A stretch of DNA of 38,323 bases from a virus, in the IMG/VR virus record IMGVR_UViG_3300044952_000744, positions 1-38,323 of that record. One strand, 5' to 3'. The position numbers were made by a program, and so were the translations under genes. Within the stretch, counting starts at the first letter, position 1, and every line of letters starts with the position of its first letter. Below, piece by piece: positions 1 to 38,323 of the stretch. The notes beneath the pieces were generated by a model. It was not told the origin of the DNA and made no database searches. It saw nothing but the letters and a program-made list of their open reading frames with translations.

Positions 1-1
1 A

Positions 2-550
2 ACATTGTCAATTGTGGATGGACAAGAAGCTAATAATTGTTTGACTAATTTAACACAACTGATATATGCACAATTGATTACACCATCAATATTAGGATGT
101 TCTTGTTGTGATGTGGTTGCGGATTCACAATTCTTAACAATTAACGAAAATACTTTAGATTATACTCCAGGGTCTGATGATATTGTTTTATCAGTAAATG
201 CAAAATCAAATGTCTATTGTGCAAACACTGAAGAAGCTTCAGTAGTTTTTAATCGTTTTGTAGGAGGTTCAGGTGAATATCAAATGACAAGTACTTATTA
301 CACCGGATGTGGAGCTGCTTTAGCAGGGTCGTTTGTTGATGTTACAGGAAGTAACACATACACATCAGTACCTAATGGACTTAACTATGTTGCAATTAGA
401 GACAAAAATGACATATCAAATGTTGTTTGTTTAGCGGTTGAGGTTGGTTGTACTTATGGTGGAGGTTACTACTGTGATTATGGTCAAGGATGTGTTTTTC
501 AATTAGACCCTTGTCCTTCTGACGTAATCAATTGTAGTCTTTTAGAATAA
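2..550 (+). CDS. C-terminal part of a Cys-rich probable virion protein (5' truncated)
   Basis: The reading frame is open from the first bases of the window, so the gene begins upstream; an internal TTG at 5 is not a convincing start. About 181 residues are visible. They are rich in Asn, Thr, Ser, Gly and Tyr, with many cysteines clustered at the C terminus (YYCDYGQGCVFQLDPCPSDV), and look like beta-rich extracellular or virion protein. It ends 26 bases before the large virion gene at 577 and is probably co-transcribed with it or its upstream neighbours. I do not recognise a family. A tail or fibre-associated role is inferred from composition and neighbourhood only. Confidence 0.5.
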   Translation, partial: TLSIVDGQEANNCLTNLTQLIYAQLITPSILGCSCCDVVADSQFLTINENTLDYTPGSDDIVLSVNAKSNVYCANTEEASVVFNRFVGGSGEYQMTSTYYTGCGAALAGSFVDVTGSNTYTSVPNGLNYVAIRDKNDISNVVCLAVEVGCTYGGGYYCDYGQGCVFQLDPCPSDVINCSLLE

Positions 551-563
551 AAAAATATAACAA

Positions 564-574
564 ATATTTATTAA
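564..574 (+). promoter_or_regulatory. ATATTTATTAA motif, candidate phage late promoter element
   Basis: The 11-base motif lies 2 bases before the ATG of the virion gene at 577. The same motif stands before the genes at 22883, 29977 and 35194, and a 9/11 variant before 17097. All of these are virion-type or tag-bearing genes. The very short distance to the start here would place transcription inside the gene if this were a -10 box, so at this copy it could instead be a translation-related element. Confidence 0.35.
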
Positions 575-576
575 CA

Positions 577-2790
577 ATGGCATATATTATTAAAAATACA
601 GCAGGGCTGATTAATACAAGGTTAACCGACGTTGGAAGAAGAAATATCTCTCAAGGTAATTTTACTATTTCTTATTTTCAAATAGGAGATAGTGAGGTGA
701 ATTACACCGCATTAAAGTCGGCGTCTCCTGCTTATAACCAAACAAATAATAATATTTTGATGCCAGCATTTAACGCTCAAAATGATACTGGTTCACCACA
801 ATCAAATAAACAAAATGTTAAATATCCTTATTATGTTGAAGGAAGTAATGGAGGTACCTACGGTATTCCTTTTATGGATAACCAAATACAATCTGTTTAT
901 AATGCAGCAGGACCTAAAGGGTTTTTTACATCAGCATCTACTTTAATAGAAACATCTTCTGCTTATACAATTACATCAAATTATTGGATTGATATGTCAA
1001 CAATGACAGGACAAACAACAATTAATATTGAGTTTGACCCTAATACTTGTAATCAAACAACAACAGGAACTCCTCAAATTAATGATTATGTAACTATTGT
1101 TTTGGATGGTAACGGAGGGTGTGGCAACTTTGGTACAAATCAAATTTTAACCTATAAAATTCAAGGGATGAACCCTGTTACAGGGACCACTGGTGATACA
1201 TTTACAATAACATTAGATAGGAAGTTACCAACATATACAGGATTAATTCCTGATAGTTATTACGCTAGGATTTATGTTTATCCATCAGGTATGACTCAAT
1301 TGTATGATTTTATAACACCAGCCCCTTTTTGGCAAACAGACACTCTTAATTTTGAATCTCCTTGTGATGTAAGAAATCGTGAAAACACTTTAATTTGGAA
1401 TATGAATATTCCATGGAGTGAAAGTCCTGCGGGTGTTTATGCAAGTACTTATGAAGATTTTACTCAATATAATTCCGCAACATACATTGGAACTAAAGAA
1501 TATTTAGGTTACCAAGAACCAAGTGGTCAAACAGATACTAGTCAAGTTTACTATTTTAATTCATTTGATGAACCAATGTTAGTTAGACCTCAAGACCAAA
1601 AGGCAATTGCAATTATTCATTATACTAATCAAGATATTGATAATGTTTATGGGGAAAAATTCGCAACACAACCTTACGACCCTCAAAACCCTACCAATGA
1701 TATTGGATTAGCTAGACACTTTAAATTAACTATCCCTACTTTAATGTGGCATAAATCTTCAGGAAATACTATTGGGCAAACATTTTGGATTGACCCACCT
1801 GGTTATAATGGGTTATGTATTCCATATTATATCAAATCCACAAAAAATCTTGATATGAATGACCCTGGTATTAGATATTATCATTTGTGGGATACAAATC
1901 CTGATGATAATGGTAATTTAAATAGAATTGGTAAAGTATTCCCTGACCAAGAAACTATAGTTATTGATGATGAAGAAGTAATTGCAGCAATGTCATACAA
2001 ATCAAATAGAAACTGGACATTACCAGCCCCAAAATTATCATTATTAACACCTAATACTTGTGATTTTGATAATGCAACTGCAACAGGTGTTTTAACAAAC
2101 CCTGATGAAAGAATGTGGGTGACATATAGATTTGATACCAATTCAGGAGCAACAAGCTCATTACATTGTAACTATTACAGTTTAATTAGACCTAATGTAA
2201 CTGTTACTGCTAACACATTAAATGTTGCTGTTAGATTTGGAGCAGAATTTAATTTTTTATCACAAGTAGAATTTTCAGGATACTCGGCAAATTCAATGAA
2301 ATTGTTATGTCAAATAGTTACTGGTGATACAAGACCATCACCAACTGCTTGGAGAGTTATTGATGTGACTACAGGTATGACTTTAACAAACGGATATATT
2401 ACTCAGGATGCAATAACAGGGACAACATTCCAAATTACAACTAATAACTATAATCCAACTACTGGTGTAACTTATTACAATTTAGGACCAATATTAAGTT
2501 TACCTCTTAATGGACAAACTAGTCAAATGAATTTTGGAGATGAGTTTTATTTCTATGGGAATTTAGAAACAGATATCACCGCAACAATTTATGAAATGAA
2601 TTACCTTATTAACTTAAATCGTAACCAATTTACAAATACTTCAAACCCAACATGGACAAAAGGGACAAAATCATATGTAACCGAGATAGCTCTTTATGAT
2701 TCTAATTATGACCTTATTGTCATTTCAAAATTACAATCTCCTGAGTTAAGACAAGGGATTCAACAGTTTGTTGTTAAATTAGACTTTTAA
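577..2790 (+). CDS. Large probable virion structural protein (tail or baseplate/fibre type)
   Basis: The 737-residue protein starts MAYIIKNTAGLINTRLTDVG. It has no signal peptide or membrane segment. Composition is rich in Asn, Thr, Tyr, Gly and Pro with few charged clusters, typical of beta-structured phage tail, baseplate or fibre proteins. The N terminus (GRRNISQGNFTISYFQIGDS) resembles the conserved start of virion proteins I have seen in T4-like phages of aquatic bacteria, but I cannot name the T4 counterpart. The Cys-rich gene lies directly upstream, and downstream the genome switches to replication genes after a 78-base gap with no clear terminator. The ATATTTATTAA motif immediately before the ATG supports late expression. 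Virion role is likely; the exact part is unknown. Confidence 0.6.
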   Translation: MAYIIKNTAGLINTRLTDVGRRNISQGNFTISYFQIGDSEVNYTALKSASPAYNQTNNNILMPAFNAQNDTGSPQSNKQNVKYPYYVEGSNGGTYGIPFMDNQIQSVYNAAGPKGFFTSASTLIETSSAYTITSNYWIDMSTMTGQTTINIEFDPNTCNQTTTGTPQINDYVTIVLDGNGGCGNFGTNQILTYKIQGMNPVTGTTGDTFTITLDRKLPTYTGLIPDSYYARIYVYPSGMTQLYDFITPAPFWQTDTLNFESPCDVRNRENTLIWNMNIPWSESPAGVYASTYEDFTQYNSATYIGTKEYLGYQEPSGQTDTSQVYYFNSFDEPMLVRPQDQKAIAIIHYTNQDIDNVYGEKFATQPYDPQNPTNDIGLARHFKLTIPTLMWHKSSGNTIGQTFWIDPPGYNGLCIPYYIKSTKNLDMNDPGIRYYHLWDTNPDDNGNLNRIGKVFPDQETIVIDDEEVIAAMSYKSNRNWTLPAPKLSLLTPNTCDFDNATATGVLTNPDERMWVTYRFDTNSGATSSLHCNYYSLIRPNVTVTANTLNVAVRFGAEFNFLSQVEFSGYSANSMKLLCQIVTGDTRPSPTAWRVIDVTTGMTLTNGYITQDAITGTTFQITTNNYNPTTGVTYYNLGPILSLPLNGQTSQMNFGDEFYFYGNLETDITATIYEMNYLINLNRNQFTNTSNPTWTKGTKSYVTEIALYDSNYDLIVISKLQSPELRQGIQQFVVKLDF

Positions 2791-2868
2791 TAAGAACTTT
2801 ACAATCAATTTCATTTTGTTAATTTATAATCAATACGGGAGAATAATAGAAGCCCAAATTTTCTAATT

Positions 2869-3477
2869 ATGACAAATAGACAACAAATTGAATTAAATAC
2901 TCCAAAAGTATTGGGGTTAGATGTTTCAACAAAAACAATTGGGTTTGCGTTATTTGATATTCAATCACAACAATTATTGGAACTTACTCATGTTTCTCCA
3001 ACACCAAAACCTAAAGTTGAAAATAAGATTGAAGAGTTAATGTTAAAAAGTAACATCTTCAGAGAAAAACTTTTGGCGTACGTCGGTATGGGAATCACCT
3101 ATGTTATTATTGAGGAGCCACTTTTAAACTCAAATAATGTTTATACCGTTGGAACACTATTAAGATTTAATACCCTTGTTTGTAAAGAAGTATATGATAT
3201 ATTAGGTGTTGTGCCAGAATTCATTTCTACTTACAATTCAAGAAAATTTGCCTTCCCACACTTAGTACAACCCAACGACAAAGGAAAATATGTTTTATTC
3301 GGTGGTCTACCAAAAGACATTGATAAAAAAGTCGTAATATGGGAACAAGTCTCCAAACGAGAACCTCAAATTGTTTGGAATTATACCAGAAACAATACAC
3401 TTAAAAAAGAAAATTTTGACTCTTCAGATGCTTATAGTGCCGCTTTAGGTTATATGAAGATGAAAGAAATTTGGTAG
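2869..3477 (+). CDS. RuvC-like Holliday junction resolvase (RNase H fold)
   Basis: This 202-residue protein has the layout of RuvC-family resolvases. The first strand carries LGLDVSTKTIGFAL with Asp18. A second acidic site is VIIEEPL with Glu82/Glu83. The C-terminal helix carries DSSDAYSAAL with Asp184 and Asp187. These acidic residues would bind the two metal ions that cut four-way DNA junctions. T4 uses an unrelated resolvase (endonuclease VII, gp49), so this enzyme probably resolves recombination and packaging intermediates in its place. It opens the replication/recombination block that runs to 11131. The ATG at 2869 is chosen because it begins the fold closely; no strong Shine-Dalgarno site is seen. 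Confidence 0.75.
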   Translation: MTNRQQIELNTPKVLGLDVSTKTIGFALFDIQSQQLLELTHVSPTPKPKVENKIEELMLKSNIFREKLLAYVGMGITYVIIEEPLLNSNNVYTVGTLLRFNTLVCKEVYDILGVVPEFISTYNSRKFAFPHLVQPNDKGKYVLFGGLPKDIDKKVVIWEQVSKREPQIVWNYTRNNTLKKENFDSSDAYSAALGYMKMKEIW

Positions 3478-3501
3478 ATTAAAATCTTTTTTGTATCTTT
3501 G
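3471..3501 (+). promoter_or_regulatory. Bacteroidota-type promoter (TTG-N20-TATCTTTG)
   Basis: A TTG at 3471-3473 and TATCTTTG at 3494-3501 are 20 bases apart, matching the Bacteroidota consensus TTG, 17-23 bases, TAnnTTTG. The box ends 4 bases before the ATG at 3506, so the transcript should start at or next to the start codon (leaderless). The -33 TTG overlaps the end of the resolvase gene. Confidence 0.6.
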
Positions 3502-3505
3502 TTTT

Positions 3506-3871
3506 ATGTCAAGATACACCATTGTTAATTCCGAAACTAAATCAATTAAGAAGTTACTTCCAAAATTGGGTGAAATCCCTATTTGTGATGGAAATCTTGA
3601 TGGTATTATAAAAATTAAAAACTATCGTAAATATACATCACGAGATGAAATAGATGTTGTTTTTGAAGGTAAGATTTTTGTAAAGATTGTTAATGGAAAT
3701 AAAACATGGTATGACACATCCATTCTTGAACATAAGGGATATAGAGTATCTAAAATTAAATTAAATAGATTTTTAAGAAAAAATATGTTATGGGAAGTAA
3801 AAAACAGAATGTATTATTTTAATGTTGATATAAAAGATTACGGATTTATAAATAAAGTAGGATGGGAATAG
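3506..3871 (+). CDS. Hypothetical protein, 121 aa
   Basis: The start is placed at the ATG at 3506 (MSRYTIVNSETKSIKKLLPK). A TTG at 3491 in the same frame is rejected because it lies just before the promoter box TATCTTTG. The product is small, basic and soluble, with an alternating pattern suggesting a beta-rich fold, and contains several Lys/Tyr-rich stretches (IKIKNYRKYTSRDE). I recognise no family. The 3' end overlaps the following small membrane protein gene by 10 bases, so the two are probably translationally coupled. Confidence 0.55.
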   Translation: MSRYTIVNSETKSIKKLLPKLGEIPICDGNLDGIIKIKNYRKYTSRDEIDVVFEGKIFVKIVNGNKTWYDTSILEHKGYRVSKIKLNRFLRKNMLWEVKNRMYYFNVDIKDYGFINKVGWE

Positions 3872-4026
3872 TTTTATTTATTTGGTTATTTTTGGCTTTC
3901 GTCACAATTCTTTTTGTGTTCGGAGCATTTACAATTGAGAAATATTTTGATGAAGATAGTTCTGTTATGAAATGGTGGAGAAAACATATTGTGGGTGTTA
4001 CTAAAAAAGATGACAATCCTAAATAA
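3862..4026 (+). CDS. Small single-pass membrane protein, 54 aa
   Basis: A short open frame fills the space before the primase gene. It starts ATG GGA ATA and translates to MGIVLFIWLFLAFVTILFVF followed by a cytoplasm-type tail containing MKWWRKHIVGV and a Lys/Asp end. Residues 2-24 form a clear membrane span, and the basic WWRKH patch follows it. The gene overlaps the previous one by 10 bases, and its stop lies 17 bases before the primase ATG. The tidy fit between neighbours and the non-random composition argue that it is real. Function is unknown; the tail could dock a partner at the inner membrane. Confidence 0.6.
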   Translation: MGIVLFIWLFLAFVTILFVFGAFTIEKYFDEDSSVMKWWRKHIVGVTKKDDNPK

Positions 4027-4031
4027 TTTAC

Positions 4032-4039
4032 TATATTTG
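4032..4039 (+). promoter_or_regulatory. TATATTTG -7 box 4 bases before the primase ATG
   Basis: TATATTTG matches TAnnTTTG exactly and ends 4 bases before the ATG at 4044, the same spacing as at 3506 and 24625. No TTG is seen at the expected -33 distance, so this promoter may be weaker or need another factor. It predicts a leaderless primase mRNA. Confidence 0.45.
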
Positions 4040-4043
4040 TAAT

Positions 4044-4958
4044 ATGTCAGACGAAATTGAGGTATTAGTTGAGTTACTTACGGATGTATTGGGAAGACCC
4101 AAACAACATTACGAATCTAAAGGTCAAATATCTTTTGACTGTCCTGTGTGTGCTGATGAAAAAGGGTTAGATGGGGGTGATGGTAAAGGTAACCTTGAGA
4201 TTAATTATGGAAAACATGTTTATAAATGTTGGTCTTGTGGGGAAACATTCGGAACTCAAGGACCTCTTGGTAAACTATTTGACAAACATGGAACCAAAGC
4301 ACAAAAGAAACTTTATAATTTAATCAAACCTGAGGAGTTAAAGAAAGAAGAACTTAAACGACCTAAATTAAGATTACCCGAAGGATACACCACCTTCAAG
4401 GATTCCAACGCAAGATTTATTCCACACATTGAGGCCATGAGGTATCTTACCTCAAGAGGTATTACTGAAGAAATTATTGAAAAGTATAAAATTGGATACA
4501 CCGTATCTGGTGACTTCGCCTATAGAATTATAGTACCATCATTTAATACAGAAGGGGCTCTTAACTATTTTGTTGCAAGAGCGTGGGTAGCAAACAAAAT
4601 GAAATACAAAAACCCAACAGTACCTAAAGATGAAATCATATTTAATGAAGGTCTTATTGATTGGTTTGAAGATGTTTATTTGGTTGAAGGTGCGTTTGAT
4701 GGGTTTTTCTTAAATAACTCAATTGTTATGTTGGGTAAGAAAATGAGTGCTTTGTTATTTGAAACTTTATATGAAAAGGCGTTAAGAAATATTATCATCT
4801 GTGTTGACGGTGATGCTTGGGCTGACGGATTAAAATTATACCATGAATTAAATGGTGGTAGGTTATACAATAAAATAAAGATTATTAAATTACCTGGTGA
4901 CAAAGACATCTGTGATTTAAAAGGTCAAATTGAAGAATATTATTATGAAATTAAATAA
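4044..4958 (+). CDS. DNA primase, DnaG-type (zinc finger plus TOPRIM)
   Basis: This enzyme makes RNA primers for lagging-strand synthesis. A four-cysteine zinc site is visible at Cys33, Cys36, Cys62 and Cys65 (CPVC...CWSC), as in the DNA-recognition finger of DnaG/T7-type primases. The C-terminal half holds a TOPRIM fold: VYLVEGAFDG near 211-222 (catalytic Glu), ICVDGDAWADG near 251-261 (metal-binding DGD) and GDKDICDL near 284-291. At 304 residues it is shorter than bacterial DnaG and lacks the C-terminal helicase-binding domain and any fused helicase. It would need a separate helicase, not seen in this window. It overlaps the next nuclease gene by 14 bases. Confidence 0.85.
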   Translation: MSDEIEVLVELLTDVLGRPKQHYESKGQISFDCPVCADEKGLDGGDGKGNLEINYGKHVYKCWSCGETFGTQGPLGKLFDKHGTKAQKKLYNLIKPEELKKEELKRPKLRLPEGYTTFKDSNARFIPHIEAMRYLTSRGITEEIIEKYKIGYTVSGDFAYRIIVPSFNTEGALNYFVARAWVANKMKYKNPTVPKDEIIFNEGLIDWFEDVYLVEGAFDGFFLNNSIVMLGKKMSALLFETLYEKALRNIIICVDGDAWADGLKLYHELNGGRLYNKIKIIKLPGDKDICDLKGQIEEYYYEIK

Positions 4959-5790
4959 AATTGTCGAAGAGATAAGAGAATTAATATCTCAAAGACAAAA
5001 TGAACTTGGGTTAACTTTTGAAGAGGCAGACCACATATACACAATGAATGGTAGGAATGATTATCCTTCTGTGTCAAAAGTACTTAAGAAATTTTACACA
5101 GAATTTCCGTTAGAACAAGCATCTTATAATAAAGCTGGTGGTGACCCGCAAAGACAACAAGAGTTAATTGAAGAGTGGGCGGCGGCAGGAACTTACTCCA
5201 CAAATATGGGTAGTAGGGTCCATTTTGTATTGGAGAAAAACATTATTGAACGTAATGGAAATTACAAAGAAGTTAGACAACCTATCTTTGAATGTGACGC
5301 GGTTCAAATTATGAAAGGAGATGCGATGATTAGTGCGGGGGATAAATATATTAAATTGATGGAAGAAAGAGGGGCTGTGTTATTAGATACGGAGATGGTT
5401 TTAGGAGACCCTGAATTAGGTTATACAGGTCAACCCGATAAGGTATGGTTAATGATGAACAAAGACAAAACAGGATTTGGATTGGTTATTACGGATTGGA
5501 AAACAAATAAGAAAAAGAATTTCCAAGAGACCAGTTATACCAAAAGATTGAAAGTCCCATTTAATAAGTTCCCTGACACCGCATTAGGGCACTACTACCT
5601 TCAATTACCATTCTATGGTAAATTACTTATAAAGATGTTAAAAGGGACCAAATATGAAGATATCAAACTACTTGGTTGTGTTATATCCCATTTGAAAGAT
5701 GATGGTGAGTACGACGAGTATAAAGTACCTCAAGAGGTTATCAATATGATTTTAAGTATGGATATGAAAAAATATTTGACAAAGAAGTAA
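4945..5790 (+). CDS. RecB/Cas4-like PD-(D/E)XK exonuclease
   Basis: The start is the ATG at 4945; a TTG at 4930 in frame is less likely. The 281-residue product shows the RecB/Cas4 nuclease pattern. GSRVHFVLE provides His93. Then come Asp165 in YTGQPDKVW, Asp184 and Lys186 in ITDWKTN, and a final YYLQLPFYG carrying the QhxxY motif. These residues bind metal and cut DNA in PD-(D/E)XK exonucleases. The three to four cysteines of Cas4 that hold an iron-sulfur cluster are not evident, so a RecB-type rather than iron-sulfur enzyme is more likely. It overlaps the primase gene and precedes SbcD/SbcC-like genes, suggesting a role in end-processing for recombination-dependent replication. Confidence 0.75.
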   Translation: MKLNKIVEEIRELISQRQNELGLTFEEADHIYTMNGRNDYPSVSKVLKKFYTEFPLEQASYNKAGGDPQRQQELIEEWAAAGTYSTNMGSRVHFVLEKNIIERNGNYKEVRQPIFECDAVQIMKGDAMISAGDKYIKLMEERGAVLLDTEMVLGDPELGYTGQPDKVWLMMNKDKTGFGLVITDWKTNKKKNFQETSYTKRLKVPFNKFPDTALGHYYLQLPFYGKLLIKMLKGTKYEDIKLLGCVISHLKDDGEYDEYKVPQEVINMILSMDMKKYLTKK

Positions 5791-5817
5791 AAAATAACTA
5801 AATTTAAAAGAAAAAAT

Positions 5818-6057
5818 ATGAGCGAATTACAGCAACCAAAAATTAATTTAAGAGATTGCCCGACAATTAAATGTGAAAAATGTGAAGGGATTTACTTCAA
5901 TGAGGTAATCTATCTTAAAAGAGTTCCCGCACTTATGACTGGTTCATCAGAAGATACTACGGTACCATTCCCGATTTATAAATGTGAATCTTGCGGTCAT
6001 GTAAATAAAGGATTTAATCCATTTGATGAAAACGAAAAAACATTAATTAATGATTAA
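5818..6057 (+). CDS. Zinc-ribbon protein, 79 aa
   Basis: Two CxxC pairs (CEKC near residue 19 and CESC near residue 59) flank a central strand region, forming a zinc ribbon. The remainder is short and acidic at the C terminus. Its stop codon region overlaps the SbcD-like start (ATTAATGATTAATAG), so the two are translationally coupled. The family is common in T4-like phages next to recombination genes, but its job is unknown; binding nucleic acid or a partner of the SbcCD-like nuclease is inferred from position. Confidence 0.6.
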   Translation: MSELQQPKINLRDCPTIKCEKCEGIYFNEVIYLKRVPALMTGSSEDTTVPFPIYKCESCGHVNKGFNPFDENEKTLIND

Positions 6058-6829
6058 TAGATTAGTTCATTTTTCAGACTTACATGTTAGGTTATTTAAA
6101 GACCACGACTTATATCGTGGAATACTTGAGTCCGCATTAAAAGAATGGAAAACACTTCAACCTGATAGAATTGTTTTTACTGGTGATTTAGTTCATTCTA
6201 AAAATCAAATGACACCCGAACTTATTGAGTTTGTTGCTTGGATATTAACAGAATGTGCCAAAATTGCAAAGACTATTGTTATAATTGGTAATCACGATTT
6301 CCTTGAGAACAACAACACCAGACTTGATGCCTTAACTCCAATCATTGATTCACTTAACAATGATAACATTGTCTATTTAAAGAACAGAGGAGTGTATGAG
6401 GATGACAATGTTAATTGGTGTGTATTCTCATTAATGGAACATAACATTCCACCTGATGTTCAAAAATCAACAAACAAAAATATTGGATTATTCCATGGAC
6501 CAATACAAGGTCTTTATACTGATATTGGATATAAATTTGAAGATGGGTTTGACACCAGTAAATTTAAAGGATGTGACCTTGTTTTATGTGGAGATATTCA
6601 TAAGAGACAAGTGTTTGATATACCTGGTGAAAAGAAAGCGTATATGATTGGCTCTACTATCCAACAGAACTTTGGGGAGAAAATAACTAAACATGGGTAC
6701 GGTGTGTATGATATTGAAAAAGATGAATATGATTTTGTTGATTTACCAAACCCTAAACCATTTTTATCGTTCTACATTAACTCAATTGATTGTTTAATTG
6801 AAGGGACTGAGAAATTAGTTAACTATTAA
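6050..6829 (+). CDS. SbcD/Mre11-like recombination nuclease subunit (T4 gp47 counterpart)
   Basis: The 259-residue protein has the calcineurin-like phosphoesterase motifs in order: HFSDLHVR (Asp10, His12), VFTGDLVHS, IIGNHDF, LFHGPIQG and LCGDIHKRQ. These form a two-metal nuclease site. In T4, gp47 pairs with the ATPase gp46 to trim DNA ends for recombination-dependent replication; the gp46 counterpart is at 8753 in the same direction. It is shorter than T4 gp47 or SbcD, with little beyond the catalytic core and a short cap. Five small genes separate the two subunits, unusual compared with the adjacent arrangement of sbcD-sbcC. Expression is coupled to the zinc-ribbon gene by overlap. Confidence 0.85.
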   Translation: MINRLVHFSDLHVRLFKDHDLYRGILESALKEWKTLQPDRIVFTGDLVHSKNQMTPELIEFVAWILTECAKIAKTIVIIGNHDFLENNNTRLDALTPIIDSLNNDNIVYLKNRGVYEDDNVNWCVFSLMEHNIPPDVQKSTNKNIGLFHGPIQGLYTDIGYKFEDGFDTSKFKGCDLVLCGDIHKRQVFDIPGEKKAYMIGSTIQQNFGEKITKHGYGVYDIEKDEYDFVDLPNPKPFLSFYINSIDCLIEGTEKLVNY

Positions 6830-6830
6830 T

Positions 6831-7487
6831 ATGGAAGTAAAACTTAATCTCTCAACTACTGAACATAAAGATTTATTGTCTTATTGTAATCTAAATGATT
6901 TACTGATTAGTTCAGTTGTCAAGGATTCCTTTACAGTTGGATTTAATATAGAAAGATATGGACTTTTGAATACTGGCCAAGAAGTTATTGAAAAAGAAGT
7001 TATCAAAGAAATTATTAAGTATGTTGAGATTCCTGTGGTTGAGGAGAAAGAGGTTATTAGGATTGAATATGTTGATGTTGAAAAACCTATTGAAGTCATT
7101 AAGGAAGTTATAGTAGAAAAAGTTGTTGAAGTAATTAAAGAAGTGTCTGTCCCAAATTTAGACAATATTTGGGACGAAACTAAAGTAAATGAACTGTTGT
7201 TAAAAATACAACAGTTGGAAAATCAAGAACCAATTATTAAGGAAGTCATTGTAGAGAAAGAGGTGATAAAAGAAGTTGTCGTAGAAAAGGAGACAACTGA
7301 TAATAGTTTAAAACCAAAACTTGATGCCCTTCAAAATACAGTTCAAAAGTTGAAACAAGATAACATTGACAAAGACAAAAAGATTAAAGAATACGAAAAA
7401 ACGATTGAAGACATTCAAAAGTTTAATGACGATAAAAGAGCGATGTTCTTAAAAGGGTCTAATTTAGACGATAAACTTTATAAATAA
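6831..7487 (+). CDS. KEV-rich coiled-coil protein between SbcD- and SbcC-like genes
   Basis: This 218-residue protein begins one base after the SbcD-like stop. Residues about 48-155 are a degenerate array of short units such as EVIEKEVIKEI, IEVIKEVIVEKVVEVIKEV and VIVEKEVIKEVVVEKE, strongly enriched in Val, Ile, Lys and Glu. After the array, residues about 165-205 form a more regular coiled coil (QKLKQDNIDKDKKIKEYEKT). Beta-branched residues at every second or third position fit an extended or stalk-like structure better than a simple helix. The N-terminal 45 residues look like a small globular domain. I do not recognise the family. Position suggests a scaffold for the nuclease complex, but that is inference. 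Confidence 0.55.
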   Translation: MEVKLNLSTTEHKDLLSYCNLNDLLISSVVKDSFTVGFNIERYGLLNTGQEVIEKEVIKEIIKYVEIPVVEEKEVIRIEYVDVEKPIEVIKEVIVEKVVEVIKEVSVPNLDNIWDETKVNELLLKIQQLENQEPIIKEVIVEKEVIKEVVVEKETTDNSLKPKLDALQNTVQKLKQDNIDKDKKIKEYEKTIEDIQKFNDDKRAMFLKGSNLDDKLYK

Positions 7488-7495
7488 AAATAAAT

Positions 7496-7849
7496 ATGAT
7501 TACACAACTATTATTATGGATGATTATGGCGTATGGGATGACCAACATAATCGTTTACGGAAGTATCTTTAATGGACCAAGAAACTCCATTAATAAAGCA
7601 TCAAACACACCACATTTTCCTTTCAGAGGGTTCTTTATATTTGTGAGTGATATGATTAAATGTATGATGTGTGCGTCGGTATGGGTTGGATTCTTATTTG
7701 GAATTTTCTTATATTCACCAGTACACGAAATGCTTGGAGTTAGTTCATGGGCATCATGGTTCTTTGACGGGATGTTAGGTTCAGGTTCAGTATGGGCAAT
7801 TAATGCAATTGTTGAATGGTATGAAGAAAACCGACCAAAAAAAGGATAA
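7496..7849 (+). CDS. Membrane protein with CMMC motif (DUF1360-like)
   Basis: The 117-residue protein has about three hydrophobic segments: residues 3-24, roughly 42-73 and 80-103. A Cys pair sits at the start of a membrane segment (IKCMMCASVWVGFLFGI), which resembles the CxxC-then-Trp-Gly pattern of the DUF1360 family of small membrane proteins found in phages and Gram-positives. The C terminus is charged (WYEENRPKKG). It lies inside the recombination operon, one base before the next gene. Function is unknown; a membrane anchor for a replication complex or superinfection control are possibilities without direct support. Confidence 0.5.
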   Translation: MITQLLLWMIMAYGMTNIIVYGSIFNGPRNSINKASNTPHFPFRGFFIFVSDMIKCMMCASVWVGFLFGIFLYSPVHEMLGVSSWASWFFDGMLGSGSVWAINAIVEWYEENRPKKG

Positions 7850-7850
7850 T

Positions 7851-8048
7851 ATGCAAAGAGTATCTGCGGAGTATGTGGTATCAGTGAAAATTGAAGACTT
7901 AATGTGGACTTCAGATGAAACCGATGTTAATACAAAAATTATTGAATTAGGAAAAAAACAATTAAAAAAATACTTGAATGGGAAAATGTTTGACCCTGAT
8001 GGTAAAGTAATAACTGAACAAATTAAAATAATCGCAAAAGGATTGTAG
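7851..8048 (+). CDS. Hypothetical protein, 65 aa
   Basis: The start is taken as the ATG at 7851 (MQRVSAEYVVSVKIEDL), one base after the stop of the membrane protein gene, rather than an ATG at 7803 that would overlap it by 47 bases. The product is short, with a beta-type first half, a helical second half (IIELGKKQLKKYL) and the end FDPDGKVITEQIKIIAKGL. No family is recognised. It is packed between genes of the recombination block, so it is very likely translated. Confidence 0.5.
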   Translation: MQRVSAEYVVSVKIEDLMWTSDETDVNTKIIELGKKQLKKYLNGKMFDPDGKVITEQIKIIAKGL

Positions 8049-8049
8049 G

Positions 8050-8556
8050 GTGGAAAAATTAAATGAATTTATCGTTAAACAACTTAATGATAAGAAAGTT
8101 CAAAGATGGATTATTAAGGCAACTGACTTATTTACATTATGTAATAATATGGGAATTCTTGATGATGATGAACTCATGATTGATATTATTGAGTATTTGG
8201 AGAATAACGAAATTGATATTAATTTTATTGGTGGGGATGCGTTTTATAAAGATTTTACTCGACTTGAGAATAAAGTTAAAATGGGTAAAATGTTGAGAGG
8301 AAGTAAGACTGAAGTTCAACTGATGATTGAAAAAATAGATTCAATTAAAGTTCCTGAGAGACCTCAATGGTTAAATTCCTATATGGATGATGAAGAGGAA
8401 CCTAACGAGAATGAAATACGAGAAGATAATCATAACCAATACCAACGAATTAACGACATGATTATTCAAAAACTTCAAGACCAAGTTGAAAACGAACTAA
8501 CACCGACAATTGAAGAAATACAAGAAGAAATGAATAACGAATTAAATAACAATTAA
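8050..8556 (+). CDS. Acidic hypothetical protein, 168 aa (GTG start)
   Basis: The frame opens with GTG at 8050, one base after the previous stop, preceded by an AGGATTGTAGGG stretch that can serve as ribosome binding site. No ATG near the beginning fits better. The product is helical and acidic, especially after residue 110 (YMDDEEEPNENEIREDNHN), ending in a Glu/Asn-rich tail. I recognise no domain. An acidic, partly disordered tail would fit a protein-interaction adaptor, but that is only inference. Confidence 0.5.
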   Translation: MEKLNEFIVKQLNDKKVQRWIIKATDLFTLCNNMGILDDDELMIDIIEYLENNEIDINFIGGDAFYKDFTRLENKVKMGKMLRGSKTEVQLMIEKIDSIKVPERPQWLNSYMDDEEEPNENEIREDNHNQYQRINDMIIQKLQDQVENELTPTIEEIQEEMNNELNNN

Positions 8557-8562
8557 ATAACT

Positions 8563-8751
8563 ATGGCAAAATCTAAAAAAAGAGGCGGAGATAAAGCTCA
8601 CGCAAAAAAAGTGGCAGCAAGAACCCAAAAAATTAATGCTGAAAAAACCGCAATGCAAAACTTATTTAAAAAGTCAATGCAGGAACAAATGGAGGAGTTA
8701 AAAAAGAAATACGACGAGGATAAACTAAAAGAACAAATTCCAACCGTATAA
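8563..8751 (+). CDS. Small basic protein, 62 aa
   Basis: The 62-residue product begins MAKSKKRGGDKAHAKKVAAR, a strongly basic segment likely to bind nucleic acid or a polyanion, followed by a single amphipathic helix with many Lys/Glu pairs (QEQMEELKKKYDEDKLKEQ). It lies one base before the SbcC-like gene. No family is recognised. It could accompany the recombination ATPase on DNA, inferred from charge and position only. Confidence 0.5.
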   Translation: MAKSKKRGGDKAHAKKVAARTQKINAEKTAMQNLFKKSMQEQMEELKKKYDEDKLKEQIPTV

Positions 8752-8752
8752 A

Positions 8753-11131
8753 ATGACATGGGATTTATTCAATCCACAACCAACATTTAATTATAACCAT
8801 ATGAGCACCAAAATAGATGTATCTGCTTTGGAGAATCCCTACATCCAAGTCATTTGGGAGGATACTCCTGAAAACTTTACCCAAGAGAGAATTAAGTCGG
8901 TAAAGCAATACTTCATAAAGAAGTATAACTCCTCTAACATCAATGTTATCACTAAGGTGAAGACAACTGATGAGACCCAACAAACTGTTGATGTTTCTGT
9001 AAACATCATGGATAAAAATTATCAAAAGGAATTGATTAAATCATTACTTGAGTCTAAAGGGCAAGAACAACATTTAGACCAAGTTATGAACATTGACCTT
9101 GCGGTGGAGAACAGAATGGCGGCCAACGAAGTTGAGGTTACTCCATTCAAAAGATGGTATATCAAAAAGATTGAGTTCAGTAACTTTTTATCTTATGGTG
9201 ATAACCAAGTAATTGATTTTGAGAAATGTAATGGTATTACTGTTGTTGAGTCAGACCCACCTAATTTTGGTGGTAAGACTGTACTTACGGTGGACTTACT
9301 ATTGTTCTTGTTTTTTAACACCACTACGAAGACCCAGAAAGCAGAAGAAATCTTTAATAGGTTTACAGACTCTAACAAAGTTAGTGTTAAGGGTGACATC
9401 GTAATTGACGGTGAGGAATACATTATTGCTCGTCAGATTGAACGAAAGAAGTCCAAGGCTGGTGAATGGAATGTTAAAACAGAACTTGAGTTCTTCAAGA
9501 AACTTGCCGATGGTCAACTTCAAAACTTTACAGGAGAACAACGAAGAGAAACGGAAGACTTTATGAAGAAATCTATTGGAACAATGGATGACTTCTTAAT
9601 GACAATCGTAACAACAGCATCCAACCTTGAGGACTTATTGGAATCAAAACCAACCGCTCGTGGTCAAGTATTGAGTAGATTTTTGGGATTAGAGTTTCTT
9701 AAAAAGAAAGAAGAAACAGGTAAAGAAATTTATTCTGAATTTTCTAAAGGAATGATGTCCAATGTTTATAACACAGAGTCTTTGAAACAAGACAATGAAA
9801 CTTCTGGTGAAGAGATTATCCAAAAAAAGGATGAAATTAAAGAGATGACCAAAAACATTGGAGATGTTGATGAAAGACTTAAGAAAGGTCAAGATTACAA
9901 AGACAATTTACTTAATTCTAAGTTTGCGGATTTAGACCAAGAGTTGATTATTTTAAATCCAATTAAACTTCAGTCAGATATCTCAGACCTTGAAACTTCA
10001 AGTGATAGAATTAAAGGACAAATCAAAGAGATTAAAGTTGTTGAACCATCTGAATTTTACCACGAAGACAAACACGATGAGGTAAAACAGGAGATTAAGG
10101 AGTTGATTACCAAACAAGCGGAGAACAACGCAAAGATTAAAACTATTGAAGAACTTAAAAGTTCGGTTGATGGTGGAATCAAATGCGAACATTGTGGTAT
10201 TGAACTGATGAATGCAGCAATAACCAACGCAAAAATAGGTGAGCTTGCCGGTTTTATCACGCATAAAGGACAATTAGAGGGGTTAATGCGTGACTTAACC
10301 AGCAAAGAACAAGGATTTGTTAATCTTAAGAAAGACTTTGATGAGTATGAAAGAAACAAACTTATTAAGGAGAAACACGAACTATCTTTAGAAGCAAATG
10401 ACTTAAAACTTGAACAGGTTAAGGACAAACTTAGAAGGTATCAAGAAGTTCAGGACAAAATCAAAAAGAACAATGAGATTGATGGTCAATTAATTAAAGC
10501 TGGTTTGCGTATTGATGAATTGATTGGAGAGAAAAGAGGGTATGAGAAAATTCAAAATACCAACTCAACTCAAATTGAAAATCTTGAAGCACGTATTGAG
10601 AAAAACAATAGTGTTATTCTTAAGATTGCCGAGGAGTTTGAAAGAGAAAAGATTTATAAAATCTATGTGGACATCTATGGTAAGAACGGGATTAGTAAAA
10701 TCATTATGAAAACTATGATGCCATTAATCAACTCTGAACTTCAAAGGTTACTTCAGGACTCTTGTTTCTTTAACTTGGAGATTCGTATCAACGATAAGAA
10801 TGAGGTTGACTTCATAATGATTGATAATGGTACTGGTGTTGAAAAACCAATGACCGCAGGTTCAGGGTATGAAAAAACAATTGGAGCACTTGCCATTAGA
10901 GCGGTACTATCAAAAGTATGTTCATTACCAAAACCAAACATATCAGTGTATGATGAGACTTGGGGTAAAGTATCTAATGATAATCTTGAAATGGTTGGGG
11001 ATTTCTTTATGAAACTTAAAGACTATTTTGAAAAAATATTTGTGATTAGTCATAACCCACTAATTTCAAATTGGGCTGATAATGTGGTTAAAATTAATAA
11101 GACCGATAACATTTCAAAAGTCTCACAATAA
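8753..11131 (+). CDS. SbcC/Rad50-like recombination ATPase subunit (T4 gp46 counterpart)
   Basis: At 792 residues this is the SMC-type ATPase partner of the SbcD-like nuclease at 6050. The ATPase head starts near residue 133 (WYIKKIEFSNFLSYG). The P-loop is DPPNFGGKTV with Lys175. Long coiled coils flank a zinc hook, IKCEHCG with Cys478 and Cys481. Near the C terminus are the signature region SGYEKTIGALAIRAVL, the Walker B-type NISVYDETWG (Asp734, Glu735) and the switch histidine FVISHNPL. Two oddities stand out: about 132 extra residues precede the head, with no recognised fold, and the first P-loop glycine is replaced (PPNFGGKT rather than GxxGxGKS/T). The stop codon lies in the loop of a terminator hairpin. 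Confidence 0.85.
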   Translation: MTWDLFNPQPTFNYNHMSTKIDVSALENPYIQVIWEDTPENFTQERIKSVKQYFIKKYNSSNINVITKVKTTDETQQTVDVSVNIMDKNYQKELIKSLLESKGQEQHLDQVMNIDLAVENRMAANEVEVTPFKRWYIKKIEFSNFLSYGDNQVIDFEKCNGITVVESDPPNFGGKTVLTVDLLLFLFFNTTTKTQKAEEIFNRFTDSNKVSVKGDIVIDGEEYIIARQIERKKSKAGEWNVKTELEFFKKLADGQLQNFTGEQRRETEDFMKKSIGTMDDFLMTIVTTASNLEDLLESKPTARGQVLSRFLGLEFLKKKEETGKEIYSEFSKGMMSNVYNTESLKQDNETSGEEIIQKKDEIKEMTKNIGDVDERLKKGQDYKDNLLNSKFADLDQELIILNPIKLQSDISDLETSSDRIKGQIKEIKVVEPSEFYHEDKHDEVKQEIKELITKQAENNAKIKTIEELKSSVDGGIKCEHCGIELMNAAITNAKIGELAGFITHKGQLEGLMRDLTSKEQGFVNLKKDFDEYERNKLIKEKHELSLEANDLKLEQVKDKLRRYQEVQDKIKKNNEIDGQLIKAGLRIDELIGEKRGYEKIQNTNSTQIENLEARIEKNNSVILKIAEEFEREKIYKIYVDIYGKNGISKIIMKTMMPLINSELQRLLQDSCFFNLEIRINDKNEVDFIMIDNGTGVEKPMTAGSGYEKTIGALAIRAVLSKVCSLPKPNISVYDETWGKVSNDNLEMVGDFFMKLKDYFEKIFVISHNPLISNWADNVVKINKTDNISKVSQ

Positions 11132-11148
11132 TGTGGGACTTTTTTTTT
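11116..11148 (+). terminator. Intrinsic terminator of the recombination operon
   Basis: A 12-bp stem (11116-11127 with 11132-11143, one G-T pair) has a four-base loop at 11128-11131 and a run of T to 11148. The loop contains the TAA of the SbcC-like gene, so the 5' arm encodes the last residues of the protein. Confidence 0.8.
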
Positions 11149-11177
11149 GGATATTATGAAACATTGTCTTATCTTTG
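11147..11177 (+). promoter_or_regulatory. Bacteroidota-type promoter (TTG-N20-TATCTTTG)
   Basis: TTG at 11147-11149 and TATCTTTG at 11170-11177 are 20 bases apart. The TTG is formed by the last T residues of the preceding terminator. The next start codon, 11196, follows after 18 bases, leaving a short leader. It drives the nuclease-like gene and possibly the sigma factor operon. Confidence 0.6.
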
Positions 11178-11195
11178 CTCGTATAACAATAGACT

Positions 11196-11687
11196 ATGGA
11201 AGAAAGAATATATGAAGAGATTAAAACAATGGACAATCCGTTGAATGTTTTATTGGGGTTGATTAATCAATTAAAGAATGATAATGGGTTTACCCAAGAT
11301 GTTTTAACACCAGGATTTTTAAAAGAATGGATAATCTCTGAGATTTTAGGGCATAGATGTCATAAGACTAAACATGGTCCTGACGCAACTTCGTTAGAGG
11401 GTGATAAAAAATATGAATACTTGTCTTGTAAACAAGGTGGTAGTTTCCAATTAGACAGAATCCACAAAGATAATCTTCATCGTATTGAAAGAAACGATGA
11501 GTTTTTTTTCGCATCATTCAATAAAGAAAGTGGACTTGTTTGTGAAAAAATATGGAAATGTGAAACAAGTATAGTGTTGGAAGAGGCTAAGGTTAAAATT
11601 GAAAATATGAGTAAATCTTCAAATCACATTTCATTCAGTGAAAAATGGGTTAAAGATAATTGTGAAATTGTTTATTCGTTAAGATAA
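11196..11687 (+). CDS. Candidate nuclease of restriction-endonuclease type, 163 aa
   Basis: The central part reads HRCHKTKHGPDATSLEG then KKYEYLSCKQGGSFQLDRI and RIERNDEFFFASF. A Pro-Asp followed by an acidic strand and a Lys, then a GGSFQ segment, resembles PD-(D/E)XK enzymes. However, the usual Glu-x-Lys spacing is not clean (EYLSCK), so the active site assignment is tentative. The protein is soluble, with a helical N terminus and Cys/His residues that could also bind metal. It stands alone behind its own promoter, between a terminator and the sigma operon. A homing or restriction-like nuclease, or a host-DNA degrading enzyme, would fit a phage. Confidence 0.4.
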   Translation: MEERIYEEIKTMDNPLNVLLGLINQLKNDNGFTQDVLTPGFLKEWIISEILGHRCHKTKHGPDATSLEGDKKYEYLSCKQGGSFQLDRIHKDNLHRIERNDEFFFASFNKESGLVCEKIWKCETSIVLEEAKVKIENMSKSSNHISFSEKWVKDNCEIVYSLR

Positions 11688-11703
11688 TTTCAAAAATTAT
11701 TCA

Positions 11704-11711
11704 TATCTTTG
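11704..11711 (+). promoter_or_regulatory. TATCTTTG -7 box upstream of the sigma operon
   Basis: TATCTTTG matches TAnnTTTG exactly and lies 20 bases before the ATG at 11732. No TTG occurs at the expected -33 distance. It would allow separate transcription of the DUF6576-tailed protein and sigma factor genes. Confidence 0.45.
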
Positions 11712-11731
11712 TATAAATTATAATAATTAAT

Positions 11732-12259
11732 ATGACTAACTACTTATTAACCGTAATCGGTTTTTTTGAATCAGAACAAGATTGTAGACAAATTGCTCTA
11801 TCAATTACACCAATTGTAGATTCCCCTAATTTAAAATTTCAGTATTCTAAAGGTGTTATGTTATATCACTTTGCGTCTGAGGTTGCTAAAATTGAATTGT
11901 TTGACTACATAACAGGTGTGTTATATGGTATTTCGGATTCATTTATTTTAACAGAGATGTCTGACAAAGTGTCAGTGTCGTTACCTGAGGAGGCGAAAAA
12001 AAATTTATTTGACTTGGAGAGTCCTACAGGGGATGTTAATATGAGATTAGAGATGTCTCGTATTAAAAATAATTTGGATTTTATGGAAGAATTTGAAGAA
12101 GAGGAAGATGAAGAAGTTATGGCACAATTTTGGTTAAATTTAAAAGACAAACTTAAAGAACCGTCTTTAGACCAAATATTAGATAAGATATGTTGTGATG
12201 GTGTAAGTTCATTAACAGCGTTTGAAAAAGAAATTTTAGAAACATACAGTAAAAAATAA
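11732..12259 (+). CDS. Protein with DUF6576-like C-terminal tail, upstream of sigma factor
   Basis: The 175-residue protein has three parts. The N-terminal domain of about 90 residues (MTNYLLTVIGFFESEQDCRQ) has no family I recognise. Next is a very acidic linker (EEFEEEEDEEV, about residues 113-123). The C-terminal tail of about 30 residues (LDQILDKICCDGVSSLTAFE and following) closely matches the short DUF6576-type motif found at the C termini of many Bacteroidota proteins. The gene ends 3 bases before the sigma factor ATG, so the two are co-expressed. A link to sigma activity, for example as a modulator, is a reasonable inference from the pairing. The tail itself is evidence for a Bacteroidota host. 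Confidence 0.55.
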   Translation: MTNYLLTVIGFFESEQDCRQIALSITPIVDSPNLKFQYSKGVMLYHFASEVAKIELFDYITGVLYGISDSFILTEMSDKVSVSLPEEAKKNLFDLESPTGDVNMRLEMSRIKNNLDFMEEFEEEEDEEVMAQFWLNLKDKLKEPSLDQILDKICCDGVSSLTAFEKEILETYSKK

Positions 12260-12262
12260 AAT

Positions 12263-13060
12263 ATGAAAGAAAAATCGTCAATTCCAATTAATCAAGAAGA
12301 AATTAGTCACTATCTTAAAGACCTTAGGAAATTAAGAGTTATGACACCTGAAAGAGAAAGAGAGTTAGCAGAAATAATGCTATCGGAAAATGTAACCGAA
12401 AAACAAACAAAAGAGATTCAAAAAGAGTTGTTAGAGGGTAATTTACGTTTTGTAATTACTGTGAGTAAACAATATCAAAATCAAGGGTTAGAACTATCTG
12501 ATTTAATTGCCGAAGGTAATCTTGGATTAATGAAAGCAATTGAGAATTTTGATTGGTCTAAAAGACTGAGATTTATTTCTTATGCTGTTTGGTGGGTTAG
12601 ACAATCTATTTTACAATCATTAAATGAAAATGCTAGAACTATTCGTCTACCTGTTAATGTGGTTCAAGAACTTCATAGGGCCAAAAAAGATTTGGAAAGG
12701 GCTGGTATTGAATTACCTGAAAAGTTTGTGAATTTACCATATACCGTTAATTTAGATAATCCATTGAATGAAGATGGAGATACATTGTTGGATATATTAA
12801 ACAACCCTAATGCTGAATTGGCAGATGCTGGATTATCTAGTGAAGATACTTTAAAAGATAAACTGTTTTCTATGTTAGATGTTTTAGATGGACGAGAAAA
12901 ATTGATAATTCAAGACTATTTTGGGTTATCGGGTTCAACAAGAACATTGGAAGATATTGGGAATGATTTTGATTTAACTAAAGAAAGAGTTCGGCAGATT
13001 AAAGAAAAAGCTCTCAGAAAATTAAGAAATGAGACGGCAATTTTATTTGACTACTTATAA
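12263..13060 (+). CDS. Phage-encoded RpoD-like sigma-70 factor
   Basis: The 265-residue protein is a complete group-1/2 style sigma factor. A short region 1.2 (ISHYLKDLRKLRVMTPERER) is followed by region 2 at about 58-118 with NLRFVITVSKQYQNQGLELS, DLIAEGNLGLMKAIENFD and ISYAVWWVRQSILQ. Region 4 at about 230-257 carries TLEDIGNDFDLTKERVRQIK. It matches the compact Bacteroidota RpoD almost phrase by phrase, including LENPNAE-like ILNNPNAELAD. The stretch between RLPVNVV and the following DNPLNEDGD is shorter than in the host protein and does not read as a normal region 3.1. It probably redirects host RNA polymerase to phage promoters, as T4 gp55 does by a different fold. Confidence 0.88.
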   Translation: MKEKSSIPINQEEISHYLKDLRKLRVMTPERERELAEIMLSENVTEKQTKEIQKELLEGNLRFVITVSKQYQNQGLELSDLIAEGNLGLMKAIENFDWSKRLRFISYAVWWVRQSILQSLNENARTIRLPVNVVQELHRAKKDLERAGIELPEKFVNLPYTVNLDNPLNEDGDTLLDILNNPNAELADAGLSSEDTLKDKLFSMLDVLDGREKLIIQDYFGLSGSTRTLEDIGNDFDLTKERVRQIKEKALRKLRNETAILFDYL

Positions 13061-13068
13061 ATTGATGT

Positions 13069-13097
13069 AAAGGGTGTATTTATTTAATACACCTTTT
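13069..13097 (+). terminator. Intrinsic terminator after the sigma factor gene
   Basis: A 12-bp stem (13069-13080 with 13086-13097, one G-T pair) encloses a five-base loop. The T run is short and broken (TTTTATATTTT). It begins 8 bases after the sigma stop codon. Confidence 0.75.
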
Positions 13098-13129
13098 ATA
13101 TTTTAATAATAAATTTAAATCAAATTAAT

Positions 13130-13414
13130 ATGAAAAAATTTTTAGAAAACAACTTCACAGTAATTATTTTAGTGATTGCCGTATTAGGATTCTTCAAAAG
13201 TTGCGGAGATTCAAGAGAAATAAAATCAATTAAAAAAGAAATTGAGGCAATCAAAGATTCAACATACACCAAACAAGAATTAAACATTCAATTACAAATA
13301 TCAGGACTTGAGGCGGAAAAAAGAATGATTCAGGCTACTGATAGAAAACTTATTGATGTTAGAAGACAAACTGAAATTGAGAATGAAATAAAAAAATTAA
13401 ACACAAAAAAATAA
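13130..13414 (+). CDS. Membrane-anchored coiled-coil protein, 94 aa
   Basis: Residues 9-23 form one membrane span (FTVIILVIAVLGFFKSCG), and the rest is a Lys/Glu coiled coil (EIKSIKKEIEAIKDSTYTKQ) with a basic end. A Cys follows the span, but FKSC is a poor lipobox, so lipidation is doubtful. The layout resembles inner-membrane spanins or small phage membrane scaffolds. It overlaps the next membrane protein gene by one base (TAATG) and sits four genes upstream of the spanin-like pair, so a lysis role is plausible. Confidence 0.5.
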   Translation: MKKFLENNFTVIILVIAVLGFFKSCGDSREIKSIKKEIEAIKDSTYTKQELNIQLQISGLEAEKRMIQATDRKLIDVRRQTEIENEIKKLNTKK

Positions 13415-14148
13415 TGAATTGGTTCCAAAGGAATTTTAAAACAATAATATACATTTCATTCTTGGTTCCAATATTGACCGTTGCGTTTGTGTCAATTTCC
13501 CATGTAACGAAATGGTATGGATTATCTAATCCTTTTAGTTGGGCAATTTACTTATCAATTGGTATTGAAATTGCTGCGTTGTCAGCATTGGCCGCAATAT
13601 CTGCTCAGATGGGGAAAAAAGTGTATTTCCCATTTGGTATTGTTACTTTAATCCAATTTATAGGTAATATATTTTTTGCATACCAATATATTGATATTAA
13701 TAGTCAAGCGTTTAAAGATTGGGTTGATTTAGTTGACCCACTAGTTAGTTTTCTTGGAGTTGGAGATATTTCGGGGCACAAAAGATTTTTAGCGTTATTT
13801 TCAGGGGGAATGTTACCTTTAATTTCACTTTCATTCTTACACATGTTAGTTAAATTTGAAGAAGAAGATAAAAAAAAATTACCGATAGAAACTCCAACAA
13901 TAGATATTGAAGCTCTAAGTCTCCAAGCGGGAAAAATGGAAGGAGAAATTGAAAACCAAAAGTATACACCAACTGAGGATGATTTAAAAAGACTTGAGGA
14001 AGAGTTAGTGAAATTAAACCAACAAAAGTTTGGTTCGCTTGAAGGTCCCATAGGGAACGATGGACCCGATGATTCAACATTAACCACTTCAGAAGAAATA
14101 AATGGGACTGAAAAAAAAGTCTTGAGTTATTCAAAAAGAAATGATTGA
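13414..14148 (+). CDS. Polytopic membrane protein upstream of the amidase
   Basis: The 244-residue protein has four hydrophobic segments: about 9-30, 42-63, 70-92 and 125-147. The cytoplasmic-type C-terminal half is charged and includes a predicted helix (DDLKRLEEELVKLNQQ). A basic N terminus (NWFQRNFK) favours an inside start. It overlaps the amidase gene by 8 bases. No family is certain. In this position it is a holin candidate, although it is larger than most holins and the long soluble tail is unusual. An alternative is a membrane sensor or exclusion protein. Confidence 0.45.
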   Translation: MNWFQRNFKTIIYISFLVPILTVAFVSISHVTKWYGLSNPFSWAIYLSIGIEIAALSALAAISAQMGKKVYFPFGIVTLIQFIGNIFFAYQYIDINSQAFKDWVDLVDPLVSFLGVGDISGHKRFLALFSGGMLPLISLSFLHMLVKFEEEDKKKLPIETPTIDIEALSLQAGKMEGEIENQKYTPTEDDLKRLEEELVKLNQQKFGSLEGPIGNDGPDDSTLTTSEEINGTEKKVLSYSKRND

Positions 14149-14746
14149 TATCCAAAAATATGGAAACTTCAAACCTACGGGTAAACAAAAGAAAAAAAAA
14201 CAAATAATCCTATGTCATACATCAAGGGAGGTTAAAGAATATTTAACTTCCCTTAAACTTAGGTATAATGGGAAATTTGATAAGATACCCAATTACATTA
14301 TTACAAGAGAAGGTAAAATTTTACAACTACTCTCTGACGATTCACACACCAATTTTTTTCAAGAATCTAACATTAACAGGAATTCTATAATTATATGTTT
14401 AGAGAATTTAGGATGGTTAGAAAAGAAACCTTTAACCAACTATTATATTAACTGGAAAGGAAGTATTTATAATCAACAGGTTTACGAGAAAAAATGGAGA
14501 GATTACTTTTTTTGGCAACCCTATACAGATTTACAGATTAAATCAACTGCGGATTTGTGTAACCAATTAATTAGTGATTATAAAATAGATAAAAGATGTA
14601 TTGGTCATAATGTAAAAATTGACGGTATTTCCGAGTTTGAAGGGATTGTTACAAGAAGTAATTTTAATTCAAACTTTACTGACCTAAACCCATCATTTAA
14701 TTTTGAAACCTTTAGAAAATTTTTAGAAAATGAGCAATTTGCATAA
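14141..14746 (+). CDS. N-acetylmuramoyl-L-alanine amidase-like endolysin
   Basis: This 201-residue protein resembles the zinc amidase (Amidase_2/PGRP-like) fold. The first strand ends ILCHTSREVKEYL with His26, the usual first zinc ligand. It continues with PNYIITREGKILQLL, DSHTNFF (His69) and SIIICLENLGWLE, matching the family order of a tyrosine-type strand, a His site and an I-G-hydrophobic-E/N site. CIGHNV (His about 148) follows. The last ligand region is diverged (VTRSNFNSNFTDLNPSFNFE, with an Asp-Leu-Asn-Pro in place of the usual Asp-Pro-Gly). It would cut the bond between N-acetylmuramic acid and L-alanine in host peptidoglycan. No signal peptide is present, so release would need a holin. 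Confidence 0.65.
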   Translation: MIDIQKYGNFKPTGKQKKKKQIILCHTSREVKEYLTSLKLRYNGKFDKIPNYIITREGKILQLLSDDSHTNFFQESNINRNSIIICLENLGWLEKKPLTNYYINWKGSIYNQQVYEKKWRDYFFWQPYTDLQIKSTADLCNQLISDYKIDKRCIGHNVKIDGISEFEGIVTRSNFNSNFTDLNPSFNFETFRKFLENEQFA

Positions 14747-15296
14747 CGAAAGATACGATGAAATTAAATCTCTATTAAAGAGGTCTAAATTATTGTTTGA
14801 ACAACAAGTTAATGTTGGCGCGGATGTTGAAAGTAGAATACAACAAGATGCCGAATATGAAACAGCCGACAAAGAAGTTGAGAATGGTGAGAATCCAACT
14901 CAAAAAGATAAAACCCAAAAATACAGAATTTCTGGTGGTATACTAGCTTTACATGGTAAAGATAGAAGTGAATTAGATATTACATCTGATGAAAAAATTG
15001 CATTCCAAGAAACTATGGACGAGTTTGTTAATGAGGTTTCTGACTTAGCAGATTTTAATACATTAAATGTTTACCAAAATAATGTAGAGTGGTCAGGTAA
15101 GCTTATAGATGATGACATTGAATTTAGTTTATCAATAGGTGAGAATAGTGGAATATACATCAATGGAACCATGATTAAAGTTGATGAAGATTTTTTAACC
15201 ACATTAAATAAATTACAACAATTTTACCAAAAATTTAAATCTAAGTGGGGTAAAGTACTTGCTAATAGAAAGAAAACTAAAGAATCACCACAATAA
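14730..15296 (+). CDS. Probable virion/prohead-associated protein with tag-like N terminus
   Basis: The 188-residue protein starts MSNLHNERYDEIKSLLKRSK and then LLFEQQ, a basic helix ending in Phe-Glu with the form hydrophobic-x-Glu one residue earlier (LFE). This resembles T4 capsid-targeting sequences cut by prohead protease. The next part is charged and likely unstructured (about 30-65), followed by a mixed alpha/beta domain with a helical end. It overlaps the amidase gene by 17 bases. No family is recognised. A prohead-associated role is inferred from the N terminus and from similar starts at 17097, 22883, 29977, 35194, 36282 and 36633. Confidence 0.45.
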   Translation: MSNLHNERYDEIKSLLKRSKLLFEQQVNVGADVESRIQQDAEYETADKEVENGENPTQKDKTQKYRISGGILALHGKDRSELDITSDEKIAFQETMDEFVNEVSDLADFNTLNVYQNNVEWSGKLIDDDIEFSLSIGENSGIYINGTMIKVDEDFLTTLNKLQQFYQKFKSKWGKVLANRKKTKESPQ

Positions 15297-15306
15297 TTTA
15301 TTAATT

Positions 15307-15642
15307 ATGAAAGATAATAAAGAAACCATTTTATTAATCATCGTTATTGTATTGGTCGCTTGGAACATTTTTAATACAAATAGTATTAAAACTGATGTTA
15401 AGTCTTACAAGGAAAAAATAGAAAACATCCAAATAGAGGTAGACTCTGTTCAGGTTGTAAATAAAAAAATTGAGGATAAAGTTTTTGAGGTGAAAGAAAA
15501 TGTAAATAATATTACAAAAGAAATTCATCACATTGATAATAATTTAACAATAGTAAAAGAAAAAACAAATGAGAAAGTTAATAATGTTAATAACTTTGGT
15601 AATGTTGAGCTGGAGCAGTTACTCACAGCAAGATACAACTAA
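15307..15642 (+). CDS. Inner-membrane coiled-coil protein, i-spanin-like
   Basis: The start is the ATG at 15307; an in-frame TTG at 15259 would overlap the previous gene needlessly. The 111-residue protein has one membrane span near the N terminus (TILLIIVIVLVAWNIF) and then a long coiled coil (about 28-95) with heptads of Ile, Val and Asn. This is the layout of inner-membrane spanins, which join a partner to disrupt the outer membrane in Gram-negative hosts. The next gene starts 74 bases before this one ends in another frame, reminiscent of nested Rz/Rz1 pairs. Confidence 0.5.
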   Translation: MKDNKETILLIIVIVLVAWNIFNTNSIKTDVKSYKEKIENIQIEVDSVQVVNKKIEDKVFEVKENVNNITKEIHHIDNNLTIVKEKTNEKVNNVNNFGNVELEQLLTARYN

Positions 15643-15982
15643 AGTAATACTCCCAACCAAAACAGCCAGATTAATCTATAAAGATTTATTGAAATTTGAT
15701 GGGTATAAAGAAGAAGTAAAATTATTAAATGATAAAATTTTTAAACTTAATGAGAAAGACTCTCAAAAAGACACGATTATTAATTTATTAACAACTAAAG
15801 ATAAAAATAATCAATTCATGATTGTAAAAAAAAATGAACAATTAAAAGTGTCTGAAGAGTTAACTAATAGTTTACATAAAGAATTAAAAAGTCAAAGAAC
15901 TAAAACTTTTTTATGGAAAGTTGGAACTTTTGCTGGAATAATATCAACAACATATCTAATACTAAATAATGGCGTTAACTAG
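15569..15982 (+). CDS. Exported coiled-coil protein, lysis partner candidate
   Basis: The N terminus is a signal peptide (MRKLIMLITLVMLSWSSYSQ) ending in Ser-Tyr-Ser-Gln, a typical Bacteroidota cleavage setting. It is followed by a motif, KTARLIYKDLLKFDGYKEEV, resembling proteins of Bacteroidota prophages near lysis genes. A coiled coil follows, and a C-terminal hydrophobic segment (FLWKVGTFAGIISTTYLIL) closes the 137-residue product. There is no lipobox, so it is not a classical outer-membrane spanin; it may be a one-piece spanin or a periplasmic partner. It overlaps the upstream gene by 74 bases and the downstream gene by 14. Confidence 0.5.
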   Translation: MRKLIMLITLVMLSWSSYSQQDTTKVILPTKTARLIYKDLLKFDGYKEEVKLLNDKIFKLNEKDSQKDTIINLLTTKDKNNQFMIVKKNEQLKVSEELTNSLHKELKSQRTKTFLWKVGTFAGIISTTYLILNNGVN

Positions 15983-16214
15983 TTCTGAAGTTAAAGAGAT
16001 GGAAGTATTAATTCGTAAAGAAATAAAAAGCTTTATGGAAAATAATACTCTTAAACAATTTGAAGATAAATTACTGGATAGAATCGGTAAAGAAATCAAA
16101 AGAGGTAAATTAGAAGGTGATGTTAAAGACATCACATTAAGAATGTTCCGAGAGTTCTACCAATTTATGTGGATGAATAGAAGTTATTGGGAACCAAGAC
16201 TTAAAAACGCATAA
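15969..16214 (+). CDS. Conserved-looking small helical protein, 81 aa
   Basis: This 81-residue soluble protein is nearly all helix, with charged heptads (VKEMEVLIRKEIKSFMENN) and a distinct aromatic C terminus (FREFYQFMWMNRSYWEPRL). The aromatic end is a conserved-looking signature, but I cannot name the family. It overlaps the previous gene by 14 bases and ends 2 bases before the next virion-type gene, so it belongs to the same late operon. A small virion or assembly protein is the likeliest role. Confidence 0.5.
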   Translation: MALTSSEVKEMEVLIRKEIKSFMENNTLKQFEDKLLDRIGKEIKRGKLEGDVKDITLRMFREFYQFMWMNRSYWEPRLKNA

Positions 16215-16216
16215 CT

Positions 16217-17074
16217 ATGCCAAAAACAGCACAAGAAGTATTCAAAGACGGGTTAGATAAAGCATATACAAGTGTTAATCTTAATCAGGGAACTATGACT
16301 GATTATGCATCTTATAGACAAGGTGTTAAAGAAGATGAAACAGAAGATGAAACACCAATGATTAGAAGAAGTATTAAGAAATTTTTACTTAATAAAAAGA
16401 AAGAGACTAAAGACGAAACAGGTCATTCAAAATATTATCCTGGAGGTAAAACGCCTGGTTTAACTACAGATGTTTTAAACACTATATTAACAAATATGGG
16501 TAAAGGGATGAAAAGTGATAAAAACGAGGTTACCGAGAAGTGGAGTGAAAAATATAAAAAATCCATAAATTGTTCAAACCCAAAAGGTTTTAGTCAAAAA
16601 GCGCATTGTGACGGTAAGAAAAAAGAAACTAAGGAAGCCACAGGTTCAGGTTCTTCAGGTGCATATTCAGGACCAGTATTTGGAGGTAACGATGAATTTT
16701 GGGAAAGAAGTAGAAGAGAAACTCCAAAATTAAAAGAGAGTGATGTTGAAAAAGTAGAGGCGAAAGAAGCCACAACTACAGGTTCAAGTGGAGCGTATGA
16801 ATCACCATCTATGTGGGCTAAATCAACTAAAAAGAAAGATTGGGGTCCAAGTAGAAAAACTCAAATACCTGGTGGGGGATTTGTTAAGATAAAAAAGAAG
16901 TGTACTAAATTCCCGTATTGTAATCAAGGTGATATTAATAATGTAAAAATTAGTAAAAACGAATCAGTTAAAGAGGCAATCAAGAATGTTTCTAGTAAAA
17001 TTGGTATCAGTGAGAATGTTATTAAGACTATTTTGGAACATGAATACGAAAAAATGAATAAAAGACACAATTAA
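16217..17074 (+). CDS. Probable virion-associated protein with GSSGAY repeats and a Cys-His motif
   Basis: The 285-residue, highly charged and low-complexity protein has two copies of a short unit, EATGSGSSGAYSGP and EATTTGSSGAYESP, about 50 residues apart. A third notable element is SINCSNPKGFSQKAHCDGKK, a Cys/His motif I have seen in proteins of T4-like aquatic phages, where it recurs near virion genes. A second Cys pair lies near the C terminus (KCTKFPYCNQGD). The last 40 residues are helical. Repeats and modular Cys motifs fit a virion or DNA-associated protein. The exact role is unknown. Confidence 0.5.
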   Translation: MPKTAQEVFKDGLDKAYTSVNLNQGTMTDYASYRQGVKEDETEDETPMIRRSIKKFLLNKKKETKDETGHSKYYPGGKTPGLTTDVLNTILTNMGKGMKSDKNEVTEKWSEKYKKSINCSNPKGFSQKAHCDGKKKETKEATGSGSSGAYSGPVFGGNDEFWERSRRETPKLKESDVEKVEAKEATTTGSSGAYESPSMWAKSTKKKDWGPSRKTQIPGGGFVKIKKKCTKFPYCNQGDINNVKISKNESVKEAIKNVSSKIGISENVIKTILEHEYEKMNKRHN

Positions 17075-17076
17075 AT

Positions 17077-17087
17077 ATATTTATAAG
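17077..17087 (+). promoter_or_regulatory. ATATTTATAAG, late-motif variant
   Basis: Nine of 11 positions match ATATTTATTAA. It lies 9 bases before the ATG at 17097, close to the 11-13 base spacing seen at 22883, 29977 and 35194. Part of the same candidate late promoter set. Confidence 0.3.
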
Positions 17088-17096
17088 AAAACAATA

Positions 17097-18404
17097 ATGA
17101 TGAGTAATTTTAACAAAAATATTGACAAACTTGTTTCAAGAATTCTAAACGAAGAAATTGAGAGTAAAGTTAAAGAATTATCAAAAACTATCAATGAAGG
17201 TGAATGGACTGAAATTGAAATGGGAGAAGAACTTAAAGGTGGTCAAAAAAAGATAGATGTTGCCGAACCAAAAGGTAAAATCACTGCTGCGGATTTCAAA
17301 AAATTAAGAGATGCTAAATCTCATAAGAAAGAAGTTGAAGAATTTTTCTTTGATAATAACGATATAGATGAGGATGAGTGTAATGAGTGCGGTGACGAAA
17401 TGTATGAGTCTAAGGAAGATAAAAATTGGATTCAAAAAACTAAAATGAATAAAGGGGCTTTACATAAAAAATTAGGAATACCTGAAGGTGACAAAATCCC
17501 TAACGCTAAATTACAATCGTTAAAAAAGGAATTAATGAAAAAAAGTGAGGGAGATAAAAAATTATCGGCATCTGATTCTACATTGTTGAAACAAGTTAAT
17601 TTAGCATTAACACTTAAAAGTGTTAAGGAAAGTACAAAATCTTTAAAATTAACTGAAGAAGAATTAATTGATATGATTGAGACTTTAGTGATTGAACAAA
17701 AAATTAAAGACATAGCAGAGAAAAACAATATTTCAGTTAAAGAACCTCAAGGTCTTAAAAAAACTAACAAAGTTTTAGATTTAGACAAAAAAGAAAATGA
17801 TGACTATTCTAAAGAGGTTGTTAAGAAAATGAAAGATTATATGAAGGATATGTTCATGGGTGGTGGCGAGTACAACGAAAATCCTGACGATTTCCCACAA
17901 AGTAATTACCAAATGGATAAAGACGCTAAAGTGATGAAATATAATCCATCAGAGGCGGTTGATGAGTATATTGATGCTTTTAGTTATCCTGGTATGACTA
18001 ATTTAGTTTATGACGAAATTAAACCCGACGATAAGAAAATAGATAAATACTTAAAAGGGGATTCAACAACGGGTAATGCGGTTACTGATAAAGATGGAAA
18101 GGCATTAGGTAATGTAGGTAAAAGTAAACTTGGAGATAAATTCAAAAAGAATTATGATGAGAATCTATATGGTGCTGAACAAATGAATGTTTCTTATAAA
18201 AGACAATCACAACCTGTTGATGTTGCAGGGGAAAATACGGAATCAGGTTCATTACAAAGCAAAAGAGGTAGTAAAAGTTCTACGGCTAAGGCTCAAAATA
18301 TTATGAACAAACTTGAATCTGTTGAAGATAAAAAGTTAAAAATAGTATCTGAAGAAATGAATAAGATGAAAAATCTAATTTCTTACGACAGAAAAACTCA
18401 ATAA
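17097..18404 (+). CDS. Acidic scaffold-like protein with tag-like N terminus and internal copy of the tag
   Basis: Two ATGs in tandem (17097, 17100) can start this 434/435-residue protein. The N terminus (MSNFNKNIDKLVSRILNEEI) is a basic amphipathic helix ending in Ile-Leu-Asn-Glu, the form cut by T4-type prohead protease. An internal stretch near residues 183-201 (LKLTEEELIDMIETLVIEQ) resembles the start of the 36282 protein (IRLTESDLTKLVRRVIKEQ). The rest is Lys/Asp/Glu-rich and probably largely disordered, with several further hydrophobic-x-Glu sites. These traits fit a prohead core or internal head protein. It is preceded by a late-motif variant and followed by a strong hairpin. No named family is recognised. 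Confidence 0.5.
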   Translation: MMSNFNKNIDKLVSRILNEEIESKVKELSKTINEGEWTEIEMGEELKGGQKKIDVAEPKGKITAADFKKLRDAKSHKKEVEEFFFDNNDIDEDECNECGDEMYESKEDKNWIQKTKMNKGALHKKLGIPEGDKIPNAKLQSLKKELMKKSEGDKKLSASDSTLLKQVNLALTLKSVKESTKSLKLTEEELIDMIETLVIEQKIKDIAEKNNISVKEPQGLKKTNKVLDLDKKENDDYSKEVVKKMKDYMKDMFMGGGEYNENPDDFPQSNYQMDKDAKVMKYNPSEAVDEYIDAFSYPGMTNLVYDEIKPDDKKIDKYLKGDSTTGNAVTDKDGKALGNVGKSKLGDKFKKNYDENLYGAEQMNVSYKRQSQPVDVAGENTESGSLQSKRGSKSSTAKAQNIMNKLESVEDKKLKIVSEEMNKMKNLISYDRKTQ

Positions 18405-18432
18405 AAATTCACATTTAATATCATTTTATTAT

Positions 18433-18467
18433 ATTCTCCATAGATGAACTCTATGGAGAATTTTTTT
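18433..18467 (+). terminator. Intrinsic terminator overlapping the next gene's start codon
   Basis: A perfect 12-bp stem (18433-18444 with 18450-18461) with a five-base loop is followed by an unbroken T run to 18467. The ATG of the next gene at 18444 begins at the last base of the 5' arm, and a second ATG (18453) lies in the 3' arm. It ends the 17097 transcript. Confidence 0.8.
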
Positions 18468-18917
18468 AATTGGATGTCTAAGGTAATCCCCAATGATGAA
18501 GTAACAATTTGGTTTAATATTCATAACATGAATTATGAAAAAATTGAGTTGTACGGTGATATATTCAAGTCTTTGAATCATATTGTCGCGGACACTTACA
18601 TGGGTAATACAAGTAGTAGTTATGAGACTAAAATACTACTCACTCAAGAAGATAATGAATCACATTTTGATTGGTGTTGGGGCAAAGTTATAAATGACTT
18701 TAAAAAAGAAGATATCATTATTAAAGAATCGGGAGAACACCGAGAATATTTCAAATCATTTTTTATTGACACATTTTATAATCATCCTGATAAGGGTGTA
18801 AAAGAGTCTATCCCTAATTTTTTATTTGAAGTTTTTGATGTTTATAAACCATTTAGTAAATCTGATTTAGACATATTAACACAAATTTATAAGATGTTGG
18901 AAAAAAGTGTTAGTTAA
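18444..18917 (+). CDS. Hypothetical phage protein, 157 aa, start inside a terminator hairpin
   Basis: The protein begins MNSMENFFNW; MENFFNWMSK at 18453 is the alternative start. The FFNW phrase looks like the genuine beginning of a family I have seen in T4-like phages (later VTIWFNIHN, VADTYMG and a C-terminal KSDLDILTQIYKMLEK), so the start is kept within the hairpin. It is a soluble, mainly helical protein with aromatic residues. Function is unknown. Because both start codons are locked in the hairpin at 18433-18461, readthrough transcripts would both terminate and hide the start; a transcript beginning downstream could only use a later ATG (18474). Confidence 0.55.
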   Translation: MNSMENFFNWMSKVIPNDEVTIWFNIHNMNYEKIELYGDIFKSLNHIVADTYMGNTSSSYETKILLTQEDNESHFDWCWGKVINDFKKEDIIIKESGEHREYFKSFFIDTFYNHPDKGVKESIPNFLFEVFDVYKPFSKSDLDILTQIYKMLEKSVS

Positions 18918-18998
18918 AAAAAACCTTAATTCTATTTACACCAGAGTAAGAAAAGTTAATATTCTAAAATAAACAATAAACTAATTTATAAATTAAAA

Positions 18999-19181
18999 AT
19001 GGAAACATTAGAAAAAATTAAAGAACTAACTGAGTTACTATCAGTTGATGCTACTAAATTCTATAAAGGAAATAAAAGCGCGGGAACTAGAACTAGAAAA
19101 ACTGCTCAAGAGTTGAAAGACGCTCTTCAACAATTCAGAAAAGAAATTTTAGAACATAGCAAATCAGAAAAGAATGCATAA
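18999..19181 (+). CDS. Hc1-type histone H1-like DNA-binding protein
   Basis: This 60-residue product contains FYKGNKSAGTRTRKTAQELK, which matches the core of the small Hc1-like histone proteins present in nearly all Bacteroidota (FYxKGNKAAGTRxRK). The basic centre would bind DNA non-specifically, and the flanking helices are short. A phage copy could compact injected or newly made DNA or displace the host version. It overlaps the next gene by 8 bases. It is one of the clearest host-range indicators in the window. The ATG at 18999 is the only good start. Confidence 0.7.
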   Translation: METLEKIKELTELLSVDATKFYKGNKSAGTRTRKTAQELKDALQQFRKEILEHSKSEKNA

Positions 19182-19362
19182 TATTGACACAATATATTTT
19201 TTTATATTTGTTTTTACAATATTAGTATCATTGAAAAATGTTACAAAATTCATAGGAGCCCTGTTATCTAGAGAACCAAAACCATTGGTTTATAGTAACA
19301 GGGAACTTATTTACATTGCATTATCAATTAGTTACATAATCACATATCTATACGCAAAATGA
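19174..19362 (+). CDS. Small two-span membrane protein, 62 aa
   Basis: Two hydrophobic stretches (IYFFIFVFTILVSL at about 7-20, and LIYIALSISYIITYLY at about 45-60) are joined by a basic loop (SREPKPLVYSNRE). The gene overlaps the histone-like gene by 8 bases and the next gene by 4 (ATGA), so it is translated as part of a coupled chain. Function is unknown; size and topology would also fit a holin or antiholin, but it is far from the amidase. Confidence 0.5.
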   Translation: MHNIDTIYFFIFVFTILVSLKNVTKFIGALLSREPKPLVYSNRELIYIALSISYIITYLYAK

Positions 19363-19823
19363 GTTTTTATAAAGAATTAGCACCGTTTGTTGAATACATA
19401 CACTCAATAAGAAAATTAAAGACTTATTTGAGTTTTGACATGTTATTCCCAACTAAATGGGCATTACCAAAAAGTATTATTGATGAGGGACAAATCGTTG
19501 GGTTTGATTCAGATGACCAAAATTTAAAAGGTATTTCGTTTGTTTCCGAGATTAATGAAAATAATGTTTCAATAACTTTGACAAAGATTGCCAAAATTAT
19601 TAAGTTAAATAAAGAAAGGGAATTAAAAGAACGACTGTTTAAACAAACTGTTGACCAATTAAAACAAACATTTGAAAAAACTGATTTAGATAGACTTCAA
19701 AACCTATATTTTGATTTTGATGAAGGGGACACAAGTTTAGAGATTAAGGAGGAAGAACCAAATTTAGAAACATATGAGCAAGACAGACCAATCACAGAGA
19801 CTGTTGAGAATGATAGAGAGTGA
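19359..19823 (+). CDS. Hypothetical protein, 154 aa
   Basis: A soluble 154-residue protein whose ATG overlaps the upstream stop. The first 55 residues hold aromatic and basic motifs (YIHSIRKLKTYLSFDMLFPT, KWALPKSII). The C-terminal half is a charged helix region (LKERLFKQTVDQLKQTFEKT) ending in an acidic tail. I have seen similar small proteins in T4-like phages but know no function. The next gene begins 50 bases before its end in a different frame. Confidence 0.5.
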   Translation: MSFYKELAPFVEYIHSIRKLKTYLSFDMLFPTKWALPKSIIDEGQIVGFDSDDQNLKGISFVSEINENNVSITLTKIAKIIKLNKERELKERLFKQTVDQLKQTFEKTDLDRLQNLYFDFDEGDTSLEIKEEEPNLETYEQDRPITETVENDRE

Positions 19824-19968
19824 GGAACGAAAAGATTCACAACAAGTTGAGAAAATTAAACAGGATTACATCTCACAAATTACTAAATTAAAGAAGGAAG
19901 AAATGTTTCCTATACCAAAAAAAATAAGTTTATGGAAGAGAATAAAAATCATCCTTTTGGGGAATTAG
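19774..19968 (+). CDS. Small basic protein, 64 aa
   Basis: This product is helical and basic and finishes with KISLWKRIKIILLGN, a short amphipathic segment that could touch membrane or a partner protein. It overlaps the upstream gene by 50 bases and the downstream gene by 37 bases, both in other frames. The nested arrangement makes it less certain than its neighbours, but the distinctive C terminus and tight spacing favour translation. Confidence 0.4.
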   Translation: MSKTDQSQRLLRMIESEERKDSQQVEKIKQDYISQITKLKKEEMFPIPKKISLWKRIKIILLGN

Positions 19969-20162
19969 AAAAATTAGCATTAATTGCTGAATCTTGTCAA
20001 ACCATTTTTAGTGGTAAGGCGACTATAGTTTTTGAATTACCTAAAGGTGAATACACCAGTGTTATTAATCACTTTAGAGAAGTTGATAGACATCACAAAC
20101 AATTTACAATTGATATTTCAGGAACTGATTTTCATTTTATTTTGACTGAGGTAGAGAAGTAA
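19932..20162 (+). CDS. Hypothetical protein, 76 aa
   Basis: This 76-residue soluble protein begins MEENKNHPFGELEKLALIAE and looks like one helix followed by a small beta sheet (ATIVFELPKGEY, FTIDISGTDFHFIL). Its start lies within the previous gene. Its end overlaps the reverse-strand gene by 26 bases, so transcription converges here without a visible hairpin. No family is recognised. Confidence 0.45.
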   Translation: MEENKNHPFGELEKLALIAESCQTIFSGKATIVFELPKGEYTSVINHFREVDRHHKQFTIDISGTDFHFILTEVEK

Positions 20163-20781
20163 ATTTTCTATAAAGTACTTTCTTATCAAAACCATTAGAT
20201 TCTAAAATACCATAAAGGTATTTTCTTTGAGCCGAGGAGTAGTCTTTCACAAAAAGACAATCTCCTCTTTTTATTTTAAAAAAGTAAGAAGATAAACAAT
20301 TAACAAATCTTGCGGATTCTTGTTCTGTTTTTAATGTAAATAAATAAAACTTTTCTTCTTGTTGTACAACAATTTTATTGTTTAATACGGAAATCATTTT
20401 CATACCATCACCCTTAAGATATTTTTTAATTAATTCTTGGGTTGTAATTTTTTTACCTTCTTTAATGTCGTAAATGAGTTCATCTTTTTTGTATGGGGAT
20501 ATTTCAAAAAGAGTCATACCATCTTCATTTAATTTTACTTTAATACTTCTACCATACTCATCGGTCATATACACAGGTACGAGTTGTCTACCACTCATCT
20601 CAATGATACCAATCTCATATTTGCATTCCTTACCCGACTCAACTTCAACATCAAATATTATGTCTTGAGATTCTTTAACAAGTTTATTATAAAATAATTT
20701 AGCTCTATTATAAGTGATGAACTTATTTATTATTTTTTTCTTTGTCTTATTTTTGAACAAGACTACAAGGTAGTTCTCCAT
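20137..20781 (-). CDS. Hypothetical protein, 214 aa, divergent from dnaJ
   Basis: The start is placed at the reverse ATG at 20779-20781 (MENYLVVLFKNKTKKKIINK). A longer frame to 20832 would run into dnaJ and is not preferred. The soluble, basic product appears alpha/beta. A notable middle section is EIGIIEMSGRQLVPVYMTDE; the C terminus ends FDKKVLYRKFTSLPQSK. I do not recognise it. Its start codon faces the dnaJ start codon with 2 bases between, so promoter and leader signals of each gene must lie within the other's coding sequence, or the mRNAs are leaderless. Confidence 0.5.
   Translation of the reverse strand: MENYLVVLFKNKTKKKIINKFITYNRAKLFYNKLVKESQDIIFDVEVESGKECKYEIGIIEMSGRQLVPVYMTDEYGRSIKVKLNEDGMTLFEISPYKKDELIYDIKEGKKITTQELIKKYLKGDGMKMISVLNNKIVVQQEEKFYLFTLKTEQESARFVNCLSSYFFKIKRGDCLFVKDYSSAQRKYLYGILESNGFDKKVLYRKFTSLPQSK
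20748..20755 (+). promoter_or_regulatory. TATTTTTG -7 box upstream of dnaJ
   Basis: TATTTTTG matches TAnnTTTG and lies 28 bases before the dnaJ ATG, inside the 5' end of the reverse-strand gene. No TTG is at -33. In AT-rich DNA a chance match is possible. Confidence 0.3.
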
Positions 20782-20783
20782 AT

Positions 20784-21722
20784 ATGAAAGATTACTATAA
20801 AATTTTAGAAGTTGAAGAGAAATCGTCTGCAAATGAGATTAAAAAATCATACAGAACCCTCTCTAAGAAATATCACCCGGATATAAATCCTGAAGGCGCT
20901 GAACAATTTAAAGATATTGCGGAAGCTTACGACACCTTAGGTAATGAGGGTAAACGAACACAATACGACCAAGCCAAAAATAATCCATTTGCTGGCGGCG
21001 GGGGTGGTTCGTCATTTCAGGATATGTTTAACCAAATGTTTGGAGGGGCATCTCAACAATCTAGACAACAACCTATGAGAAAAAACGCTCCTGACAAAAT
21101 TGTTAAGGTGATGGTGTCTCCAATAGAGTCTTACAAAGGTATTCAAAAAACTATTCGTTATGTTAAGGATAATCATTGTCAACCTTGTAATGGAAAAGGT
21201 GGTGACCAACAAACTTGCGGAACTTGTAAAGGACAAGGGTTCCAAGTTAAAGTTTTTGGTACTGGATTTATGACACAACAAGTTAGACAAACATGCCCAA
21301 CATGTGCTGGAAGAGGATACACCCTAATACATAAATGTTATAATTGTAGTGGAAATGGTATAAAATCTGTGGCAAATGAAATTAATGTGACATTACCTAA
21401 AGGGGTTGATGATGGACAATATTTAAAAGTTGCCAATGCCGGAGATTTTAAAAATGGTGAGTATGGGGATTTGATTCTTCAAATACAAATGGTACCAAAA
21501 GACGGGTATGAAAAAATAAATAATGATTTAATTTATAATCTATACCTCAACTTAGAAGAAGTTCAAAAAGACAAATTTTTAATACCACATCCTGATGGTG
21601 ATTTACAGATGGCGTCGCCTAAATTATTTGACACATCAAAACCATTAAGACTTAAAAATAAAGGATATAATGGTGGTGATATGTATGTTAAATTAAATGT
21701 TAAGTTTGAACGAGTTGATTAA
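20784..21722 (+). CDS. dnaJ: DnaJ (Hsp40) class A co-chaperone
   Basis: All DnaJ class A parts are present in 312 residues. The J-domain (about 3-65) carries the HPD motif at 31-33, which stimulates DnaK ATPase. A Gly/Phe-rich linker follows (PFAGGGGGSS, FNQMFGG). Four CxxCxGxG zinc repeats are CQPCNGKG, CGTCKGQG, CPTCAGRG and CYNCSGNG. The C-terminal beta domain starts at INVTLPKGVDDGQYLKV. It is about 60 residues shorter than E. coli DnaJ, mostly at the C-terminal end, so dimerisation may be lost. It would recruit host DnaK, perhaps for folding virion proteins or opening replication complexes. No dnaK or grpE is seen nearby. Confidence 0.92.
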   Translation: MKDYYKILEVEEKSSANEIKKSYRTLSKKYHPDINPEGAEQFKDIAEAYDTLGNEGKRTQYDQAKNNPFAGGGGGSSFQDMFNQMFGGASQQSRQQPMRKNAPDKIVKVMVSPIESYKGIQKTIRYVKDNHCQPCNGKGGDQQTCGTCKGQGFQVKVFGTGFMTQQVRQTCPTCAGRGYTLIHKCYNCSGNGIKSVANEINVTLPKGVDDGQYLKVANAGDFKNGEYGDLILQIQMVPKDGYEKINNDLIYNLYLNLEEVQKDKFLIPHPDGDLQMASPKLFDTSKPLRLKNKGYNGGDMYVKLNVKFERVD

Positions 21723-21895
21723 AAAAGAGAAATTAAATTTTTAATCATAACGATTGTGCCATATACTGCAGAACTTAATAAATAAAATCCTAAAGCAATT
21801 GTTGCATACTGTCTTCTTGATGTTGGTTTTTGATTACATTTTTTACATCCTTCTTTAGGTTGTTCTTCGATAATTTGTCCTTCAACTGTTTCCAT
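21719..21895 (-). CDS. Small CxxC membrane protein, 58 aa
   Basis: A reverse-strand frame begins METVEGQIIEEQPKEGCKKC and continues with a basic NQKPTSRRQY segment, a membrane span (ATIALGFYLLSSAVYGTIV) and a short end. The Cys pair before the span could bind metal or form a redox site. It overlaps the dnaJ stop by 4 bases and fills most of the 270-base space between dnaJ and the Dam gene. The organised composition supports a real gene. Family unknown; small CKKC-membrane proteins are frequent in phages of this kind. Upstream on its strand is AATATTTATCACT just before the ATG, a partial match to the late motif. Confidence 0.6.
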   Translation of the reverse strand: METVEGQIIEEQPKEGCKKCNQKPTSRRQYATIALGFYLLSSAVYGTIVMIKNLISLF

Positions 21896-21995
21896 AGTGA
21901 TAAATATTAATTTACTTAAAATATAATAAAAAATATTTGAAAGAGAAACTTGCTTTTTTATTTTTTATTTGTTATACTTTAAAAAAAACAAAATT

Positions 21996-22838
21996 ATGGC
22001 GTTATCATACATCGGAGGGAAATCTAAAATAGGTAAATGGATTGTCCCATTCATACCTCAAGACATTGAAACATATGTAGAACCATTTTCAGGTATGTTT
22101 TGGGTGTTCTTTAACATGGACCTAGCCAAGTACCCAAATTTAAAAGAAGTTGTCTATAACGACTTTAATCCACTTAATTACAATTTATTCCAATGTCTTC
22201 AAAATCCTGAAAGATTATTGGAGGAAGTGAATAATATTCCTTGTCAACAAAGGGACGAGTTTCCAACACCTGACATCTATAAAGAACAATTTATCAGGTT
22301 TCAAGCTGAAATATTTGGAACCAATTTCAGCGTACAAGCTTACGATTACGTTGTTGCAGCTAAATATGCTTATGTGTTAGCTCAAGTATTCTCGGGGTCT
22401 AAACCTGAAACAAGTTCGTTTATTGACTTAAAAGGGAAGTACAAATCAAAGTACCTTACATTTAGAGATAAGTTATCTAAACCTGAATGGGTAGAACATT
22501 TCTTGAAGATTACTAAAGTGGAAAATATGGACTTCCAAGAGGTTATTCAGAAATATGATAGTCCATCAACTTATGTTTATGCTGACCCTCCATATTGGAA
22601 AACAGAGAACTACTATAACAACCACGACTTTGATACCACAGACCACGAGAGATTAGCAGATTGTTTAAAAGATATTAAAGGAAAATTCTCTTTATCTTAT
22701 TATGATTTTCCTCAATTACACACTTGGTTTCCTCAGATTCAATACAGATGGGAAAAGAAAGAGTTTGCTAAAGCTGCGGCGGCAAAAAAAGGAAAAACAC
22801 AAAATATGGGGGAAGAGTTGTTAATCTTAAATTATTAG
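21996..22838 (+). CDS. Dam-like N6-adenine DNA methyltransferase (D12 class)
   Basis: The start is the ATG at 21996 (MALSYIGGKSKIGKWIVPFI); the ATG-less extension to 21969 is rejected. The 280-residue protein has the order of D12-class enzymes: the N-terminal GGK substrate-binding phrase, motif I VEPFSGMF (about 28-35) for S-adenosylmethionine, VVYNDFNPLNYNLF, and motif IV YADPPYW (Asp197) for the target base. It would methylate adenine in DNA, probably to protect phage DNA from host restriction. No cognate nuclease is adjacent. A second, unrelated methyltransferase is at 34287. Confidence 0.85.
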   Translation: MALSYIGGKSKIGKWIVPFIPQDIETYVEPFSGMFWVFFNMDLAKYPNLKEVVYNDFNPLNYNLFQCLQNPERLLEEVNNIPCQQRDEFPTPDIYKEQFIRFQAEIFGTNFSVQAYDYVVAAKYAYVLAQVFSGSKPETSSFIDLKGKYKSKYLTFRDKLSKPEWVEHFLKITKVENMDFQEVIQKYDSPSTYVYADPPYWKTENYYNNHDFDTTDHERLADCLKDIKGKFSLSYYDFPQLHTWFPQIQYRWEKKEFAKAAAAKKGKTQNMGEELLILNY

Positions 22839-22848
22839 CATATTTTTG
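22818..22848 (+). promoter_or_regulatory. TTG-N20-TATTTTTG promoter before the WCTS/LRR gene
   Basis: TTG at 22818-22820 and TATTTTTG at 22841-22848 are 20 bases apart, matching the Bacteroidota promoter. The box is 34 bases before the ATG at 22883. An ATATTTATTAA copy lies between, so this gene has both promoter types. Confidence 0.45.
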
Positions 22849-22858
22849 CAATCACAAT

Positions 22859-22869
22859 ATATTTATTAA
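22859..22869 (+). promoter_or_regulatory. ATATTTATTAA motif, candidate late promoter element
   Basis: An exact copy of the motif, 13 bases before the ATG at 22883. Spacing is near that at 29977 and 35194 (11 bases each). Confidence 0.4.
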
Positions 22870-22882
22870 TAAATCAAAATAG

Positions 22883-24202
22883 ATGAAATTTACGTCGTTA
22901 TTAAGAACTATTATATCCGAGCAATCAAGATTTGAAGTATTATTTAATGCTTTGACAAAACCAGGAGAAAATAAAGGTGGGGTTAAAAGTAAGCCTCGAT
23001 TAAGTAAAAAAGAATTTATTGATTTAGTTAAAGCTGACCCTACAACTAAATTAAATAATGTAGATATTGATACCGCAAAATCTGAAGACCTATCTAAAGT
23101 AAAAGCTGGTAAGTATGTTCAATGGTTAATTAAAAATTATTTAACACCATCAACAGAAAGACAACCTGGTGATAACGGATACGATAGAGAAGTGGCACAA
23201 GTAAAGTCAACCTTTATGGAAGACCTTTATAAAGTTACTGATGACCTTAAAAAGTTTGACAGATTTAAAGCAAGAATTAAAGGAGAGAAAGACATCAATA
23301 AGATGACCATTGACCAATTATACGATGCTGTTAAAGATTTTGACTTAACATTGGCAACAACAACTAAGTCTGAAAGAAAACAAGCGGAAGTTCACCCTGG
23401 TGGTAAACTTGTTTTTGATGGTGATGATTGGAGAGTTATTGAAATTAATGATAAGGGCGCAGTAGGTAAAGAAGCAGCATGTTTTTATGGTGGTAATAAC
23501 CAAGAAACAAGATGGTGTACATCAGCTCCTGGCGCATCATGGTTCGATAGATATATTAGTAAGGGTCCGTTATATGTTATTTTTAATCCTAATGATACTG
23601 ATGTAAGCCCAATGACAGGTTTACCTAAGAATAGATATCAATTCCATTTCCCTGACGCTCAGTTTATGGATAAAGATGACCGTCAACAAGATTTGGTTGC
23701 GTTATTAAACGGACCAATGCAAGAATTAAAAGACTTCTTTAAACCTGAATTTGCAAAAGGTCTTACTGTGGGTGGAGAGAAATTAGTTATTGATAGTTTC
23801 AGTCACGGGGCAATTGGTAAGTTTATTGCTCTTTACGGATTAGATGATTTGATTGGTAATTTACCAGATACATTAAAAGAGTTTCAAATCCAAAATAGAG
23901 ATAATAAAGGTAATGGTATTGTAATTACAATTCCTGAAGAAATTGGAAGATTCAAAGATTTGAATATGATTTTATTGGATAATTGTGTAACATCTATACC
24001 GGATTCAATCTGTACACTACCTAAATTAAGATTCTTGGCTTTGATTAACAATCCTGAATTAAGAACAATTCCTGAATGTATTGTAAATTTACCAAACTTA
24101 TATTTCTTAAACTTAAAAGGAAGTAATAATGTTGAGGTACCTGAAGCAATCAAAGCGAAAGGAACTGACATGGGTGGAGGAATGTGGGACCTTCAAGACT
24201 AA
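22883..24202 (+). CDS. Tag-bearing protein with WCTS domain and C-terminal leucine-rich repeats
   Basis: This 439-residue protein has three parts. The N terminus (MKFTSLLRTIISEQSRFEVL) is a basic hydrophobic stretch with Ile-Ser-Glu, a tag-like prohead cleavage form. The middle domain (about 165-265) carries ACFYGGNNQETRWCTSAPG, with Cys200, Trp211 and Cys212, then a strand YVIFNPND. It corresponds to the CYYGKGTKWCTA domain in the 29977 protein. Residues about 333-430 contain leucine-rich repeats (ITIPEEIGRFKDLNMILLDN, TSIPDSICTLPKLRFLALIN, RTIPECIVNLPNLYFLNLKG). LRRs bind other proteins. A virion-carried host-interacting protein is a plausible inference. Both promoter types precede it. Confidence 0.6.
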   Translation: MKFTSLLRTIISEQSRFEVLFNALTKPGENKGGVKSKPRLSKKEFIDLVKADPTTKLNNVDIDTAKSEDLSKVKAGKYVQWLIKNYLTPSTERQPGDNGYDREVAQVKSTFMEDLYKVTDDLKKFDRFKARIKGEKDINKMTIDQLYDAVKDFDLTLATTTKSERKQAEVHPGGKLVFDGDDWRVIEINDKGAVGKEAACFYGGNNQETRWCTSAPGASWFDRYISKGPLYVIFNPNDTDVSPMTGLPKNRYQFHFPDAQFMDKDDRQQDLVALLNGPMQELKDFFKPEFAKGLTVGGEKLVIDSFSHGAIGKFIALYGLDDLIGNLPDTLKEFQIQNRDNKGNGIVITIPEEIGRFKDLNMILLDNCVTSIPDSICTLPKLRFLALINNPELRTIPECIVNLPNLYFLNLKGSNNVEVPEAIKAKGTDMGGGMWDLQD

Positions 24203-24228
24203 TTGTTTAACTTTTAAATTAAAATAAT

Positions 24229-24564
24229 ATGAATGTTGATGTTGAAGTTTACATAAGCGGACTCGTCAAATTTTTCAAAGAAAATCCAAAAGACTTACTT
24301 AGTTTAGTCCCAAAGGATAAGGAACGAGATTTTTATCGTATGTTAAAAGAGTTCTCATTTGAAAATTATAAAAAAGGGGACGACTATGTTTTAACTAGAA
24401 AACAAATTCTTGAAATATGTGTTCAGTTAAATGAGAAAAAAAGACTTGAAAGTTCAAATACTGAAACGGTTTATGACTTAACTGATAGACTGAATACGGC
24501 AATTGAGAATGAAGATTATGAAGAAGCTGCAAGAATAAGAGACGAAATAAAAAAAATGTCTTAA
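24229..24564 (+). CDS. Protein with C-terminal UVR motif, 111 aa
   Basis: The soluble product ends with LTDRLNTAIENEDYEEAARI followed by RDEIKKM, which matches the UVR motif of UvrB and UvrC, a helical hairpin used to join those nucleotide-excision repair proteins. The first 75 residues are helical and charged, with no recognised fold. UVR motifs also occur in McsA-like and other unrelated small proteins, so a repair role is possible but not shown. It is followed immediately by a strong terminator. The gene precedes the PcfJ-like protein but is transcriptionally separated from it. Confidence 0.55.
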   Translation: MNVDVEVYISGLVKFFKENPKDLLSLVPKDKERDFYRMLKEFSFENYKKGDDYVLTRKQILEICVQLNEKKRLESSNTETVYDLTDRLNTAIENEDYEEAARIRDEIKKMS

Positions 24565-24570
24565 AATATT

Positions 24571-24604
24571 AAAAAAGGAGAGCAAAATTTGTTCTCCTTT
24601 TTTA
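24571..24604 (+). terminator. Strong intrinsic terminator after the UVR-motif gene
   Basis: A long inverted repeat (about 14 bp, 24571-24584 with 24590-24603, one G-T pair) has a short loop and T-rich tail. The A-rich 5' side makes it likely to work in both directions. The -33 TTG of the next promoter (24589-24591) is inside this hairpin. Confidence 0.8.
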
Positions 24605-24620
24605 TTTTTCATTATCTTTG
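24589..24620 (+). promoter_or_regulatory. TTG-N21-TATCTTTG promoter of the PcfJ-like gene
   Basis: TTG at 24589-24591, 21 bases, then TATCTTTG at 24613-24620. The box ends 4 bases before the ATG at 24625, predicting a leaderless mRNA. Its -33 region overlaps the preceding terminator. Confidence 0.6.
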
Positions 24621-24624
24621 TGGT

Positions 24625-26289
24625 ATGAAAGTAGAACTATTCAAACAAAGTTACCAAGTTTATACCAATGTCTTACACAAATCCATATCACCTATCAATT
24701 GGAGAGGGGACAAAAAACTTGCGTCAAGTGATGATTGGTTAAACGATGAAATTTCTTTTAATCAGTTTAATCCACCTACTTCAAAACACCCATTATTTAT
24801 TGTTGAAAAAACCACAAAAGATGAGGAAACATATGTTGAGAATTATGGTAATCCAATGTATGAAATAACAAAATATACCGCAATGGTTGTGGTTGAAAAA
24901 AATGGGGATAAACTTGCCTTAAAATTCTTCAATGGTTTTAGACATAGAAGAGTGGGTAAAACTTGGTTTAAGATTTCAAGAAACATTGATTACATAAGTG
25001 TTAATACAAGAACTGGTGATGTTTATACTGGATTTATTCACAATTATCAAAATAAAATAAAGTGTTCTAAAAAAATTAATAGAAATTATTTTGGTAACGA
25101 CCCAATTAATTTAATGAAGTCAAAGATTAAAAACAGTCTATCAATGATTTTTGGTAATAGTAATAATGATATTGTTATCCAAGCCATTTCTAAATTCATG
25201 TTTGAATTAGATGGTAGAGAAGATTTTGGAGATATGGATTTTAGTCAAAGATTATTTAAATTTTATTTAGATAAAAGACAAATAAAATATCCTAATAACT
25301 TTGATTGTTATTCAACAATTCTTGTTGGTCCAAAAATAAGAAAAGTATTAAAGAAAAATGGTAATAAACTTGTTGAGTCGTTTATGATTAGTGAGGGATT
25401 ATCAGGTAAAAAACTAAAGACCGCTCTACATACTTGTAAAAGTTTGAATGTTGGATTGTACCGGCACGCTAAAGATATGTTTGGTGATGATTGGTTAAAT
25501 CAAGATGGAGACGTAATTACTAAATTGTTAGGTTCAAAAGTAGAATATAATGCATATATTCCTGTGGAATTTAAAACACTAATATCTAATGATGAATTAA
25601 AAAGAGTCTATTCTATTTTTAAAAGAGTCTATGTTGATGGGGTGATGGATTCATATTCCTTTCAAGACCACATAAGAATGTACACTGAATTAAAATTATT
25701 CGGGGAGAGAGATTTAAGATGGTTGTCAGAAAACAATAGAGATGAATTCAGACGAGAACACTTGGATTGGACGGATAAGGCTCAGTTTTATAAACAAGGG
25801 TTTTATCAAAGAAATTACCCTGAATATTTTGTGAATAAAATACAAAATAAGATTGGTGAATACGCTCCAATCTTATTAACCAACAGTTACGAATATAACG
25901 AGGAAAGCTCAACGCAATCAAACTGTGTGAAGGCATACATTGGAAAGGCGAGTTCGTTCATTATATCTCTCAGAAATGAGTCTAATTACGAAAGAGCGAC
26001 TATTGAGTATTATATTACTAAACAAGATGATAAAGTTAAGATTAAACGAATCCAAAGTTTAGGTAGATTTAATAATAAATTAGGGGAAGAATGGAATGAT
26101 ATTCTATTTAAATTAGATGATGTTGTATTATCTTGTTTAAAGGACAAAAGATTCAAAACGGTTAAAATTGATAAGGAATGTAAGAATGGTATAAAACTTA
26201 ATTCTGATTCATATTGGGAAAACAATGAATTAAAATGGTCTTATAAAAATATTGATGGCGCAGAAAAATCTATGTGGGACCTTTTCTAA
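24625..26289 (+). CDS. PcfJ-like protein
   Basis: The start is the ATG at 24625 (MKVELFKQSYQVYTNV), directly behind the promoter box; an in-frame TTG at 24589 lies inside it. The last 180 of 554 residues match the PcfJ pattern: a helical segment DHIRMYTELKLFGERDLRWL, then EFRREHLDWTDKAQFY, then SNCVKAY with Cys434, ASSFIISLR, RATIEYYI and IQSLGRFNN. PcfJ was first noted on the enterococcal conjugative plasmid pCF10 and is frequent in phages and mobile elements; its biochemical activity is not known to me. The long N-terminal part is not recognised. It begins an operon with thioredoxin and glutaredoxin genes, overlapping the next ORF by one base. Confidence 0.6.
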   Translation: MKVELFKQSYQVYTNVLHKSISPINWRGDKKLASSDDWLNDEISFNQFNPPTSKHPLFIVEKTTKDEETYVENYGNPMYEITKYTAMVVVEKNGDKLALKFFNGFRHRRVGKTWFKISRNIDYISVNTRTGDVYTGFIHNYQNKIKCSKKINRNYFGNDPINLMKSKIKNSLSMIFGNSNNDIVIQAISKFMFELDGREDFGDMDFSQRLFKFYLDKRQIKYPNNFDCYSTILVGPKIRKVLKKNGNKLVESFMISEGLSGKKLKTALHTCKSLNVGLYRHAKDMFGDDWLNQDGDVITKLLGSKVEYNAYIPVEFKTLISNDELKRVYSIFKRVYVDGVMDSYSFQDHIRMYTELKLFGERDLRWLSENNRDEFRREHLDWTDKAQFYKQGFYQRNYPEYFVNKIQNKIGEYAPILLTNSYEYNEESSTQSNCVKAYIGKASSFIISLRNESNYERATIEYYITKQDDKVKIKRIQSLGRFNNKLGEEWNDILFKLDDVVLSCLKDKRFKTVKIDKECKNGIKLNSDSYWENNELKWSYKNIDGAEKSMWDLF

Positions 26290-26636
26290 TGAATATATCT
26301 AAGTACATATTAAAACTTGAGGAGAAAGGAGAAATATTCTCAACAATGACTCTATCACTACCAATTGAATTTGATGTATTTATTGGAGGTAAAAAGGTAA
26401 TCATAATTCATAGTCATTTTACTATGGATACAGATGGTAAAAGAATTTATAAAGAAAAATTGTATAAAACAACACAAGGGTTTTATATTTATTTATTTAG
26501 AGAACATGAATACATTACTGGTCAACAACAAATGATTGAAGTAACTATTCACTATAAACAAGAACAATCAAACGAATTTGACTTATTTATTGGTCAAGTA
26601 TTAAAACAATTTAAAAATGCAACAAATAACATCTGA
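26289..26636 (+). CDS. Hypothetical protein, 115 aa
   Basis: The ATG at 26289 overlaps the PcfJ-like stop (TAATG) and is chosen over a GTG at 26274. The 115-residue soluble protein starts MNISKYILKLEEKGEIFSTM and is beta-rich later (FDVFIGGKKVIIIHSHF, GFYIYLFREHEYI). The early LEE could be read as a tag-like site but the match is weak. It overlaps the thioredoxin gene by 20 bases. No family is recognised. Confidence 0.45.
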   Translation: MNISKYILKLEEKGEIFSTMTLSLPIEFDVFIGGKKVIIIHSHFTMDTDGKRIYKEKLYKTTQGFYIYLFREHEYITGQQQMIEVTIHYKQEQSNEFDLFIGQVLKQFKNATNNI

Positions 26637-26937
26637 AGAATTAAAACAAAAAATTATTAACAAAGAAAGTTTTGTATTAGATTTATTCGCAACATGGTGT
26701 GGCCCATGTAAAGTAATGTTAGTTAACTTAGAAAAAGTTAATGAATCGTTAATTAAAGAATCTACAGGAACACCTACATATGGGGTGTATAAATTTGATA
26801 TCGAAAGTGATATGGATTATATGAGAGAGTTAGGAATCAGAAGCGTCCCAACAATAAAAGTCTTCAAGGAAGGAATGCAAACATTCTCCCAAGCGGGGAT
26901 TTTACAACCAGACCAAGTACTTGCTTTGTTAAACTAA
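26617..26937 (+). CDS. Thioredoxin
   Basis: A compact thioredoxin of 106 residues with the active site FATWCGPCK (Cys28, Cys31) and the cis-proline segment IRSVPTIKVFKEG. It reduces protein disulfides and may supply electrons to ribonucleotide reductase. Its start overlaps the previous gene by 20 bases, and a glutaredoxin follows 5 bases after its end. T7 polymerase uses host thioredoxin as a processivity factor, but nothing here indicates that use. Confidence 0.9.
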   Translation: MQQITSEELKQKIINKESFVLDLFATWCGPCKVMLVNLEKVNESLIKESTGTPTYGVYKFDIESDMDYMRELGIRSVPTIKVFKEGMQTFSQAGILQPDQVLALLN

Positions 26938-26942
26938 TTAAA

Positions 26943-27242
26943 ATGAAAGATTTAAATGTTATTGTGTACACGATGCAAGGTTGTCCATTTTGTACAGAGT
27001 TCAAAGAGTTATTAACTAAAGAAGGTGTTGAATTTTTTGATAGAGATATTGAGGTCTATAAGGATGAATATGACACATTCAGTCAAATAACTGAAAACGA
27101 TATGATTCCTGCATTATTAATTATTGAAGGTGATGGTGAAAACCATGAATCTTTTTTATATGTTCCTGATAAAAATTATTATGAACTTACAGAAGCGGTT
27201 GATATTGTTAATCAACATAGAAAAAACGTAGGAATTATTTAG
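26943..27242 (+). CDS. Glutaredoxin-like protein
   Basis: The 99-residue protein has the dithiol site MQGCPFCTEF (Cys14, Cys17) after strand NVIVYT, and NDMIPALLIIEGDG providing the cis-proline region. Length and order match glutaredoxins. The C terminus is longer and more acidic than usual. Together with thioredoxin it gives a redox pair probably feeding deoxynucleotide synthesis, although no ribonucleotide reductase gene lies in the window. It ends by overlapping the reverse-strand gene by 4 bases. Confidence 0.8.
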   Translation: MKDLNVIVYTMQGCPFCTEFKELLTKEGVEFFDRDIEVYKDEYDTFSQITENDMIPALLIIEGDGENHESFLYVPDKNYYELTEAVDIVNQHRKNVGII

Positions 27243-27994
27243 AATAAAATTAAATCTTTATTTTTTTCTTTAATTACAGAATATTCTTTAAGTGGATTTG
27301 TGAGTTCTATACTCCAATCCACTTTTTTCATTTCAGTACTTAACCAAGACATATCAAAATCAAAAACATCTAAAATTGCGGAAACTAATCTATCGTCATT
27401 GGTTCCAAGATATGGGTTAAACACTTTAAGTAGGTTATCACCATCTTCATCTTTTAATGTGGTTAAATTGAATGTTAATGATTGTGTTGAATAATCTGAC
27501 GGAATACTATAAAATATGTGTTTACCGTAGTAATATAATAATCTACCTTGGCCGAGAGAATATCCATGAGGAAATTCAGATACAGTAACCAATTCTTCAT
27601 TGGTTATTTTTTTAGGGACATATTCATTAGTGTATGTACAATCCTCAGACTTAAATAAATCAATTTGTTTTTGATTATAAGCACAATTGTCGGTAAAATA
27701 ATAAGTGTGAGTAATCTCTGATGTAGATGACATATCAACACCATATTCAATTAAGTCAATCGAGTGACTTATTTTAACATCTTTAATTATTGATTTGTAT
27801 TTTTTTTCAAATTCTGAAGTTAAAGTTGAAATGTCTAAAACTTCATTATAAGTTGTTTTTCCTTTAATTACAAAGAAGTTGGTACAATCAATCACTTTTA
27901 TGATAGACTGTTCTTCTTTTGGTATTTTAGATAATATGAAATCTGCAAATAAATTTGTTGCAAAGATATTACTTCCGATTTTCTTTAAATTCAT
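27239..27994 (-). CDS. Hypothetical protein, 251 aa
   Basis: The reverse ATG at 27994 is taken as start (MNLKKIGSNIFATNLFADFI); the frame is open to a TTG one codon earlier. The soluble protein has an N-terminal section (FADFILSKIPKEEQSIIKVI, then FFVIKGKTTYNEVLDISTL) that faintly recalls the first domain of S-adenosylmethionine synthetases (vector of helix, strand, GE-T-T, DI), but the key histidine and other catalytic residues are not apparent. I do not assert that function. It includes a Cys-containing middle and WLSTEMKKVDWSIELTNPLK near the end. It lies downstream of the 28072 gene on the same strand. Confidence 0.5.
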   Translation of the reverse strand: MNLKKIGSNIFATNLFADFILSKIPKEEQSIIKVIDCTNFFVIKGKTTYNEVLDISTLTSEFEKKYKSIIKDVKISHSIDLIEYGVDMSSTSEITHTYYFTDNCAYNQKQIDLFKSEDCTYTNEYVPKKITNEELVTVSEFPHGYSLGQGRLLYYYGKHIFYSIPSDYSTQSLTFNLTTLKDEDGDNLLKVFNPYLGTNDDRLVSAILDVFDFDMSWLSTEMKKVDWSIELTNPLKEYSVIKEKNKDLILF

Positions 27995-28071
27995 CAATAA
28001 GTTAAATTATTATTTATTGAGTGAATAATAGGGATTTTAAAAAATAAAACGAATAGAAGATTATAAAAATA

Positions 28072-29064
28072 TTAAATATAATCAGGAAATAATTCATTTA
28101 TATTTTTATCTACTTTTTGAAAATCAGGGTAATCTGGTGAGCGAACACCCAAACAATCAGCCCATTCTTTTAAAACATCTACGTAACTACCCCAATACTC
28201 TAAAGTACCTGAATTACCGTAACCTTTATTATCTTCTAAAAATTTAACAATATCGGATTCAAAATTGGCTATTGGTATGACAAAGTGTTGAACTTCGGTA
28301 TCTTTTTTATATCTGTGAGGTCTTGATACCCATTCGCCATGACCTATAAAGTAAGTACTAAGTTCATTCCAAACTTCTTCCCAAACAGTATCTTCATACG
28401 CATTATTATATGATTGACTATGAATACTATACAATTCTCCGTGTAGTTCTGGTAATCCAGTGTCCCACAAATATTTTAATGTTTCTTCGTCTCTAATTAT
28501 TTGAGTAACATTCTCATAATTAATGATTGGATTTTCAGTTCCTTGGGATGTTGCAATGTCAGACAAAAGTTCGGTTTCTGGTTCAATTTCTTTACCCTCA
28601 AGATTAGATACAATGTATTCACCAAGAAGTTTTAAATTGTCTTCATTAAGCTCTTCAACAACATCTCTGTAAACATCATCGGTTGTGTTCCAATAAGGGT
28701 CCCAATCACTTTCACCGCTAAGAATACCTTCAATAGTACTTCGTGAGATATCATTTCTACCATCACAAAATAATTTACTTAACTCACCTCTATCATCAAC
28801 ATCCAAATAATAAACACCGTCTTTAAAAATAACATCATTCAATAGAGGTGGTACCCATTTGTTAAAGGCGGTTTTATCATTATGGTATAACCATAACAAA
28901 TATTCATTTTGCCATTGGTCACCATCAGTGGCATTATTTGGGTCTATTTCACTCATTAAACCTCTTTTCTTTAATACACTGAAGAAAGTCTCATAGTCGT
29001 TAAAATATTTTTCAACATCTAAATCTCCATTATTAAATTTTTCTACTATATCATTAAAATCCAT
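28072..29064 (-). CDS. Acidic hypothetical protein, 330 aa
   Basis: The start is the reverse ATG at 29062-29064 (MDFNDIVEKFNNGDLDVEKY); the frame extends to 29097 but that part overlaps a terminator hairpin. The protein is acidic, rich in Trp, Tyr and Asp (DWDPYWNTTDDVYRDVVEEL, YEDTVWEEVWNELSTYFIGH). No domain is recognised, and there are no membrane spans. The acidic composition could mimic DNA, as some anti-restriction proteins do, but this is only a thought from composition. Confidence 0.5.
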   Translation of the reverse strand: MDFNDIVEKFNNGDLDVEKYFNDYETFFSVLKKRGLMSEIDPNNATDGDQWQNEYLLWLYHNDKTAFNKWVPPLLNDVIFKDGVYYLDVDDRGELSKLFCDGRNDISRSTIEGILSGESDWDPYWNTTDDVYRDVVEELNEDNLKLLGEYIVSNLEGKEIEPETELLSDIATSQGTENPIINYENVTQIIRDEETLKYLWDTGLPELHGELYSIHSQSYNNAYEDTVWEEVWNELSTYFIGHGEWVSRPHRYKKDTEVQHFVIPIANFESDIVKFLEDNKGYGNSGTLEYWGSYVDVLKEWADCLGVRSPDYPDFQKVDKNINELFPDYI

Positions 29065-29076
29065 ATGTATAAATAC

Positions 29077-29104
29077 AAAAAAAGGGGCAATTTTCATTGT
29101 CCCT
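29077..29104 (-). terminator. Intrinsic terminator on the reverse strand
   Basis: A 9-bp stem (29083-29091 with 29096-29104, one G-T pair) with a four-base loop is followed, on the reverse strand, by a T run (A run at 29077-29083 as written). It lies after the MSCGC gene and before the start of the 330-residue gene. Confidence 0.7.
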
Positions 29105-29126
29105 CTGTTAATTTATGTAAAATTCC

Positions 29127-29288
29127 TTAGTTAGAGGTTTTATTTACATTGTAGTACTTCTCAACAGTTTTCTTGATAGCTTGTTTAATGCTTTCAGTTT
29201 GTTGTTGTTTAACAGCTTGTGCCTGTTGAACTTGAGCGGTTTGTTGCTCAGGTGTTTGATTTTGCTTATTTTTGCATCCACACGACAT
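29127..29288 (-). CDS. Small Gln-rich protein beginning MSCGC, 53 aa
   Basis: A reverse-strand frame starting at 29286-29288 encodes MSCGCKNKQNQTPEQQTAQV, a Gln-rich middle, and a helical end ESIKQAIKKTVEKYYNVNK. The N-terminal CGC could bind metal or be modified. The motif pairing of a Cys-Gly-Cys start and a VEKYY end looks like small proteins I have seen in phages of this type. Its own terminator follows at 29077-29104, and the homing endonuclease gene is 15 bases upstream on the same strand. Function unknown. Confidence 0.6.
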   Translation of the reverse strand: MSCGCKNKQNQTPEQQTAQVQQAQAVKQQQTESIKQAIKKTVEKYYNVNKTSN

Positions 29289-29303
29289 AGTGATTCGTTT
29301 TTT

Positions 29304-29894
29304 TTAGTTTATTATATTAAAATTATGTTTATAACAAGTTTTTCTTATTGTTTCTGTTTTACTTCCATTGTTAACTTTAATCCCCCTAAGCGAGTTTGAT
29401 AATTTCATTCTCACATTCCGAGATTTCCCTTTTGCAAATCCATTTTGAATTAAATAATTGGCGCCGTCAACTAATGTATTAAATGTGTGTTCTTTATTAG
29501 TTTGAATATTAGTTAGTGAATATGTATTAAAATTACCATTCTTGGTTAAATTATATTTAGACAATTTAACTTTAACTTCATTATTATATGTATTTCTTCT
29601 AAATTCATTTACGGTTGCCAAATTATAACCAAACTCGCTATTGTTAGATTTATATTTAAAAATATGATAATTTTCTTTAATTATTAAATCTTTATTATTA
29701 CATTCTTCTAATACTTCAAATATAAATGAATCCTCACCAAATTTATTGTAACTATGTTGGAGATGACAATTATCGTGAATCCCTTTTTTTAACATCCAAA
29801 AATGTTTTTGTTTTCGGCTAATAATATTAATAGAACTTCCGATATAAACTTTACCATCAATTAAATTTTCTATCTTGTAAATCCCTCCTACCAT
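29304..29894 (-). CDS. GIY-YIG homing endonuclease
   Basis: The start is the reverse ATG at 29892-29894; a TTG three codons earlier is not needed. The 196-residue protein begins VGGIYKIENLIDGKVYIGSS, the GIY-YIG nuclease module, with the conserved region KHFWMLKKGIHDNCHLQHSY and the catalytic-type Glu at FIFEVLEEC. The C-terminal part (about 120-190) with KLSNSLRG-type helix-turn-helix phrases would bind the target DNA. It is free-standing, not in an intron I can see. Such genes spread by cutting related phages during mixed infection. Confidence 0.85.
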   Translation of the reverse strand: MVGGIYKIENLIDGKVYIGSSINIISRKQKHFWMLKKGIHDNCHLQHSYNKFGEDSFIFEVLEECNNKDLIIKENYHIFKYKSNNSEFGYNLATVNEFRRNTYNNEVKVKLSKYNLTKNGNFNTYSLTNIQTNKEHTFNTLVDGANYLIQNGFAKGKSRNVRMKLSNSLRGIKVNNGSKTETIRKTCYKHNFNIIN

Positions 29895-29954
29895 ATTAAA
29901 CAATAACTTTATTACTATAAATAGTGATTATGGTTTAATTATAATATAAAAATG

Positions 29955-29965
29955 ATATTTATTAA
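29955..29965 (+). promoter_or_regulatory. ATATTTATTAA motif, candidate late promoter element
   Basis: An exact copy 11 bases before the ATG at 29977. The following bases (ATAAAAGATTA) nearly repeat those after the motif at 35172 (TAAAAGATTAA), so the shared block extends to the start codon. Confidence 0.45.
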
Positions 29966-29976
29966 ATAAAAGATTA

Positions 29977-31749
29977 ATGGATTTTTTAAAATTAATACAA
30001 GAAGGAAGAGTTGATGACTTTAAATCCAAGTATGGAAAGAAATTTTCACCTGAAAATTTGAACAAAATTATTGAGAAAGTACCACAAAAATATTTTGAGT
30101 GGGTAGGCAAGGTATCTGACAACATTAACTTTGATGAGAACTTTACCAAATTAGTAGATGCTCTTGAAAGGTTTGATAAGATTTCAACAAACCTACCAAA
30201 AACTGATATTACACAATATCAAAATGCTGATGAATTAATAAACTCAATTGTGAACTATCATAATAGGGCTCGGAGAGATGTTAAAAAAGTTGAGGGTGGT
30301 AATGTTGTTTATGATGATGGAAAGTTTTTTGTTGTTAATCCATTAACACATGACGCTTCGTGTTATTATGGTAAAGGTACCAAGTGGTGTACTGCGGCAG
30401 AATCTGATTACCAATTCAAAAGATATAATGAAGATGGAAAGTTATTCTACATTTTAGATAGAACTAAAGCAACCAGTGACCCATTGTATAAAGTTGCGTT
30501 ATTAAGAAAATTTGATGGGGATACAATTTATTATGACGCGAAAGATGAGGCAATTAAAAATGGATGGATACTCAACACAAACAAAATTAATGAAATAATA
30601 TCTTCAGTTGATTCTTATTTACAACAAGAATACGGAGAACAACTTAAAATATATTCTGATATTGCTTCTGCCAAAAAAGAAAAAGAAAGACTTGAAAGAT
30701 TAAGAGAACAACAGAGAGTTCAAGGAATGAGGGAAGACGCTCAAGAGAGAAGAGAAGATGAGGAATGGGATTTGAATGGTGATTGTCCTGATGAAGGATT
30801 AGAGGCCCATGCATTACTAAACTTTCTTGTTGAAAATTCAGATGTTAGTGTATTAACTAATGATGACAGGGCGGATATTCTAAGAATTAATAATGAGATA
30901 GAGGTACTTAAAAGAAGATATGATGATGATGAAAGAGAAGGAGAACCTGATGAAAATGTTGAAATATTAGATGAAATTGAAGCTCTTGAGGATGAATTAA
31001 CAACTTATGATGGACATATTGATGTGTACAACATTGTTCCTGTGGGACAACATTATGACTTAACTGAATTTGAAGTTATTGATGCTGATTTAGATGGTAG
31101 AAGATATGGGGTTGGTGATGATGATGATATGCAAAAAAGTTGTTATGACTACGTGGATAATTTAATTGATGATATTGGTTATACAGGATTTAACTCAGGA
31201 TTTGCTCAAGGGTATTTGGACACCGAAGCTATTGTTAAAGAAGCGGAAGATGTTTATGAAAATGATGTGAGAGATAGTCCTGAATCTTATTTTAGTGATG
31301 AGGATAGAATGTTATCTGAAGACCAAGAAGAAAAAATTGAAATCTTGAATAATAAAATTGAAAAACTTGAAAACCATATTAATGACATGGAAAGTCATAT
31401 GGATGGTGGTGAAGGAGATGAAAGTATTCAAGACAAGATTGATGAATTAAATGAACTTATTGAAGAATTTAAAGAAGAGATTGAAGAAATAGAAACCAAT
31501 CCTGACGGAGACTTCCCTGAGGATATGATTGAAGATAAGATTAATGAGTTAGTTCGTGATGTTAATTATGACCCGGAAGAATTCATGCAAAATTATGGGT
31601 TAGATTGGGAGAATTATATTGACAAAGATGATTTTATCCAAGGAGTGATAAATGCTGATGGGTATGGTGCAACTATAAGTAGTTATGATGGTAGTGCTGA
31701 TGAGATTTATGTGAAAGATGAGTTATTTTATGTAATCAGAATTGATTAA
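29977..31749 (+). CDS. Tag-bearing WCTA-domain protein with acidic coiled-coil tail
   Basis: The 590-residue protein starts MDFLKLIQEGRVDDFKSKYG, with a short tag-like Leu-Ile-Gln-Glu site. A middle domain (about 105-190) carries VVYDDGKFFVVNPLTHDAS, CYYGKGTKWCTA with Cys129, Trp137 and Cys138, and KLFYILDRTK, corresponding to the 22883 domain. From about 225 on the protein is very acidic, with coiled coils (KKEKERLERLREQQRVQG; EKIEILNNKIEKLENHIND). The C terminus holds a small globular end. I recognise the WCTA region as recurrent in aquatic phages, function unknown. Late promoter motif and tag suggest a virion-carried protein. Confidence 0.55.
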   Translation: MDFLKLIQEGRVDDFKSKYGKKFSPENLNKIIEKVPQKYFEWVGKVSDNINFDENFTKLVDALERFDKISTNLPKTDITQYQNADELINSIVNYHNRARRDVKKVEGGNVVYDDGKFFVVNPLTHDASCYYGKGTKWCTAAESDYQFKRYNEDGKLFYILDRTKATSDPLYKVALLRKFDGDTIYYDAKDEAIKNGWILNTNKINEIISSVDSYLQQEYGEQLKIYSDIASAKKEKERLERLREQQRVQGMREDAQERREDEEWDLNGDCPDEGLEAHALLNFLVENSDVSVLTNDDRADILRINNEIEVLKRRYDDDEREGEPDENVEILDEIEALEDELTTYDGHIDVYNIVPVGQHYDLTEFEVIDADLDGRRYGVGDDDDMQKSCYDYVDNLIDDIGYTGFNSGFAQGYLDTEAIVKEAEDVYENDVRDSPESYFSDEDRMLSEDQEEKIEILNNKIEKLENHINDMESHMDGGEGDESIQDKIDELNELIEEFKEEIEEIETNPDGDFPEDMIEDKINELVRDVNYDPEEFMQNYGLDWENYIDKDDFIQGVINADGYGATISSYDGSADEIYVKDELFYVIRID

Positions 31750-31771
31750 TTTATCATTAATTGTATTATTG
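31742..31771 (+). promoter_or_regulatory. Near-consensus promoter TTG-N19-TATTATTG
   Basis: TTG at 31742-31744, 19 bases, then TATTATTG at 31764-31771 (one mismatch to TAnnTTTG). The box ends 4 bases before the ATG at 31776, the same distance as at 3506, 4044 and 24625. Confidence 0.35.
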
Positions 31772-31775
31772 AAAA

Positions 31776-32555
31776 ATGGGAAGAAAGAAAAAAATATCAT
31801 TTAAGTTAAATCCTGAGTGGATGTTCAAAGAGCCTATTGATTTTGAATATAACAAATATACTTTATTAGATTACTTACAAAAATGTGAAAAAGGATTTGA
31901 TAAGTTGGAAATATATCCTGACTTTGTTGAATTGTCGCTACATTTGGCGAACTTACAATCTATTGTTAAAGAAAATACATTATTACTGACTAATAAAAAA
32001 TTTGAGTCGTGTGATGATGAAATCCTTGTTAAAGAACTTATTTCAAAAAAACCAAGACAATTATCAAATGATGAAGAAAGTGAGTTAGATAAGACTCTTA
32101 CATTTTCAGGTGGAAAATTATTTGATGCGTTTAATATTGCAAAATCAATATGGAATTTAGCCTATGATAGTACAGACATTTTTCTTAAAAAAAACAAAAA
32201 AGGATTAATCTCTGGTATGGGTTATATGTTTTATTTTGATAAAGAAAATGAAAAATTAATGGTTTGGGAATATGAAATAAAAAAACCAAAAGGGGATACT
32301 CATAATAATAAAACTTATATTAATTTAATTTACGATAATACTTTGAATGGGATGACACTAACTAGTGTTATCAATACTTTCACAAAATGGAATCATACAG
32401 ATTCTTATAAAGACCTTCCAATATTTGAGATGAAATGTTCTCAAAAACTACCAATGGAACAAACCATGATTCCAATCATGAAAAGAAAACTAATGGCATA
32501 CATTTTTCAAATTGTTAACCTTGAAAAGATGAATTCCTTTGACTCTGAAAAATAA
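31776..32555 (+). CDS. Hypothetical phage protein, 259 aa
   Basis: A soluble 259-residue protein. It starts with a basic segment and then FKLNPEWMFKEPIDFEYNKY, TLLDYLQKCEKGFDKLEIYP and FVELSLHLANLQSIVKEN, phrases that look strongly conserved. I believe this family is present in other large Bacteroidota phages, but cannot state a function. The C terminus (MEQTMIPIMKRKLMAYIFQI) is helical. It may have its own leaderless promoter. It heads a chain of small overlapping genes to 35135. Confidence 0.5.
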   Translation: MGRKKKISFKLNPEWMFKEPIDFEYNKYTLLDYLQKCEKGFDKLEIYPDFVELSLHLANLQSIVKENTLLLTNKKFESCDDEILVKELISKKPRQLSNDEESELDKTLTFSGGKLFDAFNIAKSIWNLAYDSTDIFLKKNKKGLISGMGYMFYFDKENEKLMVWEYEIKKPKGDTHNNKTYINLIYDNTLNGMTLTSVINTFTKWNHTDSYKDLPIFEMKCSQKLPMEQTMIPIMKRKLMAYIFQIVNLEKMNSFDSEK

Positions 32556-32572
32556 GTTTCTTATAATTACTT

Positions 32573-32788
32573 ATGGGATTTAATAAACGATGGGTTACTC
32601 TTGAAGGAAGTATTAATGCTTTAAACAATGGTAGGCTAAAACAATATTATGGTAAGAGTGATGCTTTAATCTTTGAAGATAAGATGGGTGATTTTATTCA
32701 TAAGTTATATTGTAAAGGTAAGTCAGATAAAGAAATTCTTATAATTATTAACAATAAAAAACACGGAGGAAACAATGAAGTGCATTAA
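32573..32788 (+). CDS. Hypothetical protein, 71 aa
   Basis: This 71-residue product begins MGFNKRWVTLEGSINALNNG and is a small helical protein with a basic surface. The segment GKSDKEILIIINNKK is distinctive. It overlaps the following gene by 14 bases. No family is recognised. Confidence 0.45.
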   Translation: MGFNKRWVTLEGSINALNNGRLKQYYGKSDALIFEDKMGDFIHKLYCKGKSDKEILIIINNKKHGGNNEVH

Positions 32789-33002
32789 ATTAATTAGACA
32801 AACAAAAGGTAGAGAATTAGGGGAAGTTATGAGAACTACCGACTATGACGCTGGAATTAGAGTAAAAGGTGGTAACTGGGCTTACACACCAAAATCAGAT
32901 TGGAAAGAATACAGAGGTAAAGTTAAAAAGACCGACCAAGTAACCGACCAAGTAACCGACCAAGTACCGACTAAGAGAGGAAAACGAAGTGATAACCAAT
33001 AA
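32775..33002 (+). CDS. Small basic protein with TDQV repeat tail, 75 aa
   Basis: The first 50 residues (MKCIKLIRQTKGRELGEVMR, then GIRVKGGNWAYTPKSDWKEY) resemble small phage proteins with a conserved Y-x-P-K-S-x-W/K ending. The last 25 carry three perfect copies of Thr-Asp-Gln-Val and a basic end (PTKRGKRSDNQ). The repeat tail is likely unstructured and variable in length. It starts inside the previous gene. Function unknown. Confidence 0.5.
   Translation: MKCIKLIRQTKGRELGEVMRTTDYDAGIRVKGGNWAYTPKSDWKEYRGKVKKTDQVTDQVTDQVPTKRGKRSDNQ
32931..32966 (+). repeat. Three perfect 12-base tandem repeats (ACCGACCAAGTA)
   Basis: Three contiguous copies are in frame with the 32775 gene and encode the TDQV units. 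A partial fourth copy (CCGAC) follows. Replication slippage in this tract would change tail length without shifting the frame. Confidence 0.9.
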
Positions 33003-33007
33003 TCATT

Positions 33008-33229
33008 ATGTGTATATCTAAGAAAACATATTATATTGGTAGTGGTTGTAGTCAAACTGTGATTAGAGGATTTGATTATTCTATTTTATTTAGTACTTCA
33101 CCATCAGGATGGTCTATTAGATTTAATAATGGGTTTGGAATTAATGTGACCACAAAACCATTGTTTTCTGTTAGAAATGGCCATAAAAAGTCTCTTAAAT
33201 TGGGGAAATATTACATAGTGAAATTATGA
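33008..33229 (+). CDS. Hypothetical protein, 73 aa
   Basis: The 73-residue product starts MCISKKTYYIGSGCSQTVIR and is beta-rich with many Gly, Ser and aromatic residues (FDYSILFSTSPSGWSIRFNN). It has two early Cys residues. Its stop overlaps the next start (ATGA), which supports translation. No family is recognised. Confidence 0.4.
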   Translation: MCISKKTYYIGSGCSQTVIRGFDYSILFSTSPSGWSIRFNNGFGINVTTKPLFSVRNGHKKSLKLGKYYIVKL

Positions 33230-33456
33230 GTAAAAATAAAGAAATGGTTAACCACCCAGAACATTACGGTGGTCAGGATAATCCATATGAAGTTGTAAAA
33301 GTTTGCGAGGCTTGGGGGCTTGATAAAGATGCTTACATCTTCAATGTTGTTAAGTATGTTGCGAGAGCGGGTAAAAAAGACTCGGATAAAGAACTCCAAG
33401 ATTTAAAGAAAGCTTTATGGTATTTGGAGAGAAAAATTAAAAACTTAGAAAAATGA
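33226..33456 (+). CDS. DUF3310-type protein
   Basis: This 76-residue protein has the DUF3310 pattern: VNHPEHYGG at the N terminus, then YEVVKVCEAWGLDKDAYIFN, VVKYVARAGKKDSDKELQDL and KKALWYLERKI. This small family occurs in many phages and is often labelled as a nucleotide kinase, though the activity is not well established. It shares ATGA overlaps with both the gene before and the APS-kinase-like gene after, so it is probably coupled to them in nucleotide or base metabolism. Confidence 0.8.
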   Translation: MSKNKEMVNHPEHYGGQDNPYEVVKVCEAWGLDKDAYIFNVVKYVARAGKKDSDKELQDLKKALWYLERKIKNLEK

Positions 33457-33884
33457 TTTATTGGTTAACAGGACAACCTGGTGCAGGTAAGACAACATTG
33501 GCAAAATCAATTATGGAGTTAAGGTACTTCAATAATTGGTACCATATTGATGGTGATGATATTAGAGAATTATTTGATAATAAAGATTATTCAAAAGAAG
33601 GACGAATGAAGAATATACAATTAGCTCAACATTTGGCTCAATATCTTCACTCCAAAGGACAAAATGTTTTAGTATCATTAGTGTCTCCTTACAAAGGACA
33701 AAGAGATGCATTCAAAGAGAAACTTGAAAATGCAATAAAAGAAGTTTATGTTTATACTTCAGAGGTAAGAGGTAGGGAACAATTCTTTGTTCAAGACTAT
33801 GAACCACCAACAGAAAATTACATTGACATGTGCACCGACAACATCACTGTTGCCGAATGTGTTGAAAAAATATTTAAAAAATAA
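33453..33884 (+). CDS. Adenylylsulfate-kinase-like P-loop kinase
   Basis: The 143-residue protein starts MIYWLTGQPGAGKTTLAKS, a Walker A motif at 7-14. YHIDGDDIRELF is the acidic substrate-binding segment typical of APS kinases, followed by NIQLAQHLAQYLHSKGQNVL and VSLVSPYKGQRDAF, again CysC-like. APS kinase phosphorylates adenosine 5'-phosphosulfate. It is shorter than CysC (about 200 residues) and lacks a lid region of usual length, so the substrate may differ, for example a nucleoside or nucleotide. A nucleotidyltransferase follows immediately, suggesting a joint pathway. Confidence 0.75.
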   Translation: MIYWLTGQPGAGKTTLAKSIMELRYFNNWYHIDGDDIRELFDNKDYSKEGRMKNIQLAQHLAQYLHSKGQNVLVSLVSPYKGQRDAFKEKLENAIKEVYVYTSEVRGREQFFVQDYEPPTENYIDMCTDNITVAECVEKIFKK

Positions 33885-33885
33885 T

Positions 33886-34287
33886 ATGGAAAAGATACAC
33901 ATAGAAGGAGACCCAAAATTAAAAAATAACCCTGGTAAACAATTCTCAATGTTTATTGGAAGATGGCAACCATGGCACGATGGGCACAGATGGTTGATAG
34001 ACCAAAGACTTGAACAAGGTAAGAATGTTTTAATCTGTGTTAGAGACATAGAACCTAACGAACAGAACCCATTCACAGCACAAGAAGTTTATGAAAATAT
34101 CCTTATCAAGTTATATGATTTAATTATTGAGGGAAGAGTTAAGGTTATGGTAATCCCTGATGTTGAATCGGTAAATTTTGGAAGAGGAGTTGGTTACGAT
34201 ATAATAGAGCATTTACCACCTCAAGAAGTGAGTGATATCTCAGCCACCAAAATAAGAGAACAATTAAAACAAGAAGGTAAATTATAA
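33886..34287 (+). CDS. HxGH nucleotidyltransferase (cytidylyltransferase-like)
   Basis: The start is the ATG at 33886 (MEKIHIEGDPKLKNNPGKQF); the frame is open to 33787 but that would overlap the kinase gene by about 98 bases. The 133-residue enzyme has the class motif FIGRWQPWHDGHRWL with His31 and His34, then NVLICVRD, and near the C terminus the second signature VSDISATKIREQL. Members attach AMP or CMP to small phosphate substrates (for example nicotinamide mononucleotide or pantetheine phosphate). It overlaps the methyltransferase start by one base (TAATG). Substrate unknown; pairing with an APS-kinase-like enzyme is suggestive. Confidence 0.75.
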   Translation: MEKIHIEGDPKLKNNPGKQFSMFIGRWQPWHDGHRWLIDQRLEQGKNVLICVRDIEPNEQNPFTAQEVYENILIKLYDLIIEGRVKVMVIPDVESVNFGRGVGYDIIEHLPPQEVSDISATKIREQLKQEGKL

Positions 34288-35135
34288 TGTTAGAAACAAA
34301 AAGAATTATTCAAGGAGATTGTATTGTTGAGATGGCTAAACTTCCTGAGTCAACTATTGATTTAATTGTAACCTCTCCACCATATAATGTTGGTATTGAT
34401 TATGATAGTCATGACGATAGAATGATGATGGATGAGTATTGGGAATTTACAGAACAATGGTTGACACAGGCATATCGGTTAATAAAAGATGATGGTAGAG
34501 TTGCAATAAACATACCTTATGAAGTAAATGTACAAGATAGAGGTGGTAGAGTATTATTTATGTCTGAATTTTGGGCGGTGATGAAGAAAGTTGGATTTAA
34601 ATTCTATGGGCTTGTAGACCTTGATGAGAACTCACCACACAGAAGTAAAACCACAGCTTGGGGTTCATGGATGTCACCAAGTAGTCCATACATTTATAAT
34701 CCAAAAGAGTGTGTAGTATTGGCCTATAAGAAAGACCGTATTAAAAAGGTTAAGGGTGAATCACAATGGAAAGGAGAATTGGTTGATTTAGAACAAGAGG
34801 ATGGTACTATTAAACAAAAGATGATGTATCAAGATGAGGATAAGAAAGAGTTTATGAGTTTAGTATATGGACAATGGGAATATTTTGCAGATACTAAACA
34901 ACAAACCAAAGCGACATTCTCAATGGATATACCATTAAAGGCAATCAAAATATTAACATATAGGAATGATATTGTTTTGGACCCATTCACAGGTAGTGGT
35001 ACTAGTTTAGTTGCTGCTGAAGTAAGTGGAAGACGATGGATAGGGATTGAATTAAGTGAGAATTATACCAAAGTGGCCACTGATAGAGTTCAACACTTTA
35101 TAGATAAAAACAAACAAATAGAATTAGATTTATAA
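34287..35135 (+). CDS. DNA methyltransferase with SPPY motif (N4-cytosine or N6-adenine)
   Basis: The 282-residue protein has motif IV first (LIVTSPPYNVG, Ser30-Tyr33) and motif I near the C terminus (LDPFTGSGTSLVAAE, from Asp232), then RRWIGIELSENY, the beta-class order. SPPY favours N4-cytosine methylation but also occurs in adenine enzymes, so the base is open. The middle region (about 130-195) with charged loops would recognise the target site. No cognate restriction gene is adjacent, so it probably protects phage DNA. It ends the operon; a terminator starts 2 bases after the stop. Confidence 0.85.
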   Translation: MLETKRIIQGDCIVEMAKLPESTIDLIVTSPPYNVGIDYDSHDDRMMMDEYWEFTEQWLTQAYRLIKDDGRVAINIPYEVNVQDRGGRVLFMSEFWAVMKKVGFKFYGLVDLDENSPHRSKTTAWGSWMSPSSPYIYNPKECVVLAYKKDRIKKVKGESQWKGELVDLEQEDGTIKQKMMYQDEDKKEFMSLVYGQWEYFADTKQQTKATFSMDIPLKAIKILTYRNDIVLDPFTGSGTSLVAAEVSGRRWIGIELSENYTKVATDRVQHFIDKNKQIELDL

Positions 35136-35136
35136 T

Positions 35137-35162
35137 AAAAGGGTCATTGACCCTTTTTTTTG
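35137..35162 (+). terminator. Intrinsic terminator after the methyltransferase gene
   Basis: A 9-bp perfect stem (35137-35145 with 35149-35157) with a three-base loop and nine T residues (35154-35162). Confidence 0.85.
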
Positions 35163-35171
35163 TTTCTACGA

Positions 35172-35182
35172 ATATTTATTAA
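35172..35182 (+). promoter_or_regulatory. ATATTTATTAA motif, candidate late promoter element
   Basis: An exact copy 11 bases before the ATG at 35194, located between a strong terminator and the first gene of the tag-bearing cluster. With no other promoter-like signal in the 31-base gap, this is the best-isolated example of the motif. Confidence 0.5.
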
Positions 35183-35193
35183 TAAAAGATTAA

Positions 35194-36258
35194 ATGAGTG
35201 AAATTATAATTACTGAACACCAATTAAAATTAATTAAAGAATCCATCATTAAAGATAAAAATGGTGAGAAAACAATTAATGAGGCGTGGTATAACAATGT
35301 GATGGATATTGTCGGTATCATAGACCCAACACCAATCACCGATTCAATCAATGCTATTTCTTATTTTATACAAGGAGATACCCTTTTTGGTGTCTTAAGT
35401 TTAGTAGCTGCGGTTCCATTTTTTGTTGGTGACATTGTCGCTAAGCCTGTTATGGGAGCAATGAAAATTGGCTCCAAAGCAACAAAAGAATTAGAAGCGG
35501 CAATAAAACTATCTAAAACTAATCCTGCAAAAGCAACTGAAATGATTTCAAGTCTTGCTAAAGACCCAGGACCTGTTGGTAAATTCTTACAAAGTGCTGG
35601 TGGTACTGGTGGATGGGCAGAAAAAGTTAATAGTTTTTTAAAAGAACTTCCTGTGGGACCATTCAAAGGTATGAAGAACACTATTATGGATTATTTCACT
35701 TTATTGGGTAGAGCGGGTACTAAAAGTAAAGGTGTTAGTGGTTTGGCAAAATCATTAGAAGCCGACATGAAGTTAGGTAAAGCTAAAATTCATGATATTC
35801 AGGCACTTAAAGATTTGATGAAAGATAGTAAAGTATTTGATGTTGCGGCACTATCTAAACCTGGATTTTTGAGTCAAACATTCTTCGGAGGAATTCCAAG
35901 AGTGTTCCGAAGCCCTGAAGGTAGAAGATTAAAGATTATGATGCAGCAAACCAAATGGTGGTTAGGGTTCTTGGATTATATTGGTATTGGAAATTGGGTA
36001 GGAGCGGAAGAAGTTATTAAAAAATTAGGTAGTGAAAATGAAATGATTAAGTCAATGGAAGATTATCAGAAAACTCCCGAATCTAAAGAATATTTTAATC
36101 AATCGTTTAAAGAAGGAAACTCACCAGTAGACCCTATCAAAAATACCGCAGATGATATATCACAGAGTGTGTCAAGTGACAATGTCACAGGTGACCCATT
36201 CGCTAAATTCTTAAGAGGTTTATTCACGGGACAAGTAAATCCAATCCCTGGAATGTAA
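35194..36258 (+). CDS. Tag-bearing protein with pre-toxin-like membrane region
   Basis: The 354-residue protein starts MSEIIITEHQLKLIKESIIK, tag-like with Leu-Ile-Lys-Glu. A second INEAWY site follows at about 28-33. Residues about 35-80 (VMDIVGIIDPTPITDSINAI, SYFIQGDTLFGVLSLVAAVP and FFVGDIVAKPVMGAMKIG) resemble the pre-toxin region in polymorphic toxins and secreted effectors (DxxG-pro-D-x-I-N, then G-D-x-x-A-x-x-S, then P-x-x-G). The rest is Lys/Ala/Gly-rich helix. No toxin catalytic motif is seen. It could insert into or cross membranes at infection. First of three tag-bearing genes in one operon. Confidence 0.5.
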   Translation: MSEIIITEHQLKLIKESIIKDKNGEKTINEAWYNNVMDIVGIIDPTPITDSINAISYFIQGDTLFGVLSLVAAVPFFVGDIVAKPVMGAMKIGSKATKELEAAIKLSKTNPAKATEMISSLAKDPGPVGKFLQSAGGTGGWAEKVNSFLKELPVGPFKGMKNTIMDYFTLLGRAGTKSKGVSGLAKSLEADMKLGKAKIHDIQALKDLMKDSKVFDVAALSKPGFLSQTFFGGIPRVFRSPEGRRLKIMMQQTKWWLGFLDYIGIGNWVGAEEVIKKLGSENEMIKSMEDYQKTPESKEYFNQSFKEGNSPVDPIKNTADDISQSVSSDNVTGDPFAKFLRGLFTGQVNPIPGM

Positions 36259-36281
36259 ATTAATACAAATTAAAAAATAAA

Positions 36282-36629
36282 ATGGCAAAAAGAATTATAA
36301 GATTAACAGAATCAGATTTAACTAAATTAGTTAGAAGAGTTATTAAAGAACAAAATCAACTAAGTAGTCAAGAAGTGTTTGAATTACAAACGGCTCTTAA
36401 TGATTATTTTAAAATGAAAAAAGTTGGGGTGAATGGTAAATTATTCCAAATACCTGTGGATGAAAAATGGGGACCAACTACGGTTAACGCTCTTAAAAAA
36501 TTCCAAGAAAAAGAGAATATTAACCCTGACGGAATTCCAGGACCTGACACATATACAGCATTACATAAATTAGGATTGGACCAAGACATTATTGATAAAG
36601 CTGTTGCTTGGATAAGTAAATTATTTTAA
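36282..36629 (+). CDS. Tag-bearing peptidoglycan-binding protein
   Basis: The 115-residue protein consists of a tag, IRLTESDLTKLVRRVIKEQN at about 5-24, and a PG_binding_1 domain. That domain reads VFELQTALNDYF, GVNGKLFQIPVDEKWGPTTV, NALKKFQEKENINPDGIPGP and DTYTALHKLG, the D-G-x-x-G-P-x-T and A-x-x-x-F-Q landmarks. The tag is one of the clearest in the window and differs from a signal peptide: it is basic, amphipathic and ends in Ile-Lys-Glu. A peptidoglycan-binding protein inside a virion would fit DNA entry through the cell wall. Function of the pair is inference. Confidence 0.7.
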   Translation: MAKRIIRLTESDLTKLVRRVIKEQNQLSSQEVFELQTALNDYFKMKKVGVNGKLFQIPVDEKWGPTTVNALKKFQEKENINPDGIPGPDTYTALHKLGLDQDIIDKAVAWISKLF

Positions 36630-36632
36630 TTT

Positions 36633-38045
36633 ATGAAAAGAATTATATCAGAATCAGGGTTGAGAAATATCAACGCCTTAAAGAAAAGATATCAAAAAGC
36701 TGAGATTTATTTTCACCAAGACCTTGATGGGGTAACAACAGCGATTGCGATGAAAAAATACCTTGAAGACAACGGTATTGATGTTGTTGGTGCCCATATT
36801 ATACAATATGGTGATAAGGAGTTCTCGGTTAAAAAGAATGACGCTCAAGGGGATACAATGCCTGTTCTAGTAGATTTTGCTCATGGTAAACCAATGTTTG
36901 TGATTCACACAGACCATCACGATAAACAAGTTGGTGTTGAAAAGGGTACCTCCAAACAATTTAGAGGGGCTCGTTCAAATGTTGAGACTATTTCTCAAGT
37001 AGTTTCACCAACAGATTTATTCCCATCATCTGATATATTATTGATTAATACCGTGGATTCTGCGGATTATGCAAAACATGATATTACACCAAAAGAAGTG
37101 GTTAATTATATCTACAGAATAGATAAAGACTCTTCATTACAAAAGAATAAAATGTTATTAGGTTTAGTAATAAACAAATTACTTTTAGCTTTTAAAAACA
37201 AACCAGGATTTTTAGAAGGATTGGTTATGGATTCTGAACCTTCTTTATTGTCTATACTAAATAACATTAGAGCTTGGATGACAAAAACAAATGCCGCCAA
37301 ACCTGAAGACTTACAAAAAAATGCACAAGATTATGCAGACAAAATGGCAGACTATCCAACAGTGTCTGATAACATTATTTTTCAATACGGTGGGGGTAGT
37401 ATGTTTAAGCCTGGGTCTTACGACAGATATACACCATTCAGAAATAATCCTGAGGCGGATTTTCTTATCATGGCTTGGCCGATGGGTCTTGTTCAAGCAT
37501 CTTGTAATCCGTTTAAAAAAGAAAGAGAACTTAAAGGGGTTAATCTTGGGGAGATAGCTCAAGAAGTTTTGGTTAGATGGGAATCTCAATTAAAGGATAG
37601 GAAAATTCCTTTGTCAACTATGAAATGGGTTAGTGAAACAAGTGCTGGACCTGAAAGTGTTGGTTTTACTTTTAAAGACTTTGACGCTCTTTACGGTGGA
37701 AAATTTGTATTCATGGACGGTGGAGAAGAAGCCTTAGGAAAAATTGAAAGAATGATGGAAAAACCATTCAATGAATTATCTGAACAAGAACTTGAATTGA
37801 TGGATAAAATTGGTATTAATGCTTGGGATTTAATTCAGTCTAATTCTGGTGGTCACAAATGTATTACCAATATCTCAGGACTTAATTATTTAGGTAGAGG
37901 TAAAAGACCACCACAAGGTAAGTATAAGTATGATTCTGAGAAAGATGATTCACCATCAGTTAAGTTTACAAAAATGATTGCTACTGAATTTCAAAAAGTA
38001 TTAAAGAAAAAAATTGAGGAGTCTAAAAATTCTTCGGAGGATTAA
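36633..38045 (+). CDS. Tag-bearing DHH/DHHA1 phosphoesterase
   Basis: A 470-residue protein with the DHH superfamily motifs. AEIYFHQDLDGVTTAIAMKK supplies Asp30 and Asp32, VLVDFAHGKPM gives another Asp, and VIHTDHHDKQ holds Asp94-His95-His96. INTVDSADYAKHD adds the next metal ligand. Near the C terminus SNSGGHKCITNISG contains Gly406-Gly407-His408, the DHHA1 substrate-binding signature. Family members degrade short nucleotides, nucleoside bisphosphates or single-stranded DNA (NrnA, RecJ). The start MKRIISESGLRN is tag-like (Ile-Ser-Glu). It follows the peptidoglycan-binding gene by 3 bases. A virion-delivered nuclease or nucleotidase is the inference. Confidence 0.75.
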   Translation: MKRIISESGLRNINALKKRYQKAEIYFHQDLDGVTTAIAMKKYLEDNGIDVVGAHIIQYGDKEFSVKKNDAQGDTMPVLVDFAHGKPMFVIHTDHHDKQVGVEKGTSKQFRGARSNVETISQVVSPTDLFPSSDILLINTVDSADYAKHDITPKEVVNYIYRIDKDSSLQKNKMLLGLVINKLLLAFKNKPGFLEGLVMDSEPSLLSILNNIRAWMTKTNAAKPEDLQKNAQDYADKMADYPTVSDNIIFQYGGGSMFKPGSYDRYTPFRNNPEADFLIMAWPMGLVQASCNPFKKERELKGVNLGEIAQEVLVRWESQLKDRKIPLSTMKWVSETSAGPESVGFTFKDFDALYGGKFVFMDGGEEALGKIERMMEKPFNELSEQELELMDKIGINAWDLIQSNSGGHKCITNISGLNYLGRGKRPPQGKYKYDSEKDDSPSVKFTKMIATEFQKVLKKKIEESKNSSED

Positions 38046-38323
38046 GATAAGTCGTAAGTGATACTATCACCCGGTTGAATGTTGAGGATTTCACAAGAAC
38101 CACCCTCAAGTTCTAATACAATATTACCGTTTCCACAATAGGAAGGACAATCAAATTCATTATTACATGGAGGACAATCGTGATGTATATTTACAATCAC
38201 ATTGTTCTTTATAATGATTATGTCTAATGGAATTACACAACCCTTCATCCAAAAACATTGTTTCTTACCATCCATTAAGAATAACAATCCATTAAAAGTT
38301 CCATCAAATGCTTTACCCATCAT
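38042..38323 (-). CDS. DUF192 family protein (probably cut by window edge)
   Basis: The reverse frame runs from the last base of the window with MMGKAFDGTFNGLLFLMDGK. The motif LFLMDGKKQCFWMKGCVIPL followed by DIIIIKNNVI matches DUF192, where a Trp-Met-x-x-C/T-x-I-P-L-D-I core is conserved. Two ATGs stand at the very edge (38318-38323), but the family usually has a longer N-terminal part, so the gene probably continues outside. A four-Cys region (CPPCNNEFDCPSYCGNGNIV) is inserted, perhaps binding metal. The function of DUF192 is not known. It converges with the DHH gene, overlapping by 4 bases. Confidence 0.7.
   Translation of the reverse strand: MMGKAFDGTFNGLLFLMDGKKQCFWMKGCVIPLDIIIIKNNVIVNIHHDCPPCNNEFDCPSYCGNGNIVLELEGGSCEILNIQPGDSITYDLS

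Follow-up and report, generated by a model that had tools for sequence, protein, structure and literature searches.

Seven genes and their N termini

The window, that is, the whole 38,323-nucleotide stretch of viral DNA analysed here (IMG/VR record IMGVR_UViG_3300044952_000744), contains seven open reading frames (ORFs) that begin at 14730, 17097, 22883, 29977, 35194, 36282 and 36633. An original prediction, made from the letters alone, held that these ORFs encode proteins with different bodies and with basic or amphipathic N termini, and we confirmed all seven ORFs and their N termini. The features are listed below, with a slash at each predicted cleavage point and with "tag" denoting the N-terminal stretch.

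14730 to 14801, plus strand: tag of a 188-aa protein; site LLFE/Q (Glu24), in 4 of 4 homologues, window-identical copy counted
17097 to 17153, plus strand: tag of a 435-aa protein; site ILNE/E (Glu19), LxE in 4 of 4 orthologues, window-identical copy counted
22860 to 22868, plus strand: late-type motif TATTTATTA upstream of 22883
22883 to 22921, plus strand: tag of a 439-aa WCT-type/leucine-rich protein; site IISE/Q (Glu13), in 4 of 4 homologues, window-identical copy counted
29956 to 29964, plus strand: late-type motif TATTTATTA upstream of 29977
29977 to 30003, plus strand: short tag of a 590-aa WCT-type protein; site LIQE/G (Glu9), in 23 of 23 homologues
35173 to 35181, plus strand: late-type motif TATTTATTA ahead of the group of three genes at 35194-38045
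35194 to 35283, plus strand: tag of a 354-aa protein; has an IIITExQL element followed by the conserved site INE/A (Glu30), in 53 of 53 homologues, P3 I/L/V
35284 to 36258, plus strand: body of the 354-aa protein; modelled with low confidence as helical, without a family match
36282 to 36350, plus strand: class A tag of the 36282 protein; site VIKE/Q (Glu23), in 33 of 33 homologues
36351 to 36629, plus strand: body of the 36282 protein; matches PF01471 (peptidoglycan-binding domain) at E 8e-13, over the cut-off
36633 to 36653, plus strand: short tag MKRIISE of the 36633 protein; site IISE/S (Glu7), in 78 of 78 homologues
36654 to 38045, plus strand: body of the 36633 protein; probable DHH (RecJ-type) phosphoesterase, PF01368 E 7e-4, below cut-off

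The peptidoglycan-binding function proposed for the 36282 protein was borne out by its family match. The 36633 protein had been called a DHH phosphoesterase; its body is DHH-like, scoring 20.4 bits against a curated Pfam cut-off of 28.1, and its top Foldseek match was RecJ-Cdc45 (E 8e-6). Because the AlphaFold model used as the query was weak (mean pLDDT 65), we treat the RecJ-type match as a lead only and refer to a probable DHH (RecJ-type) phosphoesterase. The model of the 354-aa protein was also weak (pLDDT 53), and family searches gave no support for the earlier description of this protein as pre-toxin-like. The 22883 and 29977 proteins both match one and the same protein of Wroclawvirus PA5oct.

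The late-type motif that had been noted ahead of the three-gene group is indeed present there, and TATTTATTA also stands before ORF 577. The 6 copies counted over the window, against 3.2 expected, are nevertheless nothing out of the ordinary. Across four related records, 62 of 1030 ORFs have TATTTATTA in the 60 bases before their start, and an N-terminal site was found in 28 of these 62 ORFs versus 214 of the 968 others (p 9e-5, for a motif chosen post hoc). We also considered the exact T4 late motif TATAAATA as a promoter here and rejected it, as it is not enriched in the window.

Conservation and portability of the N termini

Counted within the window, the motif occurs at the level expected by chance (N terminus, 8 of 41 ORFs; control position, 7 of 41), so this count is no evidence for tags and the case is carried by homologues. 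In five long related records, 151 of 839 proteins have a motif Glu between residues 5 and 29, versus 44-71 of the same 839 in each later 25-residue stretch. Two huge-phage pieces contained the motif with no N-terminal excess (2 of 54). Across 101 orthologue sets, in which orthologues were few, conserved N-terminal [LI]xE was not in excess (12/56 versus 32/192, p 0.26), and the control motif [LI]xK gave p 0.02 in the same test. Nor was the generic motif enriched among mass spectrometry (MS)-positive proteins of PA5oct (23 of 87 versus 60 of 236), a comparison in which 87 of the 93 MS-marked coding sequences reappeared among the ORFs (minimum length 80 aa) and the other ORFs were re-predicted from sequence, with starts that may be wrong.

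When homologues were aligned, the P1 Glu was invariant across six of the seven families (195 of 195), with L or I at P3 in 189 rows, V in 6 and a free P2; these rows are related sequences rather than independent observations. In the seventh family, that of the 435-aa protein, the site Glu was kept in 4 of 4 orthologues, and we rejected an apparent loss of this tag in homologues as an artefact of start choice beside a long insertion. No aligned homologue was found to carry an unrelated N terminus. The T4 prohead protease gp21 cuts after L/I-x-E, and an L/I-x-E pattern with an invariant Glu and a free P2 matches this rule. A hydrophobic-x-Glu site has a conserved Glu in all seven families, in six of them at the position originally predicted; in the 35194 family Glu16 (LIKE/S) varies and Glu30 (INE/A) is invariant. 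No more than 46 of the 53 members of this family retain Glu8 of the class B element, so we regard it as part of the tag and not as a cleavage site.

Judged by their sequences, the tags make up several families, up to 23-30 residues long, and not the one common tag first envisaged, although the N-terminal position, portability and gp21-type site of that proposal stood. The class A consensus is M-x-K-K-I-I-R-L-T-E-S-D-L-x-x-I-V-K-R-V-I-x-E, and its profile matched 48 of 1893 N-terminal segments at E 0.1, versus 2 of 882 middle and 2 of 1290 C-terminal segments. Among six phage records, we found 529 protein pairs that have their first 36 residues in common and unrelated remainders (E>1), while control segments gave 22 and 11 pairs in the same test; proteins in such pairs numbered 154 of 1512 for the N terminus versus 27 of 1280 and 13 of 1010 for the control segments. 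What recurs is a short N-terminal stretch on otherwise unrelated bodies. Each of five long records encodes about 16-21 proteins with common N termini of the tag type, and at least 70 distinct tagged proteins, some incomplete, are among the matches listed. Beyond the seven in the window, tagged bodies include a lysozyme and a nucleoside 2-deoxyribosyltransferase. A cargo number derived from loose patterns (121 body clusters) contains false positives and was set aside. The tag alone gave no match as a tblastn query against the phage records.

A class B element (MKYIITESQ...) was common in the modularity comparison, and some of the class B proteins are short and encoded next to one another, as expected of paralogues. 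Common N termini could on this basis reflect mere gene duplication, or a hot spot of DNA recombination, and be functionless. This explanation is at odds with the unrelated remainders of the pairs and with codon usage in 50 class A tags, in which third codon positions are the most variable (0.98 bits versus 0.58 and 0.44) and conserved residues are encoded by varying synonymous codons. The codon pattern indicates purifying selection on the tag, and we consider a functionless origin very improbable.

Prohead protease and head genes of the lineage

A prohead protease could be sought through relatives only, because the window and G008, a near-identical relative of 145 kb, are both fragments with no prohead protease match; G008 has no full head protein match either. 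In G005, a 317-kb phage, all seven tagged genes are collinear with the window, and 40 of the 45 window ORFs with any match have one in this record. In G005, genes of the portal, head maturation protease, major head protein and terminase families adjoin one another; the first three are T4-type, and the protease belongs to family S77 (gp21-type). Its major head protein seems from its sequence to have a propeptide ending in LINE/A, and the head protein of G006 also has a like site. Of 12 long virus records selected by the tag, 8 have S77 over the cut-off (G005 and seven others), and the main tag was found in 12 of 18 contigs selected for the S77 protease versus 0 of 10 crAss-like contigs. No S77 was found in G004 (317 kb, 8 tag matches).

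The isolated relative Flavobacterium phage immuto, whose host is the environmental strain LMO8, has an annotated prohead protease, an adjoining hypothetical protein with HFIAE/A and a head protein with IVSE/A. This phage also encodes four MENFDLKKFLVEN-type proteins. Two homologues in Salicola phage SCTP-2, whose genome has S77, start ...YLFE/S. The genome of Caulobacter phage CcrBL9 gave no S77 match, and the homologue there is shorter ahead of the body by about 7 residues. I-A-E occurs at residues 18-20 of the CcrBL9 homologue, by chance or otherwise.

Tagged genes lie within about 1 kb of the protease gene in G003 and within about 3 kb of it in G002, and in both G005 and G006 a distance of about 2-3 kb separates a tagged protein from the gene for the head protein. 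Such proximity would suit scaffold-core or minor head parts that are cut by the protease and mostly degraded or retained, with no cargo for the host, and T4 core proteins are cut into fragments by gp21 according to PMC9026906. Bodies that include lysozyme, nucleoside 2-deoxyribosyltransferase, a peptidoglycan-binding protein and a probable DHH enzyme, and proteins alike at the N terminus with unrelated remainders, argue against core components, and we consider this reading unlikely.

The motif might also be some other localisation or partner-binding signal (for a phage compartment, chaperone, envelope or tail), in which the Glu is an uncut part of a helix. The frequency of the class B element and the incomplete conservation of Glu8 would be compatible with such a signal, and cell-wall-binding cargo would suit the envelope. 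Since the pattern is L/I-x-E with a free P2, three head proteins (G005, G006, immuto) have like sites, the tags co-occur with S77, and their charged amphipathic make-up is by inspection unlike a Sec signal, we find this alternative quite unlikely.

We propose that the N termini are, with good probability, bipartite T4-type capsid targeting sequences (CTS) that load the prohead. The N-terminal element, which when complete consists of K-K-I-I-R-L-T-E-S-D-L and an amphipathic helix, would bind the prohead's scaffold core as this grows, and the S77 (gp21-type) protease would cut after the Glu of the L/I-x-E site that follows it during prohead maturation. The freed body would then stay inside the head, able to exit with the DNA. 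The tag is a portable module, and some tagged genes stand behind the late-type motif. We observed the N-terminal position, the portability and the conserved site, and in the lineage the protease and a capsid propeptide with a site of this kind; scaffold binding, cleavage, packaging and injection we infer. Lysozyme and peptidoglycan-binding cargo are odd for a head interior, which counts against packaging.

A T4-like phage group, probably infecting Bacteroidota, appears to label many unrelated proteins with short, removable tags for head loading, where T4 itself does so for a few. The chances are about even that, in this abundant and mostly uncultured T4-like branch, portable head-loading signals serve the general delivery of about 20 or more proteins into the host. 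If so, the cargo would comprise nucleases, cell-wall enzymes, probable defence inhibitors and mostly unknown proteins, and the first 30 residues of proteins would suffice to recognise the effector arsenal of uncultured phages. If the tags act as those of T4 do, they would single out, in uncultured phages, many unknown proteins that are delivered by the virion, supply a simple sequence rule for new anti-defence or takeover proteins and provide further signals by which proteins can be loaded into phage heads.

Comparison with known head-loading systems

In searches of the PMC literature, we found no description of these tags or tag strings. PA5oct, whose genome has S77, encodes a structural protein (EST35_0205, with an ESI-MS/MS note in the record) that has a homologous WCT-type domain and a short N terminus with a predicted site, MKLFEVFTLYE/D, although PA5oct is a distant phage of another host. 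In SPN3US/phiKZ-type phages, many head proteins lose N-terminal propeptides, proposed to act like CTS, to a gp21-like protease that cuts after x-x-E, as described in PMC5694885. Those propeptides are mostly about 80-160 residues long (one of 20) with A-x-E or S-x-E sites, whereas the tags here are short and have L/I-x-E sites.

At the tag position of the 36633 (DHH) homologues, huge phages of 634 and 642 kb have QFINE/E. T4 IPII and IPIII begin MKTYQEFIAE/A and IPI begins ...TITE/A, with cut points partly from PMC9026906, and the huge-phage DHH tags (KYNQFINE, KYGQFINE) resemble MKTYQEFIAE by eye only. PMC9026906 splits the T4 CTS into a targeting part and a processing part, a bipartite plan that the tags here would share. 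Like the CTS of IPI, IPII, IPIII and Alt, the tags are N-terminal, short, portable among unrelated bodies and end in L/I-x-E, and the lineage has the same protease family and related portal and major head proteins. The class A profile had no match in T4, immuto or two huge phages, and given its absence from T4 we describe the tags as a variant that would work like CTS rather than as proven homologues. According to PMC12373910, Ip1-3 of T4 inhibit host defences, each blocking a type IV restriction system, and internal proteins number three in T4, with at least 10 reported across its relatives. The tags here differ from those of T4 in sequence, in forming several longer families and in standing on about 16-21 proteins per long record rather than three, and the sequence comparisons largely support the view that they are a variant of the T4 CTS on a much larger scale.

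N-terminal motif and conserved putative cleavage sites

The window is a virus fragment of 38,323 bases. The original prediction held that seven proteins of the window (genes starting at 14730, 17097, 22883, 29977, 35194, 36282 and 36633) carry a tag like the capsid targeting sequences (CTS) of T4, loading diverse cargo into the virion. All seven open reading frames were present with the positions and N termini described. Within the window, the bare motif pattern is weak evidence: of the 41 ORFs that reach 100 aa, 8 had hydrophobic-[LI]-x-E within the first 30 residues and 7 had it within residues 66-90. One of the eight carriers, the primase at 4044, had been missing from the original set. Five long related records, taken together, gave a clear N-terminal excess: of their 839 proteins, 151 have the motif Glu at residues 5-29, compared with 44-71 for each of five later 25-residue stretches. 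The same N-terminal count was 13/106 in Flavobacterium phage immuto, 7/35 in T4 pieces, 2/25 in a crAss001 piece, 4/33 in a phi14:2 piece and 2/54 in two huge-phage pieces. A proteome-wide conservation test over 101 orthologue sets was negative.

To compare homologues of the tagged proteins, we aligned complete ORFs from the collected loci that matched at E ≤1e-8 over 60% or more of the query. The Glu was invariant in the families of 36633 (78/78), 35194 (53/53), 36282 (33/33), 29977 (23/23), 22883 (4/4) and 14730 (4/4). The aligned sequences are relatives and do not count as independent events; every one of the six sets holds a copy identical to that of the window. Two positions before this Glu, these six families have L or I in 189 of 195 sequences and V in 6, and the intervening residue is variable. 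Orthologues of 17097, for which a first alignment had failed, showed L-x-E in 4/4 on direct inspection. The site first proposed for 35194, LIKE|S at residue 16 (the bar marking the supposed cut after Glu), proved not to be conserved; conservation falls instead on INE|A at residue 30. Glu30 sits in a variable stretch and is the first fully invariant residue past Met1. The family runs from an IIITExQL element near the start through a variable linker to the invariant INE|A.

The tag as a portable module

We compared first-36-residue segments separately from the remainders (bodies) in five long records and immuto, taking E >1 as unrelated. A common N terminus with an unrelated remainder was found in 529 pairs (154 of 1512 proteins), against 22 pairs (27/1280) for control segments 37-72 and 11 pairs (13/1010) for 73-108. 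The two largest N-terminal clusters (46 and 34 members) were tags, as were several of the small clusters:

Class A tag: KKIIRLTESDLxxIVKRVIxE, and a form four residues longer, LHxIVKESVxKILxE
Class B tag: MKYIITESQxxxL
Further tags: ISESEKxxILxLH...LNE; MNLQENIxRIKEMMG; the short MRELIKKVLKEQ
Immuto tag: MENFDLKKFLVENKLTxNSKLLKE

Some clusters were rejected as tags, namely small P-loop or nucleotide-binding fold clusters and a fibre-like part in 12 proteins of the long record G001. These twelve ORFs (33535-394357) have the N-terminal part YLKLFSAHTDYEAAKSSLILPNVSxC in common, differ in their remainders and probably encode fibre or decoration proteins.

Tag-cluster proteins numbered 16 in G001, 18 in G005, 19 in G006, 21 in G008, 17 in G009 and 4 in immuto, class B being the least certain class in these counts. 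At E 0.1, the class A profile matched 48/1893 segments from protein N termini, 2/882 from the middle and 2/1290 from C termini; no class A tag was found in T4, immuto or two huge phages. A DNA pattern for the tag returned at least 70 distinct tagged proteins, some incomplete and mostly from one IMG/VR scan. Third codon positions are the most variable in the tags, which argues that selection acts on the protein.

Class B arrays, small proteins with MKYIITESQ/ENRL-like starts, occupy 20186-73534 of G008 (a 145-kb fragment near-identical to the window) and the matching parts of G005 and G009; their remainders are mostly unrelated, and 34 fall in one N-terminal cluster. Within the 35194 family, the conserved putative cleavage site is separate from the class B element.

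The motif TATTTATTA lies directly upstream of 35194, 29977, 22883 and the gene at 577, and its total in the window is not unusual (6 vs 3.2 expected). Of 1030 ORFs in four records, 62 have it in the 60 bases upstream, and 12 have its reverse complement there. An N-terminal site was present in 28 of the 62 ORFs behind it vs 214 of 968 others (p 9e-5); the residue 66-90 control showed no excess (2/62 vs 112/968). As TATTTATTA was picked after its sighting at 35194, its association with tagged ORFs is suggestive only.

Head genes, protease and candidate cargo

Among the 45 window ORFs having any match, 40 matched G005, a 317-kb record, and for 36 of these 40 the identity was 51-88%. The seven tagged genes all occur in G005, in the order of the window. 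Portal protein, head maturation protease, major head protein and terminase families adjoin in G005; a 537-aa protein at the scaffold position had no family match and is assigned as gp22 from position only. The N-terminal part of the head protein would be cut at ...FLINE|ASST in G005 and ...HLINE|ASST in G006. Near these head genes lies a class A tagged protein (G005 98879-99346; G006 102905-103375) with the body YMFFSNLEQIKRQ...GHDWADDHISEAK; the protein has a partial relative in a 642-kb phage.

The gp21-type prohead protease family, S77, scored above its cut-off in 8 of 12 long records chosen by tag and not in G004, G008, G009 or G012, where our own profile added a weak match in G012 only. 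A full head protein was not found in G008 or G009; small separate ORFs in both (G008 23473-23655, G009 96426-96596) contain a short stretch that resembles residues 428-489 of the G005 major head protein. G004 (317 kb) has eight class A tags, only a partial head protein match and no S77 match with two profiles, which could reflect gene interruption, incompleteness of the record or the use of another protease. One study calls the prohead protease genes of its gut jumbo phages fragmented or highly divergent (PMC12363816), and genes of that kind might account for G004. Among records chosen by protease, 12 of 18 carried the class A tag (27 matches, 1.06 Mb) vs 0 of 10 crAss-like ones (0.85 Mb). Both sets comprise every record that reached 30 kb among the loci listed (80 for the protease-chosen set, 50 for the crAss-like set), and the 18 records are mutual relatives.

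The nearest named relatives of the head protein include immuto, Rhodothermus phage RM378 and Microcystis phage Mel-JY01. Upstream of ORFs in G005, G006, G008 and G009, TATCTTTG(TA) is strand-biased (35 vs 10), as is TCTTTGTA (23 vs 1); the pattern appears to resemble TAnnTTTG, a Bacteroidota promoter element. From the head-protein relatives and the TATCTTTG excess, we infer a Bacteroidota host.

The proteins of 29977 and 22883 have in common with EST35_0205 of phage PA5oct a WCT-type domain. That protein, noted in its record as 'structural protein, ESI-MS/MS', starts MKLFEVFTLYE|D, and PA5oct has S77. Salicola phage SCTP-2 has S77 and two homologues starting ...TQYLFE|S. In Caulobacter phage CcrBL9, S77 was not matched and the homologue is about 7 residues shorter ahead of the body, although it holds I-A-E at residues 18-20. 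Each of these three phages is a single case. The generic motif was not enriched in MS-marked PA5oct ORFs (23/87 vs 60/236 others).

Scanning 86 of 121 representatives of body clusters, picked by loose tag patterns, against Pfam gave few matches (14 families in total): peptidoglycan binding in two bodies, and phage lysozyme, SLT transglycosylase, nucleoside 2-deoxyribosyltransferase and AAA/kinase-type models in one each. When traced, the lysozyme (locus L099) and deoxyribosyltransferase (L435) were truly tagged; the SLT and AAA matches stand as loose-pattern picks. The body of 36633 probably belongs to the RecJ-type DHH phosphoesterases. A putative role in countering nucleotide-signal or nuclease defences would be in keeping with what is described for T4 (PMC12373910). 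Small overlapping ORFs at window 33453-34287 look by eye P-loop kinase-like and nucleotidyltransferase-like, possibly serving nucleotide or cofactor salvage.

Comparison with known phages

T4 internal proteins, which start MKTYQEFIAE|A and ...TITE|A, are like the tags described here in their site. Immuto has an annotated prohead protease; the hypothetical protein beside it contains HFIAE|A, and the head protein contains IVSE|A. In 634- and 642-kb phages, DHH homologues begin MISKYNQFINE|E and MLRKYGQFINE|E, and the weakly matching S77-like protease domain of these phages runs into a long repeat of YIAE|N-type units (loci L188, 1447-3363, and L189, 1522-3438). The units (YSEYIAENLDKN...) are about 14 residues long and each has an I-A-E-type site, an arrangement that resembles a protease joined to a scaffold packed with sites for its own cutting.

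In the T4 tag, the first part carries targeting information and its last residues cutting information (PMC9026906). The 35194 family has the same split, an early element and a late putative protease site, and we therefore read the tags as bipartite: one part would bind the scaffold core, and the other would be a protease site whose cutting may free the body during maturation. Capsid targeting sequences and gp21 sites are already known, as are CTS-like propeptides of giant phages (PMC5694885). Our searches of PMC found no paper on these tags; within the scope of those searches, the novelty lies in the families of tags, in how many tagged proteins each genome carries and in how abundant the tags are among uncultured T4-like phages.
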